In this document: piece after piece, positions 1 to 64,000 of the stretch
How positions within the stretch are numbered: position 1 is the first letter of the stretch
Layout: each line of letters starts with the position of its first letter
Origin: Clostridia bacterium
GTDB taxonomy: Bacteria; Bacillota; Clostridia; Oscillospirales; CAG-272
DNA length: 64,000 bases
Assembly: GCA_017621755.1 (NCBI GenBank)
Contig: JAGASL010000044.1
Coordinates: forward strand, 1 to 64,000
Reading direction: 5' to 3'
Program-made: the position numbers and the translations under genes
Notes under the pieces: model-generated
What the model was told of the DNA's origin: nothing
The model's input: the letters and a program-made list of their open reading frames with translations, nothing else
Databases searched by the model: none

Positions 1-579
1 CATAAGGATAGAGGGCTAATCGAACAGCCGACTATTCACGAGGGTGTGATTGCCATAGCGATGGAGCGTAAAGGATATATCTCCGACCGATGTGAGATCA
101 ATCGGCAGATTCGCAAGGACAACAGCTTCTTACGAAACATTATGGATACAATCAAGTATCTATTTAAGACCATCTTTGCCATCGTTGACCGCATTGCCGA
201 CGAGATGGAGGAGGTTCGCGTGAATATGCTCGCTCTTGAATATGACCGTCTCAACGGCTATCCCGACGAGAAAACGATGCAAAAGCATATGCAGACTTAC
301 CGCGCTTTTGAGGCAAAGGCGGCAGACCTCGACCAAGAAAAGCTGAACGAAAAGCGTATGAGCATCCGCCCCGAGAAAGAGAAAAGCGCGAAGAAGCGGA
401 TAACCAATATGTACGGCTATTGCCAAGATAATCTCTTCCGCGCAAGTAAAAATGCGGTTGCCAAGCGATTTGGTGAACAACCTGCGGATGTTGAAAAGCA
501 AGAACCCAATAAACAGACCGTTCCTACACCGAGTTGGCTCAGAGGTAGGAAGAAGAAGGATGATAGAGAGGAGAGATAA
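1..579 (+). CDS. MobA/MobL-type relaxase, C-terminal part (5' end outside window)
   Basis: The frame is open from base 1 and ends at 579. The visible residues begin in the segment typical of the end of the MobA/MobL nicking domain (an H-K-D-R-G-L stretch, then QPTIHEG and MERKG) followed by INRQIRKDN and a basic, helical tail. Relaxases of this family nick the transfer origin of mobilizable plasmids and elements. The catalytic N-terminal part lies outside the window, so activity cannot be judged. A start at GTG 46 is possible by frame alone, but the homologous residues before it argue for a longer protein. It marks the right part of a mobilizable element. Confidence 0.72.
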   Translation, partial: HKDRGLIEQPTIHEGVIAIAMERKGYISDRCEINRQIRKDNSFLRNIMDTIKYLFKTIFAIVDRIADEMEEVRVNMLALEYDRLNGYPDEKTMQKHMQTYRAFEAKAADLDQEKLNEKRMSIRPEKEKSAKKRITNMYGYCQDNLFRASKNAVAKRFGEQPADVEKQEPNKQTVPTPSWLRGRKKKDDREER

Positions 580-583
580 GTAT

Positions 584-611
584 TAAGGCATCGGAGAAAG
601 TCGATGCCTTA
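584..611. terminator. hairpin after relaxase gene
   Basis: A 10-bp inverted repeat (TAAGGCATCG / CGATGCCTTA) lies just after the relaxase stop. A second hairpin (AGCGGAAG / CTTCCGCT) follows at 629-654, next to the stop of the opposing histidine kinase gene. Together they separate the two converging genes. Confidence 0.6.
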
Positions 612-628
612 ATGCTATACTCAAAAAA

Positions 629-654
629 GCGGAAGCGTTTAGAACACTTCCGCT
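629..654. terminator. bidirectional terminator hairpin between converging genes
   Basis: The stem AGCGGAAG / CTTCCGCT is flanked by A-rich sequence on the left and AAAACA on the right. It would give a U-tract to the minus-strand transcript of the kinase gene. Confidence 0.55.
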
Positions 655-660
655 AAAACA

Positions 661-2748
661 TTAGGCAATCGGTAAAATAATAGTAAATATCAATTTGTGG
701 TCTGAATATTCGTAAGTAAGCGAGCCGTTCATAGCTTCAATGTGGCTCTTGCAGATATACAAACCAAGTCCTATATTTTCTTCACCCTCATTACCGGAAT
801 AGTACGGACGAAATACGTCCTTGTCGCCGAAGCCCTTGCCGTTATCCGAAACTGTAATAACACACTTATCGAATTTGCGGTATGCACCAAGCCATATTTT
901 ACTGCAATCTGCGTGTTCGATAGCATTCAGAACGAGATTTTGAAGTACGGATTTCAAAGCGTCGGGCTTGGCAAAAGCACAGGAACGTTTTGCCGAAAAT
1001 TCCATTACGATACCGTTTGCCTCCGCATCGGGTGAAAGCTCGGTGTAAACAGTCTTCAAAATTTCGTCCACCGCTATGTTTACAGGTGTTTCAGCTACGT
1101 ATTTCCGCTTTGCATAATCGGAAACGGTTGAAAGATTTTCGTGTAAATCCGTAACCTTTGCTTCGATAATATCAATGGTTTTGAGTTGTTCCTCATTCTT
1201 TTCTCGCTGCCTCAATATAGAAAGGTAAGTACGAGCAGAGGAAAGCGGCTTTTTCATATCGTGAGAAACGAACTGTAAAATTCTTTCTCGCTCGTCAATA
1301 ATGGCGCGCATATTTCTTGTTTGCAATTCAACCTCTGCCGCAAGATTTGCGGTAAGCTGACGGTTGCGGCGTTCGGATAATATAAATTCTCGGAAACCGA
1401 TTACAAGAATAACACCGAGCATCATTAAGGACAGCCACATAAAAGGACTGTAAAGTACGTTCGTGCTTTCGTAAAAAGAGAACATTGCATAACCGGCAAG
1501 GACAACGGATAAGGCGTTGTTGATACACAAATCAAAGCGGTTTCCGCGTAGAATTTCAATAATGGAAAAGCCAAGAATGACAAGACTTGTGATTACGCCG
1601 ATAATTTGATATGCAAGCGTAATGGCTTCTGCGTTTGCAATATTCACAAGCGGAACGGAGAAAGCAAGTCCCATATAAACAAGCGACAAAACGATAGCGG
1701 TATATTTCACGGGAATTTTTGCAAAGAAATTAGGCAAGGTAAAACCTGCACCAATCAGAAATATTCCGACAGCCGCAGAGCGAACAGCTAACCATAAATA
1801 TGGTGAATTAGTCGCTCCGACAAGTGACATTGAGGCATACACAAAGGTTATAATACCTGCGGCAAAAACAAGTTGAGGAACAAACGCGGTTGCACGCTTC
1901 AAAATACAAACGAATACGAAAATAAAGAAAGTAATGAGAGCCAAAAGACCTGTAATCAATTTGAAATTGCTGCCGCCGTCAAGAATAGCGCGTACATCTT
2001 CATCAATACCGATAATAGGAGTTCCGACAAATCCGACCTGTTTTCCTTCCTCTGCTTCATAGTGAATGGTAACGATACAGCCGTTTTGAATTGGGTTTTC
2101 ACTCCAAGCTCTGTTTGATACAATCAACGGAATATCAAGAAAAATGCCTTCCGTTCCGTCTGCGTGGACCACCGTTTCATCATAAGCGAGCTCTTGATCC
2201 GTCGTTGCATATTTCACGGAATCAAAACCCGTCAGCGTTCCCATAGAAGCTTCGTGTTGCACACGAACGAATGCGTTGCAGGCTGAAAGCATAGGCGGCA
2301 GATACATCGTAAGGTGCAACCGTTCATCATCACCTATGTACTCGGCATAGGGGGCAAGATCTTCTTCCCACGTTCCGTTTGCGGGATTGATACCCTCAAT
2401 GTTTGTAATTACGTATCGAAGCGTACCTTTTGAAGCAAGAGCTTCGCCATTATGCTCATTGCTGATAGCATTTGACGATATTTCCGCATACTCGTTCGGA
2501 TAGTAATTGTATGCGATCAGTCTTTTAACCTCAAAAAGATCGGTTACCTTAACCGTGGTTGCCGTATGTGTTTCGGTAATGGGAACTTTATTTTCTCTGT
2601 CGTAACCGACCTGTATTTCATAGGTGGTATCGTGCGAGGGGGCTATATCTATGTTCCTTTCTTCCGCCATTGGCAAAAGGACGGATATCAGCGTACCGAT
2701 TATAAGTATGACCGCAAAAATAGCAAGTGATAAAGATTTTTTCTTCAT
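661..2748 (-). CDS. sensor histidine kinase with seven-helix membrane module (7TMR-DISM-like)
   Basis: About 695 residues. An N-terminal membrane helix (LAIFAVILIIGTLISVLL) is followed by an extracellular region of roughly 230 residues, then about seven hydrophobic helices, a coiled segment (LAAEVELQTRNMRAIIDERE) and a HisKA/HATPase_c core. The phospho-accepting histidine is near residue 496 in FVSHDMKKP. The N box (NLVLNAIEHA), G1 (DNGKGFG) and G2 (GLGLYICK) are intact. I chose the ATG at 2748 because GGGAGG precedes it by six bases. That ATG overlaps the stop of the regulator gene (ATGA), so the two are translationally coupled. The extracellular layout resembles 7TMR-DISM receptors; the ligand is unknown. 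Confidence 0.85.
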   Translation of the reverse strand: MKKKSLSLAIFAVILIIGTLISVLLPMAEERNIDIAPSHDTTYEIQVGYDRENKVPITETHTATTVKVTDLFEVKRLIAYNYYPNEYAEISSNAISNEHNGEALASKGTLRYVITNIEGINPANGTWEEDLAPYAEYIGDDERLHLTMYLPPMLSACNAFVRVQHEASMGTLTGFDSVKYATTDQELAYDETVVHADGTEGIFLDIPLIVSNRAWSENPIQNGCIVTIHYEAEEGKQVGFVGTPIIGIDEDVRAILDGGSNFKLITGLLALITFFIFVFVCILKRATAFVPQLVFAAGIITFVYASMSLVGATNSPYLWLAVRSAAVGIFLIGAGFTLPNFFAKIPVKYTAIVLSLVYMGLAFSVPLVNIANAEAITLAYQIIGVITSLVILGFSIIEILRGNRFDLCINNALSVVLAGYAMFSFYESTNVLYSPFMWLSLMMLGVILVIGFREFILSERRNRQLTANLAAEVELQTRNMRAIIDERERILQFVSHDMKKPLSSARTYLSILRQREKNEEQLKTIDIIEAKVTDLHENLSTVSDYAKRKYVAETPVNIAVDEILKTVYTELSPDAEANGIVMEFSAKRSCAFAKPDALKSVLQNLVLNAIEHADCSKIWLGAYRKFDKCVITVSDNGKGFGDKDVFRPYYSGNEGEENIGLGLYICKSHIEAMNGSLTYEYSDHKLIFTIILPIA

Positions 2749-3419
2749 TGCTGTTCCTCCCCTGTAAAACAATATCCTTTTCCAAATTCGGTATGTATCA
2801 TTTTCACATTTCCGCAGGCGTTTGTCAGCTTGATGCGGAGCGTGGATATATGCCTTTTTATTGTCGTTGTGTTAAGACTTTTCATTTTCCAAACGTTTTC
2901 GTAAATTTCGCTTGGCAAAAAATATTGCCCTGCGTGTGTAATTAGAAACAACAAAATATTAAATTCGGACGAGGTGAGAGAAATCGTTTTATCTTGAAAG
3001 GTGCAGGTGCGTTTAACGGCGTTTACCGTCAATCCGTTTTCGGTAATAATTGCTTTTTGTATCGGCAACAGACGTAAGTCAAGACGCATTTCAAGCAGCT
3101 TTGGCGAACACGGCTTTACCACGTAATCAAGAGCCCCTTGTGTAAATCCTTCCATCATAGATTCTTCCGAGCCTATATCAGATAAAATTACAACGGGTGG
3201 CAAGCTATCCACAGCATTAAACAAGTTGATTCCGTTGCCGTCGGGTAATATCAGGTCGAGAATGATACCGTCATAGGTATTGTTTTTCGCAAGCTCTATC
3301 CCTTCAGCAAGCGTTGTTGCGGTATAGACTTGGTTTTTCATGCTAAAATACGTGCTTAATTCGTTTAGCTCTTCGATATTATCTTCTATAATGAGAAGTT
3401 TTCTGTATTCAACAGCCAT
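2745..3419 (-). CDS. OmpR/PhoB-family response regulator
   Basis: 224 residues from the ATG at 3419, chosen because AGAGGTG lies six bases upstream; an upstream in-frame start lacks a ribosome site. The receiver domain has the acidic pair E12-D13 and phospho-acceptor D55 (ILDLILPDG). The C-terminal winged helix is recognisable (LTSSEFNILLFL and the recognition segment TTIKRHISTLRIKL). It forms an operon with the kinase downstream and is divergent from the surface protein gene at 3619. The intergenic space contains a tandem 10-bp repeat, so control of that surface gene, and perhaps of itself, is the likely role. Confidence 0.88.
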   Translation of the reverse strand: MAVEYRKLLIIEDNIEELNELSTYFSMKNQVYTATTLAEGIELAKNNTYDGIILDLILPDGNGINLFNAVDSLPPVVILSDIGSEESMMEGFTQGALDYVVKPCSPKLLEMRLDLRLLPIQKAIITENGLTVNAVKRTCTFQDKTISLTSSEFNILLFLITHAGQYFLPSEIYENVWKMKSLNTTTIKRHISTLRIKLTNACGNVKMIHTEFGKGYCFTGEEQQ

Positions 3420-3500
3420 CTTGCACCTCTTTTCTTCAATTTTTACTATCCTTTTTCTTATTATATCATATTTTATTGAATGATTCAATCTCTTTCAACC

Positions 3501-3520
3501 GGTTACGATTGGTTACGATT
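3501..3520. promoter_or_regulatory. tandem 10-bp repeat, candidate OmpR-type operator
   Basis: GGTTACGATT occurs twice in immediate succession. OmpR-family regulators bind direct half-sites spaced one helical turn apart. The repeat lies between the divergent regulator (start 3419) and surface protein (start 3619). It is about 35 bp upstream of a -10-like TAAAAT at 3555-3560 that has no good -35, as expected for an activated promoter. Confidence 0.5.
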
Positions 3521-3618
3521 TCATTCGTGCCAATTCATTTTTCCAAAAATGTGATAAAATCTAAGCAGTAAACTTAAAATGTTAAGTTGATTGTCAAAAA
3601 ACGAAAGGAGATATCTTT

Positions 3619-6591
3619 ATGAAAAACGGAAAAAGACTCACAAATCTTTTAATTGTTTTATTTAGTGTGGTAATGTTGGTCGGGTTGTTGCCTACCACTG
3701 TGATGGCAGAGGAGCCGACTTATACGGAATGGACTTCCACCGATGCCATGCCCACCGCGGCCGGCTATTACTATCTGTCCGGCGATGTGACTCTTAACAT
3801 TTTATGGTCAACGCCTGCCGGGGATATTTTCATAGACCTGAAAGGACATAACATTACGGCAAGCGATTACTGTGTTATCGATGTTAAGAGCGATACAACT
3901 CTGAGCATCATCGACTCTGTGGGTAACGGCTCTATCAACAACACTGCTGCGGAAAACGTCAATGCCACATACAGCATCTATAATAGCGGCACCGTTAGCA
4001 TAAGTGGCGGTATTGTCAGCTCCGCAGGCGACGAAAGCAATATGTACGGTATTTATAATAACGGCGGAATCGTTAACGTCAGCGGTACTGCTCAGGTTAA
4101 AGGTGAAACCGGCGGTATCTGGAATTCCGGCGCTGTGAATATCAGTGGCGGCAGTGTTGTCGGTGGTTGGGTTGGCATCCTTAATGCAACCGGAGGCACT
4201 GTAAATGTGACGGGCGGTGAGGTCATAGGAACCGAAACTGCAAGTTTTGCTATCCAAAACTCAGGATCGGTCACTGTCAGCAACACCGGAAAAGTTAATG
4301 GTTATTCCGGCGGAGTACATAATTTTGAAGATGCCGAGATTACCGTAAACGGTGGCTCCGTTACCGGAAAGATGTACGGCATCTTAAACATAGGTCACGT
4401 TGCTATCAATGGCGGCGATATCAAAGGAGGCGCAGATAGCATTTCTAATGTTTCCTATGGTATTATGAACGAGGGGAGCGTTGTTATTAACGGCGGAACC
4501 GTGGCAGGTGGCTATTACAACGCCGGAGCCGCCGGCTATGGCATTTGGAACGATACGAATGCTTCAGCCACGATCAGCGGTGGCACCATCACAGGTACCA
4601 CGTACATATCTTCCGAAACAAAGCTCGCCTGTGGAATCTACATTGACACCAGTACTGTTACCGTGAATGGCGGCACTGTCAAGGGTACCGACCGTAGCGG
4701 CGGTGGTTCCAATGCCTACGGTGTCTTTGTTAACGACGGATCACTAAACCTTGGCGGTGACTTCACCATTACTGTTAGCTCAGGTGGTAAGGATATCTAC
4801 CTTGCCTCAACGGATGATGTTATCATCATTGAAAACGTCCTCACCTTTTCGGATGTGATCAGCGTCAGCATGAAGACTCTCGGTGTATTCACCTATGGTT
4901 GGGACACCTATATGTCGAGTGCTGATTCGAGCAATTATTTTGTCAGTGCCTATGCTGAGTACGTTGTGCTTAAGGAAACCTCATCGAGCGAGCTTATGCT
5001 TAGCGAAAAGCCCCCAGAAGCAAAATGGGGTGCGTCCGCAGATGCTCTTACAGAAAGCGGAACGTTGGCAGATGCCTTGAGTGAAGCACAGGGTTCGAAT
5101 ACCGACATATATATTCAGCTTCAATCGGATGCCGAGCTTAGCCGTCCGTACTCTTTTGAAAAAGGCACGGATGTTATGATCACTCTCGATCTTAACGGAC
5201 ACGATATATCGGCGTCTCTTAGCGGTTATAATCGACTTTTTGGAATTGGGGACGTAGGCAGCGGCGGCTCGACTTACGGAAATTTAACTCTGACGGATAC
5301 CTCGTCGGGGGATAAAGGAAGTATTACAGCGAACGCCTATATCGTTTATATGTATCACGGCAGTACCTTGCGTATAGGCAGCGGTATCAGCGTTGTGTCC
5401 ACGGGTGGATACGCGCTTCGATTTGAGGGCGGTACAGTTACGGTCGAGGAGGGCGGATTTTCGGCAACCTCTGCAGACAGTAACGCCATCTATATGAACG
5501 GTGCCACCTTGAACGGCAATAATATTTCTTTTACTGCAATCACGAACAGTGATTATTATTCCACGGCGGCGATTTATGTAGACCAAGGCGATGTTACGGG
5601 ACTTAATGCTACCGTCACCGGTCCGACCGCTTTGAGCTTGGGACACAGTTATTCTTCAAAGATCTTTAACGTAGAAATTACGGGCGGAACGTATACGGGC
5701 ACCCAATATTACGCTATTGTAATAAATAACGAAAGCGGCGAAAATTCTTCGCTTTCGCTGAAAGGCGGTACTTTCGTCGCCGATACGGAAGCGGATGGTG
5801 TTATTAACCTTTACGATAGTGGAACCGTCTTGAATACATACGGTGCTCTTTTGGCAGAAAATTACGCTTATACCGACGGCGTTAGCCCTGCGGCGATAAC
5901 AAATGAAACAAAGCTCTCCGAAGCAAGAACGCTTGTAGTTAAGAATAAGAGCGAGCTTCCCACAGGAAAAACCATTATCAGTATTGAAAAGACCGCTACA
6001 AACGGACTTGTTGATACCTATACCGTTACCTATGACGATGGTTCTACCTACGAGTTTACCGTAACGAACGGTAAGGCAGGACAGCCCGGCGAAAATGGTA
6101 ATCACGGAAAAACTCCTACCTTCAAGATTGAAACGGGTGAATTGAAAGTATCCTACGATGACGGTTCAACTTGGACATCTCTCGGAAACGTGACGGGCAC
6201 TCCCGGTGCTACCGGACGAGAAGTTCAGCTTCAAGTGAACGGCGGATATATCCAATGGAAATACGAAGGTGACTCCGCTTGGACGAATCTCGTTTCTCTT
6301 GAAACACTGGTCGGTTCGGACGGTCGTGAGGTGACCTTCCGCGTAGAAGACGGATACATTCAATGGCAATATGTTGGTGACACGACTTGGACAAACCTGA
6401 TTTCTCTCGGTTCTCTTACCGGAGAAAAGGGAGATAAGGGCGATGATGGACGCGAGGTGACCTTCCAAGTGGCAAACGGATATCACCCCTCAACTTCGTA
6501 TCAATACAGAGACAAACGAGTGGGAGGTTTCTTACGACAATGGCACAACTTGGATTTCTCTCGGAGTAAAAGCTACGGGAGAAAAAGGTGA
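3619..6591 (+). CDS. secreted beta-helix surface protein (frame breaks near C-terminus)
   Basis: 990 residues as read. The ribosome site AAAGGAG precedes the ATG. A signal peptide (residues 1-30, hydrophobic LLIVLFSVVMLVGLL, cut near VMAEEP) leads into two right-handed beta-helix-like regions rich in short repeats of the type GGTVNVSGG/NGGSVTG (about residues 60-420 and 480-750). Then come three copies of a roughly 45-residue unit with GREV and GYIQW (from 6218) and short collagen-like GEKGDKGDD stretches. After GREVTFQVANGY the frame goes astray: the last 36 residues look unlike the rest, and the natural continuation lies in the next frame (6482-6805). Likely an adhesin controlled by the adjacent two-component system. 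Confidence 0.75.
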   Translation: MKNGKRLTNLLIVLFSVVMLVGLLPTTVMAEEPTYTEWTSTDAMPTAAGYYYLSGDVTLNILWSTPAGDIFIDLKGHNITASDYCVIDVKSDTTLSIIDSVGNGSINNTAAENVNATYSIYNSGTVSISGGIVSSAGDESNMYGIYNNGGIVNVSGTAQVKGETGGIWNSGAVNISGGSVVGGWVGILNATGGTVNVTGGEVIGTETASFAIQNSGSVTVSNTGKVNGYSGGVHNFEDAEITVNGGSVTGKMYGILNIGHVAINGGDIKGGADSISNVSYGIMNEGSVVINGGTVAGGYYNAGAAGYGIWNDTNASATISGGTITGTTYISSETKLACGIYIDTSTVTVNGGTVKGTDRSGGGSNAYGVFVNDGSLNLGGDFTITVSSGGKDIYLASTDDVIIIENVLTFSDVISVSMKTLGVFTYGWDTYMSSADSSNYFVSAYAEYVVLKETSSSELMLSEKPPEAKWGASADALTESGTLADALSEAQGSNTDIYIQLQSDAELSRPYSFEKGTDVMITLDLNGHDISASLSGYNRLFGIGDVGSGGSTYGNLTLTDTSSGDKGSITANAYIVYMYHGSTLRIGSGISVVSTGGYALRFEGGTVTVEEGGFSATSADSNAIYMNGATLNGNNISFTAITNSDYYSTAAIYVDQGDVTGLNATVTGPTALSLGHSYSSKIFNVEITGGTYTGTQYYAIVINNESGENSSLSLKGGTFVADTEADGVINLYDSGTVLNTYGALLAENYAYTDGVSPAAITNETKLSEARTLVVKNKSELPTGKTIISIEKTATNGLVDTYTVTYDDGSTYEFTVTNGKAGQPGENGNHGKTPTFKIETGELKVSYDDGSTWTSLGNVTGTPGATGREVQLQVNGGYIQWKYEGDSAWTNLVSLETLVGSDGREVTFRVEDGYIQWQYVGDTTWTNLISLGSLTGEKGDKGDDGREVTFQVANGYHPSTSYQYRDKRVGGFLRQWHNLDFSRSKSYGRKR

Positions 6592-6805
6592 TAAGGGCGA
6601 CAAGGGCGATACTGGTGCCGCAGGTGCGGACGGTAAGGATGGCATCGACGGTAAAGACGGTATTGATGGCAAAGACGGAGCGGTCATAGATAAAGGCGCT
6701 GACGGGTTGGTTATAGTGGCAATTATAATCGGTTGTATCGCTATTTCCGGTGAAATTGCATTCCTTGTATACGCCATTATCAAAAAAAGAAAAGGCGAAA
6801 AGTAA
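6482..6805 (+). pseudogene. out-of-frame C-terminal stalk and membrane anchor of the surface protein
   Basis: Reading from 6482 in the next frame restores the protein: ITPQLRINTETNEWEVSYDN, a TWISLG repeat end, a collagen-like stretch of GDKGDTG and GKDGID triplets, a hydrophobic segment (LVIVAIIIGCIAISGEIAFL) and a basic tail (KKRKGEK) before TAA at 6803-6805. Loss of two bases in the ATAT run at about 6480-6483 would explain the break. As read, the protein would lack its anchor and be released. A sequencing or assembly error cannot be excluded. Confidence 0.7.
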
Positions 6806-6857
6806 ATAATTCTGTAAATCCGAGATGTGTATAGTACGCAAAGGATTAAAACAAATC

Positions 6858-6890
6858 AGGGCGGCAGGCTACATTGTAGCTTGCCGCCCT
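6858..6890 (+). terminator. hairpin after the surface protein
   Basis: A long GC-rich inverted repeat (AGGGCGGCAGGCTAC / GTAGCTTGCCGCCCT, one G-T pair) lies about 50 bases after the restored stop. The following tract (TGTAATAATG) is poor in T, so termination may be weak. Confidence 0.55.
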
Positions 6891-6977
6891 TGTAATAATG
6901 TAAAAACGATTCAAATCAATAAATATCAGATCGCTTTTGTGAAAAATATGTAAACATTTAATTCTTTCCCTTGACAA

Positions 6978-7649
6978 ATGTTATCAGAGGACAGCATTTT
7001 TGCCAATTACTCTCGTCCAAGAAGCGAGCGCGACGGAGACGAATGGTCGGCCATCGCCGCCTGGTCCTTCTGCGCGTCAAGGATCATGGATTATATCGTT
7101 ACCGATCCCACCTTTGACAAAGATAACGTCGCCATAGCCGGTCACTCCAGAGGCGGCAAGACCGCTCTGTGGACAGGTGCCACCGACCCTCGCTTCCGTT
7201 TTGTCATTTCCAATTCCTCGGGCTGTATGGGCGCGGCCATGCTCAGAGGAAAATGCGGCGAGCATCTTGACTACATCACCACCCACACCGATTGGTTCTG
7301 CAAGAATCTCGATGCTTACGTTGAGAACGAGGAAATGCTCCCCGTAGATCAGCATATGCTCCTTGCTCTGATCGCCCCAAGGCTGCTTTACATTGAGTCG
7401 AATTCTCTTGACGATTGGGCAGACCCCGCCGCCGAAAGGCGCTCGGCAAGACTGGCCTCCGAGGTCTACCGACTTTACGGTAAGCGCGGCGTTGTGCTCC
7501 CCGCCGACGATGCCGCAGTCCAAGTGGAGAAGGCGTACCACGCAGGAAGTATCGGTTACCACGTATCCGAAGGCGAGCACAGAATCACCGCCTCCGACTG
7601 GGAAAAGTTTCTCTCATTCTGGGAAAAGAAAAGGAGTATAGGAAAATGA
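6978..7649 (+). CDS. N-terminally truncated CE15-like (glucuronoyl) esterase
   Basis: 223 residues resembling only the C-terminal half of CE15-family esterases (usually about 400 residues). DEWSAIAAWSFCASRIMDYI is followed by the nucleophile elbow GHSRGGK (Ser57), a TALWTGATDPRF motif, and a C-terminal GEHRIT with the likely catalytic His201. A TGA stop sits two codons before the ATG, there is no ribosome site, and the roughly 180 residues normally preceding are missing. Base composition changes just upstream. I read this as a 3' remnant cut off by the arrival or loss of the mobile block to its left. Its stop overlaps the next ATG (ATGA), a trace of an original operon. Confidence 0.65.
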   Translation: MLSEDSIFANYSRPRSERDGDEWSAIAAWSFCASRIMDYIVTDPTFDKDNVAIAGHSRGGKTALWTGATDPRFRFVISNSSGCMGAAMLRGKCGEHLDYITTHTDWFCKNLDAYVENEEMLPVDQHMLLALIAPRLLYIESNSLDDWADPAAERRSARLASEVYRLYGKRGVVLPADDAAVQVEKAYHAGSIGYHVSEGEHRITASDWEKFLSFWEKKRSIGK

Positions 7650-8812
7650 AGATCCTATTTGCGTCGGATTACGGCATCGGAAAGCCCGACACCCCCTACA
7701 ACAAGGATTTCGTCGAATCCGCCTTGCGGGAAGCCAAGGAAGCAATGGCAGCGGCAGATTTCCGTATGCTGAACCTTGAAAAGCTTTTCTTGGGGAGCGG
7801 CGACCCCATCTCTAAAAGCGGGCCCAACATCGGCATGCCCCGAGAGATGATAGAATCCCTCAAATATATGAAAATTGACACGGTAGGTCTTGCCAATAAC
7901 CATAGCGGAGACTTCGGCGGCGAAAACATTCTCTACAACCTGAATTATCTTAAGGAAAACGGCATTTCCTACGCAGGCGGCGGCAAGGATATCGACGAAG
8001 CCTATCTCCCCGCAGTCTTTGAGAAGGACGGCGTTCGCGTCTCGGTTATCGTGGTTTGCGAGAACGAGTTCGGTATGGCCGACCGGAACACACCGGGGGC
8101 GGCCGGCTTCGACTTTTTCAGAACCGTAAGGCTCATAAAAGCCGAGAAAAAAACCTCCGATTACGTAGTGGTATACTTCCACGGCGGAAACGAGGGAAAC
8201 CCCTTCCCCTCCCCCCTCAAGAGGGAGACCTACCGCTACTTCGTCGAGGCAGGCGCCGATGCGGTGGTCGCCATGCATACCCACTGCCCCCAAGGCTACG
8301 AGTACTATCGGGGCAAGCCTATCATCTATAGCATGGGCAACTTCTTCTTCACCTCGTCCAACCCCAATTCGGGATCCAAAACCAATCCTGACAACTGTTG
8401 GTGGTACGGATATATGGCAAGCCTTGAATTTCGTGACGGAAAGGTAACCTTCGAACCCATTCCCTACAAATTCACCTCCGAGACAATGGAGATCCTTCGG
8501 GGCGAAAGAAAGGAAAATTTCCTTCGGTACCTTGACCGTGTTTCCGAGCCCATCAAGGACGAAAAGGAAATAAAACGTCTTTTCCGAGGCTGGTCGCTCA
8601 TGGTGGGGCCGACTTACGCCGCCTTCTTCAATTACTCCCCCGAGATGCAAGGTAACAAGAAGCTTTCCCGCCACCTTAAAAACAATATGAGTTGCGAGGC
8701 GCACAACGAGCTTCTCGTCTCTTATATGAATATGTGCTACAACGGCATCACCGAGGAAGACAAAAAATGCAAGGAAGAAATAAGGGAACTGCAGTTCATA
8801 TCCGTTGACTGA
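7646..8812 (+). CDS. CapA-family (PGA_cap) metallophosphoesterase-like protein
   Basis: 388 residues without a signal peptide. Features of the CapA fold: LFASDYGIG near the start, MLNLEKLF, the GLANNHSGDFG motif, YAGGGKDIDEAY, VVYFHGGNEG, VVAMHTHCPQG and IIYSMGNFFF. These are the metal-site and core motifs of the poly-gamma-glutamate capsule protein family, a branch of calcineurin-like phosphoesterases. Its partner genes capB and capC are absent, so a role in capsule synthesis is not supported. Small-molecule or polymer phosphoester cleavage is more plausible. The ATG overlaps the stop of the truncated esterase. Confidence 0.8.
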   Translation: MKILFASDYGIGKPDTPYNKDFVESALREAKEAMAAADFRMLNLEKLFLGSGDPISKSGPNIGMPREMIESLKYMKIDTVGLANNHSGDFGGENILYNLNYLKENGISYAGGGKDIDEAYLPAVFEKDGVRVSVIVVCENEFGMADRNTPGAAGFDFFRTVRLIKAEKKTSDYVVVYFHGGNEGNPFPSPLKRETYRYFVEAGADAVVAMHTHCPQGYEYYRGKPIIYSMGNFFFTSSNPNSGSKTNPDNCWWYGYMASLEFRDGKVTFEPIPYKFTSETMEILRGERKENFLRYLDRVSEPIKDEKEIKRLFRGWSLMVGPTYAAFFNYSPEMQGNKKLSRHLKNNMSCEAHNELLVSYMNMCYNGITEEDKKCKEEIRELQFISVD

Positions 8813-8978
8813 TCGTTGCTCCCTTATAGCATTTTATAAAGTATCATCCTCAAGAAAGCATGAAAGCGATTTTAACGTGACGGTTTTTCCGTCTGTCGGT
8901 CGGAAAGCTCTACGGTTTTTGCCTTCAAACCCTTGTCCTGTCAAGGCTTGGGGAGACAGGTCAAAACGCTATGATCAG

Positions 8979-9024
8979 CTCATAACCCGGAGGTCGTGAG
9001 GTTCAAATCCCACCCCCGCAACCA
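8979..9024 (+). pseudogene. 3' fragment of elongator tRNA-Met (CAU)
   Basis: The sequence CTCATAACCCGGAGGTCGT, a T-loop TTCAAAT, an acceptor strand CCCCCGC and an encoded CCA end match the anticodon-to-3' half of elongator tRNA-Met. The 5' half does not pair: no GCGGGG acceptor strand or D arm precedes it, and the T stem carries an extra A. It cannot fold as a functional tRNA. Such 3' remnants are typical scars of elements that integrate into tRNA genes. Confidence 0.6.
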
Positions 9025-9059
9025 AAACAAAGGACACCAAGCGGTGTCCTTTTTGTTTT
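9024..9059 (+). terminator. strong intrinsic terminator behind the tRNA fragment
   Basis: A 15-bp inverted repeat (AAAACAAAGGACACC / GGTGTCCTTTTTGTTTT) has an AAGC loop and a T-rich 3' arm. It directly follows the CCA of the tRNA fragment, the usual order for a tRNA gene and its terminator. Confidence 0.75.
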
Positions 9060-9130
9060 GGTTGCCGCCTTCGGCGGAGGGGGCGGATTTGAACCTCCGT
9101 CACAGTTGGGTTTCCGGAGGGAGTGGGGGA

Positions 9131-9167
9131 GCCCTGTGCAAACAATTGAGAATTGTTTGCACAGGGC
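9131..9167. repeat. perfect 17-bp inverted repeat
   Basis: GCCCTGTGCAAACAATT and its exact complement are separated by GAG. The right arm runs into the 53-bp direct repeat at 9156. The arms are too perfect and T-poor for a simple terminator; an element end or recombination site is possible. Confidence 0.7.
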
Positions 9168-9208
9168 GAGTAACGCCGAAAGGGAGCTGAAGAAGCGAGC
9201 CGGCGAGC
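9156..9208 (+). repeat. 53-bp direct repeat DR1, left copy
   Basis: The block starts TTTGCACAGGGCGAGTAACG and ends GCGAGCCGGCGAGC. A second copy at 16985-17037 differs at three positions only. The pair brackets the AraC regulator, giant protein and small peptide. Sequences outside the repeats are unrelated. Confidence 0.8.
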
Positions 9209-9403
9209 TGTATGCAGTAACAGGAGATTCTATTTATCGTACCTATGCCACACGCATTTTTGGAAGACGGTGATCGTTCGCTCATGGATGGAGAAGCTGG
9301 GTGTTACGCAGCACGTGGTAGAAAAGGATGGTAACCAATTCATTGAGCTTTGAGGTAAGAATATAAAGATAGCTTTTTGGGCGCCAACGGCTTGATCACC
9401 TAC

Positions 9404-10159
9404 CTATTGCAGTTGCTTGTATTGCTTTTTCAGCTCGGAGGGGGTAATATGAAGCTCGGTCTTAAAGGCTTTGTGAAAAGCGGTGGCCGATTGGTAGCCG
9501 CATTGCTCGGCCGCCGCCTGCACGCTGGCACCGGAAAGCAGCAGCTCTCTGCCGCGCAGCACGCGACAGGTGCGGATATACTGCATGGGTGAGGTGCCAA
9601 TGGCGCCGTGGAACAGACGGATTAGATAGCTTTCATTCAGGCTCAATCGTTTGGCCAGCAGAGCGGTGGTCATGGTGGGGCTTTCCTCGTGGATCAGGCG
9701 TACAGCCTGGTTGACAGCCTCGTTCGTGACGTAAGGTAGCTTGGGGCCGTATAGCTCCAGGGTGGATAAAAAGCCCTTTAGCAGCGTTTCTAACATTTCG
9801 TGGCTTCGCTCACGCTCGGGGTCACGCGCGATCAGCCAGTTGACGTATTCAAAAAAGCTGTTCGTGGCCATTTCGGTGGCGGGAAAGGCGGTAACACTGC
9901 CATAGTGCAGCGTTCGCGCGCTGAAAAAATTGAAATAGGTATGGTCAAAATCCCGCACCTCGGTAATGACAAGGTCATGACATTGCGGAAAGATATAGAC
10001 CATGCCGGCGTGAAGCTCGTGCGAGCGGCCCGCCAGGTGCATAACAGCGCTGCCGGAATTGACGTAATATAGCCGGTTGACCAGGCGGCTGAGATCAATA
10101 ACCCAGGGGGCGTGAAAAAACCGTCTGCCAAAGGAGAAGAGATTTACATAAATATCCAT
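9404..10159 (-). CDS. AraC-family transcriptional regulator
   Basis: About 251 residues. An N-terminal cupin-like sensing domain (SGSAVMHLAGRSHELHAGMV, then YIFPQCHDL) is followed by two helix-turn-helix units (LAKRLSLNESYLIRLFHGAI and AAEQCGYQSATAFHKAFK) ending in the conserved TPSELKKQ. I chose the ATG at 10159, which has GGTGAA five bases upstream, over a TTG six codons earlier. It is divergent from the giant secreted protein (start 10310), with 150 bp between. Control of that gene in response to a small ligand is the likely role. Confidence 0.85.
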   Translation of the reverse strand: MDIYVNLFSFGRRFFHAPWVIDLSRLVNRLYYVNSGSAVMHLAGRSHELHAGMVYIFPQCHDLVITEVRDFDHTYFNFFSARTLHYGSVTAFPATEMATNSFFEYVNWLIARDPERERSHEMLETLLKGFLSTLELYGPKLPYVTNEAVNQAVRLIHEESPTMTTALLAKRLSLNESYLIRLFHGAIGTSPMQYIRTCRVLRGRELLLSGASVQAAAEQCGYQSATAFHKAFKTELHITPSELKKQYKQLQ

Positions 10160-10208
10160 TTTTTCACCAAAAGTCAATGTAGATGAGATTTAGGTCGATA
10201 TAAGTAGT

Positions 10209-10236
10209 TTGCATGTCAATTGCGTTGTGGTATAAT
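10209..10236 (+). promoter_or_regulatory. sigma-A-type promoter of the 2115-residue protein gene
   Basis: TTGCAT (10209-10214) and TATAAT (10231-10236) are separated by 16 bases, about 75 bases before the start codon. The site lies in the AraC divergent region. Confidence 0.65.
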
Positions 10237-10309
10237 TTATGATATCATAGCGAAAGAAAAAAGTCAATATGGAATATGTAGAAGCTATATATGTAAAGGA
10301 GAGGTTTTT

Positions 10310-13300
10310 ATGCATAAACGAATGTTAAGTCTGCTTTTGGCAGCCTGCATGCTGCTGCCGCTTGTGCCCGTTATGGCTATGCCGGCTGTGGCGGCAGAGG
10401 GCGCGCTGCTTTCCAGCAGCTTTATGGCTGACCGCCAGGTAAGCGTCACGGCTGACCCGATGACCTATGCCGCCTGGGCGGAGAAGAACGGAAAGGCCGA
10501 TGCAATGGCCGATGCCGCTACGCAAGCGCTCTATGAATCCTATTTCTATGAGCACGGCCAGGTCGTTTGGTCGGGCGATTGGATGACCGGCGGTATTCAC
10601 CGTACCACCGGCGTATTTGAGCCGATTGCCTACCATACACAGTTTGCTGGCTGTACGTGGTCTGCGTGGAAGGGGGATACCTGGTATTCCACCAAATCGA
10701 CGGCAGAGTTTTTGCTTGACGGTTATTTTCAGTCAGGTGGGGCAGAGTTCAACAAGCTGTGGGGAAATGAGAACGTGCCCTTCCACGTGAGCATTAAAAC
10801 AACGAATCAGGCACGCTTCTCTAAGACCAACCTGGCCTATTTTTCCTATGCTTATACCGTGCCGGAAAACGTAGCCGGAACGGTTTCACTTTCTATGCCG
10901 AGCGCGAATACGAAGGTAAATACGACTACCCACGTGATGATAATGCTCAATGACGAGATCGTGTGGCCCAGCGGGGCTACGCTGAGTAACGTAGCCACCT
11001 GGAAGACCGGCCTTTATAACGGTCCGCATTTGAATGCCGCGCTTGGCGGCCTTGCGCTGGAGGTTGAGGCGGGCGATCAAATTCACTTTGTTGTTACCGA
11101 TGACTCTAACAAAACGGTACAGCTTGACCCCTGCGTAACGATCAGCAGCGAGCGCACCTGGCGCCCGACCACCTCTACCTATGCTGGTAAGCTTGGTCTG
11201 CCGATCGATGAAGATGCCTTTGCCGCCTTCTGTGCACAGGTGCTTGACCCCAATGCCGAAAGCAGCAAGCAGGCCTACCTTGACTACGTGTTGAACCACA
11301 CGGAAAGAGCCTGGGTGGGCAACTGGTCCGCTGGTAGTGGCATCGTAAAGAATAACGTGTTTGTTTATGAGCCGCTTGCGTATACAGATTATTATAATGG
11401 CAAGACGTGGAGCGATACGCTTTCTATTGGCAATAGCGGTTTTCTATTGACCAAGAGCCAGTATGAGCAGTTTCTGGGAGAATATTTATCTAGCGCAAGC
11501 AAAAAGCCCAGCCTGTGGGGGAGAAGCAACGCGGTGTATGGCCGCTTTACCACCGCGAGCGACCGCGGTATGCCGATCGGACTTTTAAGAGCTGAGATTG
11601 ACAATGCCTGCCTGACCTGGACCTATACCGTGCCTGCCGGCGTAAGCGAGCTGAAGCCGGTTTTTGGCAGCCATGCGTATGTCTCTGGCAAAGCTCCCGC
11701 GGCAGAGACCTATTTTTGCGTGTTGAAGGACGGCCTGCCTATATGGCCGATCAATGCGGATGTCGATGACGTAAGCACCTGGGCGAAAAAGGGTAGCGGC
11801 TATGTCGGCAACGGCCCTACGACCACCGAGTTGAATGATGCTTGGAGCAATTTCGTGATTCCGGTGGAGGAGGGGAGCCAGATATCCTTTGCCTATATTG
11901 ATAAGCAGAAGGATGCCTCCTGCCAGTATCGCTTTGGCGTAACGAATACGGCCACCGGCGAAACCAGCACGTATGACCCGCATGCCCTGCCGCTGGGTGA
12001 GGTGCCGCTTTCCTATTCCGCTTTCTGCGCTGCCAATAGCCCGGCGCGCGCGGTGGGCTCGCCCTACGCGCAAAGCGAGGAGTGCCTCTATTCCTATCTC
12101 AGCCAAGCTTATGCCGGCCAGCTGCTGACCTATGCGGAATTTTGTAGCCAGCCGCTGGATCCGACTGCTGAAATAAGCAAGCAGGCCTATCGTGACTACG
12201 TGCTGAATGAGACCTCTGCTATTACCTGGACGGGGAACTGGTCGGCAGGTGAAATGGTGCTTTCCGGTGGCGCATATACGTATGAGCCGCTCGCTTATCA
12301 TCTGTATATGTCGCATGCCAGCTGGGATAATACGGCTGATACGACACGCTTTGTGACGGCGGCAGGTATGAACAAGTTTTTGGATAGATATCTTTCTGCC
12401 AATGACGGTCTCAATATTCTTTGGGGCAATCTGAAGAGCCAGGTTATCTATGGGCAGGATTCGTATTCTACAAATGGGGTAGAGGATATCAACTCCTTGC
12501 TGAACAACGGCGCCGATACCGGCGTGCTGACCTGGGCCTATACCGTGCCGGCCGGGGTCACACAGGTAACCCCTGCGGTGGCCAGCGCGGTGATGGCGGC
12601 CGGCGCTGCCAGTAATACACGCCTATGTATCATGAAAAATGGTGCACCCGTTTGGCCGGAGGGTGCCACGAATGAAGCGTCTACCTGGGCCACCAAGGCA
12701 AGCCAAGGCTGGGCCGGCGTGAACCCGACTGCCGCCGAGCTGAACGAGGCCTGGAAGACACTCTCAATCAACGTGTCGGAGGGTGATGTGCTCTCCTTCT
12801 GTATCCGTGAGGGGGCTGCTGACCGCCGCTACGATTACCGCTTTACCATCAATGGCGAGACCTATGATCCGGTTGCCTATACACAGAAACGGCAGCCCGT
12901 ATCCTATACCGATTTCTGCAATAACGTGGTGCAGACGCTGGAGCCTACGGCAGAGAGCAGCAAGCAGGCCTATATTGACTACGTGCTGAACGAGACTGCC
13001 GCCATTACCTGGACGGGCAATTGGTCTGCCGGCAATAGCGTGGTAGCGGGGAACGTGCTGCGTTATGAGCCGATCGCATACCGGCTATATCACGGCGCGG
13101 TTGATTGGGACCACATAGCGGATGGTACCCGCTACGTTACCGCGAATGCGATGAGGTCCTTCTTGAACAAGCATCTTCTGTCGAACGAAAGTACGGCAGA
13201 CGGTCTTTGGGGCGATACAGGAACAGGTGTGCTTTATGGACAAAATAGTGTAAGTAGTGCAGTAGGCGTATATGACCTGCTGAACAGCACTACCGGCGCT

Positions 13301-16300
13301 ATTTTGACCTGGGCCTATACCGTGCCCCACGGGGTTCGTGAACTGGCGCCTACGATCAGCGTGGCGAATATTACGCATAACGCGGCAAACTCTGTAGGCA
13401 CGCACCTGTGCATCCTTCGAAACGGTACACCGGTTTGGCCTGAAAATGCTGAGGCCGGAGACCCGACGACCTGGGCACGGCAGGGCAATGGCTTTGCGGG
13501 GAAGAACCCCACCGTTGCTGAGCTGACCACGGCTTGGGAGGATGTTACGTTTGAGGTCAAGGAGGGAGACCTGCTTACCTTCTGCGTGATAGATAATAAG
13601 GGTGACGTGCGCTATGGCTATCGCTTTGGTGTGACCGATACGGCAACCGGCGTGACCACCACCTATGATCCTGCGGCGGTAACGCATGGTGCTGCCCCGG
13701 TGACCTACAATACCTTCTGTGCAACGGATGTTGCCGTGCGCGGCGAGGACTCTGGCTACGTGATGGGCAGCTATGCCAAGGATGCATACGTTGAATATTA
13801 TATGGAGCAGGCAAGGATCACACAAACGGGTGACTGGTGCCTGGGCCAGCTGACCGATGCAAAGGCCTTCAGCCCGCTTGCCGGTCTGATCGCTATAAAC
13901 GGTAAAGCGGCTGGTGCCGGATATGCCGTGGGCGAGCAGCTGTATGCTACCACCGAGGCAGGTCTGCACAAGCTATTGGGCAAGTATTTGGCGGGAGAGA
14001 CGGTTGATCAGCTGGCCTTGACCGATGACGAGCTTTTCCTTCTCTCGCCTGGCGGTAAGCATGCCGGCTATGCCGTTAGCACCGCTGATAAGACCGTAAC
14101 CGCCTATCGCTATACCATGCCGCAGAATGGGCGTGTGCGCCTCTCGCTTGGCGAGCAGGTAGCAAGCGGCGCCTATGTGTGCGTGCTGCATAACGGAGAG
14201 GTGGTCTGGCCGAGTGGCGCATCCTACGGCGCGACCAACACCTGGGCAAGCGTAACAGCGGGCAGCCTTGTCTCGCTCAACGCATCGCTTGCCGACCTGG
14301 CGCCCTATTTCGAGGGGGGAGATACCGTTGATTTCTGTGTCGCCAATGCCGCGGCGCAGGCTGGGAGCTACGTGCTGCTTATGCCGCGGGTAGAAATCTT
14401 TAGCCCGCTTGCCGAGCTGTTTGAGCTGCAGGCTGCTGCCACGCTTGGTCAAAGCTTTGGCGCTATCTTCTATGCTACCTATCCCAGCATGGCGGTAGCA
14501 AACGATGCCGTTGTCACCTTTGCAAAGGATGGCGCGCCGGTTATCGCCATTACGCAGGATATCCAGAATGCAGACGGCACGCTAACGCGCTGCTACGTTC
14601 TTTCCGGCTTTGCCGCCAAGGAGCTGACGCGTGAGATCTCCTATTCCTTTACCTGCACGGCCAACGGGGAGGAGAAGAAGAGCGAGGGCACGGTAACCGT
14701 GGCCAGCCTGATCGCCGCGCACCTAAGGATGAACGGCGCACTGGTAGACACCACCGATGCAACCGCGGCGCTGGCAATGGCGACCCTAAATTATGCCGCC
14801 GCCGCGCAGACCTATTTTGAATACCATACCGATGCGCTTGCTAATGCGGCCGTACCGGAGGCACAGCGCACCTCGACCGTTCTGGTCAGCGAGCGTGAGA
14901 TTGCCGATATGGAATACCGTGTGACCGAGGGGGCCGGCCTGCACTTTATGCAGGCAAGCCTGCTTCTGAACGACGTCATTCAGCTGAAGCTGAGTCTGCA
15001 GGCAGAGAACCCCATTGCCGATTACAGCGCGCTTACGTTGGTGGCTAAAACCGAGGGTGGCAGCACTTACAGGGGCACACTTGAAACGCGCGAGGGAGAT
15101 ACCGACAAGACCCTCTTCAAGGCGGTTGTTGGTATTCCCATGCTACATTATGATACCGCGTTGACAATTGGCGTTTACCAGGGCGACGAGCTGGTAAGCG
15201 ACGAGATCGTTTATGGCGTTGGCTGCTATGCTAAGCGTGTCTATGGAGAAGACGAGATAATGGATGCTATTTTGAATACGATGCTGACCTTAGGCGATGC
15301 GGCTGAGGATTACCGCTATAGGGTAGAAAACACGCTTGAAAACGGTGCTGGTATTCCTGCCCTGCCCGGTGAGACGATTGACCTTTGGCAGTATCCTATA
15401 TGGGTACGTGATACCATTGTTCCCGGTGATCAGGTAACCTGGAGTGCCGCCTGTGACGCGCTGGCCTATTCGATCGTATCTAACCGCTACGTGCTGGCCC
15501 CTGAGGATGCGGGTGAATACGCGCTGGTGGCTACGTATGGCAATCACTCACTTGAGGTGGTGCTTTCTGTTGATGCGGCCGGCAATTACGGCGCAGGCGT
15601 GGTACAGAAGAACCCCTCTGCCTCGATCGATCTTTCTAGCTACGGTGCCAAGGCAGCCGAGGCTGGCGCCACGGTGCCCACCTATTGGGAATGGTCGCTG
15701 AATCTGGCTGCTTGCCTGGCTGATCAGAACAAGACAAAGGTGGAGAGCGAAGATAATCTTTCCTCCTTCCTTTTCGTTACCGATACGCACTGGGAGCAGA
15801 ATAACAGAAACACCTTCAAGCTGGCGAATTATCTGCAGGCCGAGCTGGGCTTTGATCGCTTGCATTTCGGTGGAGATATGATCGATGGTAACGCCCAGCT
15901 TTCCGTAGCGGCGGCAACCGTTGCCGATTGGGTAGCAAGCATTGATAGCTTCAACGGTAGGTGGTATCCCGTGCGTGGAAACCATGACCAGAATGCCTCT
16001 TGGCGCCCGCTTTCGTTTGACGAGGTGTGGACGGATGAGCAGTACTATGATAACGTGCTGGCCTATTCAGACATTCCAAAGACGGGCGAAAACGGCTACA
16101 GCGGCGAAAAGAACCTCTATTACTACGTGGATGATGAGCAGGCCAAGATCCGCTACTACTTCTTAGCCGATTATTCACACGGCAATACCGCCGTGGCCTC
16201 CGGTGATAAGAACACCTCGGAAAAGGAGGGCGTAAACGTTGTTCCCTATGAGGCACAGGTAGCCTGGCTGCAGGAGACAGCAGCAGATCTGGAAGCGGGC

Positions 16301-16657
16301 TGGGGCATCGTGGTGACCGAGCACCGCATGATCGGCTCGCTGGATGCGAATGGAAATCCGACCTCTACGGAGTTTTACAGAGCCTTGGTACCGGTGCTGA
16401 ATGAGATCGACAAAACGCGCGAGGTGATCGCCGTATTCTCCGGCCACACGCATTGGGATGATGATATTTTAACCGAGGGTGGCTATCATGTGATCAGCAC
16501 CACGAGTGACGGTGGCGCGGCAGACCCGTTCCTGCCAGGCTTGAAGGCGGGTACGAATATCGAGCAGCGTATGGATTTTGTGCAGATCGACCGTGAAAAC
16601 CGTAAGATCTATATGACACGCATCGGCTCTGGCGAAAACCGCGAGTTTGATTACTGA
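10310..16657 (+). CDS. giant secreted protein: five tandem modules, shared module, metallophosphatase domain
   Basis: 2115 residues from the ATG at 10310, preceded by AAGGAGAGG; the signal peptide is MHKRMLSLLLAACMLLPLVP with cleavage near AVAAEG. Five tandem modules of about 240-300 residues follow (boundaries near 11205, 12121, 12897, 13691 and 14400). They are marked by SKQAYxDYVLN, TGNWSAG, YEPLAY, LTWxYTVPxGV, xIWPxxA and YDP. Next is the module shared with the other two giants (14403-15330; ATLNYAAAAQTYFEY, LLLNDVIQLKL). A calcineurin-like metallophosphatase domain ends the protein (FVTDTHW, GGDMIDG, RGNHDQN, FSGHTHWDDD). There is no LPXTG or S-layer motif. It is an extracellular protein of unknown substrate; the modules may bind glycans. 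Confidence 0.82.
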   Translation: MHKRMLSLLLAACMLLPLVPVMAMPAVAAEGALLSSSFMADRQVSVTADPMTYAAWAEKNGKADAMADAATQALYESYFYEHGQVVWSGDWMTGGIHRTTGVFEPIAYHTQFAGCTWSAWKGDTWYSTKSTAEFLLDGYFQSGGAEFNKLWGNENVPFHVSIKTTNQARFSKTNLAYFSYAYTVPENVAGTVSLSMPSANTKVNTTTHVMIMLNDEIVWPSGATLSNVATWKTGLYNGPHLNAALGGLALEVEAGDQIHFVVTDDSNKTVQLDPCVTISSERTWRPTTSTYAGKLGLPIDEDAFAAFCAQVLDPNAESSKQAYLDYVLNHTERAWVGNWSAGSGIVKNNVFVYEPLAYTDYYNGKTWSDTLSIGNSGFLLTKSQYEQFLGEYLSSASKKPSLWGRSNAVYGRFTTASDRGMPIGLLRAEIDNACLTWTYTVPAGVSELKPVFGSHAYVSGKAPAAETYFCVLKDGLPIWPINADVDDVSTWAKKGSGYVGNGPTTTELNDAWSNFVIPVEEGSQISFAYIDKQKDASCQYRFGVTNTATGETSTYDPHALPLGEVPLSYSAFCAANSPARAVGSPYAQSEECLYSYLSQAYAGQLLTYAEFCSQPLDPTAEISKQAYRDYVLNETSAITWTGNWSAGEMVLSGGAYTYEPLAYHLYMSHASWDNTADTTRFVTAAGMNKFLDRYLSANDGLNILWGNLKSQVIYGQDSYSTNGVEDINSLLNNGADTGVLTWAYTVPAGVTQVTPAVASAVMAAGAASNTRLCIMKNGAPVWPEGATNEASTWATKASQGWAGVNPTAAELNEAWKTLSINVSEGDVLSFCIREGAADRRYDYRFTINGETYDPVAYTQKRQPVSYTDFCNNVVQTLEPTAESSKQAYIDYVLNETAAITWTGNWSAGNSVVAGNVLRYEPIAYRLYHGAVDWDHIADGTRYVTANAMRSFLNKHLLSNESTADGLWGDTGTGVLYGQNSVSSAVGVYDLLNSTTGAILTWAYTVPHGVRELAPTISVANITHNAANSVGTHLCILRNGTPVWPENAEAGDPTTWARQGNGFAGKNPTVAELTTAWEDVTFEVKEGDLLTFCVIDNKGDVRYGYRFGVTDTATGVTTTYDPAAVTHGAAPVTYNTFCATDVAVRGEDSGYVMGSYAKDAYVEYYMEQARITQTGDWCLGQLTDAKAFSPLAGLIAINGKAAGAGYAVGEQLYATTEAGLHKLLGKYLAGETVDQLALTDDELFLLSPGGKHAGYAVSTADKTVTAYRYTMPQNGRVRLSLGEQVASGAYVCVLHNGEVVWPSGASYGATNTWASVTAGSLVSLNASLADLAPYFEGGDTVDFCVANAAAQAGSYVLLMPRVEIFSPLAELFELQAAATLGQSFGAIFYATYPSMAVANDAVVTFAKDGAPVIAITQDIQNADGTLTRCYVLSGFAAKELTREISYSFTCTANGEEKKSEGTVTVASLIAAHLRMNGALVDTTDATAALAMATLNYAAAAQTYFEYHTDALANAAVPEAQRTSTVLVSEREIADMEYRVTEGAGLHFMQASLLLNDVIQLKLSLQAENPIADYSALTLVAKTEGGSTYRGTLETREGDTDKTLFKAVVGIPMLHYDTALTIGVYQGDELVSDEIVYGVGCYAKRVYGEDEIMDAILNTMLTLGDAAEDYRYRVENTLENGAGIPALPGETIDLWQYPIWVRDTIVPGDQVTWSAACDALAYSIVSNRYVLAPEDAGEYALVATYGNHSLEVVLSVDAAGNYGAGVVQKNPSASIDLSSYGAKAAEAGATVPTYWEWSLNLAACLADQNKTKVESEDNLSSFLFVTDTHWEQNNRNTFKLANYLQAELGFDRLHFGGDMIDGNAQLSVAAATVADWVASIDSFNGRWYPVRGNHDQNASWRPLSFDEVWTDEQYYDNVLAYSDIPKTGENGYSGEKNLYYYVDDEQAKIRYYFLADYSHGNTAVASGDKNTSEKEGVNVVPYEAQVAWLQETAADLEAGWGIVVTEHRMIGSLDANGNPTSTEFYRALVPVLNEIDKTREVIAVFSGHTHWDDDILTEGGYHVISTTSDGGAADPFLPGLKAGTNIEQRMDFVQIDRENRKIYMTRIGSGENREFDY

Positions 16658-16673
16658 TAAAGGGGGCACGCAT

Positions 16674-16838
16674 ATGAAGCAATATGAAGAACCCATCGTG
16701 CAGATGATCATGCTATGCGCAGAGGACCTTATGACCGGCTCTGATGAAAATGAAACCGTGACTGATGTTTTTTGGAAAACGACAGATGTTGGTCAATGGG
16801 TATTTTCACCGATACACCCCAATGGCTATGAAGGTTGA
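16674..16838 (+). CDS. small peptide, MK(K/Q)YE family, downstream of giant protein
   Basis: 54 residues starting MKQYEEPIVQMIMLCAEDL; AAAGGGGG lies seven bases before the ATG and overlaps the end of the giant gene by proximity (17-base gap). It aligns with the 41-residue peptide after the second giant (46399-46524): MK-[KQ]-YE-x-P, hydrophobic residues, D-L-[ML]-T, then NE. There is no signal peptide and no Cys-rich core. The tail differs (TDVGQWVFSPIHPNGYEG). Function unknown. Coupling to secreted giants suggests a chaperone, modifier or signalling peptide, but this is inference. Confidence 0.7.
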   Translation: MKQYEEPIVQMIMLCAEDLMTGSDENETVTDVFWKTTDVGQWVFSPIHPNGYEG

Positions 16839-16912
16839 ATGGCATTTTCGATTTTCAAGAAAATTGACATCCGAACGTTTCAAAAGCCTATCGTGACAAC
16901 ACAATACAAGCA

Positions 16913-16940
16913 AGGAGGAAGCACCAAAGGTGCTTCCTCC
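16913..16940 (+). terminator. terminator of module 1
   Basis: AGGAGGAAGCACC and GGTGCTTCCTCCT are separated by AAA and followed by CATTATTATAAC. It lies about 75 bases after the small peptide. Confidence 0.7.
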
Positions 16941-16984
16941 TCATTATTATAACAGCAGTGCTGGTAGTTCTAAAAGGCTTTAAC

Positions 16985-17037
16985 TTTGCACAGGGCGAGT
17001 AACGCCGAACGGGAGCCGAAGAAGCGAGCCGTCGAGC
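16985..17037 (+). repeat. 53-bp direct repeat DR1, right copy
   Basis: Same orientation as 9156-9208, 50 of 53 bases identical by eye. It lacks the left arm of the palindrome present at the other copy. Confidence 0.8.
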
Positions 17038-17114
17038 GTCGCGCGGCGACCATTGAGGCGGAAGGGCGATGAGCCGCGCTGCTGATAAAGCTACCAAAAT
17101 CCCACTGCAACCAG

Positions 17115-17227
17115 ACAAAAGCCTGGGAGAATCAAGCTCCAAGGCTCTTTTTTTGTCCTTTTTGCCGTAGCACACAATGCCGAAGAATACCGATCTATTC
17201 CAATCTTTTGGGTCGGCTTTCTGCCGG
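17115..17227 (+). repeat. direct repeat DR2, left copy, with embedded hairpin
   Basis: Begins with a terminator-like hairpin (AGCCTGGGAG / CTCCAAGGCT, then a run of T) and ends with GAATACCGATCTATTCCAAT and GGTCGGCTTTCTGCCGG. Much of the block recurs at 27570-27684 in the same orientation. The two copies bracket the AraC-controlled nine-gene operon. Confidence 0.75.
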
Positions 17228-17357
17228 TTTTGGTCGGCTTGGGATCAAGAACGGTTACATATAGCGGTTTGTTTTGAATTGTCATGTCTTGATCGTGCCA
17301 TTTCAATTTGGCACAAACAAGAAGCTAGCAGCCATACGGATGCTTGCTTCCTTTGCT

Positions 17358-18119
17358 TTAATGATATTTCGACGGCGCAACACCGGTATGCTTTTTGAAA
17401 TCGCGCGAGAAGTCGTAAAGGTTGGCATATCCCAAGGATTGCGCAATATCGGTCAGCGTTCCGTAGTCACTTTTTAACATCTCTTTTGCTTTTTCGATGC
17501 GCAGCTGCTTGGTATAGGAGATGGGAGACGTTTCCATGACCTCGGTAAAAAGCTTTCTGAAATATACGGTAGACATGCCAACGATCGAAGCAAGCATATC
17601 ATTCGTGATAGGCTTGTCAAAATTTTGAGAGATATAGGCTATAGCAGGTTCAATTTTTTCTCTTTTGCTGTCCGGCACGTATTTATCAAGGGTGGATGAG
17701 GCAAGGCTTAATATGATAGAATACGTATCGTGAATGCTCTCTGCTTCAAACATGGGGCCGCGAAGATTGCGCTTGTATTCCAGATCCTTGAAAAGGCGCA
17801 GCACCTTTTCGCCGTGCTTGACGGGAAAAGAAAGCGGCTCGTGATAGGTCTGATCGCATTCAAATTCAATGATAGAAAAATGCCCGGATTTTGTACATTC
17901 CCAATCATAGGAGCAGCCTTTGGGAAGGATCAGTACATGATTGAGGTCTGACACAAGCTGCTTTCCCCCGGACGTATAAACGGTCTCCCCCTCATATTTG
18001 ATGACGATCGCCCAATGCGGGCGGTCATTTTTTTTCATTTTGGTGTTCCTTGGTGTGTATAGAGAGGAGACCGAATAAACCTGCGTGATTACCAAATTTG
18101 ACAAAACGGCAATGCTCAT
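17358..18119 (-). CDS. AraC-family transcriptional regulator
   Basis: About 253 residues from the ATG at 18119 (weak ribosome site; a longer frame exists upstream but reads through promoter sequence). The N-terminal cupin-type domain (YEGETVYTSGGKQL, LILPKGCSYDWEC) is followed by a two-part helix-turn-helix domain (LASIVGMSTVYFRKLFTEVM and IAQSLGYANLYDFSRDFKKH) ending TGVAPSKY. It is divergent from the catabolic operon starting at 18268 and is its probable regulator. Confidence 0.85.
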   Translation of the reverse strand: MSIAVLSNLVITQVYSVSSLYTPRNTKMKKNDRPHWAIVIKYEGETVYTSGGKQLVSDLNHVLILPKGCSYDWECTKSGHFSIIEFECDQTYHEPLSFPVKHGEKVLRLFKDLEYKRNLRGPMFEAESIHDTYSIILSLASSTLDKYVPDSKREKIEPAIAYISQNFDKPITNDMLASIVGMSTVYFRKLFTEVMETSPISYTKQLRIEKAKEMLKSDYGTLTDIAQSLGYANLYDFSRDFKKHTGVAPSKYH

Positions 18120-18220
18120 TTTTATATTATCCCACTTCTTTTTTACGATATTATAGCACATATTTTGCAAGATGGCAATATTTTTTATATCAAAAATGAT
18201 AAACAGTAACACATTTGATA

Positions 18221-18249
18221 TTTACTGCCGTAGCCCAATATGCTATACT
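18221..18249 (+). promoter_or_regulatory. promoter of the nine-gene operon
   Basis: TTTACT (18221-18226) and TATACT (18244-18249) are separated by 17 bases, about 19 bases before the first start codon. The weak -35 fits AraC-type activation. Confidence 0.55.
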
Positions 18250-18267
18250 GTGTTCGGAGGTGATCGT

Positions 18268-19092
18268 ATGAAACAAAAACTTTCTGAGCTGCAAGCCCCC
18301 GCGCTTGCCGGCGTTGTGAGAGAACGCAACGCACACGCAGCGATTGCGGAAATGAAAAACTGCTACATGGATGGTGCAACCATGATCGATCTGCACCTTT
18401 CCTGCCTTGCGGATATCGGCGCAGAGGAGCTGAAGCAGGTCATGGCCGCATCCCGGCTGCCTGTGCTGGCGTTGAATTACAACATTACTTACCAAGGGGC
18501 GGATGCCGGCTTGACGGAGGAGGCCCGTGCAGAAAGCCTGCTGCGCGCCGTAGAGGCAGGAGCGGCCGGTATCGATATGCAGGGATATACCTTCCATCTG
18601 CCGTCCAAGAGCGCCTTTTGCGGTGAAGACAAATATTCCTTTACAAAAGGAAACCCAAAGGAGATCGTGACCGACGAGGCGGTGATCGCACGGCAATGTG
18701 CGTTGATCGATCAGGTGCATGCCCAGGGGGCAGAGGTTCTTCTTTCCTGCCATCCCGGCATTCCAATGACAAGTGAGCAGGTCGTAGCGCTGGCGCTGTT
18801 TTTGGAAAAAAGAAATCCTGATATTATAAAGATTGTGACCAAGGCAGAAAACGAGGATGATCTGGCAGAGAGTATTCGCGCCATGCTTTTATTAAAGAAT
18901 GAGGTGAAAACGCCCGTTTCGTACCATGCAAACGGTGAGGCAGGCGCGCTTTCCCGCATCATCAATCCGTTGCTTGGTGGACAGATTGCCTTTTGCGTAG
19001 ATCGGTACAGCGAAAGCAGCACGATGGAGCAGCTTGATCTGCGTGCGACGGCTGCCATCGCAGAGAATATGAGGAGGCTTATAGGAGAATAA
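18268..19092 (+). CDS. type I 3-dehydroquinate dehydratase-like Schiff-base enzyme
   Basis: 274 residues from the ATG at 18268, with GGAGGTGAT directly upstream. The fold follows type I dehydroquinase (AroD): GATMIDL for strand 1, VLLSCHP with the general-base histidine (H162), and DIIKIVTKA with the Schiff-base lysine (K188). ALSRI (R230) is in the place of the carboxylate-binding arginine. The acidic pair of AroD (E46/D50 in E. coli) is not conserved, and the loop SMGKYG is replaced by SYHANG, so the substrate probably differs from dehydroquinate. It is the first gene of an operon of oxidoreductases with no shikimate genes, which supports a catabolic dehydration or lyase step. Confidence 0.75.
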   Translation: MKQKLSELQAPALAGVVRERNAHAAIAEMKNCYMDGATMIDLHLSCLADIGAEELKQVMAASRLPVLALNYNITYQGADAGLTEEARAESLLRAVEAGAAGIDMQGYTFHLPSKSAFCGEDKYSFTKGNPKEIVTDEAVIARQCALIDQVHAQGAEVLLSCHPGIPMTSEQVVALALFLEKRNPDIIKIVTKAENEDDLAESIRAMLLLKNEVKTPVSYHANGEAGALSRIINPLLGGQIAFCVDRYSESSTMEQLDLRATAAIAENMRRLIGE

Positions 19093-19093
19093 A

Positions 19094-19846
19094 ATGATGA
19101 AGCAGTTTGAAGGACGTACGGCGATGGTTACGGGCGCGGGCAAGAATATCGGCAAAGAAATTGCGCTTGCCTTCGCCAAAAGTGGTGCCAACGTGATCGT
19201 TTGCGACTATAATCCCCAAAATGCAGAGGAGACCGTTCAAGAGATTGAGGCACTCGGCGTGGGGGCTATGGCTGCCGTTTGCGACGTGCGTGACAGAGAG
19301 AAGATCTTCGCCTATGTTGCCGCGGCAGTCGAACGGTTTGGTAAGATTGATTTTTTGGTAAACAACGCGGGGGGGAGCGCAGGCTTGCTCAATAAACTCA
19401 CGCGCTTTGTGGATGCGGAGCAGTCTACGCTTGATTTTGTTATTGACACCAATCTGAAAGGCGCATTTCATTGCGCGCAAGCCGTTTTACCCTCGATGAT
19501 CGCCCAAAAATACGGAAAGATCATCAATATTTCTTCAATTGCCGCCATCTGCGGTCTGTACGACCGCGTGGACTATGCCGCCGCCAAGGCGGGCATGATC
19601 GGTATGAGTAAGGCTCTTGCGATGGAGGTTGGTGAGTTCAATATCTGCGTCAACTGCGTCTCTCCCGGCGCCATTGAGCGTGACGGCGCCAAGTGGGCAC
19701 ATATGACTTATATGGGTGAGGACGGACACGCAGGCACACCCAAGGATATCGCGGATACCGTGCTCTTCCTTGCTTATCAGGATTACATTACGGGTGAGAA
19801 TATTGTGGTTGACGGTGGCAGAAGCCTTGGACCGAGCCACCGTTGA
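19094..19846 (+). CDS. short-chain dehydrogenase/reductase (FabG-like)
   Basis: 250 residues of the classical SDR type: cofactor loop GAGKNIGK, CDVRD, NNAGG, the catalytic Ser in NISSIAAI and the YAAAK pair, and the C-terminal VDGGRSLG. It starts one base after the previous stop. The acidic residue after strand 2 (VCDYNP) favours NAD over NADP. Within this operon it probably oxidises or reduces a hydroxyl of the sugar-like substrate. It is unlikely to be a fatty-acid enzyme. Confidence 0.82.
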   Translation: MMKQFEGRTAMVTGAGKNIGKEIALAFAKSGANVIVCDYNPQNAEETVQEIEALGVGAMAAVCDVRDREKIFAYVAAAVERFGKIDFLVNNAGGSAGLLNKLTRFVDAEQSTLDFVIDTNLKGAFHCAQAVLPSMIAQKYGKIINISSIAAICGLYDRVDYAAAKAGMIGMSKALAMEVGEFNICVNCVSPGAIERDGAKWAHMTYMGEDGHAGTPKDIADTVLFLAYQDYITGENIVVDGGRSLGPSHR

Positions 19847-19876
19847 AAATTAAAAAATACATGTAGGAAAGCGATA

Positions 19877-20884
19877 ATGAAAAGCAAACAGATAGTTTTT
19901 ACAGCAACACACAAAGCAGAGCTTTTGGAGGTAGACGTCTGCGAATTAAAGGAAAACGAAGTGTTGACCGATATGGAATACACTGTCGTCAGCGGCGGCA
20001 CTGAACGCGCTAACATTATGGCGATGCCCAATGCGGGCGGAGATAATTTCCCGAAAACGCTCGGTTATTGCGGGATCGGACACGTTATAAAGATAGGTTC
20101 GGCGGTTGATAATATAGCCGTCGGAGACCGTGTGCTCGTATATCACGGAAAGCATATGAAGTATAATGTTCGTACCGTTAAGGAGATAACGAAAGTCGAG
20201 AACGACAGTATTGATTCTCTCGATGCGGCTTTCGTTATTATAGCGGCAATGGGACTTGGCGGCGTTCGTAAGCTTGAGATAGAGCTTGGCGAGAGCGCAA
20301 TGATAATGGGGCTTGGACTTCTCGGTATTTTTGCGGTTCAGTTCTGCCGCCTCAGCGGCGCTTATCCCGTAATTGCCGTAGATCTCAATCCCGCTCGCCG
20401 CGAGCTTGCCCTGAAGCTTGGAGCGGACTATGCCTTTGATCCGTCCGTGCCCGATTTTGTAGAGCAGGTAAAAGCAGTTACAAAGGGCAAGGGAGTTCGC
20501 GCGACTGTTGAGGTCACAGGTGTGTCTGCCGCTATGAAGCAGGCGCTTGAATGTGCTTCTTGGATGGGCAGAATATCTTTGCTCGGCTGTACTCGTGTGT
20601 CTGACTGTTCGGTAGACTATTATCAACAGGTACACAAGCCTGGTGTCAAGCTTATCGGAGCGCACAATCTTGTTCGCCCGAAGGTAGAGTCCTATCCGCA
20701 TCACTGGACTCATCAGGACGACTGCAAGGCTATCCTTGATATGATTGCCGCAGGACGCATACAGGTCGCGCCTATCGTGTCTCGCGTAGTATCTCCCGAG
20801 GATTGCGCAGAAATATTTAATCAGCTCTGCGACGATCCGCATTTCCCCATGGGAACCGTATTTGATTGGAGAGAGATAAAATGA
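19877..20884 (+). CDS. MDR-superfamily dehydrogenase without the usual catalytic zinc cysteine
   Basis: 335 residues. A GroES-like N-terminal half (VVSGGTERANIM, LGYCGIGHV, GDRVLVYHG) precedes a Rossmann half (GLGLLGIFAVQFC, VIAVDLN). The normal zinc ligand motif C-G-T-D is replaced by SGGTE, as in several sugar-cluster MDR proteins, and no structural four-cysteine lobe is present. It belongs to the operon, and its stop overlaps the next ATG (ATGA). It may act on a ring hydroxyl of the same substrate as the neighbouring Gfo/Idh enzyme. Confidence 0.78.
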   Translation: MKSKQIVFTATHKAELLEVDVCELKENEVLTDMEYTVVSGGTERANIMAMPNAGGDNFPKTLGYCGIGHVIKIGSAVDNIAVGDRVLVYHGKHMKYNVRTVKEITKVENDSIDSLDAAFVIIAAMGLGGVRKLEIELGESAMIMGLGLLGIFAVQFCRLSGAYPVIAVDLNPARRELALKLGADYAFDPSVPDFVEQVKAVTKGKGVRATVEVTGVSAAMKQALECASWMGRISLLGCTRVSDCSVDYYQQVHKPGVKLIGAHNLVRPKVESYPHHWTHQDDCKAILDMIAAGRIQVAPIVSRVVSPEDCAEIFNQLCDDPHFPMGTVFDWREIK

Positions 20885-21894
20885 AAAAGCTAAAAGTAGG
20901 TCAGATCGGCATCGGGCACAACCACGGCGAGGGAAAAATGCAGGCGGTAAGAAAACTCCCGGAGCTGTTTGAGGTTGTTGGCTATGCCGAGGAAAACGAG
21001 TGCTGGGTAGAAAAGCGCGGTGGTCTTTCCTGCTACAAGGGGCTTCCCCGCATGAGCGTAGAGGAGATTATCGAAAAAAGCGATGCCATTCTTGTAGAAA
21101 GTGACGTTTGGAATCTGACCAAATATGCAGCGCTGTGTGTAGAGGCGGGCAAGCACATCCATATGGATAAGCCCGCAAGCGGTACGCTTGAAGAATACAA
21201 ATACGTGTTGGATACGGCAAAGGAAAAGAACTTGGTGGTTCAGCTCGGATATATGTACCGCTACAACCCCGCGGTTCTCGAATGCTTTGAACATATCAAG
21301 AACGGTGACATCGGAGAGATATATTCCATCAACGCCGAGATGAGCACCTTTCATAGCCCCGCGTACAAGACCTGGCTGACCAACTTTGGTGGCGGCATTA
21401 TGTATATTCTCGGAAGCCACCTTGTCGATCTGATCGTATATATGATGGGCGAGCCGAAAAAAATCACCTCGTTTTTGAAGCATACGGGGCTGGACGGCGT
21501 GGACGTTGAGGACAATAATCTTGCCGTTCTTGAATATGATAAGGCTCTTGCGAGGATTTTCGTGTCCTCGGTGGAGGTCAACGGATTCGGCAGACGGCAG
21601 CTTGTGGTATCGGGAAGTAAAGGAACGGTCAATATCTGCCCTCTTGAACGCCCGATTACAATGACCTACTCCGACACAAGCATCGCGGATAAAACCTACG
21701 AGGATCGAAAAATTGTCATTCCCTTTGAGGATCATACAGCAGATGGCAGATATGACGAAATGATACAGGATCTCTACGCCTATATCATGGGTACGAAGCA
21801 AAATCCCTTTACATATGAGCACGATTATCTTGTGCAGAAGGTACTGTCGGAGATAGTCGGAGGGGTACATTTCAATGGCAAAAATATTGATTAA
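20881..21894 (+). CDS. Gfo/Idh/MocA-family oxidoreductase
   Basis: About 338 residues from the ATG at 20881 (GGAGAG upstream). The N-terminal NAD(P) fold has GIGHNHGEGK. The family lysine is in HMDKPASGT (the EKP equivalent), followed by VVQLGYMYRYNP, and the C-terminal half has GGGIMYILGSHLVDL with the catalytic-region histidine. Members oxidise a ring carbinol of sugars or inositols. It is translationally coupled to the MDR gene before it and overlaps the amidohydrolase gene after it by 20 bases. Confidence 0.85.
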   Translation: MKKLKVGQIGIGHNHGEGKMQAVRKLPELFEVVGYAEENECWVEKRGGLSCYKGLPRMSVEEIIEKSDAILVESDVWNLTKYAALCVEAGKHIHMDKPASGTLEEYKYVLDTAKEKNLVVQLGYMYRYNPAVLECFEHIKNGDIGEIYSINAEMSTFHSPAYKTWLTNFGGGIMYILGSHLVDLIVYMMGEPKKITSFLKHTGLDGVDVEDNNLAVLEYDKALARIFVSSVEVNGFGRRQLVVSGSKGTVNICPLERPITMTYSDTSIADKTYEDRKIVIPFEDHTADGRYDEMIQDLYAYIMGTKQNPFTYEHDYLVQKVLSEIVGGVHFNGKNID

Positions 21895-22942
21895 AAACGG
21901 TCGCGTATGGGATGGCGAGCGTTTTTCTTGCGTGGATATTTTGACCGTGGAGGAGAACATATCCAGTATAGCCCCCCACATTTCCGAAAAAGCCGACTTT
22001 ACGTATGATGCAAGCGGCATGCTTGTGTCAGCGGGGTTGGTTGATATCCATACCCATATGCGGCAGGTTTCATCCGACGAATACGGTATTCCTATTGATG
22101 CGGTATGCCTTCCCTTTGGGGTAACGGCGGCGGTAGAGGCCTCGGCCGAAAAGGGAGATGGACGGCTGCTTTCCGCCTTTGCCGTAAAGGGGGCGGCTTT
22201 TGTCGCCTGCCGGATTGAGCATGATACAGCCGTGCTTGACATGACCGAGCGGCTCCTGCATGCGTATGGTGATGCCGGCGTAGGTGTAAAGGTGTTTTTT
22301 GACCGCGCGTGCAAGGAGCTGAAAAGCACCAAGCCCCTGCGCGAGATCTGCGCATTTGCCCATGCACGGGGGAAAAAGGTGTTGGTTCATTGCAATCACT
22401 CTCCCACTACCATGGAGGAGATCGTGGACACCCTGCAGGGGGGCGACATTGTAACACACATATACCACGGTGGTGAGCATACCATAGCCGATCATGGCTA
22501 TGCTGCCTATGATTTGGCAAAGCAAAAGGGTATTGTATTGGATGCAGGCATGGCAGGGCACGTGCACACCGATTTCTCGGTGCTGCGAAACGCCATAGAA
22601 GCGGGATATCTGCCGGATACCATCAGCACCGATATTACCCGATGCAGCGCCTTTTATAGGGGCGGCCGCTATGGGTTGACCATGTGTATGAGCATCATGC
22701 GCGCTGTTGGTATGGGCGAGGAGGATATCTTGCGTGCTGTTACCTCCCATCCCGCTCGTGCATTGGGAATGGCAGGTAAATGGGGATGCTTAAGGGTAGG
22801 GGGCACGGCTGACATAGCGGTGCTTGACTACACGCAGGAGGGCTTTGACCTGACGGATGCGGCAGGTCATCACATCACGTCAAAAAAAGGCTATCGTTGC
22901 GCGCTGACAATCGCAGATGGTCAAATCGTTTATAAACACTAA
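21875..22942 (+). CDS. amidohydrolase-superfamily metallohydrolase (dihydroorotase/deacetylase-like)
   Basis: 355 residues. Metal-site motifs of subtype I/III amidohydrolases are visible: DIHTHMR, the strand with the carboxylated-lysine candidate (VGVKVFF), VHCNHS, THIYHG and the late aspartate in STDITRC. The C-terminal sheet has GGTADIAVLDY. The pattern matches the EF_0837/AHA_3915 branch annotated as deacetylases. Its start lies inside the preceding gene. In this operon it could remove an N-acyl group or open a lactam or lactone; which is unresolved. Confidence 0.8.
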   Translation: MAKILIKNGRVWDGERFSCVDILTVEENISSIAPHISEKADFTYDASGMLVSAGLVDIHTHMRQVSSDEYGIPIDAVCLPFGVTAAVEASAEKGDGRLLSAFAVKGAAFVACRIEHDTAVLDMTERLLHAYGDAGVGVKVFFDRACKELKSTKPLREICAFAHARGKKVLVHCNHSPTTMEEIVDTLQGGDIVTHIYHGGEHTIADHGYAAYDLAKQKGIVLDAGMAGHVHTDFSVLRNAIEAGYLPDTISTDITRCSAFYRGGRYGLTMCMSIMRAVGMGEEDILRAVTSHPARALGMAGKWGCLRVGGTADIAVLDYTQEGFDLTDAAGHHITSKKGYRCALTIADGQIVYKH

Positions 22943-22955
22943 AAAGGAGATTTTG

Positions 22956-23963
22956 ATGATGAAAAAGGTTTTGGTTTTGGGCGCAACCGGTGCCATGGGC
23001 AGATATCTCGTTCCCGAATTGGCAGGCCTCGGCTATGCGGTTACCGGCGTAGGCTTGGAGGAGTGTGCTCCTTGGTCTGCCGAGCATGCTACTTATGTTC
23101 GTGGAAATGCATTTGATCAAGAATTCCTCGCCAAGCTGCTTGCCGAGGGGTTTGACGGTATTGTCAACTTTATGGACTACGGGCATTATGATTTTACCGA
23201 CTACTATCGTCTGTTCTTAGATAATACGGCGCATTATATTTTCCTTTCCTCCTGCCGCGTGTATGACGATAAGGAGCAGCCAATCAAGGAGACCTCGCCC
23301 CGCCTGTGGGATTCTTCGGAGGATGAGGTGCTGCGTGCCTCGCACGATTACTGTATTCAAAAGGCACAAAATGAGGATCTGCTGCTGGCATCGCCGTACG
23401 ATAATTTTACCATCGTTCGCCCCGCAACCACCTTCTCGACGATGCGCCTGCAGCTGGTTACGCTGGAATTTAACAATTGCGTTGCTCGTGCGCTGATGGG
23501 TAAGAAGGTCGTTTTGCCGGTGCAGGCAAAGGACAAGCCGGCTACGCTTTGCTGGGGCGGCGACGTGGCCAAGATGATCGCTCGCCTTCTCTTTAAGGAC
23601 GAGGCAAAGCGTGAAGTTTACAACGTTTGCTCCGCCGAGCATCGCACCTGGGAGGAGATTGCCGGCTACTATAACAAGCTGATCGGCCTGGAAGCTGTAT
23701 GGGTAGATAAGGAAGACTATCTTGCCATCCTGAGTCCCGAGGGCAGCATCAACGTGCGCTGGCAGCTGGAATATGCCAGATTGTTCCGTCGCATTACCGA
23801 TAACAGCAAGGTGCTTGCGCTGACAGGCTTGCGCCAGGAGGAGCTGATCCCGATGTACGATGGCTTGCAGCTGGAGATTGGCAATATTCCTGAAAGCTAT
23901 GTGCCCGCCGATACCGAGGTCGGTCTGCGTATGGATGAATACCTGAGAAAACACGGTCTGTGA
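22956..23963 (+). CDS. NAD-dependent epimerase/dehydratase-like extended SDR
   Basis: About 335 residues from ATG 22956 (AAGGAG six bases upstream; ATG 22959 is an alternative). Motifs: GATGAMGRYL for the nucleotide loop, FLSSCRVYDD for the serine strand, the YCIQK active pair, and TIVRPATTF. Extended SDRs epimerise, dehydrate or reduce sugars or sugar nucleotides. No other nucleotide-sugar gene is near, so a free or modified sugar is more likely here. Confidence 0.8.
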   Translation: MMKKVLVLGATGAMGRYLVPELAGLGYAVTGVGLEECAPWSAEHATYVRGNAFDQEFLAKLLAEGFDGIVNFMDYGHYDFTDYYRLFLDNTAHYIFLSSCRVYDDKEQPIKETSPRLWDSSEDEVLRASHDYCIQKAQNEDLLLASPYDNFTIVRPATTFSTMRLQLVTLEFNNCVARALMGKKVVLPVQAKDKPATLCWGGDVAKMIARLLFKDEAKREVYNVCSAEHRTWEEIAGYYNKLIGLEAVWVDKEDYLAILSPEGSINVRWQLEYARLFRRITDNSKVLALTGLRQEELIPMYDGLQLEIGNIPESYVPADTEVGLRMDEYLRKHGL

Positions 23964-23973
23964 GGAATCAGAT

Positions 23974-24954
23974 ATGAAAGCAATGCTGGTAAACGCGAAC
24001 AAAGACCTCGTTTGGACGGATGTAGAGGATCCCATCATCAGGGATGATGAGGTGCTGGTCAAGATCTATGCTGCCGCACTCAACCGTGCGGATCTCTTGC
24101 AAAGGCAAGGGAAATATCCCTCCCCGGCAGGCTGCCCCGAATGGATGGGGTTGGAGGTAGCAGGCGTGATCGCGGAGGTTGGCCCGGCCGTAAGCGATTG
24201 GAAGGTGGGCGACCGTGTTTGCGCTCTGCTTGGCGGCGGAGGTTACGCTGAATACGTGGCGGTCAAGCACGATATGCTGATGCCCGTTCCGCACGGTCTT
24301 TCCTTGATCGAGGCATCCGCCCTCCCTGAGGCATATGCGACCTCTTATCTTAATCTTTTTATAGAAGGGCATTTGGAGGCCGGTCAGACCGCGTTTGTCC
24401 CTGCCGGTGCTTCCGGTCTTGCCTCGGTCGCTATTCCCATGGCCAAGGCGTTTGGCGCACGGGTCATCACCTCCGTCTTGTCTGATGAAATTGCCGAGAA
24501 GATCAAGTCGTTTGGTGCTGATGTGGTGATCAATTCCCAAGCGCAATGCGTGGAGGAGATTTTAAAGGCCGAAGAGGAAAATGGCACGCCTGTCAACGTT
24601 TCTATGGATTGCCTGTGCGGTGAAACGCTTGGCAAGAGCCTGCCGTATATGGCGCGAGGCGGTTATTGGATCGTCATCTCTACGCTGGCAGGCATCGAAA
24701 CCACCGTGCAGCTTCGTCCGTTGCTGACCAAGGGGCTGCACCTGGTAGGCAGCATGCTGCGCAATCGGACACCGGAATTCAAGGCATATATCCTTTCCGA
24801 GCTTGTCAAAAACGTATGGCCAAAGATCGAGGATGGCTCTATCAAGCCCTCGATCTACCGCGTGCTGCCCATCACGCAAGCCGCAGAGGCGCACGCCATT
24901 CTTGAACGCGGTGAAAACGTGGGAAAGGTCGTTTTGAGCGTTTGCGATGAGTAA
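23974..24954 (+). CDS. quinone-oxidoreductase-type MDR protein (TP53I3/PIG3-like)
   Basis: 326 residues. The signature ALNRADLLQRQGKYP, LEVAGVIAEVG, GDRVCALLGGGGYAEY and AGASGLASVA match NADPH:quinone oxidoreductases of the PIG3 branch, which lack zinc. It starts ten bases after the epimerase stop and overlaps the next gene by eight bases. The operon thus contains two zinc-less MDR enzymes, which may reduce an enone formed by the Schiff-base dehydratase; that link is inference. Confidence 0.82.
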   Translation: MKAMLVNANKDLVWTDVEDPIIRDDEVLVKIYAAALNRADLLQRQGKYPSPAGCPEWMGLEVAGVIAEVGPAVSDWKVGDRVCALLGGGGYAEYVAVKHDMLMPVPHGLSLIEASALPEAYATSYLNLFIEGHLEAGQTAFVPAGASGLASVAIPMAKAFGARVITSVLSDEIAEKIKSFGADVVINSQAQCVEEILKAEEENGTPVNVSMDCLCGETLGKSLPYMARGGYWIVISTLAGIETTVQLRPLLTKGLHLVGSMLRNRTPEFKAYILSELVKNVWPKIEDGSIKPSIYRVLPITQAAEAHAILERGENVGKVVLSVCDE

Positions 24955-25885
24955 GAATAAGACCATATGGCTGGCCCTTGTTACAATGCTTTTGTGGGGC
25001 TCGCTTTTTCCAATGGTGAAATTGGGCTTTGCGGCATATAACGTCCAAAGCACTGCAGATATATTGTTGTTTGCCGGCATTCGCTTTGTTGCTTGTGGCG
25101 CAGTAATCTGCCTTTTTTCTGCTGTGCGTGATCGAAAATCCTACCGGCCGGTTAAAAAAGCACTCCTTCCCATTTTGCTTTCCGGCTTGTTTGCCATTAT
25201 CTTGCATTATGGCTTTACCTATATCGGGTTAGAAATGACAGACAGCTCAAAAACGGCGCTGCTTAAACAAATCGGTGCCTTGCTTTACGTTTGCTTTTCT
25301 TTCCTGTTCATCAAAGAGGATCGCCCCACGCCACAAAAGATTGGCGGCGCTTTAGTAGGCTTTTTGGGCATGATAGCTTTGAATATCACGGCAGAGGGGA
25401 TGTCCTTCTATATCGGTGATCTGCTGATTTTATGCGCCTCGTTTTGCACGGTCTTTTCAAACGTGATCAGCAAACGGGTCTTTGCGTGGGTTGCCCCCGT
25501 TACCGCAACCGGCATCTCCCAGCTGTTTGGCGGACTTGTGCTGCTTATTGTCGGGCTGCTGATGGGGGGCAGGGTAAGCTTTTCTGCCAACAGCTCGCTT
25601 TGGATCATGGCGTATATATGCGCTGCCTCTATCGTCAGCTACTGTATGTGGTTTGGCATCGTCAAGAGTGGTGAGCTTTCCCGGCTGTTTATCATCAAAT
25701 TTGCCGAGCCGGTTTTTGCCTGCATCTTCGGCGCGTTTATATTAAAAGAAAACATTTGGCGGGTGCAATATTTGGTCGCCTTTCTGCTGATCAGCGGCGG
25801 CATTTTGCTCTCACACATCGGGTGCGGAAAGCACATAAAACAGGAGAAAAAGCATGCTACTGATTCCACAACCAAAGACCGTTGA
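24947..25885 (+). CDS. EamA/DMT-family transporter
   Basis: 312 residues with about ten hydrophobic helices in two homologous halves (LALVTMLLWGSLFPMVKLGF; the second half starts near YIGDLLILCASFC). Halves of this kind define drug/metabolite transporters, which usually export or exchange amino acids and metabolites. The start lies in the end of the preceding gene, and the end overlaps the GH20 gene by 32 bases, so it is part of the operon. A basic tail (KHIKQEKKHATDSTTKDR) is cytoplasmic. Confidence 0.83.
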   Translation: MSKNKTIWLALVTMLLWGSLFPMVKLGFAAYNVQSTADILLFAGIRFVACGAVICLFSAVRDRKSYRPVKKALLPILLSGLFAIILHYGFTYIGLEMTDSSKTALLKQIGALLYVCFSFLFIKEDRPTPQKIGGALVGFLGMIALNITAEGMSFYIGDLLILCASFCTVFSNVISKRVFAWVAPVTATGISQLFGGLVLLIVGLLMGGRVSFSANSSLWIMAYICAASIVSYCMWFGIVKSGELSRLFIIKFAEPVFACIFGAFILKENIWRVQYLVAFLLISGGILLSHIGCGKHIKQEKKHATDSTTKDR

Positions 25886-27560
25886 AAGGCGAGGGGGCTT
25901 TCTGAACACGACCAGCCTTGCCTGCATGTCAGAGATAGAGGATGCAAGAATTCAATCGGCGCTCAACAAATTGCCGCTGGCAAGTGACGGTGCTGCCTTT
26001 ATCATTCATATCACCGGTGAGAATGGTGAGGGATATGCTATGGATATTACCGAAGAATCCGTCACCGTTACAGCCAAAAGCGCGCGCGGTGCCTTTTATG
26101 CCATCCAAACGCTGCGCCAGCTGTTTGCGCAGAGTGAGATTCCTTGCGTGCATATCGAGGATGAGCCGGATTTTGCATATCGTTGCTATTACCACGATAT
26201 CACACGCGGGAAAATACCGACCGTGGAAACCTTTAAAAAGCTGATCGACCTTCTTGCCTATTACAAGATCAACGCCCTGCAGGTGTATTCAGAGCACGTG
26301 TTTGATTTTTTTGAGTTCCAAGGCGTTACCGCAAGAACGGGCTGTCTTACCAGGGCTGAGATCAAGGAAATAGAGGACTATTGCTACAACCATTTTATAG
26401 AATTTTCTCCTTCCATCGCGACCTTCGGTCATCTGTATGAGCTGCTTCAGCAGGATGCCTATAAAAAGTACTGTATGCTCAGGGATTATGAGCCGAAAGA
26501 GTCCTTTTGGTATGAGCGGGTCAATCACCATACGATCGATCCGCTGAATCCCGAAAGCTTTGCCATCATCAAAAGCATTCTTGATCAAACGGTATTTGCC
26601 TTCAAAAGCAATATCATCAACATTGGCGGGGATGAGACCTTTGATCTTGTTACGGGCAGATACGAGCATCTGGATACCGGCAGACTGTACGTTGATTTTA
26701 TGAAAAAAATCATCAACTATTTGCTGGGTCTTGGCAAAACCGTCATGATGTGGCCGGATATTCTTGCCAAGCATCCGGAGCTTGCCGGCGAAATTCCCGA
26801 GGAGGTCATTCTGATACCGTACGGGTATGGACGTTATCCCGATCGGGATGTCATCAACGTTTCAAGAGCGGCGGCATCTAACCACAGAATTTTGGTGGCT
26901 CCGAGCACCAATTCCTGGTGCCGTTTGATCGAGGATACGGTACACGGCGAAAAAAGCATGACGCATATGACAGAGCTTGGCGCTCAATACGGCGCACTCG
27001 GTGTACTGAATACCAACTGGGGCGATTGGGGACACCCGTGCAGCATAGAGATGCATACCTACGGTATCGTTTATGGGGCAGAGCGCTCCTGGAACGCGCA
27101 GACGCTTCCCGATCAGGAATTTGCCAAACGGGTAGACAAGCTTGTCTACGGCTATGACGGGGCGGTATCCTTGATCAAAAAGGTAAGCGCGCTTGCCACC
27201 GATACCTGTTATTGGGATTTTGGCAAGTATTATTCTAACACCGTGTACAACGGTCATCTGGCAGTCAATATTCCGGATGAAGAAGCAACCCGTCGGGTAC
27301 AAGCGGAATGTCTTGCGCTGCTGAAAGCCGTAGAAGAGCAAAGGTGGCAGCAGGAGGAATATCGCGAGGAGCTTCTTCTTTCGATAGAGGGGATTGCGAT
27401 CATGGCAGAGCTGTTTTCAAAATTCGGCGGCTATCCGATCGCAAGAAAAACCGATACCGTATCATGGCTGAAAAGATACCGTGAAAAATGGGTAAGCAAA
27501 AACAAGGAAAGCGAGCTTGCAGAAATAGAGAAGATGTTTCTGTATTTGGATCGCCTTTGA
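25854..27560 (+). CDS. glycoside hydrolase family 20 (beta-N-acetylhexosaminidase-type), cytoplasmic
   Basis: 568 residues without a signal peptide. An N-terminal GH20b-like domain (VTAKSARGAFYAIQTLRQLF) precedes the TIM barrel (YYHDITRGKIPTVETFKKLI). The catalytic acidic pair is D260-E261 in NIGGDETFD, followed by VMMWPDI. GH20 enzymes cleave terminal beta-GlcNAc, GalNAc or sulfated forms by substrate-assisted catalysis. It is the last gene of the operon, so the released sugar may be the substrate of the upstream enzymes. Import of the intact oligosaccharide is required; no importer is in this operon. Confidence 0.83.
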   Translation: MLLIPQPKTVERRGGFLNTTSLACMSEIEDARIQSALNKLPLASDGAAFIIHITGENGEGYAMDITEESVTVTAKSARGAFYAIQTLRQLFAQSEIPCVHIEDEPDFAYRCYYHDITRGKIPTVETFKKLIDLLAYYKINALQVYSEHVFDFFEFQGVTARTGCLTRAEIKEIEDYCYNHFIEFSPSIATFGHLYELLQQDAYKKYCMLRDYEPKESFWYERVNHHTIDPLNPESFAIIKSILDQTVFAFKSNIINIGGDETFDLVTGRYEHLDTGRLYVDFMKKIINYLLGLGKTVMMWPDILAKHPELAGEIPEEVILIPYGYGRYPDRDVINVSRAAASNHRILVAPSTNSWCRLIEDTVHGEKSMTHMTELGAQYGALGVLNTNWGDWGHPCSIEMHTYGIVYGAERSWNAQTLPDQEFAKRVDKLVYGYDGAVSLIKKVSALATDTCYWDFGKYYSNTVYNGHLAVNIPDEEATRRVQAECLALLKAVEEQRWQQEEYREELLLSIEGIAIMAELFSKFGGYPIARKTDTVSWLKRYREKWVSKNKESELAEIEKMFLYLDRL

Positions 27561-27569
27561 TGTTTGCCT

Positions 27570-27684
27570 ACAAAAAAGCCTTGGAGAATCAAGCTCCAAG
27601 GCTCTTTTTTTGTCTTTTCGGCTCCATGACACGATGTCACAGAATACCGATCTATTCCAATCTTTTTGGTCGGCTTTCTGCCGG
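27570..27684 (+). repeat. direct repeat DR2, right copy, with terminator of the operon
   Basis: Starts ten bases after the GH20 stop. The hairpin AGCCTTGGAG / CTCCAAGGCT with a run of T ends the operon. The rest (GAATACCGATCTATTCCAAT, GGTCGGCTTTCTGCCGG) matches the copy at 17115-17227. Confidence 0.75.
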
Positions 27685-27742
27685 CTCGTCGGTTTTTGAC
27701 AAGAAAAAATATGGCGAATGGTTGACAAGACAAGGAAAGGAA

Positions 27743-27771
27743 TTGAAGTTTTGAACGATTAATGGTATAAT
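27743..27771 (+). promoter_or_regulatory. promoter of the GDPD gene
   Basis: TTGAAG (27743-27748) and TATAAT (27766-27771) with a 17-base spacer. The leader to the start codon is about 100 bases. Confidence 0.65.
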
Positions 27772-27875
27772 AAATTACATTGAAAGGTTTTTACATATTG
27801 CTCTATGTTTTGACAATAAAAAGAAACTGCGAGGATGTACTAATAATTATTTCACGAAAGGCGGTATGGTTAGAA

Positions 27876-28631
27876 ATGAGTATGAAAAAAAGCTGGATAA
27901 CATCTGCTCACAGAGGTTTTGTTGATGGCACGTTGAAGGAAAACAGTCTTGCGGCATATTATAATGCTTACCTAAATGGTGCTGAAATGATAGAAACAGA
28001 TGCTCGCTTTACGAGTGACGGTGTGTTGATCGTAAATCACGATGATACCGTTAGAGGCTTTAACGATAAGGGATGTCCTGTTACATATGTGGTTGCTGAA
28101 ACAACCGCCCAAACAATATGCTCTGTAATTTTATCAAGGGATGAAAAATGGGGGGTACAACGCATTCCCACGTTAGAACAGGTTCTAAATTTAGCCTATC
28201 ACACGGGACTACTTGTAAATATTGATCTAAAAAATGGCTATCAAAGTGCCGAGGCTGTCGCTAAAGCAGTGCTTAGGTGCGGAATGATTGGCAAGGTTGT
28301 GTATGCTCTTAACGGTTCGGGAATGGCCGGAATCAACGCCATTCTCTCCATTGATCCCGATGCGCGCTTCATTGACAAAGGGGTCGGCTTTGGGGCGACT
28401 GTAAAGGATTTTTCCGAGCGCGGAAAAAGGTGCTTTTGCTACACCAGCGACACAAGCGATGAAAATATAAATGCCATTCGGAATTACGGGTGCCTTCTCG
28501 CTTTGATTAGCCTTAACCCCGACAATTTTGAGGATTCTATTCGTTGTAAGCCTGATATGTGTGAGTTTCTACACACCTCCGATTTTAAGGCAATCGAGGA
28601 AAATTATCTAAAGAAAATAAAGCTGTACTGA
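27876..28631 (+). CDS. glycerophosphodiester phosphodiesterase-family protein
   Basis: 252 residues from ATG 27876; the ribosome site (AAAGGCGG) is distant and weak. GDPD motifs: SAHRGF with the first catalytic histidine, KENSLAAY, MIETDARF, VNHDDTV with the second histidine, IPTLEQVL and NIDLKNGY. Such enzymes release glycerol 3-phosphate or a related phosphate from phosphodiesters. There is no signal peptide, so it acts in the cytoplasm. The gene is A+T-richer than both neighbours, and stands alone between two terminators, which suggests separate acquisition. Confidence 0.8.
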   Translation: MSMKKSWITSAHRGFVDGTLKENSLAAYYNAYLNGAEMIETDARFTSDGVLIVNHDDTVRGFNDKGCPVTYVVAETTAQTICSVILSRDEKWGVQRIPTLEQVLNLAYHTGLLVNIDLKNGYQSAEAVAKAVLRCGMIGKVVYALNGSGMAGINAILSIDPDARFIDKGVGFGATVKDFSERGKRCFCYTSDTSDENINAIRNYGCLLALISLNPDNFEDSIRCKPDMCEFLHTSDFKAIEENYLKKIKLY

Positions 28632-28746
28632 TAGAATTTGCCTGTTTTTGCGTTGATAAATACGAGAGTTCAAATCCCGTAAGCCTTTCGCCGAAAATAT
28701 CTTTTATAGCGCTTTACATATTGTGCTTCCTTAATGGATGCACACC

Positions 28747-28786
28747 AAAAAAGCTCAGATGCCACAAGGCATCTGGGCTTTTTTAT
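28747..28786. terminator. bidirectional terminator
   Basis: AAAAAAGCTCAGATGCC and GGCATCTGGGCTTTTTT flank an ACAA loop between the converging GDPD and AraC genes. Just upstream (28663-28690) a tRNA T-arm-like stretch (GAGAGTTCAAATCCCGT) is visible without the rest of a tRNA. Confidence 0.75.
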
Positions 28787-28845
28787 ATTGGCCCTGCGCG
28801 ATCAGACAAGGGATCTGGCGCTTGATGCACCAGCGCGCTCTTCTG

Positions 28846-29592
28846 CTATATCATCATATTGCCCTTCAGCTGAGAGGGCGGATAGCCGTATCTTCTTTTG
28901 AAGGCGCGGGAAAAATACTTTTCGTCTGTAAAGCCGCAAGCAAAAGCGGTCTCTTTGACAGAAAGCTCGTTCTCTTTTAGCAGCTCTAAGGCGCGATCCA
29001 TTCGAAGCCGAATCAGATATTGCTTTGGCGACATGGCCAGACATTTCGCAAACGCCCTTTGCAGGCTTGAGACACTGATAAAGGATATATCGCATAGCGT
29101 TTCAATATCTAACGCCGGGTCGCAATAATGCTCCTCCATATAGCGAACGCAGCCGGCAACCACCGCATCGCCGATCGAGTCTCTTTGATCGCTCGCCATT
29201 TTATCAAGAATATTATAAATGATAGATTTTACCTGATTGATCGACCTGTCTCTGTGCCATGCTTCCAGCAGGTGCTCAAAGCAGAGGCCTATATTCGCGC
29301 TGTGCGCAAAAGAGATGCTCTCCGCCTCGGAATAATTGCACTGCTCGAAATGGACGACAATGCTTTCGCTGACCGAATATTCTACTTTGTATGGCGTATT
29401 AGCGGGCAAAAACAATACATCTCCTGGCTTTGTCATTAAGTGCTTTGTCCCGATCTCAAAGGCGCCCGTTCCGCTAACGCGAAAAGAAAAAGCAGCATAG
29501 GGGCGCGCTTTTACCTCGAAAATCCCCGCTTGATGGAAAAAACGGTCAACCGTCAGTGTTTGAAACGAAAGCGCATCAAAATGATATATCAC
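28846..29592 (-). CDS. AraC-family transcriptional regulator
   Basis: About 248 residues. I chose the GTG at 29592 (VIYHFDALSF) because GAGGTG precedes it by eight bases; the longer frame from 29655 has no such site. The N-terminal cupin domain (FSFRVSGTGAFEIGTKHL, PGDVLFLPAN) precedes two helix-turn-helix units (LCDISFISVSSLQRAFAKCL and TAFACGFTDEKYFSRAFKRR). It is divergent from the GH20-like gene at 29723, which has a TATAAT at 29688-29693 in the shared 130-bp spacer. Confidence 0.85.
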   Translation of the reverse strand: MIYHFDALSFQTLTVDRFFHQAGIFEVKARPYAAFSFRVSGTGAFEIGTKHLMTKPGDVLFLPANTPYKVEYSVSESIVVHFEQCNYSEAESISFAHSANIGLCFEHLLEAWHRDRSINQVKSIIYNILDKMASDQRDSIGDAVVAGCVRYMEEHYCDPALDIETLCDISFISVSSLQRAFAKCLAMSPKQYLIRLRMDRALELLKENELSVKETAFACGFTDEKYFSRAFKRRYGYPPSQLKGNMMI

Positions 29593-29722
29593 AGCCTCTT
29601 CACCTCGCCTTTTATTATAGCACAGCGTGACTAAAAAGTCCACTCGTGTGCGCAAAAAAACAGTTTTTTCGCACCGGACAGCCGTGGTATAATCTAAAAA
29701 AACAATATGAGGAGTGGTACGT

Positions 29723-31129
29723 ATGATCTTTCATCCACACGAGTTTATCAAGACAGGGGGCAGCCTGGTTCTTTCGGGCGATGCTTATGCCCTTGCGCAT
29801 CCTTGCCTGAATACGGATATCATAAAGGATTTTTGGCATAGCTTTACTTATCAAAGCTCAACGCTGCGCATGACCGAGACAGAGACGTTTGTTTTCTCAA
29901 TCGGCCATGCCGCGCCTCTCCCCCTCGGTGATTGCGATTACAGCATCCATATAAAAGAGGATGGCATTTGCGTTTGCGCCGAAAATGAAAAGAATTTGAT
30001 ACGAGGCTTTATGACCTTGCTTGACTGCTTTCGGGCAACCGACCACGGTGATGCGCTTGCCATCGAGCTGGACTGCTGTCAGATCAAGGACAAGCCGATG
30101 ATTCAAAACAGAATGGTGCATTTTTGCATATTCCCAGAAACCGAGCTTTGGGAGCTGCAGCGGTTTGTTCGGCTTTGCGGTGCGTTGAAATATACCCACA
30201 TCGTTTTAGAATTCTGGGGTATGCTGCAATATGACAGCATGCAAGAGCTTTCATGGTCGCATGCGTATACCAAGCAACAGATTGCGCCCATCATCCGTGA
30301 GACAAGGGATCTGGGGCTGGAGATCATCCCCATGTTTAACCACTGGGGGCATGCGGCGGGAAGCCGTGTCATGCACGGCAAGCACGTTGTGCTTGATCAA
30401 AACCCCGCGCTGCAATCTTATTTCAGCGAGGATGGCTGGTGCTGGGATATTCGTAAACCAAAGGTGAAGAGCTTGCTGCGTCAGATCAGAAGCGAGCTGA
30501 TCGCACTATGCGGAAGCGGCGATTATTTTCATATAGGCTGTGACGAAGCATATGGCTTTACGTTTACAAAAAGCAACATGGACATGATCTGCGACTACAT
30601 CAACGAGATCGCTGAGGAGCTGCAGCAGCAGGGAAGAAGGATCATTGCGTGGGGCGATATGTTTTTATACCGCTATCCACAGTATAATCCCAAAAACATC
30701 TACACCTGCAGCGCGCCAAGCGCAGAGGCTGAGCAGTATATGCTGGCACGGCTGCATAGAGATGTGATCGTGGCGGATTGGCAATACCAAGCCGCAGAGG
30801 CACCCGTAGAGACTGCAGCGGTGTTTGCCAAGGCGGGGTTTGATTGTCTTTTGTGCCCATGGGATAGTGGAAGGCGCCAAACGAACGCCGCTGTCGCTAC
30901 CGTAAAGGAATATGGGCTTATGGGCTTTTTACACACCACGTGGCACACCCTGTCAAAGGGGATGCCGTACGTCGTTCTTGCTGCCATTGGTGGGTTTGAC
31001 GGCATAGATCAACGCGAAGCGGCTCTGCTCTCTACCCAATCGGCCGCTCTTTTGCGCAAGGTCATGCCGATAGGCGGCGACTATAAAAAAGCGGGCTGGA
31101 GCAAAATTCAGGTAAGCAGCTTATGGTGA
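29723..31129 (+). CDS. GH20-like glycoside hydrolase, cytoplasmic
   Basis: 468 residues from ATG 29723 (AGGAG nine bases upstream). Layout: N-terminal alpha/beta domain (ICVCAENEKNLIRGFMTLLD), TIM-barrel start (MVHFCIFPETELWELQRFVR), HIVLEFWG, IPMFNHWGHA and the acidic pair D274-E275 in FHIGCDEAYGF, then RIIAWGDMFL. It is shorter and quite different from the GH20 at 25854, so its substrate is probably distinct. There is no signal peptide. It overlaps the transporter gene after it by seven bases, and an AraC regulator is divergent from it. Confidence 0.75.
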   Translation: MIFHPHEFIKTGGSLVLSGDAYALAHPCLNTDIIKDFWHSFTYQSSTLRMTETETFVFSIGHAAPLPLGDCDYSIHIKEDGICVCAENEKNLIRGFMTLLDCFRATDHGDALAIELDCCQIKDKPMIQNRMVHFCIFPETELWELQRFVRLCGALKYTHIVLEFWGMLQYDSMQELSWSHAYTKQQIAPIIRETRDLGLEIIPMFNHWGHAAGSRVMHGKHVVLDQNPALQSYFSEDGWCWDIRKPKVKSLLRQIRSELIALCGSGDYFHIGCDEAYGFTFTKSNMDMICDYINEIAEELQQQGRRIIAWGDMFLYRYPQYNPKNIYTCSAPSAEAEQYMLARLHRDVIVADWQYQAAEAPVETAAVFAKAGFDCLLCPWDSGRRQTNAAVATVKEYGLMGFLHTTWHTLSKGMPYVVLAAIGGFDGIDQREAALLSTQSAALLRKVMPIGGDYKKAGWSKIQVSSLW

Positions 31130-31980
31130 TCGCTGTTTATATACTGATCATCCTCGCCTCGGTAACGCAGTCTGCGTCCACCAAGCTGTTTAACCGAGAA
31201 TGCCCGTGCTCCGCCGTCTTTAACGCATTAAAATCCTGCACCGCGCTTGTTCTGTTCGCGCTGATGGCGGCTGTCGGCTTTCGCTTTCATCTGCCGACTA
31301 TGCTGTTTGGCTTTTCGTATGGCGCGTGCCTGTGCATTTCTATGTACGCGGGGTATGGGGCGCTATGCCGTGGCCCCATGGCGTTGACAAGCATGCTGGT
31401 ATCTTTTTCCGTTATGATTCCGCTGCTTTGGGGGATCACAGTAGGAAATGAAGAACTGAAGATCATGCAATACCCTGCACTTGGTCTCTTGTTTCTTTCT
31501 ATTATACTGACAAACGCGGATAAAATAAGGGGAAAGGAAAACGCACCAAGAAGCTACGGCTTGTGGCTCCTGTTCGTTGGTATCACCTTCGCGTGCAACG
31601 GTATCTGCTCGATCCTTCAAGCGCAGCATCAAACGCTTTATCCCGCCGCATACAGCAGAGAATTTATGCTGTTTGCTATGCTTTTGTGTTCTGCCGTTTT
31701 TGGAATTGTGGCATGGAGAAGAGTATCGCGCAAGGAGCTGAAGACAATCAAGGGAAAGCGCTATGGTGTTCTGTCTGGGCTTGCCAACGCGGCTGCAAAC
31801 TTTTTAACGCTGGTGCTTGCCGGCTTAGAAAATACTACGGTTTTGTTCCCCATCATTTCAGGCGGAACCATCCTTGCATCGCTTCTATGTGGCAGGCTGC
31901 TTTTTAAGGAAAAGCTTAAGGCTAATCACTACGTTGCGCTTTCTGCCGGAATTGCTGCCGTTGTGCTTTTGAAGCTGTAA
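31123..31980 (+). CDS. EamA/DMT-like membrane transporter
   Basis: 285 residues with nine or ten hydrophobic helices (start VIAVYILIILASVTQSAS; end YVALSAGIAAVVLLKL). The C-terminal half carries the EamA-like PIISGGTILASLLCGRLLFKE. The start overlaps the hydrolase gene, so both form a two-gene operon. The direction of transport cannot be told from sequence. Hydrolase plus transporter parallels the EamA-GH20 pair at the end of the upstream operon. Confidence 0.78.
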   Translation: MVIAVYILIILASVTQSASTKLFNRECPCSAVFNALKSCTALVLFALMAAVGFRFHLPTMLFGFSYGACLCISMYAGYGALCRGPMALTSMLVSFSVMIPLLWGITVGNEELKIMQYPALGLLFLSIILTNADKIRGKENAPRSYGLWLLFVGITFACNGICSILQAQHQTLYPAAYSREFMLFAMLLCSAVFGIVAWRRVSRKELKTIKGKRYGVLSGLANAAANFLTLVLAGLENTTVLFPIISGGTILASLLCGRLLFKEKLKANHYVALSAGIAAVVLLKL

Positions 31981-32014
31981 AATACCGCCCATACGCCAAA
32001 AATGCAAGTATGAC

Positions 32015-32043
32015 TTGTTTTTTTGCCAGCGTTCCTTTATAAT
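32015..32043 (+). promoter_or_regulatory. promoter of the metallophosphoesterase gene
   Basis: TTGTTT (32015-32020), 17-base spacer, TATAAT (32038-32043). Confidence 0.6.
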
Positions 32044-32102
32044 ATGAGTAACCTTTTTGTCGCGAAAACAACACAATTCAAAAAACTATGGAGGAAAAAG
32101 AC

Positions 32103-33044
32103 ATGTGCGATATGACGAAGACAGCGAGGTACCTTGCGCTAACTGCGGGCATCACAAACGGCGAAAAATTCCTTTACTTTACCGATCCACACTACGTAGA
32201 GAGCAAGAAGCCCGAGGGGCGGATCCACCCGGCTTATGAGCATATGCTGGACGTGATGGGGGAATATTTCTGTGCCTCCCATGCATCCTTTGCTCTTTCA
32301 GGGGGCGACTGGCTCAATAATACCAACACCCGCGAAGCGGCCATTCTGAACATGAAGGATATTGACGCGAGAATGCAGGCAGCCTTTGGCGATGCCTTTT
32401 ATCTCGTTTTCGGAAATCACGATTATAACTATCAGACCTGGGAGGAGGAGAAGGCCAGCGTCACCCGTAGCCCCCACTGGCTTACGCTTGACGAGATCAA
32501 TGCCGCATGGTACTCTGACAAGAAATACGGCGGCAGAAGCTACTATTCGTTTGCCGGCGAGAATACCACCTTTTACGTCTTTAATAGCGGCATTGATTGG
32601 GGGCACACTGTGATGAGCGAGCTTGATGTCGAGCAGGTAGGCTGGTTCCTTGATCAGCTTGCCACGCGGGATGACGCGCACATCGCCCTTGCCCCGCATA
32701 TGCTGTACATCTTTGGCACCAATCTGAACCCCGGCACCGCCAAGCTGCTGGAGATCGCGGAAGTATACAATGCCCGTGGCAGGATATCCTTTCAGGATAA
32801 GCACTACGATTTTTCAGGCAAGACCGGCCGCGTAGAGTTTTTGATCGCGGGGCACAGCCATAGGGACGAGGTAAGCACGTATAACGGCATTCCCTGTGTT
32901 CTCACCGTCAATAACGGTGTGTCTTGCCCCTCCTTTGACCTCGTTGCGGTCGATTACGATGCAAGAAAAATCTGCTTAACGAGAATCAATGCGGCCCCGG
33001 CTGAGGAAACCGCGGCGCTGGACAGAATCGTTCCGCTCGACTGA
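32103..33044 (+). CDS. calcineurin-like metallophosphoesterase
   Basis: About 313 residues from ATG 32103, with GGAGG eight bases upstream. Metal-site motifs in order: YFTDPHYVE, LSGGDWLNN, VFGNHDYNY, ALAPHMLY and IAGHSHRDEV. There is no signal peptide, so it is cytoplasmic, unlike the two phosphatase domains of the giant proteins. It stands alone between a promoter and a strong terminator. Substrate unknown. Confidence 0.83.
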   Translation: MCDMTKTARYLALTAGITNGEKFLYFTDPHYVESKKPEGRIHPAYEHMLDVMGEYFCASHASFALSGGDWLNNTNTREAAILNMKDIDARMQAAFGDAFYLVFGNHDYNYQTWEEEKASVTRSPHWLTLDEINAAWYSDKKYGGRSYYSFAGENTTFYVFNSGIDWGHTVMSELDVEQVGWFLDQLATRDDAHIALAPHMLYIFGTNLNPGTAKLLEIAEVYNARGRISFQDKHYDFSGKTGRVEFLIAGHSHRDEVSTYNGIPCVLTVNNGVSCPSFDLVAVDYDARKICLTRINAAPAEETAALDRIVPLD

Positions 33045-33070
33045 CAGGCACCCGGTGCCTATATGACGAT

Positions 33071-33109
33071 AAAAAGAGCCTTGGAGCATGATGCTCCAAG
33101 GCTCTTTTT
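33071..33109. terminator. terminator shared by converging genes
   Basis: AAAAAGAGCCTTGGAGCAT and ATGCTCCAAGGCTCTTTTT pair almost perfectly with T-runs on both sides. The stem core (GAGCCTTGGAG) is nearly that of the DR2 hairpins. Confidence 0.85.
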
Positions 33110-33133
33110 CGGTTGATCAAGCAGCTTTTGGCT

Positions 33134-34183
33134 TTATATGGTCATCCACGCGCCGCGCTCGGCAGAACGGAGGATGGCGTCTACCACCTTTTGGCTCTCT
33201 GCGCCGTCAGAGATCGTGGGGAACAGGGCATCCCTTTTGCCCAGCACCGCATTGATGAAGCCTTGCTCTTGGGAAAGGTAAAATTCTTCGGGAACCTTGA
33301 CCGTCTCGCCCTGGCAGTCCTTCGGGTCGCCCTCGGCGCGGCATACCGTCAGTACGGTGGGATCGTTGAGATCGAAGGAAAGCGAGCCGCGCTCGCCGTA
33401 AACGTCGTAGCGGATGGTGTTGGCATGGCCGATGGCGCATCGCGTGATATGGAAGCAGCCCTCGGCCCCGCAGGCAAAGCGCGCAATAAAGCTGCAAGAA
33501 TCGTCCGTGCTGACCTTTCCCACATCCTTGCCATCCAGGGTGGGGCGCTCCTTGACCACCGTTTGATAGGTAGAGCAAAGGGCAACGATGTTGCCCGCCA
33601 GCAGCTGCGCCAGGTCGATCAGATGAACGCCCAGGTCGCCCACAACGCCAGAGCCGGCCTTTTCCTTTTCAAAGCGCCATTCCAGCGCTCTGCCCTCCCA
33701 GAAGGCGCTGCTTTTGAGATAGGCAACGTTTAACCCGACAACGGTGCCGATGCAGCCGCAATCAACCAGGCTCTTGGCATAGCGCACGGCCGGCATGAAG
33801 CGGTAGGAAAAGCAGGTCATGCCAAAGGTGGCGCTGCTTGCTTCTGCATCAAGCACCGTTTTTGCCTGCTCGTAGCTAAGGGCAATGGGCTTTTCCAGAT
33901 TGATAGGCTTTCCTGCTGCCAGCGCCGCGCGCGCCATCTCGGCATGCAGATAGTTGGGCGTGCAGATCTCTACTGCGTCTACCGCCTCGTCGGCGATCAG
34001 CGTGCGGTAATCGGTGTAGCATTTTTCAACCGGCACGCCCGTTTTTTCGCGGCCGCGCGCCAGCGCCTTTTGTTCAATATCGCAAAGGGCAACGATGGTG
34101 GCATCCTCGCATTGCAGAAGCTCACGTATATGCTTTTCCGCAATGCCGCCGATGCCGATAATGCCTACTCTGACCTGTTTCAT
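33134..34183 (-). CDS. Gfo/Idh/MocA-family oxidoreductase
   Basis: About 349 residues from ATG 34183 (AAGGAG six bases upstream). NAD-binding GIGGIAEKH, ALCDIEQKA, the EKP motif in NLEKPIALS, and the C-terminal GVVGDLGVHLIDLAQLL with the active-site D and H are intact. It is the third gene of the AraC-ThuA-Gfo operon; the gap to ThuA is 11 bases. ThuA plus Gfo/Idh pairs are common in disaccharide and inositol-like catabolism, where oxidation of a ring hydroxyl is the expected reaction. Confidence 0.86.
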   Translation of the reverse strand: MKQVRVGIIGIGGIAEKHIRELLQCEDATIVALCDIEQKALARGREKTGVPVEKCYTDYRTLIADEAVDAVEICTPNYLHAEMARAALAAGKPINLEKPIALSYEQAKTVLDAEASSATFGMTCFSYRFMPAVRYAKSLVDCGCIGTVVGLNVAYLKSSAFWEGRALEWRFEKEKAGSGVVGDLGVHLIDLAQLLAGNIVALCSTYQTVVKERPTLDGKDVGKVSTDDSCSFIARFACGAEGCFHITRCAIGHANTIRYDVYGERGSLSFDLNDPTVLTVCRAEGDPKDCQGETVKVPEEFYLSQEQGFINAVLGKRDALFPTISDGAESQKVVDAILRSAERGAWMTI

Positions 34184-34194
34184 GCTTCTTCTCC

Positions 34195-34953
34195 TTATGG
34201 GTGATATTCGTTGGAATGGTCGACCAGTCTTATGGTTTCGTAGGGGGTCTTTACGTTTCCAAGCGTAGGGGTCGGGCCGTGAGAGGGCCTTGCCCAATAC
34301 ACGGCATTGGCCAGAATCTGGCGGATATCATCCCGGTAATAGGTAGGATACGCCTCGTGGCCGGGGCGGAAGTAGAATATTTTTCCAAGTCCCCGCTTCC
34401 AGCAGCAGCCGGAGCGGAAGACCTCGCCGCCCGAAAACCAGCTCACAAATACAAGCTCATCGGGCGTGGGGATCTCAAAGCGTTCGCCGTAGGTCTCCTC
34501 CTCGGCCAGCTCGATATATTCGGGCAGGTTTTGCGCGATGGGGTGCGCAGGTTCAATCACCCAAATGCGCTCCTTTTCATCGTTTTCCCGCCATTTAGAG
34601 CGGCAGCATGTTCCCATCAGCCCCACGAAGGGCTTGCATAGATGCGAGGAGTGAAGCGCCACGAATCCCATTCCGTCCAGCACTCGCTTGCGTACCCGCT
34701 CGGCGATCTCGTCCGGCACGCGCGCATGCGCCACGTGCGACCACCAGACCAGCACGTCGGTGCTTTGCAGGGTCTGCTCGTCAAGACCGCACTCCGGCAT
34801 ATCCAGCGTAGCGGTTTTCACCTCAAAGCCGCCAAAGCCGAGAAGCCCCTCGGCGATCGCGGTGTGGATCCCGTTGGGGTATACCCGGCGTATCTCCTCA
34901 CTTTCGGTTTCGTGGATATATTCATTCCATACCAAGACTCGTATCTTTTCCAT
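34195..34953 (-). CDS. ThuA-like domain protein
   Basis: 252 residues with GGAGAG before the ATG. The ThuA fold (class-I glutamine-amidotransferase-like) shows VLVWNEYIHE, the DVLVWWSHVAH strand, GFVALHSSHLCKPF in place of the nucleophile elbow, and a final YFRPGHEAYPTYY with HEAYP. ThuA proteins take part in conversion of 3-keto sugars made by Gfo/Idh-type dehydrogenases in rhizobia. The Gfo/Idh gene next to it fits that pairing. The start lies inside the AraC gene (32-base overlap). Confidence 0.82.
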   Translation of the reverse strand: MEKIRVLVWNEYIHETESEEIRRVYPNGIHTAIAEGLLGFGGFEVKTATLDMPECGLDEQTLQSTDVLVWWSHVAHARVPDEIAERVRKRVLDGMGFVALHSSHLCKPFVGLMGTCCRSKWRENDEKERIWVIEPAHPIAQNLPEYIELAEEETYGERFEIPTPDELVFVSWFSGGEVFRSGCCWKRGLGKIFYFRPGHEAYPTYYRDDIRQILANAVYWARPSHGPTPTLGNVKTPYETIRLVDHSNEYHP

Positions 34954-35794
34954 AACTACTCTCCTTCGTTTGCCTCTCCTTGGTGCTTTTTTGATATTCC
35001 GAGGGGCTTATCCCCGTTTCTTTTTTGAACACGCGACAAAAATAAGCAGGGTCATCATAGCCAAGCGCGTGCGCCAGCTCGCCAATTGATAGCGCCGAAT
35101 GCTCCATCAGCTCCTTGGCGTGCTCTATTTTTCGCTGTATTCTGTATTCCGATGGGGAAACGCCGGCATACTCCTTGAACAGCTTGCGAAAATAAGCGGG
35201 AGAGACAAAGCACATTTTTGCGATCTCATCAATAGAAAGCGCCTGCTTTTCATCCTTTTGCAGATATTCGATCCCTCTTTTTACCGTTTGAAACCCTCGC
35301 CTGTCGATATGCTTGTATTTTTCAGACTCGCCAAGCAGGGCAAGCAAGCCGTATACGTCGCGCCTGAGCTTCAGCATGGGCTTGGATGGCAGTGAGTATT
35401 CAAACACCAGCTTTTTGAGAAGCGAGCAGATCCTTGTATCATCCGCTTCTGCTTCCATGATGCGGATGCCGCCCGCCAACGCAAAGGCCTCGCCGTCTGT
35501 GAGCCGGAATTCGGCAAGAACCGTGCTCGGGAATCCGTTGCAGGAGAGAAATTCAAGCGTGTAGCGCGCCCCCTCGGGAATATATACGACGCTGCCCCGC
35601 GGGGCTTCTATAACATCACCCTCGGCCGTTCTGAAGATTCCCGAGCAGCTGAAAAACCATAGGATCGCGCTGGTTGCCCTTGGATTTTTCATAACAAATT
35701 GAAACCCCTCGCGCCAAACCTGATTCATGGCAAAGATCTTTGTAAGATTGACGTTTTCCATCTCCATAAAATCCGCTATTTCGACCGTTCTCAC
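34922..35794 (-). CDS. AraC-family transcriptional regulator
   Basis: About 290 residues from the GTG at 35794, chosen because GGGGTG precedes it by six bases; the longer frame to 35908 lacks a site. Cupin-type N-terminal domain (GSVVYIPEGARYTLEFLSC) and helix-turn-helix domain (IAKMCFVSPAYFRKLFKEYA, LAHALGYDDPAYFCRVFKKE, ending TGISPSEYQKS). Unlike the other AraC genes here it is in the same transcript as its likely targets (ThuA, Gfo/Idh) and overlaps ThuA. Confidence 0.85.
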   Translation of the reverse strand: MRTVEIADFMEMENVNLTKIFAMNQVWREGFQFVMKNPRATSAILWFFSCSGIFRTAEGDVIEAPRGSVVYIPEGARYTLEFLSCNGFPSTVLAEFRLTDGEAFALAGGIRIMEAEADDTRICSLLKKLVFEYSLPSKPMLKLRRDVYGLLALLGESEKYKHIDRRGFQTVKRGIEYLQKDEKQALSIDEIAKMCFVSPAYFRKLFKEYAGVSPSEYRIQRKIEHAKELMEHSALSIGELAHALGYDDPAYFCRVFKKETGISPSEYQKSTKERQTKESSYGKDTSLGME

Positions 35795-35931
35795 CTGGTT
35801 CACCCCTTTCTCTTTTAGTATTATATCACGCTTTTTCTTGGGCGTAAAGGCAAAAAGCAAAACAAAATTTGTACTTTTCGATACAGAAAACGCAGTTTTC
35901 TTATTCATCTCCCAACGCAGGACATGCTAAG

Positions 35932-35972
35932 AAACAAGCCCCTTGGCCTTTTCGGCCAAGGGGCTTTTGTTT
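35932..35972. terminator. terminator between kinase and AraC transcript start
   Basis: AAACAAGCCCCTTGGCC and GGCCAAGGGGCTTTTGTTT flank TTTTC. It ends the minus-strand LytTR operon, directly after the kinase stop. Confidence 0.8.
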
Positions 35973-37242
35973 AGAAATTCAAATACAGCGTAAACACATT
36001 GTCTTGTGCAAGGAATTGGTAGTAGGCGTTGTTTTTATCACAGAAGGCCACGATAGAGCGTGTGCCAAAGCCGTGATCCTCGTTGTGGTTGATGGGGATA
36101 CCGGCATCGTCAAATTCTATCTCACCCCGGAAGCTGTTGCTCACCTTGATCATAAAGCTGGGGGTAGAGAGCACCTTGACCTCGATCCACTTCTCTTCAC
36201 CCACGGCCATCTTCTCGCAGGCGTTGATGGCGTTTTCCATGGCGTTGGCAAGCACGGTGGCCAGCTCGGTCGCATCTACAGGGATGGGATCTGGAAAATC
36301 GAAGCCAAAATCCACGCCGATCTCCTTGCTTTCCGCGTTTTGCAGATAGGTGGAAATAACGGCATCAATGATCACGCTTTTGCAATATCGCTTGATCTGC
36401 GTTTCGCGTAGCGCCTCATCGTACTGCGGCATCAGGGTGCGCAGCTCCTCGTATTGCTCCTTTTCCACCAGGTTAGAAATGATGCGCATCTTGTGGCGCA
36501 GGTTGTGGCGCTCTTGACGAAAGCGCTCATCGGCTGCGGCCAGCTCATCAACGCGGGCGGTCATATTATGCACCTGCAGGCGAAGAATGTTCTCCTGCTC
36601 CTGCACCTCATACATCTGGTGCTGGCGACGAAGCGTGGAGATGATGTTGCCATAGATGGTTGGTATCAGGATGAGCAGCAGCACCATGGCCGGCAGATAG
36701 ACAGGGCGCTCTGTGATGGCGGTGGGGGTATTCATCATCAGGGTCATCAGCACGTAGAAGATAGCGCCGATGGCGGCGTAGCTCCCCCAGCCCCTCGTGG
36801 TCTGCCTTTGCACCTCAAGAAACATTTTGCGCATGTGCTTGGCTATCAGCCACTCGATCAGCGGAAAAATCGTAAGCCGAACAAGAAACATGAGCAGGTT
36901 GCTGTTGGGGGAAATGTAGAAGTTCAGGATCTGCGTGATGTAAACAATCTCTAAAACCACCGTGTCCACCAGGCAGAAGGTAAAGAAGAAGCGGCCGTCT
37001 CTGTTTTTGGCAAGGATCCAGAATATGAGTAGGCTTGGCAGGGAAAGCGTAAGCAGCATGGCCGTTCCCATTTTATCGGCATCCATGTAAAAGGCAAGCA
37101 CGGTGTTGAGGGCGATCAGCGGTAGCATGGTAGCCAGCGTAATGATCAGCGTTTTCTTTTTAGAATAGCGCGCTTCAAAGAGGAGAAAGAATAGCACGAG
37201 CGTGTGAACCATCGACCATAAAAGAGATATTTCCCGTAGCAT
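35971..37242 (-). CDS. GHKL-type sensor histidine kinase (AgrC/VirS-like)
   Basis: 423 residues: six or seven hydrophobic helices in the first 200 residues, then a coiled region, a RHNLRHK box (the H box of this class), the N box (LATVLANAMENAINACEK) and the late HGFGTRSI glycine motif. GHKL kinases partner LytTR regulators and often sense peptides. The gene starts three bases after the stop of the LytTR regulator. No exporter of the AgrB type is near, so the signal is open. Confidence 0.85.
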   Translation of the reverse strand: MLREISLLWSMVHTLVLFFLLFEARYSKKKTLIITLATMLPLIALNTVLAFYMDADKMGTAMLLTLSLPSLLIFWILAKNRDGRFFFTFCLVDTVVLEIVYITQILNFYISPNSNLLMFLVRLTIFPLIEWLIAKHMRKMFLEVQRQTTRGWGSYAAIGAIFYVLMTLMMNTPTAITERPVYLPAMVLLLILIPTIYGNIISTLRRQHQMYEVQEQENILRLQVHNMTARVDELAAADERFRQERHNLRHKMRIISNLVEKEQYEELRTLMPQYDEALRETQIKRYCKSVIIDAVISTYLQNAESKEIGVDFGFDFPDPIPVDATELATVLANAMENAINACEKMAVGEEKWIEVKVLSTPSFMIKVSNSFRGEIEFDDAGIPINHNEDHGFGTRSIVAFCDKNNAYYQFLAQDNVFTLYLNF

Positions 37243-37244
37243 GA

Positions 37245-37988
37245 TTATTTCCTGCTGACCTCCTCAAACCAAAAGCTGTTCCATTCGGCGCGCATATCGC
37301 GGCACAGCTTTTTGCCAAGATATACCCGCGTTCCATTACGAAAGAGCAGGGAATCCGCCTCTATCGACCTCACGTGGTGAAGATTGACCAGCATGCCCGA
37401 GCCGCACAGCACAAAGCGGCGGTCGGTCAGCAGGTCTGCCATCGCCTCAGAAAAGGTGGTGCGCAGCGTGGTGCTTTCTACCGTTTTGCCACCCACCAGC
37501 TGGTAAACGATGGCGCGCTTTACCAGCTCGGCATACAAAAGGCTGTCATAGCCGATCGTGAGAGAGCTTTCCTTTGTTTTGATCAGAATGTTGCTGTGTC
37601 TTTCGTGAGAAACGATCTCATAGATCTCGTCAAGCAGCTTGAAAAGCGGCTCCCTTCCTACCGGCTTCATCATATAATGATAAGGCTTTACCTTAAAGGA
37701 ATCGATCGCGTATTCCTCGCTGGAGGTCAGGAAAACGATCTTACCCTCATGGCCGGCCTCGCGCAGCCGCATACCCAGCGCAATGCCGCTGATGTCATTT
37801 TGCAGCACGATGTCTAAAATATAGAGATCAAAGCCGCCGATCCTGGCAGAGGCATCAAGCACGTCGTCAGAATACTCAAAGGCGGTATAGGAGACGTTGT
37901 GGTCGGGGCGCTCGCTTGCGTAGGCGGCCAGCAGCTCTTCCAGCTGGCTGCGGCAAAGCGCATCGTCATCGCAGAACGCTATCTTCAT
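37245..37988 (-). CDS. LytTR-family response regulator
   Basis: 247 residues from ATG 37988 (GGAGGG seven bases upstream). Receiver domain with acidic CDDD at residues 6-9 and phospho-acceptor D59 (LYILDIVLQ). The C-terminal LytTR domain shows LLYAELVKRAIVYQL, FSEAMADLLTDRRF and LVNLHHVRSIEADS. It is divergent from the small gene at 38248 and the giant protein gene. Direct repeats of 21-bp period before that promoter are the expected target type. Confidence 0.88.
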   Translation of the reverse strand: MKIAFCDDDALCRSQLEELLAAYASERPDHNVSYTAFEYSDDVLDASARIGGFDLYILDIVLQNDISGIALGMRLREAGHEGKIVFLTSSEEYAIDSFKVKPYHYMMKPVGREPLFKLLDEIYEIVSHERHSNILIKTKESSLTIGYDSLLYAELVKRAIVYQLVGGKTVESTTLRTTFSEAMADLLTDRRFVLCGSGMLVNLHHVRSIEADSLLFRNGTRVYLGKKLCRDMRAEWNSFWFEEVSRK

Positions 37989-38008
37989 AAAAAACCCTCC
38001 CGGCATTT

Positions 38009-38037
38009 TGCATGTAGCATGCGGAATTCTGCATGTA
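38009..38037. promoter_or_regulatory. 8-bp direct repeat with 21-bp period in the LytTR regulator leader
   Basis: TGCATGTA occurs at 38009-38016 and 38030-38037. The pair lies just downstream of the minus-strand -10, where binding could repress the regulator's own transcript. The sequence is not obviously like the repeats at 38110. Confidence 0.35.
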
Positions 38038-38065
38038 TTCTACCATATTTTATTAAATTTGTCGA
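38037..38065 (-). promoter_or_regulatory. promoter of the LytTR regulator-kinase operon
   Basis: On the minus strand, TCGACA (38065-38060) and TAGAAT (38042-38037) with a 17-base spacer. Confidence 0.55.
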
Positions 38066-38109
38066 GCCCTTTTTCAAAATTCCACCTATTGCCCTCTGTG
38101 GTTTTTTGG

Positions 38110-38144
38110 CCGAAATATGCGCAAAAATGACCGAAATATGCGCA
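38110..38144 (+). promoter_or_regulatory. 14-bp direct repeat with 21-bp period, candidate LytTR operator
   Basis: CCGAAATATGCGCA occurs at 38110-38123 and 38131-38144. LytTR regulators bind paired direct repeats two helical turns apart, next to promoters with poor -35 boxes. A -10 TATGAT follows at 38172-38177, and the -35 position (38149-38154, CACACA) is unlike the consensus. The repeat ends four bases before it. Confidence 0.6.
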
Positions 38145-38247
38145 CCCCCACACAAGCATAGAGCTTTTTGCTATGATATGACCACGGTAAAATTTACAAA
38201 AAATCCGGGAAAGGAGCGTGGCGGCCCTGCAGGTCGCCTAAAAAAGG

Positions 38248-38616
38248 ATGACGCATAGAACCCAAGAAAGTGAGCTGCTTCGCCACGTAAAAATCGCCGT
38301 GTGCGGCGAGCTGCCTACTGCCTGTGAATACCTGAAAAAGCTGGGCATTATACAGATCGACCAATACACCGATGCGGTCAACATCGGGCGAAAGTCTGAT
38401 TACCACCTGATCTTAGTGTACGCGCCACAGGGCGAGGGCTTGTTTGATACCTACTGTGTATCAAGGGGCGACGAGACAGCCGGCGTGCCGGGCACGCCCA
38501 TCCGGCTGCTGAACGAGCCGTGCTGCCATTCAGCCCTGCTGGAGATCGATATGAAGATCCGCCGCATAGCGAGATCGCTCCTTCCCGCCGGCGAGGAGAC
38601 AGCTATGCACGGGTAA
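38248..38616 (+). CDS. small protein of unknown function in the LytTR-controlled unit
   Basis: 122 residues; I do not recognise a family. It is an alpha/beta-looking protein (HVKIAVCGELPTACEYLKKL, DYHLILVYAP) with Cys pairs at CC in NEPCCHSAL. There is no signal peptide or membrane helix. The ribosome site is poor (AAAAAAGG touches the ATG). A GTG with AAAGGAG at 38218 opens a seven-codon frame that stops at 38239, in frame with this gene, and may be a leader. The gene is first behind the tandem operator and 80 bases before the giant protein gene, so it may work with it. Confidence 0.55.
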   Translation: MTHRTQESELLRHVKIAVCGELPTACEYLKKLGIIQIDQYTDAVNIGRKSDYHLILVYAPQGEGLFDTYCVSRGDETAGVPGTPIRLLNEPCCHSALLEIDMKIRRIARSLLPAGEETAMHG

Positions 38617-38696
38617 GCCGCGGCGAAGGCGCTATCGCGCACATAGAGACAAGTATATAAACGATTTACGTATAACGATAAGGGAGGCCTTTACAA

Positions 38697-41600
38697 ATGA
38701 CAACAACAAGAACGAAAAAGATCGCGCTGGTATGCGCTATTCTGGCACTTGCCCTGCTTTCTGGCTTGGGCATCATGCAGCTGCAGGCCAACGCGGCCGA
38801 GCCGACATACGTAGCGCGAGACGCGGTCCTGCATGCGGATTGGGAGCAGGAATACCACGCCGTGCAGTTTGACCCGTATGAGGAATGGGCAGACAAATAT
38901 TACCTGCACGTATACGATGACGGGGGCGAGCACGTTGCTGCCCTTACGATGGTAGATGCCGAGGGCGATGGCGTTTACGCTGCCTTTGTTCCCGAGGTGT
39001 ACAGCACCTATATGATCAGTGACCACCAGGTGCCGGAAAGCTCTACCAAAAAGACCGTGATGCTGGAAAAGCTGGAAAAGCCGCGCAATGCGTCAGACGG
39101 CGACCCTGTCAACACCTACACGACCTTTAACGACCAGATGGCAGACGCGAGCACCTATGAGGCCCTTACCAAAATGCATAGCCTGGTGTGGAACGATGCG
39201 AATGACAATAAACGCATCGATGCAGGCGAAAGCAGATATACGGATCTGAACGATGCATTCAACGTTGCACCGTCCGGTGCCAAGCTTTGCTTAGCCGGCT
39301 CGCAGGTGGATACTGCCACCCTGAAATGGGGCAAGGGCATCGCGTTAGACCTGCGCGGTTATACGGTAGAGGCGCCTTATAATAATAACACGGCCTTTAT
39401 TTTAGTTACGGATAGCTCTACGCTTACCATTACTGATAGTATTGGCACCGGCCGTATTGACGCCGGCGCAAGCGCCGTTGCATCTACGGTTGAGGCCCAA
39501 GACGGTTCTTATATATTGTTAGATGACGGTCACTATACGCCGGCAGTAGCCTTTATGTTCTACACTGACGAGGGAAGTAGGATCGACGTAACGCCCGGCG
39601 TGAGCGCCAGCGTAAAGCCGCAAGATGGGTCTTACCGCCATACGAATGAGACTGTAGGCCTCTTTCTCCATTTTGTAGAGGATGAGCACGGCTACTGGGT
39701 AGCAAAGCGGTTTGAAACTACCGAGGCTGCCGCTATCTTTGACGCAAACAACAGTGGGCATTTTGAGGATGGCGAGGTTGCCTACTACACGCTGGGCGCT
39801 GCGGTAGATGTCGCATCCCGCGCAGGCGGCGGCCGCGTGATACTGGTTAATGACGTAACCCTGGATACGTGGGTCTCCTTCCTTTCAAACGTGGAAGGCG
39901 CGGAATTCATCTTAGACCTGAATGGCAGGAGCATTACGGCAAGCCGTGACTTTACAGGCTACGGGATGATCTCTGTTAGTGGCGCCAAGCTGACCGTAGA
40001 GACAACGGGTAGCACAACCGGAAATATCATCGATGCCTCTGCGAAAAGCGGTCTTAATCTTTTCGACGTGGCAAACGGCGAGCTGGTGATCGATAGCTAT
40101 GCGGTCAAGCTGCTTGCCCATGCGAATATGGATAGCCCAATCTACGTGAATGATAGATCCACCGCCAGCCTGATGACGTGCCAGACCAGCTTTGACCCCT
40201 ACTATCTCCTGCCCCCGAACTACACGGCAGAAAAGAACGAGGTAGGGCTGTTTGAGATCCACTCTGTAGTAAATATGGTTGCCTATACCGATCTGAACGA
40301 AAACGGCAGCTTTGACGTGGGTGAATATCGCTTTGGCGACCTCTCTCACGCGATAGCCTACGGCGGTACCGTGGTACTGACGAATGACGTGACGTATGTC
40401 AACACCACCGCAAGCGTACCGTACGAGCAGCAGGTGGGCTATTACACCCGCCTGGATCTGAATGGGCATACTGTTACGGTGGCAGAGGGCTCTGTGCTTC
40501 ACCTGCTGGGCAATGGCAACGTGATCTATGATAGCAGCGCGCTAAAGACCGGCGTGCTGGATGCCAGCCGCTCTGCCTATATCCTGTCGGATAGCGACGG
40601 CACGCTGAGCGATACCAGCATTGAGGGCGGTACCTTTTACCGCGGTGCGGCACTGTTTGAAATGGCGCCCGGTGAATACGTTACGATCGTCAGCGGTTAC
40701 TTTGACTTTGACCCGACCGGCTATCTGTCTGAGGAAAGTGAAGCTACTTATGATCAGGCAAGCGGCCTGTGGGAGGCCTACATGAGCTTTGAGGCGTGGG
40801 CCGATACGGACGGGGACGGCGTGTTGGATGATGGCGAGGTGACCTACGAAAAGCTGACTGATGCCATTGCATCCGGCGCCTCCTACATCACGTTAGCAAG
40901 CGACGTAGAGGATCTGTATGACCGCATTGTGCTGGAGGCAGGCACTCGTACCATCAATTTTAACGGCTATACGATCTATACCCGTAGCGGCCTTTCCGTG
41001 CTGTTCGAGCTGAACGGCTATGCCGAGCTGACCCTGACCACCACGCGTGGCGGCGGCATACAGACGCCACACAGCCTTGCCTGGGCCAACGACAATGCCA
41101 AGCTGATCATTGTAGACGGTGATTATACCGGCCGCCCCTACGAGCATGATAATGGCTCGGTAACCATTCAGGGCGGTACCTTTGACGACAACTATTATTG
41201 GCTTTTGGATGACGGTCTGGCCTATCAGCAGGTAGACGGCCAATACGTGGTAGTGAAGGATGCGGCTGCGCTGTTTACCCCCACCGTTACCGGCACCTAT
41301 TCCTATAACGGCCAGGCGCAGGTTCCTACCCTGGTAGTAACCGATGAAAACGGTAACGTTCTGGTAGCCAACGTTGATTATACCGTTACCGCTACCAACA
41401 ACGTGCTGGCCGGCACCGCCACCGCCACCGTTACCTATACGATGGAGGGGTACGGCGGTAGCGAGACCGTAGCATTTACCATTGACAAGCGTGCGGTAAC
41501 CATTACCCCCGTAGATGCAAGCGTTGCCGATAACGGCGAGTTTACCGGCACCACCCTGGCGGCAAACGGCCTGGTAGAGGGCCATACCGTAAGCGGCACC

Positions 41601-44600
41601 TTTGACACGATCGATATTACGCAGAGCGACCGCTTTATCATCACCCCGGCCACCGTTACCATTCTGGATGCCGAGGACAATGACGTAACGGCCAGCTACG
41701 AGATCGAAAAGAAGAGCGGCACCCTGACCGTGGAGCACGGTGCGGCTGCTGAAAACGGCATTTATAGCTGCTGTGGTGCCTACGCCATGCCTACGCTAGC
41801 CGAGGATGGCTATTACGAGCTGGCAAACGAGGGCAACCTCTTCTGGTTTGCTTCCCACGTTAACGCCGGCCATAAAACGGCAAATGCCCGCCTTGTGTCT
41901 GATATTGATCTCAACGATCGCACCTGGACGGTCATTGCGCCGACAGCTTTCTATAACACTGCTTACGGCACTGATCTTGGCTATGCCGGCACCTTTGACG
42001 GCTGCGGCTATGAGATCCGCAACTTGGCGCTTATGAGCCCGCTATTGAAGGGAACCTCTGTCGGTCTCTTCGGCACCGTTAGCGGCACCATCAAGAATCT
42101 CGGCATCAACGGCGTTCGCATTGCCACGCCTGCTATTGCTCCGGATTTCTGTGTCGGTGCCATCGTCGGCCAGCTGATCAAGACGGGTCTTGTGACCGAT
42201 TGCTACGTGATCAATGCGGTGATCGACCTTGATGATTACGTGGTCGGCGGCATTGCCGGCTGCGTATACGAGGGCACCGTGCAGAACTGCCTGGTGCTAA
42301 GCTCTACCATCACCGGCGGGGCCAACCGCTTTGGTCTCATCGCGGGTGACACCAGAGGAATCGAGAACACCGGCGATCGCCCCGGCAGTCTGATCAACTG
42401 CTATGCCGACGGCACCACGCTGTACGGCACGCAGTACGCCGGCACGAGCGAAGGGTGCGCCACCATCACGGCCGAGCAGGCCGCCTCCGGCGCGCTGGCC
42501 GTGATGCTGGGCGCCGATGTATGGGGCCAGCAGCTGGGTACCGATGCGTATCCTGTACTGGGCGGCATGCGGGTCTATCGCACCATTCCCTGCGAGGTCG
42601 GCTTCAGCAACACCGCCAATACGGTAAAAGAGCACAGCTATACTTACGATTGCGATACCATCTGTATCGATTGCAAGCAGGTTGGCCGTACCGATACCAC
42701 GCACAGCTATGACGATGCTTGCGACGCCAGCTGTAACAGCTGTGGCGAAATACGCACCGATATTCACGTCTTTGATCACAATTGTGACACGCAATGTAAT
42801 CTTTGCGGCTACAACCGCACCATTACCCACGTGCTGGATGGCGCGGCCTGTACGGCCTGCGGCCATACCATCACCTATATCGAATACGTGTGGAGCAGCG
42901 CCGACAAGAAGCTGACCTCCACCGAAAAGACCCCCACCACCTTTACCGTGGTAAGCGACAGCCTGACCGCGCTTTCGGCCGGATGGTACGTGGTGAATGG
43001 GGATGTGACCATCAACGCCCGCCTGACCGTTACGGGTGAGGTGCATCTCATTCTGATGGACGGTAGCCGCCTGACCGTAAACGGCGGTATCCGCCTGACG
43101 GGTGAGGGCAATTCGCTTACCGTATACGGAGAAGAAAATAGCTCCGGCATGCTGGTGGCGGCCGCCACCACCGATTATCAGGCCGGCATCGGCGGTAATC
43201 GGCAAGAAAGCGGCGGCACGCTGACCGTGCACGGCGGCACCCTGACCGCTACCGGCAAGAAGGATGCAGCCGGCATTGGCGGCGCCTACGGCTTAAGCAG
43301 CGGCCCCCTGGCCAACGGTGGCAGCTTTACCCTGTACGGCGGCAGTGTTACCGCTACGGGCGGCCGCTACGGTGCAGGTGTTGGCGGCGGCTTCTACGGC
43401 AACGGTGGTACCGTGACCGTGTACGGTGGCACGCTGACGGCTACGTCCGGCAGCTCTATATCTTCCGGCATCGGCGCGGGCTACGAGGGCTCTGCCGGTA
43501 CGGTACGCATTTACGGTGGCACGGTATACGCCACCGGCTATAATACGGGCATCGGCACCAGCTCTAGGTATGAGGGTGAAGAGAGCCTGATCGAGATCCA
43601 CGGCGGCACCGTGGTTGCCAAGAGCACAGAGACCGGCGCCGGTATCGGCTTGGGCTATAAAAGCCACGGTGCCACGATTCTGATCACCGGCGGTCACGTA
43701 ACCGCTACCGGTTCTGATTATGCAGCCGGTATCGGCAGCGGCGGCGGCAATGAAGCCGACAATTATCAGATCACCATTACGGGTGGCACGGTGGTCGCCA
43801 CGGGCGGTAGCTCTCCCCGCGGCGGCGGTGCCGGCATTGGCGGCGGCACAGATAGCATCGGCACGGGTAAGATCTTTATCTCGGGCGGCAACGTTACCGC
43901 AACCGGTGGCTATATCACCAACGGTACCACCGGCTACGGCGGCGCCGGCATCGGCGGTGGCGCGAACGGCACCGGTGGCCTGATCGTGATCACCGGCGGC
44001 GTGATCAATGCCACACCCGGCCGCCCGGATGCTGAGGCGATCGGCAACGGCAGAGCCGGCCTGGGCTACGCCTACTTTACCACCACCACCGGCATCATTA
44101 CGGGCACGCATACCTTTGATAAGGACTTTACCATCGAGCCGGGCGTTACCTTAACGATACCGGATAACGCTACCCTGGCGGTAGCCGAGGGCGTGACCCT
44201 CTACAACAACGGCGCAGCAATCGTTCACGGCCTTGTGGTCAATAACGGTACGATCATCTGTGCAGAAGGCTCGCATGCCCTCGTTAGCGCGTGTGATGCT
44301 ACCTGTCGCCTGTGCGGCGGGGCAAACGAAAACGCAGCGGCGCACAGCTATGCGCACGCCTGCTCGACGATCTGCACGGCCTGCGGCTATCAGCGTGCCG
44401 AGGCTGAGGCGGCACACGGCTATGCAAACGGCATCTGCTCCGCCTGCGGCGAATTCCAGCCTGCCGTGTTAGATGAGGATAGTGCAAGCGCTACCTACGG
44501 CTACTACAAGATCAATAGCCTTGGTCAGCTGCTTTGGTTCCGCGACTACGTCAACAGCGGCAATCCTACTGTCAATGCCGTGCTCACCGTATCGGTTGAT

Positions 44601-46385
44601 ATGGCAAGCATGGAATTTACCCCCATCGGTACCGACCTGTATCCGTATGCCGGTATCTTTGACGGCGCCGGATACACCATCAGCGGGCTGAAGCTGAATG
44701 CCGCGCAGGACAACATGGGCTTCTTCCGCTACCTGGATGGCGGTGCGGTGAAGAACCTGACCCTGAAGGGCGAGCTTACCGTATCTGCTAACGTGCAATA
44801 CGTTGGCGGTATCGTAGGCTATATAACCAGCGATGCGGCGCTTGAAAACTGCCACTCGTACGTGAACATCACGCTCACGGCCGATGCGGCAGGCAGTAAG
44901 TATATTGGCGGTGTGGCCGGTTATCTTTACGATGGTAATAGCATCACGGTCAACACCTGCACCTATCACGGCAATCTGCAAGCAAGCTGTGTGGCAGATT
45001 ACGTTGGCGGCGTCGTTGGCTATGCACAGCAAGAGGTTGTATTCTACAACTGTGCCAATTACGGCACGGTATACGCGCCGCAGGCAACGTACGCTGGCGG
45101 TATGGTATCGTATGCCACGGGCTACTTTGGTGGTCTGGTTAACTGCCTTGGTGTCGGAGACGTGACTGCTGCGCGCTATGCCGGCAGATTGGTCGGTTAT
45201 TCCTCTGCTTTCAACGTCACCTATCAGAATAACTATTATCTGGCAGGGCAGAAGGGGCACGGCCATACGGTCTACAGCAATACGATCAACGAATCCAATT
45301 TCATCTTAGTGACCGAGAAGCAGCTTGCAAGCGGCGAGGTCGCCTACCTGCTTGGCGCTGCCTGGGGGCAGACCATCGGTACGGAGAACCGTCCCGTTCT
45401 CGGCGGCGCAACCGTTTACCGCGCCGAAAATACCAGCTGCCAGGGCACCGGCCACGGCACCTATTCCTACGGCAACAGCGAGCCGGTTGCCATTCAGACC
45501 GGCCTGCACGCCTATGACGCATACGGCGCCTGCACGCTGTGCGACGTGGCCTATACCGCCATCACGGTACAGGGCGGCATCGCGCTGGGCGGCACCTTCG
45601 GCATCGACTATTACCCGGCAGCCGATGAAAACGCTACCGAGGCAGGCGTGACCTACAACGGCAAGGATTACCCCGCCGCTGATGGCTTTGCCAGCATTAC
45701 CGGCATTGCGGCCAAGAACCTGGGCGACAGCCTGACGGTGACCCCGTACCAGATCATTGATGGCGTGCGCTACGTCGGTCAGGACGTAACGGTATCGGCC
45801 GCCGAGCTGCTGATGGCCTACGTAAACGGCGAGTATGCCGATACGGTCAAGGCGATCGCCATTGCCTCGCTCAACTACGGCGCATCCGCACAGGTCTACT
45901 TCGGCTACCAGACCGATAGCCTGGTCAACGCATCCCTGAGTAACGAGCAAAAGCAGGTTACCCACGGCACAGGCTACGAAACGGCAGCCCTGACCCAGTT
46001 AGAGGGTACCCCCACGGCAGACCTGCTGGGTGTGACGCTGCTGCTCAACGATCGCATCAATTTCAAGCTGCTCGTTTCCTCCTCCGTAGAGGGCGCCCAG
46101 CTGGAGATTGCTGATAACGAGGGCTTTACCGGCGCCACGAGGATCGACTTTGCCGCTACTGAGGATGGGGCAAATCTGAAGGCGATCGTAGCCGGCATCG
46201 CGCCCGCCAGCTGGAACACCTCGTTCTACTTCCGCGTGGTAGATGCAGATGGAAATGCCATCTCGCACACGCTGCGCTACAGCGTAGCGGCCTACTGCCA
46301 GAACAAGGCAGAGGATGCAGAGGTTGGCCCCGTGGCAAGCGCCATTCTTGCCCTGTATGATGCAGCGGCAGCCTATACGGCATAA
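38697..46385 (+). CDS. giant secreted protein: Ca-loop repeats, beta-helix, GLUG and CxxC arrays, shared C-terminal module
   Basis: 2562 residues; GGGAGG precedes the ATG. Signal peptide (TRTKKIALVCAILALALL, cut near ANAAEP). Four units of about 180 residues begin with EF-hand/dockerin-like loops (DANDNKRIDAGE, DANNSGHFEDGE, DLNENGSFDVGE, DTDGDGVLDDGE, from 39190, 39739, 40285 and 40800). They lead into beta-helix-type strands, an MBG-like domain (41270-41740), GLUG-type repeats (41800-42560 and 44460-45400) and two CxxC arrays (42630-42880, 44290-44450). A glycine-rich beta-helix (43000-44130, many GAGIGGG turns) lies between them. The end (45560-46382) is the shared module with ASLNYGASAQVYFGY. 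No cell-wall sorting motif. Probably a secreted adhesin under LytTR control. Confidence 0.82.
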   Translation: MTTTRTKKIALVCAILALALLSGLGIMQLQANAAEPTYVARDAVLHADWEQEYHAVQFDPYEEWADKYYLHVYDDGGEHVAALTMVDAEGDGVYAAFVPEVYSTYMISDHQVPESSTKKTVMLEKLEKPRNASDGDPVNTYTTFNDQMADASTYEALTKMHSLVWNDANDNKRIDAGESRYTDLNDAFNVAPSGAKLCLAGSQVDTATLKWGKGIALDLRGYTVEAPYNNNTAFILVTDSSTLTITDSIGTGRIDAGASAVASTVEAQDGSYILLDDGHYTPAVAFMFYTDEGSRIDVTPGVSASVKPQDGSYRHTNETVGLFLHFVEDEHGYWVAKRFETTEAAAIFDANNSGHFEDGEVAYYTLGAAVDVASRAGGGRVILVNDVTLDTWVSFLSNVEGAEFILDLNGRSITASRDFTGYGMISVSGAKLTVETTGSTTGNIIDASAKSGLNLFDVANGELVIDSYAVKLLAHANMDSPIYVNDRSTASLMTCQTSFDPYYLLPPNYTAEKNEVGLFEIHSVVNMVAYTDLNENGSFDVGEYRFGDLSHAIAYGGTVVLTNDVTYVNTTASVPYEQQVGYYTRLDLNGHTVTVAEGSVLHLLGNGNVIYDSSALKTGVLDASRSAYILSDSDGTLSDTSIEGGTFYRGAALFEMAPGEYVTIVSGYFDFDPTGYLSEESEATYDQASGLWEAYMSFEAWADTDGDGVLDDGEVTYEKLTDAIASGASYITLASDVEDLYDRIVLEAGTRTINFNGYTIYTRSGLSVLFELNGYAELTLTTTRGGGIQTPHSLAWANDNAKLIIVDGDYTGRPYEHDNGSVTIQGGTFDDNYYWLLDDGLAYQQVDGQYVVVKDAAALFTPTVTGTYSYNGQAQVPTLVVTDENGNVLVANVDYTVTATNNVLAGTATATVTYTMEGYGGSETVAFTIDKRAVTITPVDASVADNGEFTGTTLAANGLVEGHTVSGTFDTIDITQSDRFIITPATVTILDAEDNDVTASYEIEKKSGTLTVEHGAAAENGIYSCCGAYAMPTLAEDGYYELANEGNLFWFASHVNAGHKTANARLVSDIDLNDRTWTVIAPTAFYNTAYGTDLGYAGTFDGCGYEIRNLALMSPLLKGTSVGLFGTVSGTIKNLGINGVRIATPAIAPDFCVGAIVGQLIKTGLVTDCYVINAVIDLDDYVVGGIAGCVYEGTVQNCLVLSSTITGGANRFGLIAGDTRGIENTGDRPGSLINCYADGTTLYGTQYAGTSEGCATITAEQAASGALAVMLGADVWGQQLGTDAYPVLGGMRVYRTIPCEVGFSNTANTVKEHSYTYDCDTICIDCKQVGRTDTTHSYDDACDASCNSCGEIRTDIHVFDHNCDTQCNLCGYNRTITHVLDGAACTACGHTITYIEYVWSSADKKLTSTEKTPTTFTVVSDSLTALSAGWYVVNGDVTINARLTVTGEVHLILMDGSRLTVNGGIRLTGEGNSLTVYGEENSSGMLVAAATTDYQAGIGGNRQESGGTLTVHGGTLTATGKKDAAGIGGAYGLSSGPLANGGSFTLYGGSVTATGGRYGAGVGGGFYGNGGTVTVYGGTLTATSGSSISSGIGAGYEGSAGTVRIYGGTVYATGYNTGIGTSSRYEGEESLIEIHGGTVVAKSTETGAGIGLGYKSHGATILITGGHVTATGSDYAAGIGSGGGNEADNYQITITGGTVVATGGSSPRGGGAGIGGGTDSIGTGKIFISGGNVTATGGYITNGTTGYGGAGIGGGANGTGGLIVITGGVINATPGRPDAEAIGNGRAGLGYAYFTTTTGIITGTHTFDKDFTIEPGVTLTIPDNATLAVAEGVTLYNNGAAIVHGLVVNNGTIICAEGSHALVSACDATCRLCGGANENAAAHSYAHACSTICTACGYQRAEAEAAHGYANGICSACGEFQPAVLDEDSASATYGYYKINSLGQLLWFRDYVNSGNPTVNAVLTVSVDMASMEFTPIGTDLYPYAGIFDGAGYTISGLKLNAAQDNMGFFRYLDGGAVKNLTLKGELTVSANVQYVGGIVGYITSDAALENCHSYVNITLTADAAGSKYIGGVAGYLYDGNSITVNTCTYHGNLQASCVADYVGGVVGYAQQEVVFYNCANYGTVYAPQATYAGGMVSYATGYFGGLVNCLGVGDVTAARYAGRLVGYSSAFNVTYQNNYYLAGQKGHGHTVYSNTINESNFILVTEKQLASGEVAYLLGAAWGQTIGTENRPVLGGATVYRAENTSCQGTGHGTYSYGNSEPVAIQTGLHAYDAYGACTLCDVAYTAITVQGGIALGGTFGIDYYPAADENATEAGVTYNGKDYPAADGFASITGIAAKNLGDSLTVTPYQIIDGVRYVGQDVTVSAAELLMAYVNGEYADTVKAIAIASLNYGASAQVYFGYQTDSLVNASLSNEQKQVTHGTGYETAALTQLEGTPTADLLGVTLLLNDRINFKLLVSSSVEGAQLEIADNEGFTGATRIDFAATEDGANLKAIVAGIAPASWNTSFYFRVVDADGNAISHTLRYSVAAYCQNKAEDAEVGPVASAILALYDAAAAYTA

Positions 46386-46398
46386 GGAGGAAATGAGT

Positions 46399-46524
46399 AT
46401 GAAGAAATATGAAGCACCAAGCTGGAGCGTTTTGGTTCTCACCACAGACCTGCTGATGACCACCAACGAAAACGAGCTGGAATACGATGATATTTCCTCT
46501 ATCCTGAACATTTTTGATATGTAA
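46399..46524 (+). CDS. small peptide, MK(K/Q)YE family
   Basis: 41 residues starting MKKYEAPSWSVLVLTTDLL and ending in an acidic, hydrophobic tail (YDDISSILNIFDM). AAGGAGG at 46384-46390 overlaps the giant's stop codon and is eight bases before the chosen ATG; ATG 46393 is too close. It shares MK-[KQ]-YE-x-P, DL-[ML]-T and NE with the peptide at 16674. Both are the last genes of units led by giant secreted proteins. Function unknown. Confidence 0.7.
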   Translation: MKKYEAPSWSVLVLTTDLLMTTNENELEYDDISSILNIFDM

Positions 46525-46530
46525 AGGGGT

Positions 46531-46566
46531 CCCCCTTCACCATCTGGTGAAGGGGGATTTTTTTGC
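46531..46566 (+). terminator. terminator after the second giant unit
   Basis: CCCCCTTCACC and GGTGAAGGGGG with an ATCT loop, followed by ATTTTTTTG. Confidence 0.85.
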
Positions 46567-46633
46567 CTGTTTTTATATGTTTGTAAAAGGTATTGCCGCC
46601 ATTTCTATGAAAAAGGATAGCGTAAAATTGAAC

Positions 46634-46662
46634 TTGACAACTAAATAAAATAGAAGTATAAT
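46634..46662 (+). promoter_or_regulatory. consensus promoter of the third giant gene
   Basis: TTGACA (46634-46639) and TATAAT (46657-46662), both perfect, with a 17-base spacer: the strongest promoter match in the window. The gene may be constitutively and highly transcribed. Confidence 0.8.
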
Positions 46663-46708
46663 GACAATGGAGTTTTATCAAAATCCCCCATTTTTAAGGA
46701 GAATGCGT

Positions 46709-49700
46709 ATGAAAAAGCGAATTCTTAGTCTCATGTTGATTTGCGCGATGCTGCTGACCGCCATTCCCATGGCCGTGCTGCCCGTTGCCGCAGTGGAAGC
46801 AGACACGTTTACCCCCACGACGCGCTTCGTGCTGGTTTCCGACATTCACGTGGACAAGGGCTCCGGTGCTAACGCCGGTGTCAACGTGGACCATATGATG
46901 GACCGCGTATACGCCTATCTGGCCGAAAAGGCCGAAAAGAATGACAATCTGTTGCCCTCTGCCATCATATCGATGGGTGATAGCCTCAATGATGGCTACC
47001 CCGAGGAGGCAGATTATCTGGCAGCGCGCTTTAACAAGGCTAAGGCCGGCTATCTTGAAAAATACGGCAAGGAGCTGCCCATCTACGCGATCATGGGTAA
47101 CCATGAGTATAACAACGGCTATTACTATGATGTGAACATAAACAGCGCCAATAAGGCATTTTTCGAGTACGTGCCGTTATCCGAATGCGCGTCTAATGAC
47201 GAATACGTGCTGCGGAATACCGCCGCTTTCCGCGATGCCTATATCGATAAGCTGTGGGGCACCGCTGCCTCTGCCGAGGGGGCTTCCACCGGTAACGTAG
47301 GCGCGATCGATAACAACACAACAGACTGGCACTACGTGATCAACGGCGTGCACTTTATCGGCATTTCCATCAGCAATCATCTCGGCAATCTGTCGACAGA
47401 GACGATGCAATGGCTGGATGACGAGCTTGCAAAGGCGACGGCAGATACGCCGGACGCGCCCATCTTCCTGTTCAGCCACCACCCGCTGCGGGATACCCTG
47501 CATTCTACCGTATACACCCCCGGTGGCAAGCCGGGCTGGGCAAACTATATGCCCGACAATACAGACTGGGGGCTTTCCTATCACAACGAGACCCACACCC
47601 TGTTTACCAATATTATTAAAAAGTACCCGAACGTGATCTTCAGCACCGGCCATACCCATGCACCCGGCAACGCGCCCCTTGGCATTTGGCAGGGCGAGGA
47701 TGAGAATGGCAATGGCACCGGCTTTACCGCTTACTGTCCCGGCGGCCTGGTAAGCAGCTGTGACTTCGCCATCATTGAGATTGATGCGAAGAATACCGTT
47801 CGCTTCTACCCGCAGCACGTAAATGGCGCCTACACCAACCCCGATGGTAGCACGCTGTATTACGAGATCTCTTATAACGATGACGGCACCCACTCCTACG
47901 GCTATAACGAGACTGCTCGCACCGCCGTGAAGCCCGAGTTCGCCGCTGACCAAACCGCTACCTTCTCTGATATGTGGGCAAGCGACGGCAAGGTGACCGG
48001 CATGCTCTCCTTTGGCCAGGCGGTAAGCGGCACCGTGTACCCCTACACCTATGAGATCGCTTTCGTTCCGCAGGGCGAGGGTACTACCATCTACGCAACG
48101 GCATCCTCGAACGCCTTTGCAAGAAGCTTGAATATCCCGACCATGGTTCACAGCGGCGACTTTGAGCTGGAGGAAGGCCGGGTCTACGACGTGCACGTCA
48201 CCCCGCTCAATTACTGGGGTGGCAGGGGCGAGACCAAGGTGCTGCTTGCTGATCTAAAAACGCCATCCTCGGAGCTGAAGGAGACGGATAGCAGCTACAC
48301 CTCCCTCTATACGCATCCTACCTCCGGCACGGGTGTGAACGACCACACCTATTCGCTTGAGGATGGTACCGTTACCTTTGCCCCGGCATGGAGCGTAGGG
48401 GCTTACAGCTTTGATAACGGAGGTGTCTACCCCTACTCCTACGCGAACAAGCCCGAAAAAGAGGCACATGGTTATTCCTCGCTTTCCACCGGCCTTTCCT
48501 GGCAATACGGTGGTATGTACCTTGATGCACAGAGTGAAACGATCATCGCCGGTCATAATAAAGACAGCACGCATATGGCCACCTACGTGACCTATACCGC
48601 TGAAAAGAGCGGCACGCTGAATCTGACGATTGATAATATGAATTTCCATCGTGTTTCCACGGCCTATGCGTTGGTGAAGAATTATTCTACCGTTATTTCG
48701 GCAAATAATGTGCCCTTTGTAAACTGGGATGTGACTGCTGAAGAAAATCCTAACTGGACGCTGATCGGTGATTCTAAGCTCATTCAGAACAAGACCTACG
48801 AGAATATTGAGGTCAAGAAAGGTGACACCATCTCCTTTGTCTTCTCCCGCGGCTCGGTGGATGACGGTTGGGGCATCTATAATGTGAAGATGCACGTAGA
48901 CTATACCAAGGAAAAAGAGACGGTCAACTACGTTTACGAAAGCGCCTTTGTTCAGAAGCCCGGTACCGAGACCTATCCCACGATCGATTACGATACCCTC
49001 ATCAAGGATGGTACCTACCCCCACTATGCCCTGGTTCAGCACCCCGCCTGGGAGCTTGGCTGTTATTATTTCGGCACCACCACAGCAAGCGTGAACAACG
49101 GCCGCAACCCGTATAACGTCTACACCTCTCAGTATAAGCTGATTACGAGAAACGGCATTGATATGTGGGGCTACGGCGGCGGCTACTTCAACAGCAATTT
49201 CACAATTCCCAGCCAGAACAACTATGTAACCTATATTGCCTACGTAGCAGAAAAGGACGGCGTGCTTGGCCTGGAGGTCACCGACCTGAAGTTCAAGTAT
49301 GCCAACACGGCCTACGCCATTGTCAAGAACTTCAGCGAGGTGCTGACCACCGATGAGGTCGTTCCCTTTGTAAACTGGACGAGCGACACCCGGGAAAACT
49401 GGGAATATTCCCAGGCGGTTGGCACCAGCACCAAATTCGGCGTGACCAAGGTCAGCGTCAAGAAGGGCGATACGATCGCCATCGTCTTTGACCGTGCCGA
49501 GCTAAAGAATGGTGACGGCTTCTACGATCTGAATATGACGGTGAAATACCGCAAGGAATACGTAGGCGATGCCATTACCTATGAGCATAAGACGAATGGC
49601 AAAAACTTCCCGGTTACCGGCAGAGATGCGGGCGGCTTCCCCATCCTTGCAACAGGCGAGCTTGATTATGAAATGGGCACGTATAATTTTGCCAACAGCA

Positions 49701-51718
49701 CCGCCTATCCGTACGGAACAAGCACGGATATATACGGCATTATCGCCTCGAAAGCGCTGGGCGGCTGCTGGAGCTACGGTGGTATGTACTACAATGGACA
49801 AATGGTCGTGCCGGCGGCAGACAGCTATATCTCCTATATCGCCTACACGGCCGACTGTGACGGTAAGCTGGATATTAGCATCAGCAACCTGACCTTCCAG
49901 CGCGAGGGAACTGCCTTTACGGTGGTAAGAAACTTTAAGGATGTGCTGCTGGCGAATGGTGGCACCTTGGCCAACTACACCACAACGGATACGGCAGATT
50001 ATTGGTATCATTCCGTTCTTGGCCAGACCTATTCCTTCACGATTCGCGACGTGGAGGTGAAGATGGGCGATACGGTTGCCATCGTATTCGATAACGGCCT
50101 TTCGCAGACCACGGGCTACAACAGCACCACCAAAGAAAATCAGCGCGGCCCGAAATCCATGAACATTGATATGCAGTACAGCGAGCGCTACGCCTCTATC
50201 TACACAAGCGCAGCGGTCGATAGCCTGGCTCAGATCAAGAATAGTACGGCTGCAACCGTTGATTGGTCAAGCAGTGTCTGGACACCGGTTGTATACAAGG
50301 ATCGTAACGATGCCGGCTCCATCGATAAGGCTTTGGTCATGGATACCTTCTATCCCTCTGGCAATGCCTACGTTCCTTCCTCTGTTTACGTGGCGGGCAA
50401 TAACGCAGCGACTGAAAAATACGCTATGCTTACCACCGGCAAGCAAGCGGAATGGGGCATTACTGGTGGTATGGTCGTGACCAACGGTTCCGCCGCCGGC
50501 TTCCGCTATATTGCGGAAGAGAGCGGTAACGTACGCTTTGCCTTTGATAGGGCTGGTTCTCAGTCCTCCGTTGCGGCCGCAGATGAGACGGTGATGGGCT
50601 ATGCCATCTTTGTCAACGGTGTCAAGGTTTGGCCGCATGGCGATAACAACTGGTATGGCCTGCGTCAGCACAGCCGCGTTGTGGACTACACCGCAGAGCT
50701 GAATGCCGCTATGCCCAAGGCGTTGTTCGTCAGCGAGGGTGACTGCATTGAAATTTTGGCCCGTAATGAAACAACAGGAAGATACTCCTGGACCAACCGC
50801 GGTAATGTTTTCCTGCCGAAGGTGACCTATGATAGCGAGGCCATGGTCTCGGCCGTGCTGAATGATAAGTTTGCCATTACCCTGTACCCCGCCGGCGAGC
50901 TGGCCGATGGGCAGAGCGCCACGCTGAACGGTGAGAGCGTAACGCCTACGCTTGAAAGCGACGGCGGCTACACCATCGATGGCATTGCCGCCAAGGAGAT
51001 GGGTGACACCATCGTTTGGAAGTACGCCTACGCCGATACCGCCTTTGCGCGCGGCGATAGAACCGTTACCGTTCCCCACGTGGCACAGCAGTGGCAGGGC
51101 AGCTATGCTGACCTGATGAAGGCGTATATTGATGCATACGCTACGGACACCAGCGACCTTGGCGTGGCCATTACAGATTTGGCGGTGGCTACCCTCAACT
51201 ACGGTGCGGCCGCACAGACCTACTTTGGCTACAAGACGGATAGCCTGGTCAACGCCGTCCTGAGCGACGAGCAAAAGACAGTTACCCACGGCACAAGCTA
51301 TGAGACGGCCGCTATGACCCAGCTGGACGGCACGCCCACAGCCGAGCTGCTGGGCGCTACGCTCCTGCTGAACGATCGCATCAACATCAAGCTGCTCGTT
51401 TCCTCTTCGGTAGAGGGCGCCCGCCTGCAGGTCGCAGACAACGCGGACTTTACCGGCACCGGCGTGAGCACGATCGATTTCGTTGCCGAAAACGAGACAA
51501 CGCTGAAGGCGATCATGGACGGCCTGGCACCCGCGATCTGGAACACCTCGTTCTACTTCCGCGTGGTGGATGCGGATGGGAATGCCATCTCGCACACGCT
51601 GCGTTATAGCGTAGCAGCTTATTGCCAGAACATGCTCAACAAACAGGATGAGAAGGTTACCCCCGTGGCAAATGCCATTCTCGCCCTGTATGACGCAGTA
51701 GCTGCCTACATGGCTTAA
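46709..51718 (+). CDS. giant secreted metallophosphatase with tandem repeats and shared C-terminal module
   Basis: 1669 residues from ATG 46709 (AAGGAG seven bases upstream; ATG 46703 is too close). Signal peptide KKRILSLMLICAMLLTAIPM. A calcineurin-like phosphatase domain comes first (residues about 35-330: VLVSDIHVD, SMGDSLND, MGNHEYNN, FSHHPLRD, STGHTHAPG), then a fibronectin-like linker. Three modules of about 210 residues follow (48270-48920, 48930-49560, 49570-50190; each with QYGGMYxxxxx, YxxYTAExxGxLxL, TAYALVKNxS and VKKGDTIxxVF). A fourth, partial one comes before the shared module (50847-51715; ATLNYGAAAQTYFGY). Its last 450 bases are very like those of the preceding giant at DNA level. 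No small peptide gene follows. Confidence 0.83.
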   Translation: MKKRILSLMLICAMLLTAIPMAVLPVAAVEADTFTPTTRFVLVSDIHVDKGSGANAGVNVDHMMDRVYAYLAEKAEKNDNLLPSAIISMGDSLNDGYPEEADYLAARFNKAKAGYLEKYGKELPIYAIMGNHEYNNGYYYDVNINSANKAFFEYVPLSECASNDEYVLRNTAAFRDAYIDKLWGTAASAEGASTGNVGAIDNNTTDWHYVINGVHFIGISISNHLGNLSTETMQWLDDELAKATADTPDAPIFLFSHHPLRDTLHSTVYTPGGKPGWANYMPDNTDWGLSYHNETHTLFTNIIKKYPNVIFSTGHTHAPGNAPLGIWQGEDENGNGTGFTAYCPGGLVSSCDFAIIEIDAKNTVRFYPQHVNGAYTNPDGSTLYYEISYNDDGTHSYGYNETARTAVKPEFAADQTATFSDMWASDGKVTGMLSFGQAVSGTVYPYTYEIAFVPQGEGTTIYATASSNAFARSLNIPTMVHSGDFELEEGRVYDVHVTPLNYWGGRGETKVLLADLKTPSSELKETDSSYTSLYTHPTSGTGVNDHTYSLEDGTVTFAPAWSVGAYSFDNGGVYPYSYANKPEKEAHGYSSLSTGLSWQYGGMYLDAQSETIIAGHNKDSTHMATYVTYTAEKSGTLNLTIDNMNFHRVSTAYALVKNYSTVISANNVPFVNWDVTAEENPNWTLIGDSKLIQNKTYENIEVKKGDTISFVFSRGSVDDGWGIYNVKMHVDYTKEKETVNYVYESAFVQKPGTETYPTIDYDTLIKDGTYPHYALVQHPAWELGCYYFGTTTASVNNGRNPYNVYTSQYKLITRNGIDMWGYGGGYFNSNFTIPSQNNYVTYIAYVAEKDGVLGLEVTDLKFKYANTAYAIVKNFSEVLTTDEVVPFVNWTSDTRENWEYSQAVGTSTKFGVTKVSVKKGDTIAIVFDRAELKNGDGFYDLNMTVKYRKEYVGDAITYEHKTNGKNFPVTGRDAGGFPILATGELDYEMGTYNFANSTAYPYGTSTDIYGIIASKALGGCWSYGGMYYNGQMVVPAADSYISYIAYTADCDGKLDISISNLTFQREGTAFTVVRNFKDVLLANGGTLANYTTTDTADYWYHSVLGQTYSFTIRDVEVKMGDTVAIVFDNGLSQTTGYNSTTKENQRGPKSMNIDMQYSERYASIYTSAAVDSLAQIKNSTAATVDWSSSVWTPVVYKDRNDAGSIDKALVMDTFYPSGNAYVPSSVYVAGNNAATEKYAMLTTGKQAEWGITGGMVVTNGSAAGFRYIAEESGNVRFAFDRAGSQSSVAAADETVMGYAIFVNGVKVWPHGDNNWYGLRQHSRVVDYTAELNAAMPKALFVSEGDCIEILARNETTGRYSWTNRGNVFLPKVTYDSEAMVSAVLNDKFAITLYPAGELADGQSATLNGESVTPTLESDGGYTIDGIAAKEMGDTIVWKYAYADTAFARGDRTVTVPHVAQQWQGSYADLMKAYIDAYATDTSDLGVAITDLAVATLNYGAAAQTYFGYKTDSLVNAVLSDEQKTVTHGTSYETAAMTQLDGTPTAELLGATLLLNDRINIKLLVSSSVEGARLQVADNADFTGTGVSTIDFVAENETTLKAIMDGLAPAIWNTSFYFRVVDADGNAISHTLRYSVAAYCQNMLNKQDEKVTPVANAILALYDAVAAYMA

Positions 51719-51724
51719 TCATAC

Positions 51725-51764
51725 AAAAAATCCCCCCTTTGCTATTTGGCAAAGGGGGGATTTT
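51725..51764 (+). terminator. terminator after the third giant gene
   Basis: AAAAAATCCCCCCTTT and AAAGGGGGGATTTT around a ten-base loop. A further small hairpin (GCGGTAGC / GCTACCGC) follows before the converging AraC gene. Confidence 0.85.
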
Positions 51765-51795
51765 CGTAGCGCGGTAGCGTTCCGCTACCGCCCGG

Positions 51796-52614
51796 CTAAT
51801 AAGCGCTTAGCTCTTGGCGGCTGTAAGCCGCTGGTGTTTTGCCGGTCTGCTTTTTGAAAAAGGTGATAAAGTAGTTGGTGGAGGAGAAGTGCATCCGCTC
51901 GGCCACCGCCGCGATGCTCAGCCCCTGCTGCAGCAAAAGCACGGCTCGCTGCAGGCGCAGATGGCTGTAATAGGTCTTGGGGCTGATGCCGGCATACTGC
52001 CGAAAAAGAAGCTTGAGATAGCTAACGCTGACAAAGCAGGTGTCGGCAAGCTCGGCAAGCGAGCAGTTTTGTTCAACCGCTGCCGTCATGGCCGCGATCA
52101 GCCGCTGGTAGCAGAGGGCACTTGCGCTTTTCACCAATACCGGTGCCTGCGCTTGGCCATGCCGCAGGCCAAGCAAAAAGGCAGAAAGCATAGCCCCCGC
52201 TGCCTGGCCGGCATAGGGGTCGGCCGGTTCGGTCTGCTCAAAAAAGCGAAGGATCTCGCGCGAGATATGAAAGTAGGCCTGCTGCTGCTCGTCGGTCAGT
52301 GTAAAGGGGCCGTCCTTTAATGCCTCGGGCAGGCTACCCTCAGCCATAAAGCTGAGAATAAAGCCGCTTGGCGCGCTGCCGCGCGCGCTGCGAATGCGGT
52401 GAAATTCCATTGGTGCGTGCAGAATCATGTTGCCGCGCGAAAGGGTATAGATATTTTCATCCTCAGTGATCTCTACTGCGCCATCGGCTAAGTAAATGAC
52501 CTCCCACATCTCGTGGCTTTCCCCATGAAAGACGAAGCGCTCGTCCCAGGAAAAGGGAAAGGCGGTGCAAAAGCCGGTGATCTGAAAGGCTTGGTGAATT
52601 TGTTTTACGTTCAT
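51796..52614 (-). CDS. AraC-family transcriptional regulator
   Basis: 272 residues. Cupin-type N-terminal domain (FHGESHEMWEVIYLADGAVE, NMILHAPMEFHRI) and helix-turn-helix domain (LADTCFVSVSYLKLLFRQYA, VAERMHFSSTNYFITFFKKQ, TGKTPAAYSRQ). It is divergent from the GH109-like gene at 52735 with about 120 bases between, so regulation of that gene is likely. The ribosome site is weak (AGAGATAA). Confidence 0.85.
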   Translation of the reverse strand: MNVKQIHQAFQITGFCTAFPFSWDERFVFHGESHEMWEVIYLADGAVEITEDENIYTLSRGNMILHAPMEFHRIRSARGSAPSGFILSFMAEGSLPEALKDGPFTLTDEQQQAYFHISREILRFFEQTEPADPYAGQAAGAMLSAFLLGLRHGQAQAPVLVKSASALCYQRLIAAMTAAVEQNCSLAELADTCFVSVSYLKLLFRQYAGISPKTYYSHLRLQRAVLLLQQGLSIAAVAERMHFSSTNYFITFFKKQTGKTPAAYSRQELSAY

Positions 52615-52660
52615 GGCATTATCTCTATCTAAAAATATAATTTTTATAGCTATTTTTGGA

Positions 52661-52689
52661 TTGTATGATGCTTTAGGCTATGCTACAAT
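52661..52689 (+). promoter_or_regulatory. promoter of the GH109-like gene
   Basis: TTGTAT (52661-52666) and TACAAT (52684-52689) with a 17-base spacer in the AraC divergent region. Confidence 0.55.
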
Positions 52690-52734
52690 GATTATACAAC
52701 AATCTACAGGCTTTGTCAAGCAAGGAGATATATG

Positions 52735-53997
52735 ATGAAGGAACGTATTAAGATCGGCTACGTGGGCCTGGGGCGCAGGGGCTTTCACGTATTGAAAAAC
52801 GAATTTCTGCAGATGAAGGACGTAGAGATCAAAACGATCTGCGATCTCAACGCAGAAAAAATGCAGCGCGCGTGTGACGAGTTTGCAAAGAGCGGCGCGC
52901 CCGCGCCTGCCACCACAACCGATTATCGCACCATTCTGTGCGACCCGGAAATTGATGCCGTGGTTATTATGATCGGTTGGAGCGGCCGGCCGCAGATCGC
53001 CATGGAATCTATGCGGGCAGGGAAGTACACCGCCATTGAGGTGGGTGAGGCTGATACGCTGGATGAGTGCTATGAGCTGATCCGCACCTACGAGGAGACA
53101 GGCACCCCGCTGATGATGCTGGAAAACTGCTGCTATGGTCGGCGCGAGATGATGGCGCTGCGCATGGCCAGAGAGGGGCTGCTTGGCGAGCTGGTGCATT
53201 GTACAGGCGGCTACCTGCATTATCTGAACGAATGTGAGCTGCTTTCTGAGGTAGAGGGGGATACGGTACCCCACTATCGCCTGGCGCATTATGAGGAAAA
53301 GAACCGTGAAAATTACCCCACGCACGAGCTGGGGCCGATTGCCAAGGTGCTTGGTATCAACCGCGGTAACCGCATGGTCAGCCTGACGGCGGTGGCCTCT
53401 AAGGCGCGCGGTATCGCTGCCTACGCGGCCGAGCGGTTTGGCAAGGATTCCTCCTTTGCCACCCGCACCTACCGCCAGGGGGATATCGTGAATACCGTGA
53501 TCACCTGCGCGAATGGGGAAACGATAGCGCTTACGCTGGATACCACTCTGCCGCGCGCCTATTACAGCCGCGATTTTTCTGTGCGCGGCACGCGTGGCCT
53601 GGTAGACGAGCGCAGACAGGTGGTCTTTGTAGAGGGTATGAAGGAAGAGATCGCAAACAACGAGCAGGAGATGTATGAAAAATACGACCACCCGCTGCAC
53701 GAGGAATACGTGCGCCTTGGCGAGCGCGGCGGCCATGGCGGTATGGACTGGCTTGTTTGCCGTGCGTTTGTAGAGAGTGTCAAGCGTGGCGAGAATACCC
53801 CCATCGATGCCTACGATACCGTGGCGCTGATGGCGATCGGCCCGCTTTCCGAGCGCTCGATCGCGGCGGGTGGTGCCCCGGTCGAAATACCGGATTTCAC
53901 CGGCGGCAAATGGAAGGATCGCGAGCCGGCTGTGCTTGGCAAATATTGCTTAGATGCCATCGTTTCCGACCCGGACACCCCTATTTTCCCGGAATAA
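52735..53997 (+). CDS. GH109-like NAD-dependent glycosidase (alpha-N-acetylgalactosaminidase type)
   Basis: 420 residues from ATG 52735 (AAGGAG seven bases upstream). Rossmann loop GYVGLGRRGFHVL. The family signature of GH109 is present: NYPTHELGPIAKVLGINRGN, with the catalytic-region Y194 and H197. The late IGPLSERSIAAGGAPVEIP stretch is also typical. GH109 enzymes cleave alpha-GalNAc by transient oxidation at C3 and elimination with NAD. Known members often carry a Tat signal; this one has none, so it acts on imported substrate, perhaps from the ABC importer downstream. A plain Gfo/Idh oxidoreductase is the alternative. Confidence 0.78.
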   Translation: MKERIKIGYVGLGRRGFHVLKNEFLQMKDVEIKTICDLNAEKMQRACDEFAKSGAPAPATTTDYRTILCDPEIDAVVIMIGWSGRPQIAMESMRAGKYTAIEVGEADTLDECYELIRTYEETGTPLMMLENCCYGRREMMALRMAREGLLGELVHCTGGYLHYLNECELLSEVEGDTVPHYRLAHYEEKNRENYPTHELGPIAKVLGINRGNRMVSLTAVASKARGIAAYAAERFGKDSSFATRTYRQGDIVNTVITCANGETIALTLDTTLPRAYYSRDFSVRGTRGLVDERRQVVFVEGMKEEIANNEQEMYEKYDHPLHEEYVRLGERGGHGGMDWLVCRAFVESVKRGENTPIDAYDTVALMAIGPLSERSIAAGGAPVEIPDFTGGKWKDREPAVLGKYCLDAIVSDPDTPIFPE

Positions 53998-54031
53998 ACG
54001 CAAAGGGGTCGCTGCCTTTTGGGCGAAAGAT

Positions 54032-54066
54032 AAAAAAGGGCGAGAAAAGCATTTCTCGCCCTTTTT
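54032..54066 (+). terminator. terminator after the GH109-like gene
   Basis: AAAAAAGGGCGAGAAA and TTTCTCGCCCTTTTT around AGCA. A second small inverted repeat (TAACCGT / ACGGTTA, 54081-54099) lies downstream. Confidence 0.85.
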
Positions 54067-54174
54067 GCTGCGCAAAAGCATAACCGTACCGCACGGTTAA
54101 TGAGACAGCCCCCTTTTAGGATAGAGCCAGACAATGCCATGCGTTTTGTATCTCTTCCCCGTGAAATGGCATAG

Positions 54175-55131
<957 letters not shown>

Positions 55132-55143
55132 TGCATGGAATAA

Positions 55144-55177
55144 CAAAGGGAACCTGCCATAAGCAGGTTCCCTTTGC
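55144..55177. terminator. bidirectional terminator
   Basis: AAAGGGAACCTGC and GCAGGTTCCCTTT around CATAA, between the collagen-like gene and the converging lipoprotein gene. Confidence 0.75.
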
Positions 55178-55190
55178 TTGTTATATGCTT

Positions 55191-55949
55191 TTAATCAGCA
55201 GCCTTAACAGCGGTGATGTGCGGGTTCAGGGAGGTGTTGTACCAGTACAGGTAGCCCTCCAGGTCGATCTTGTCGCCGATCTTGAGTGCCTTAACGGCCT
55301 TGTAAACATCGGTATCGGCACCGCAAAGGTAGCTCTCTACAACAAAGTTGTAGGTCTGACCGTTCAGCGAAACGTTGAAATACAGGTCGCTTCCCTCAGA
55401 GCCGGAGCCATCCCACTTGTACAGGAAAGCAACGTCATTGCCGTCCTTGTCCTTCGAGGCCTCTACCGTCATGCCCTTAAAGGAAACAAAGCGGTTCATG
55501 TAGTTGATCAGATCGTCGGTGCCCAGCTTGTCAGTCACGTCGGTAACCGGGGCAACGTAATTGCCGGGCAGGAACTCATAGGTAGCCTCGATGATCTCGA
55601 TCTCGCCGTCCCAAATGGACTTGTAGCCGGTGACCTTCAGCTTAGAGCCCTTGGTCATCTTGTCGTAATCTGCCTTCGAGCAGGGCATGTCGTAGAGCAG
55701 GTAAGCGCCATCGGCATCCTGCATGTAGAAGGTAGCCTTGCTAACGCCCTGGTCATCCGTCCAGTGGCCCTGCTTGGCCTGCACGTATGCCTCGATCACG
55801 ACCTTGCTGTCAAATTCAGCAGCAGCGTACTCGGCATAGGTCATAACGCCCTCAGACTTCTTAGAGGGGTCATCGGTGGTGGCGGGGCCGCAGGCAACGC
55901 AGCTAAGCGCCATGATAGCAGCCAGCGCCAGAAGTAAAAGCTTTTTCAT
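55191..55949 (-). CDS. lipoprotein with OB-fold-like repeats, unknown function
   Basis: 252 residues from ATG 55949 (AGGAGAG upstream). The signal peptide KKLLLLALAAIMALSCVACG ends in a lipobox-like CVAC, so it is probably lipid-anchored outside the membrane. The mature part has two beta-rich units (VVIEAYVQAKQGHW..ATFYMQDADGAYLLYDM and RFVSFKGMTVEASK..LYFNVSLNGQTYNFV). Each ends with GDKIDLEGYLYW or GSKLKVTGYKS, typical of OB-fold strands. It follows the ABC operon but has its own promoter, so it may only loosely belong to it. Confidence 0.7.
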   Translation of the reverse strand: MKKLLLLALAAIMALSCVACGPATTDDPSKKSEGVMTYAEYAAAEFDSKVVIEAYVQAKQGHWTDDQGVSKATFYMQDADGAYLLYDMPCSKADYDKMTKGSKLKVTGYKSIWDGEIEIIEATYEFLPGNYVAPVTDVTDKLGTDDLINYMNRFVSFKGMTVEASKDKDGNDVAFLYKWDGSGSEGSDLYFNVSLNGQTYNFVVESYLCGADTDVYKAVKALKIGDKIDLEGYLYWYNTSLNPHITAVKAAD

Positions 55950-56001
55950 TTGTTTCTCTCCTTTTGTTTTTATATTCCCAAAAAAGAATAATATACCAAT
56001 A

Positions 56002-56029
56002 ATTATACACAAAAAAGCCAAAAAGTCAA
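56002..56029 (-). promoter_or_regulatory. promoter of the lipoprotein gene
   Basis: On the minus strand, TTGACT (56029-56024) and TATAAT (56007-56002) with a 16-base spacer, between the binding-protein and lipoprotein genes. Confidence 0.65.
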
Positions 56030-56039
56030 TATATTGCGG

Positions 56040-57632
56040 TCATTTTTTTCGCTTTTTCAGCATATCAAGTGCAAAACAGATGCCAATAACCACCCAGGCA
56101 CCGCCAAGGGTGGCAAGCAGCGCGATCGACATGGGCGGCATGGGCCCCAGCTCGGCCCGCCCGGCAGCGGTGGCGCCGCCTTGGTCAAGGCGGTAGAGCG
56201 CCCGGATATCGTGAAACAGCGTTTCGTAATAGGCATTGTCTACCGTTTCGTGCCGACGCATGGATTTCGTCACGTTTTCGATCAGCTGCCCAGCGGCACC
56301 GCGCAGCGAGGCAGAGCCGTTAAAGACGGGGGTCACAAAGGTGTTTTCGGTATTTTCAAGCAGTAGCTTGGCAGCCTGCAGCTTCACGTCATAATACAGC
56401 CGGTTGTCCTCGCCCTCGCGGGAAAGATAGTCGCAGTAGACCTCGCTTTCCTGCGCCTTGCTGGTGACCGGCACGTAGCCCTCGGTCTGGGAATAGGCGA
56501 TCTGCACCTCGTTTGTCAAAAGGTACTGGGCAAACAGCCAAGAGGCCAGCACCTCTTGCGGGTCACGCTTGTTAAAGACGCAGACCGACGGCCCCTGCGA
56601 GATCATGCTCGGGCTTTCGGGCTCCATTTGCGGGATCATCATGACCTCGGTTTCAAATTCCACCAGCTTGCTTGGGTCAATGTCAAGCAGCGGTGCCTTT
56701 GTGCCCATCCAGGTAGCGCCGGCGGTCGAGTCGATGGCAAAGATGCATTGCCCGGCATTGAGAAAGTTGGCCGGGTAGCCCGTAATGCTGAAGGTAGAGA
56801 AGGCACGCGTGCCGGCGTGCTCGGCAATGGTGGCCAGCAACTTTTCCGTTGTATCGTTGAAGAGCAGGATCTCACCCGCGGCGGTCGAGTAGTCAGCCTC
56901 GCTTTGCTTGAGCATGCTGATCATCATATTGTCGGTGGATTTGTAGATAAAGGGGATCATGGTCTTTTGGCCGTTGACCAGATAGTTGCCATCGGCATCC
57001 TGCGCAAGGGCGGCCTCAGACACCTCAAATACAAAATCCCAGGTCAGCACCTCGGGCAGCTCGTAGCCCAGCTTTTCTACGTAGGTCTTGTTTACGTAGC
57101 AGGCCTCTGTCGAGCGCATGTAGGGCATGGCGTAGTGCTGCCCTTCGATCACACATTCGGAAAGAAATTTGGGAATGATCTCCTCTGTCGTTGGGCCGTC
57201 AAAGCGCAGTTCGCTGCCGCCCAGGCCGTATTTTTCATCAGCAAACAAGCCGTCAAGCGGCACCACGGTATTGACACCAGTCATATAGGTGGCAATATGG
57301 TCGGGGTAGGTGATGCACACGTTTGGCGTGTCGCCGGTGGCAATTTTGGTGATCACGTCATTATAGATCTTGCCGTAGTCGGTATAGGGCTGTATCTTGA
57401 CCTTGATGTTGGGGTATAATGCCTCGAAATCCGCAATGGTCTGCTCATAGATGGTTGTCTGGTTGACGTTGGTATCGTTCTTAGCCCAAAAGCTGATCTC
57501 GTAGCTTCTTGTGGTGTCAAATTCCTCCGGGATGATAAATTCATCCAGCCCGCGTGAGCCGTGGCAGGCCGCAAGCGGGGCAATAGAAAGCAGCAGTACA
57601 AGCAGCAAGGAAAGCATGCGTACTCGTTTCAT
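56040..57632 (-). CDS. ABC carbohydrate-binding lipoprotein (family 1) with C-terminal membrane helix
   Basis: 530 residues. Lipoprotein signal (LSLLLVLLLSIAPLAAC) and a family-1 solute-binding fold: YEISFWAKNDTN, TIADFEALYPNIKVKIQPY, ITKIATGDTPNVCITY, YAMPYMRSTEACYVNK and SMISQGPSVCVFNK. Unusually, the last 30 residues form a hydrophobic helix (IALLATLGGAWVVIGICF) with a KKRKK tail, giving a second membrane anchor. It overlaps the permease gene before it (ATGA). It delivers a sugar or glycan fragment to the two permeases; the substrate is not readable from sequence. Confidence 0.82.
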   Translation of the reverse strand: MKRVRMLSLLLVLLLSIAPLAACHGSRGLDEFIIPEEFDTTRSYEISFWAKNDTNVNQTTIYEQTIADFEALYPNIKVKIQPYTDYGKIYNDVITKIATGDTPNVCITYPDHIATYMTGVNTVVPLDGLFADEKYGLGGSELRFDGPTTEEIIPKFLSECVIEGQHYAMPYMRSTEACYVNKTYVEKLGYELPEVLTWDFVFEVSEAALAQDADGNYLVNGQKTMIPFIYKSTDNMMISMLKQSEADYSTAAGEILLFNDTTEKLLATIAEHAGTRAFSTFSITGYPANFLNAGQCIFAIDSTAGATWMGTKAPLLDIDPSKLVEFETEVMMIPQMEPESPSMISQGPSVCVFNKRDPQEVLASWLFAQYLLTNEVQIAYSQTEGYVPVTSKAQESEVYCDYLSREGEDNRLYYDVKLQAAKLLLENTENTFVTPVFNGSASLRGAAGQLIENVTKSMRRHETVDNAYYETLFHDIRALYRLDQGGATAAGRAELGPMPPMSIALLATLGGAWVVIGICFALDMLKKRKK

Positions 57633-58504
57633 CCCTTCATACCTCCTCTCGCCACGCCCTCCATGATCTTGTTGCGGAAGATCAGGAACAGCACGATCAG
57701 CGGTATCGAGATCACAACCACCGCCGCCATCATGGCGGGGATGTTTTCACGGCCAAAGCCGTTTTCGCGGATCTCTTGAATGCCGTTAGAGACTAAGAAA
57801 TAGGCCTTATCGTCGGTCACTAAGCGCGGCCAGACGTAGGAGTTCCAGCATTCGATGATCTTTAAGATCGTTACGGTAACGATCGTGGGGCGGCAGATGG
57901 GCAGCATCACGCGCAGCATGTACTTCAGATCCGAGGTGCCGTCCACACGTGCGGCGTAATACAGCTCGTTCGGTACCGAGGCAAAGCTTTCCTTCAGCAG
58001 GTAGATGTAGAATACCGAGGTGACTGAGGGAAGAATAAGCCCGGCAAAGGTGTTGCGCAGCTCTAAGCTGCTTACTGTCATATAGTTGGTAATGATGACC
58101 AGCTCGTTCGGGATCATCATCAGCGCCAAAAACAGGGTAAACACCAGATCCTTGCCGCGAAATTGCATACGGGCAAAGGCATAGGCCGCCGGCACGATTA
58201 CCACCAGCATGATGGCTGTGGTGGCCAGGGTAAAGATCAGCGTGTTCAGAAAATAGCGGCCAAGCGGCACGGCGGTAAAGGCGTTTACATAATTTTCCAG
58301 CGTGGGGCTCAGGGTAAACAGCTGGGGAATATACTCGGCGTTATAGGCGCCATAGCCCTTTAGTGAGGTAAGCAGCATCCAGTAGAAGGGAAAGAGAACG
58401 ACCAGCGCCCAAAAGCCTAAAAATAGGTATAGCAGCACGCGTAGGGCAATATTGGTGATCTTAGCGCGGCGCTCGGTGCTGCGTAGGCTGATTGCTTGAT
58501 TCAT
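57629..58504 (-). CDS. ABC sugar permease, MalG/UgpE type
   Basis: About 291 residues from ATG 58504 (AAAGGAGGGG upstream; GTG 58510 is too close). Six helices, starting with LLYLFLGFWALVVLFPFYWM. The EAA loop with conserved glycine (ELYYAARVDGTSDLKYMLRV) contacts the ATPase. It pairs with the MalF-type permease encoded just upstream. Confidence 0.87.
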   Translation of the reverse strand: MNQAISLRSTERRAKITNIALRVLLYLFLGFWALVVLFPFYWMLLTSLKGYGAYNAEYIPQLFTLSPTLENYVNAFTAVPLGRYFLNTLIFTLATTAIMLVVIVPAAYAFARMQFRGKDLVFTLFLALMMIPNELVIITNYMTVSSLELRNTFAGLILPSVTSVFYIYLLKESFASVPNELYYAARVDGTSDLKYMLRVMLPICRPTIVTVTILKIIECWNSYVWPRLVTDDKAYFLVSNGIQEIRENGFGRENIPAMMAAVVVISIPLIVLFLIFRNKIMEGVARGGMKG

Positions 58505-58517
58505 GCACACCCCTCCT

Positions 58518-59411
58518 TTAACCGTGGAATACGTGCCGGCGGCGGATCATCAGATTGATGCAGGTGATCGTTAGCACGATGATGAATAGAATAATGGCCG
58601 CGGCCGATGCGTAGGACGGGAATCCACCGCCATCGCCGTACAGCATATCATAGATATAGCCCACAATGGTGTTCATTTCGGCAGCGTTGAGGTTGGTGCC
58701 AAAGATGGCAACCGCATCGCTGTATGCCTTAAAGGCGCCGATAAAGCCGGTGATCACCAAATAGAACAGCATAGGCGAGATCATGGGCAGGGTGATCTTG
58801 CGAAAGATGCGAAAGCGCGAGGTGCCGTCAATGCGCGCGGCGTTGTAATAATCCTCCCGTACCGAGGCCAGAGCGCTGGTCAGCACTAAGATCTTAAAGG
58901 GCAAGACCACCCACACCGTGTAGATGCACAGCACCAGCATTTTTGCCCAGTAGGGGCCATCAATAAAATCAATAGGGCCGGCACCAAAGCATTGCAGCAG
59001 CAGGTTGGCAAAGCCATCGGTGTAGGGCGTTTGCTGAAAGAGGATCATAAACACCATGCCCACGGCCAGCGTGTTGGTCACGTAGGGCAGAAAATACACC
59101 GTTTGAAACAGGTTGCGCAGCGGCTTGATGGCGCTGAGCGCCAGCGAGATCAGCAAAGCCAGCCCGGTAGAAACCGGCACCGTGATCAACACCAGGATCA
59201 GGGTGTTCTGCACGGCCTGTAAAAAATACGGATCACGCAGGACGTAGCCATAGTTGTAAAGGCCGGTGCCAAAAAAGGTCTGCGAGGCAGAGTTGTAGCC
59301 CTCCTCAAAGGAATAGACGAATACGTCAACGAGCGGGTAGACCATAAAAACGCCGAGGAAGAGAATTGCCGGCAGCAGGTATAGCCACCCTTTCCAGTTT
59401 TTGCTTTCCAT
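58518..59411 (-). CDS. ABC sugar permease, MalF/UgpA type
   Basis: 297 residues; AAGGAGAGG precedes the ATG. Six helices (LYLLPAILFLGVFMVYPLVD onward) and the EAA loop (DYYNAARIDGTSRFRIFRKI). The short periplasmic loop fits UgpA/LacF-type proteins of Gram-positives. Middle gene of the importer operon. Confidence 0.87.
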   Translation of the reverse strand: MESKNWKGWLYLLPAILFLGVFMVYPLVDVFVYSFEEGYNSASQTFFGTGLYNYGYVLRDPYFLQAVQNTLILVLITVPVSTGLALLISLALSAIKPLRNLFQTVYFLPYVTNTLAVGMVFMILFQQTPYTDGFANLLLQCFGAGPIDFIDGPYWAKMLVLCIYTVWVVLPFKILVLTSALASVREDYYNAARIDGTSRFRIFRKITLPMISPMLFYLVITGFIGAFKAYSDAVAIFGTNLNAAEMNTIVGYIYDMLYGDGGGFPSYASAAAIILFIIVLTITCINLMIRRRHVFHG

Positions 59412-59422
59412 ATCGCCTCTCC

Positions 59423-60514
59423 TTATACCCGTATGCGTTCTTCGCTTTCGCGGTCAAAGAGAAAGACCTTGTGCGGCTTCAGCGCAAAGGAAACGGTCTC
59501 GCTTGCGGTGCTAATGGCAGCATCCGCGCTCACGATCGAGCGGATGATGGGCGCCATGGCCGCCCCGTTTTCAGACAGGATGCTGATATCACGCCCCATG
59601 ACCTCCAGCCCCTTCAGGCGGCAATGCAGAGGGCCGTCCTGCTGCGGCACAAAGCCCTCGGGGCGGATGGCAACGTATACCGGGCGGTCCTTTGCCCCTG
59701 CAAGCGGCAGCACGGCATCCTCGCCGATATACAGCATCCCCCCCTTGATCTCGCCCCAAAAGACGTTAATCGGCGGGGTGCCCAAAAACCTGGCCACAAA
59801 CAGGTTGCACGGGTCGTCGTATACCGCCTGTGGGCGGTCGATCTGCTGTACCACGCCGTCCTTCATTACCACAATGCGGTCAGAGATGCTCATAGCCTCC
59901 TCTTGATCGTGGGTCACGAACACGGTGGTAATGCCGGTCTGCTTCTGAATACGGCGTATTTCCTCGCGCGTTTGCAGGCGCAGCCGGGCATCCAGGTTGG
60001 AAAGCGGCTCGTCCAGCAGCAGCACGCGCGGCATCTTGACCAGCGCGCGCGCAATGGCCACGCGCTGCTGCTGGCCACCCGAAAGCTCAGACGGGCGGCG
60101 ATCCATCAGCCCCTCGATCTGCACTAGGGAGGCGATCTCGTAGGCGCGCTTCTTCATTTCCTCGCGCGTCAGCTTGTCCTTCCCCTTCAGATTTTCTAAG
60201 GGGAAGAGAATATTCTGCAGCACCGTCAGGTGTGGGTAAAGGGCATAGTTTTGAAAAACAAGGCCAACGCCACGGCTCTCGGGTGGCAGCGCTGTCACGT
60301 CATCCTCGCCAAATAAAATACGGCCGCCGCTCGGCTTCTGCAGACCGCAGATCAGGTTCAGCGTGGTGCTCTTGCCACAGCCGGAGGGACCCAGCAGGCC
60401 GATCAGCTCGCCATCCGGTATCTCAAAGCAAAAATCGTTTACGGCCACCACGTCCGGGTTTCCCTTGCCGCGGGCGGGAAAGGTCTTTGTTACGTGTTCC
60501 AATACCACTTTCAT
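59423..60514 (-). CDS. ABC transporter ATPase, MalK/MsmK/UgpC type
   Basis: 363 residues, first gene of the operon. Walker A GPSGCGKST, Q-loop VFQNYALYP, signature LSGGQQQRVAIARALV, Walker B RVLLLDEPLSNLDA and switch VTHDQEEA are intact. The C-terminal OB domain of the MalK class is present (PPINVFWGEI, VYVAIRPEGF). Unlike many Firmicutes, which share one MsmK between importers, this operon has its own ATPase. Confidence 0.9.
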   Translation of the reverse strand: MKVVLEHVTKTFPARGKGNPDVVAVNDFCFEIPDGELIGLLGPSGCGKSTTLNLICGLQKPSGGRILFGEDDVTALPPESRGVGLVFQNYALYPHLTVLQNILFPLENLKGKDKLTREEMKKRAYEIASLVQIEGLMDRRPSELSGGQQQRVAIARALVKMPRVLLLDEPLSNLDARLRLQTREEIRRIQKQTGITTVFVTHDQEEAMSISDRIVVMKDGVVQQIDRPQAVYDDPCNLFVARFLGTPPINVFWGEIKGGMLYIGEDAVLPLAGAKDRPVYVAIRPEGFVPQQDGPLHCRLKGLEVMGRDISILSENGAAMAPIIRSIVSADAAISTASETVSFALKPHKVFLFDRESEERIRV

Positions 60515-60552
60515 AGGATATACTTCCTTTCATAGGAATAGGTTTACATTTT

Positions 60553-60582
60553 ATTATAGCACAACTACCACCCCCGGCGCAA
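60553..60582 (-). promoter_or_regulatory. promoter of the ABC importer operon
   Basis: On the minus strand, TTGCGC (60582-60577) and TATAAT (60558-60553) with an 18-base spacer, about 40 bases before the ATPase start. Confidence 0.5.
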
Positions 60583-60619
60583 GGCTTTGTAAATTTTTTC
60601 TCGCCTTTCCGCTTTTTTC

Positions 60620-60648
60620 TTGCAGGATAGGGAAAAAAAGAGTATAAT
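60620..60648 (+). promoter_or_regulatory. promoter of the alpha/beta hydrolase gene
   Basis: TTGCAG (60620-60625) and TATAAT (60643-60648) with a 17-base spacer, divergent from the importer promoter. Confidence 0.65.
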
Positions 60649-60675
60649 GTAGAAAAAACGTATGAGGTGGCCTGT

Positions 60676-61623
60676 ATGTGGTGGCTTTGGATCCTGCTTG
60701 GCGCTTGCGCCCTGCTGCTGCTCTCGCTTTTGGTGGCGCTGTATTGCTTTATGCGCGTGTTCTATTCGCCAAAAAGAAGAGCGCTGCGTGATGATGAATA
60801 TGAAATTCCAAAGGGCGCGATCTACGAGCCCTTTCGCGACGAGATGGTCGCCTGGATCAAGGAGATTCGCGCTATGCCGCACGAGGATATGGAGATCTTG
60901 TCCTATGACGGGCTACGCCTGCGCGGGCGGTACTATGAATATGCGCCCGGCGCACCGATCGAGCTGCTCTTTCACGGCTACCAGGGGAATGCCGAGCGTG
61001 ACCTCAGCGGCGGCGTGAAGCGCTGCTTTGCCATTGGCAGAAGCGCGCTGATCATCGACCACCGTGCCGCCGGCCGCAGCGAGGGGCACGTGATTACCTT
61101 TGGCATCCGCGAGCGGCGTGATTGCCTGGCCTGGGTCGCGCACGCCGTGCGCCGCTTCGGGCCTGATTGCCGGCTGATCATCACCGGCATCTCGATGGGG
61201 GCGGCCACGGTGATGATGGCGGCAGGCGAGGAGCTGCCGCCCCAGGTCAAGGGTGTGCTGGCCGATTGCGGCTATACCTCCCCGCGCGAGATCATTGAAA
61301 AGGTGATCGCCGATATGCACCTGCCGCCCCGCCTGGTCTACCCCTTCGTGCGGCTGGGGGCACGCCTGTTCGGCCGCTTTGATTTAGAGGAGGCCTCGCC
61401 CATCGAGGCCGTGCAGCGTGCGCGCGTGCCGGTCATCTTCGTGCATGGGGAAAGTGACGATTTCGTGCCCTGCGAAATGAGCGCGCGGCTGTATGCCGCC
61501 TGCGCCTCGGCGCCCAAGCGGCTGGTCACCGTGCCCGGTGCCGGCCACGGCCTGGCCTTTTCAGTGGGCAAAGAAAGCTACCTGGAAGCCTTGCGCGATT
61601 TTGCCGCCGAGTGTCATATATAA
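60676..61623 (+). CDS. membrane-anchored alpha/beta hydrolase
   Basis: 315 residues from ATG 60676 (GAGGTGG five bases upstream). An N-terminal uncleaved helix (ILLGACALLLLSLLVALYCF) is followed by an alpha/beta-hydrolase fold: FHGYQGNAERD oxyanion strand, IIDHRAAGRSEG, nucleophile S173 in GISMGAA, acid in HGESDDFVP and base in GAGHGLAF. It resembles the large BAAT/YqkD-like family of small esterases of unknown substrate. It is probably anchored in the membrane and faces outward. Confidence 0.8.
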   Translation: MWWLWILLGACALLLLSLLVALYCFMRVFYSPKRRALRDDEYEIPKGAIYEPFRDEMVAWIKEIRAMPHEDMEILSYDGLRLRGRYYEYAPGAPIELLFHGYQGNAERDLSGGVKRCFAIGRSALIIDHRAAGRSEGHVITFGIRERRDCLAWVAHAVRRFGPDCRLIITGISMGAATVMMAAGEELPPQVKGVLADCGYTSPREIIEKVIADMHLPPRLVYPFVRLGARLFGRFDLEEASPIEAVQRARVPVIFVHGESDDFVPCEMSARLYAACASAPKRLVTVPGAGHGLAFSVGKESYLEALRDFAAECHI

Positions 61624-61666
61624 AATAAAGGAATTCCCCCGTGCAACGGGGGAATTCCTTTATTTT
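61622..61666. terminator. bidirectional terminator
   Basis: A near-perfect 20-bp stem (AAATAAAGGAATTCCCCC / GGGGGAATTCCTTTATTT) with a GTGCAAC loop. It overlaps the last codons of the converging acyltransferase gene. Confidence 0.9.
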
Positions 61667-62928
61667 GTGCGCTTCTTTCGCACCTTCTCATACTGCCGCT
61701 CGTAGATCAGCTCGGTGGCGAAGGCCAGTTTGGTGACTACGTTTTCCTTTTCGGGGAAGCAGTAGAAGGAATCGTTTTCGGTAGAGATATCTAAGCAATC
61801 CAGCGGCTTGATATGGGGAAAATCATATTCCACGTGCAGGCTGTTGATCTGTAGCGGCTTGCGCTGGATGCGGTAATTCTGCCCGCGGTAATGCCCCTCT
61901 AATACGAAGCCGTTTTCCTCGTCATGGCGAAGGCGTGCCTTGCCAAGCGGCTCGAATTTCCAGCAGCGGGGCAGGGAATGCACGTCTACCTCGTCCTCAA
62001 AGAAGTATTCGCCGCGCGCAAGCTCGGCGCGCACCTGCTCACGTTCCCAGGCGAACCAATCGGGCACATAGGGAAATTCGGTCTCACCGTTGACTCCGGA
62101 AAGAACACCGTCCTCACCCAGCTGCCAGCGCTTGCCGCAGGCGCGGCAGAATAGCTCTGCACCGGCCGAGGTCATCTGTGATTCCCGGAGGCAATGCGGG
62201 CACTTGTACAGAATTTTGTGCATCCCCTCCGCGCGAAAGGGCTCGGTGATGCGGATGTTGTTTTCACGCTGGTAGCGGTATTCATCGTACTCGAAGGCCT
62301 TTTGTAAAGCCGCATTGATCTCCTCTACCGACATGGTGGCGATCTCGCCGGCCGTCAGCAGCTGGGTCATGGTGGTGTGCAGCGGCACCTTGCGCTTTTT
62401 TCGGAAATTCCAAAACGGCGCGTGCAGATAGTTGCCGTGGTGAATGGCCACCACCACCGGCACGCGGCACATACGCACCAGCATGCCAAGCGATTCGGGC
62501 AGGTAAGAGGTCACGCCGCAGGGCGAATAGCGTGCCTCGGGGTACATGCAAAGAATATCCCCCCGCTGCAGCACGCGGCGGATGGATTTGATCAGGTGCA
62601 GGTCGGTGGTGAATTTGCGCGTGCAGATTGCGCCGATCCACTCCAGCAGCCAGGGGCGGCGGTAAAAGCCGTCAATATTGACCACGTTGTTCACGCGGTG
62701 CGGGTGGGTACCCAGCGCCACCAGCTCAAAATCAATAAAGGACATGTGGTTAGAAAGCAGCAGGTAGGGCGGCTTTAGCCCTTCCATGTTGATCTTTTCG
62801 ACCCGGTGCTTTTTGCTTGCCAGCATGATCTTTGAAAGAATCCAGATCAGCCAGGTCAGATACCAGGGCTGGCGAATGGGGTATTTGGCGGTCTTGTAGC
62901 GTTTTTGGTTTTTATAATTGACATCCAT
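61660..62928 (-). CDS. PlsC-like lysophospholipid acyltransferase with embedded zinc ribbon
   Basis: About 422 residues from ATG 62928 (AAAAAGG nine bases upstream; ATG 62937 is too close). The acyltransferase HX4D box is H61-D66 (SNHMSFID). YPEARYSP stands for the usual EGTRS motif. One membrane helix precedes it (YLTWLIWILSKIML). After the catalytic part a four-cysteine ribbon follows (CPHC 243-246, CRAC 261-264), then a beta-rich C-terminal domain of about 130 residues. Usual PlsC proteins end near 250 residues, so the ribbon and tail are an unusual extension. Membrane phospholipid synthesis is likely but the acceptor may differ. Confidence 0.8.
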   Translation of the reverse strand: MDVNYKNQKRYKTAKYPIRQPWYLTWLIWILSKIMLASKKHRVEKINMEGLKPPYLLLSNHMSFIDFELVALGTHPHRVNNVVNIDGFYRRPWLLEWIGAICTRKFTTDLHLIKSIRRVLQRGDILCMYPEARYSPCGVTSYLPESLGMLVRMCRVPVVVAIHHGNYLHAPFWNFRKKRKVPLHTTMTQLLTAGEIATMSVEEINAALQKAFEYDEYRYQRENNIRITEPFRAEGMHKILYKCPHCLRESQMTSAGAELFCRACGKRWQLGEDGVLSGVNGETEFPYVPDWFAWEREQVRAELARGEYFFEDEVDVHSLPRCWKFEPLGKARLRHDEENGFVLEGHYRGQNYRIQRKPLQINSLHVEYDFPHIKPLDCLDISTENDSFYCFPEKENVVTKLAFATELIYERQYEKVRKKRTK

Positions 62929-63039
62929 AGCCGTCATCCTTTTTCATAAACACTCCCCGTTATTATACACGATTTGGTGTAAAAAAACAATATTTTCGAG
63001 AAAATAGGTAGGGCGTTTTGAGAAAAATGGCAATAACCC

Positions 63040-63068
63040 TTGACAAGCACGGAAAAGTATTATATAAT
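63040..63068 (+). promoter_or_regulatory. consensus promoter of the CNNM/CorC gene
   Basis: TTGACA (63040-63045) and TATAAT (63063-63068), both perfect, with a 17-base spacer. Transcription should start about 200 bases before the start codon. Confidence 0.75.
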
Positions 63069-63075
63069 ACCAATA

Positions 63076-63280
63076 ATATCGCTTTTGGGAAAGGAGATGG
63101 CGCACAGAAATCATGGAAGGTGACAGTACGACGCATCATAGCGAAAAGCCTCCTTTATGTATGAAGTTACAATGTGTGAGACATAGCCTGTGTTTACGTG
63201 AGTAAGCCGACGGGTTGTGTCTTTTTGTGCTTTTTTGAGGATTTTTGAAAAACGGATATTCATCCGGGGAGGATTTTGTT
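63076..63280 (+). other. long 5' leader with possible RNA structure
   Basis: About 200 untranslated bases. AAAGGAG near 63090 could pair with CTCCTTT near 63152, enclosing a stretch with other short helices. A T-rich segment follows (63220-63245). The layout is compatible with a metal-sensing riboswitch before an ion-transport gene, but I see no class-defining consensus with certainty. Confidence 0.35.
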
Positions 63281-64000
63281 TTGGATATTTTTTGGATGCT
63301 GCTTTTGCAGCTGGTTCTGATCGCATTGAACGCCGTGTTCGCATGTGCCGAGATCGCGGTCATCAACATTGGCGAGGCAAAGCTGACCAAGCTGGCCTCT
63401 GAGGGCGATAAGCGCGCCAAGCGCCTTGCACGCCTGACGAAGGAGCCCTCGCGCTTCTTGGCCACCATTCAGGTCGCTATTACGCTGGCCGGCTTTATCG
63501 GTAGTGCATTCGCGGCCGAGAACTTTTCCGATCGCTTGGTTGCTTGGGTGGTCAGCCTGGGGCTGACCGGTGTGCCGGTCGCCACGCTGGATGCCTTGGC
63601 GGTTATTGTGATCACCCTGCTGCTCTCTTACGTCACGCTCGTCTTTGGCGAGCTGGTTCCCAAGCGCGTGGCAATGCGCAAGGCAGAGAGCATCGCGCTT
63701 GGCCTTTCCGGCCTCATTTCCTTCATCTCTAAAATCTTTCGGCCGCTTGTTTGGCTGCTGACCATCTCTACCAACGGCGTGCTGCGTCTGATGGGCATTG
63801 ACCCCAATCAGAACGATGAGGACGTGAGCGAGGAGGACATTCGCATGATGGTGGATGTGGGTACGCAAAACGGCACCATTGATGACGAGGAAAAGGAATT
63901 CATTCAGAACGTCTTTGAGTTTGACGATCTGACAGCCGGTGAGATCGCCACCCATCGTACCGATGTGGTCATGCTGTGGACGGATGATTCGATGGAGGAA
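63281..64000 (+). CDS. CNNM/CorC-type (HlyC/CorC) transporter, N-terminal part (3' end outside window)
   Basis: 240 codons to the window edge. The start is a TTG (DIFWMLLLQL) with GGGGAGG eight bases upstream; no ATG in frame before the first helix has such a site. The DUF21/CNNM membrane domain has about four helices (LVLIALNAVFACAEIAVIN, ATIQVAITLAGFIGSAFAA, ALAVIVITLLLSYVTLVFGE, LISFISKIF) and the conserved GELVPKRVA. It is followed by the acidic linker (SEEDIRMMVDVG, DDEEKEFIQNVFEFDD) that leads to the CBS pair. The family moves or senses magnesium and related divalent cations. Confidence 0.88.
   Translation, partial: MDIFWMLLLQLVLIALNAVFACAEIAVINIGEAKLTKLASEGDKRAKRLARLTKEPSRFLATIQVAITLAGFIGSAFAAENFSDRLVAWVVSLGLTGVPVATLDALAVIVITLLLSYVTLVFGELVPKRVAMRKAESIALGLSGLISFISKIFRPLVWLLTISTNGVLRLMGIDPNQNDEDVSEEDIRMMVDVGTQNGTIDDEEKEFIQNVFEFDDLTAGEIATHRTDVVMLWTDDSMEE

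Follow-up and report, generated by a model that had tools for sequence, protein, structure and literature searches.

A paired 14-bp repeat as the probable operator of a divergent LytTR regulator at a giant secreted-protein operon in gut Clostridia

Between a LytTR response-regulator gene and a divergently transcribed operon for a giant secreted protein, the window analysed here (the whole stretch of DNA, 64,000 nucleotides) carries two copies of a 14-bp sequence, which raises the question of what binds them and which genes are controlled through them. An initial annotation had described a 14-bp direct repeat with an exact 21-bp period, and both copies are indeed present, beginning at 38110 and 38131 (Table 1). 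We consider it very likely that the repeats are the operator of the divergent LytTR regulator, which would activate the promoter of a single giant-protein operon from this site. The element is real and conserved, and its geometry and its co-occurrence with the regulator were observed directly.

Counted with mismatches, the repeat unit extends to 17 bp (TGrCCGAAATATGCGCA, 38107-38123 and 38128-38144), with 21 bp from start to start. The CCGAAATATGCGCA pair was the only instance in the 64-kb window of identical runs of at least 14 bases at any period from 15 to 60, while 60 simulated first-order Markov sequences of 64 kb each contained no such run at a period of 20-22. Throughout the 2.38-Mb genome, with up to one mismatch allowed, CCGAAATATGCGCA matched at exactly these two positions. 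The sequence is short, as might be expected of a functionless chance repeat, but the number of such runs expected per 64 kb is far below one and the conservation of the element across genera, described below, refutes this reading, to which we give almost no weight. A search of positions 37900-38800 against Rfam returned no RNA elements.

The second repeat is followed, after a gap of 27 bp, by a TATGAT hexamer. At the -35 position, 17 bp upstream of this hexamer, stands CACACA (38149-38154), which agrees with TTGACA at only three of six bases, and the target promoter therefore has no real -35. This bears out the description of a TATGAT promoter without a -35 box and of a repeat that ends, at 38144, four bases before the -35 position, which begins at 38149. 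LytTR-activated promoters are characterised by a two-component regulator with receiver and LytTR domains and by direct repeats about 21 bp apart that lie just upstream of the -35 position of a weak promoter, and each of these features is found here, the distance to the -35 position being 4 bp. Since the element sits between two divergent promoters, the regulator might instead bind the repeats but mainly repress, or control its own operon on the opposite strand and not the giant-protein operon. The LytTR protein CoxC represses where its repeats overlap a -35 (PMC11347149), and in some relatives of the present locus the repeats lie near the start of the regulator gene, within what is probably the 5' part of its transcript. 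In the window, however, the repeats overlap neither a -35 nor a -10, their position relative to a -35-less promoter is the arrangement of activated LytTR promoters, and the candidate promoter of the regulator lies about 45 bp beyond them with near-consensus boxes of its own. We therefore regard repression or autoregulation as the main function of the element as unlikely.

Table 1. Features of the locus, with positions in the window.
Feature	Position	Strand	Basis and remarks
Sensor kinase, about 7 hydrophobic segments and GHKL ATPase domain (44.8 bits); partner of the regulator	35971-37242	-	Pfam
Response regulator, receiver and LytTR domains; presumed binder of the repeats	37245-38006	-	Pfam; likely start MKIAFCDDD at 37988
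Candidate sigma-70 promoter, TCGACA-17-TAGAAT, for the regulator and kinase genes	38037-38065	-	Sequence
Distal half-site CCGAAATATGCGCA	38110-38123	+	Sequence, genome search, matrix ranking
Proximal half-site CCGAAATATGCGCA, 21 bp from the distal one	38131-38144	+	Sequence, genome search, matrix ranking
Extended -10 TGCTATGAT (TG before TATGAT, 38172-38177); target promoter	38169-38177	+	Sequence; same TGnTATAAT in most relatives
Small gene, 122 aa, receiver-like, without phospho-acceptor; first in operon	38248-38616	+	Fold prediction, alignment; kept in about 14 relatives
Main predicted target, a giant secreted protein of 2562 aa with beta-helix repeats	38697-46385	+	Translation, domain search
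Peptide gene, 43 aa (or 41 aa); 3' end of operon	46393-46524	+	One of 8 paralogues in the genome
Intrinsic terminator, strong, closing the operon	46521-46566	+	Sequence

The gene across from the repeats encodes a LytTR regulator, as had been claimed, with both of its Pfam domains scoring above their cut-offs (Response_reg, 38.7 bits against 30.2; LytTR, 23.9 bits against 22.6). In motif-bearing relatives, the segment equivalent to AgrA RFFRCHNSFVVN (PDB 3bs1) reads RFxLCGASxxxN or close to it, and is preceded by a three-residue insertion relative to AgrA. The regulator clade thus has CGxS (CGSG/CGxS) where AgrA has CHxS (CHNS), while distant relatives with an H-R-S type segment are found without the motif. 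The part of AgrA that was checked against PDB entries for this comparison is the segment around RFFRCHNSFVVN. These differences fit a LytTR clade with a DNA specificity of its own. In genus-mates of the window's genome no close relative of the regulator was found, an absence which suggests that the regulator was acquired from elsewhere.

Relatives of the regulator at 30-50% identity were found in other families of the order, and 40 loci extracted from such relatives made up a first collection. In the closest of these loci, the regulator/kinase pair again diverges from a gene for a protein of 2000-3000 residues, and the intergenic gap in relatives contains a pair of half-sites with the consensus nCAAATTTTGCGCA and a period of 21 (20 in a few). 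The sequence TGnTATAAT follows 26-27 bp after the pair in most relatives and in nearly all window-like promoters, in which the -35 never matches at more than three of six bases; in window-like loci, the element is followed by a small gene and then by a gene for a large secreted protein. When the promoters of 15 relatives were aligned, the two half-sites and the -10 stood out as the most conserved parts. This recurrence of the pair, its period and its distance from the -10 beside related LytTR regulators in many genera supports the earlier proposal that the repeats have the geometry of a LytTR-activated promoter. For the window, and for most relatives of more than about 34% identity, a leave-one-out matrix placed this site above all others in the locus; elsewhere in 1.5 Mb of strand-bases the top scores were 26.9 and then 20.4. 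The half-sites of the window score among the lower ones because CCGAAATATGCGCA deviates from the consensus in its AT core.

A second collection was retrieved by an alignment query of genome contigs, a single-protein query having given no matches. It comprised 80 named loci, mostly of Clostridia from the guts of ruminants and chickens. The 65 loci that had no overlap with the training set served for validation, and the matrix was fixed beforehand. In 38 of these 65 loci, against an expectation of about 0.08, the pair outscored every other site of the entire locus and lay on the expected strand, no more than 300 bp upstream of the regulator. Pairs that score just below the threshold are present at L172, L179 and L180, and L187 has a clear yet diverged pair, CAAATACGTGCA, with a period of 20. 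An adjacent ORF of at least 500 aa was present at 27 of 49 motif-bearing loci, as against 4 of 21 motif-less ones, and a signal-like N-terminus was recognised by a crude pattern in 25 of those 27 large ORFs. There are counter-examples: the closest regulator relative (L166, 59% identical) has kept the kinase but lacks the motif and an adjacent giant gene, and the scan found the motif absent from several other relatives above 39% identity. At L159 (G070:C1:768000-787000), a strong copy of the motif (47 bits, site near 14060-14133) has a 2581-aa secreted protein on one side and a GHKL kinase on the other. The LytTR gene seems to be absent there, which would fit decay or replacement of the regulator.

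These comparisons also bear on whether the repeats might be the operator of some other DNA-binding protein, with the LytTR gene as a neighbour by chance. Their consensus appears to differ from the classical AgrA/ComE 9-mer, and binding by the LytTR protein is predicted from sequence. Nevertheless, the motif lies beside regulator relatives in many families amid otherwise different neighbours, it is absent from the sampled genomes that have no regulator relative, and its period of 20-21 is the LytTR spacing, all of which makes a different binding protein very improbable.

The reach of the system was assessed using R1, a sequence-only promoter profile trained on 15 loci including the window. In the window's genome, R1 gave one strong site (40.8 bits, E 5e-10, the window being in the training set). 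The next match, at C54:11772 (17.6 bits), adjoins the 3' end of a gene for a sigma factor that runs towards it; it makes an implausible promoter and was judged to be due to chance. All others reached 14 bits at most. With the two highest-scoring matches inspected, a genome scan for the paired motif leaves the giant-protein operon as the single predicted target, and the switch appears to be dedicated to one operon in this genome. The small gene, the 2562-residue protein and the peptide, which had been put forward as the regulon, coincide with this sole predicted target, which ends at a strong terminator. Across the order, 20 of 394 genomes had an R1 match at E<=1e-5 and all 20 carry a regulator relative, a co-occurrence that is circular in part, R1 having been trained on 15 of the sites; the sampled genomes without a regulator relative had no comparable site. 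In one genome, G155, three further sites each lie directly upstream of a secreted-protein gene, and regulons of several genes therefore do occur.

Among known systems, SilA/SilB and AgrA/AgrC likewise pair a kinase with a LytTR regulator, and their direct repeats, each 9-10 bp long, are separated by 11-12 bp, a period of 21. The SilA repeats consist of 10 bp with an 11-bp spacer and tolerate no change in spacing (PMC2766830), and dimers of AgrA bind the repeats that lie upstream of P2 and P3 (PMC4227749). The present system differs from both in its 14-bp half-site and in having a CGSG/CGxS segment in place of the CHNS of AgrA. An Agr quorum-sensing system was rejected, since the genome (96% complete) has no match to AgrB (PF04647); likewise, no peptide-maturation gene was identified. 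The VirR boxes of the Clostridium perfringens VirR/VirS system are two imperfect direct repeats, both of them required, that lie immediately upstream of the -35 and precede a positively regulated secreted-protein gene (PMC2838878), whereas here the half-site is another one, the only target is a giant-protein operon, which opens with a receiver-like gene, and there is no link to a toxin. LytTR Regulatory Systems (LRS) have direct repeats 4-11 bp upstream of the -35 (PMC6193735), a distance that the present repeats share, and in some an extended -10. In an LRS, however, the regulator is paired with a membrane inhibitor, and membership was excluded because here a receiver-bearing regulator is partnered with a GHKL kinase. 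The operators of RcoM and CoxC (TTCNNGCA repeats, PMC11347149) are similar in their spacing of about two helix turns and in a half-site that resembles the TTC-TGCGCA of relatives of the window, but they have three repeats and serve one-component sensors with heme or MHYT domains and no kinase. Published 9-bp LytTR sites vary widely, with nCAAATTTTGCGCA as the half-site consensus here, and in the literature searched we found no paper describing this module.

Turning to the operon itself, the product of its first gene had no match in Pfam, NCBIfam or PDB sequence searches. All the convincing homologues found (43-52% identity) lie next to this regulator system, directly after the repeat promoter in a dozen loci and, in G155 and L174/L175, a few kb further downstream; as the named loci were retrieved via the regulator, the unbiased test of this link comes from the genome-wide searches only. 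The predicted fold of the small protein is alpha/beta (pLDDT 80.9) and its top structural matches are mostly receivers (best Z 6.9, where a Z below 8 can reflect a common arrangement; best Foldseek match AmiR, E 0.005), which is no more than suggestive of a receiver fold. The residues for phosphorylation are missing, in that there is no acidic pair after strand 1 (AVCGEL) and no Asp after strand 3 (LILVYAP), and NEP stands in place of KP. By its residues the protein would fit a pseudo-receiver, defined as lacking one or more of the conserved phosphorylation residues (PMC12632262). Two cysteines are invariant among the aligned homologues. That the protein might act as a feedback element is speculation. 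The start of the small gene has almost no spacing to its ribosome-binding site, and just 5' of it lies a possible leader mini-ORF (38218-38241, GTG GCG GCC CTG CAG GTC GCC TAA) with an AAAGGAG of its own.

At the other end, the operon most likely stops with the peptide gene, because the terminator is followed by a separate, perfect promoter (TTGACA-17-TATAAT, 46634-46662) that belongs to the next gene downstream, which encodes a 1685-residue protein. The terminator and this promoter together ruled out the 1685-residue phosphoesterase gene as a member of the operon.

In the mechanism that we propose, the membrane GHKL kinase would sense a signal and phosphorylate the regulator, a dimer of which would occupy both half-sites, which, at a distance of two helix turns, face the same side of the DNA. 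From its place directly before the -35 position, the regulator would recruit RNA polymerase to the extended -10 promoter and so switch on the receiver-like small protein, the 2562-residue secreted protein and the short peptide, as far as the terminator; the role of every one of these products is one that we infer. Judged from the loci compared, dozens of gut Clostridia share this arrangement. A tentative and more ambitious reading, which we consider possible although doubtful in its entirety, is that of a widespread, undescribed module of gut Clostridia, in which a GHKL/LytTR pair with altered DNA-contact residues and its own paired 14-bp element would be dedicated to giant secreted proteins and tuned by feedback, through binding of the aspartate-less, receiver-like first-gene product to the kinase or the regulator. 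The locus provides a testable operator and regulon for a class of LytTR systems that is common in gut Clostridia, those of ruminants among them, yet appears to be uncharacterised, and it connects such systems with giant secreted proteins. The 14-bp half-site and the CGxS segment also offer a ready case for studying how LytTR domains change their DNA specificity, while the receiver-like product of the first gene hints at feedback built into the operon.

The 43-aa peptide is one of at least eight paralogues in the genome, with the pattern M(K/R)KY..P....DLLM.(S/T)(D)EN.., and those with readable surroundings lie immediately 3' of a gene for a large secreted protein, often just before a hairpin. 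The paralogues had no family match and showed no tie to the LytTR motif. The proteins encoded at 38697-46385 and 46661-51718 are closely similar over their C-terminal 150-200 residues or so, and other secreted proteins on contig C13 have similar C-terminal ends; this common region may be an anchoring or export domain.
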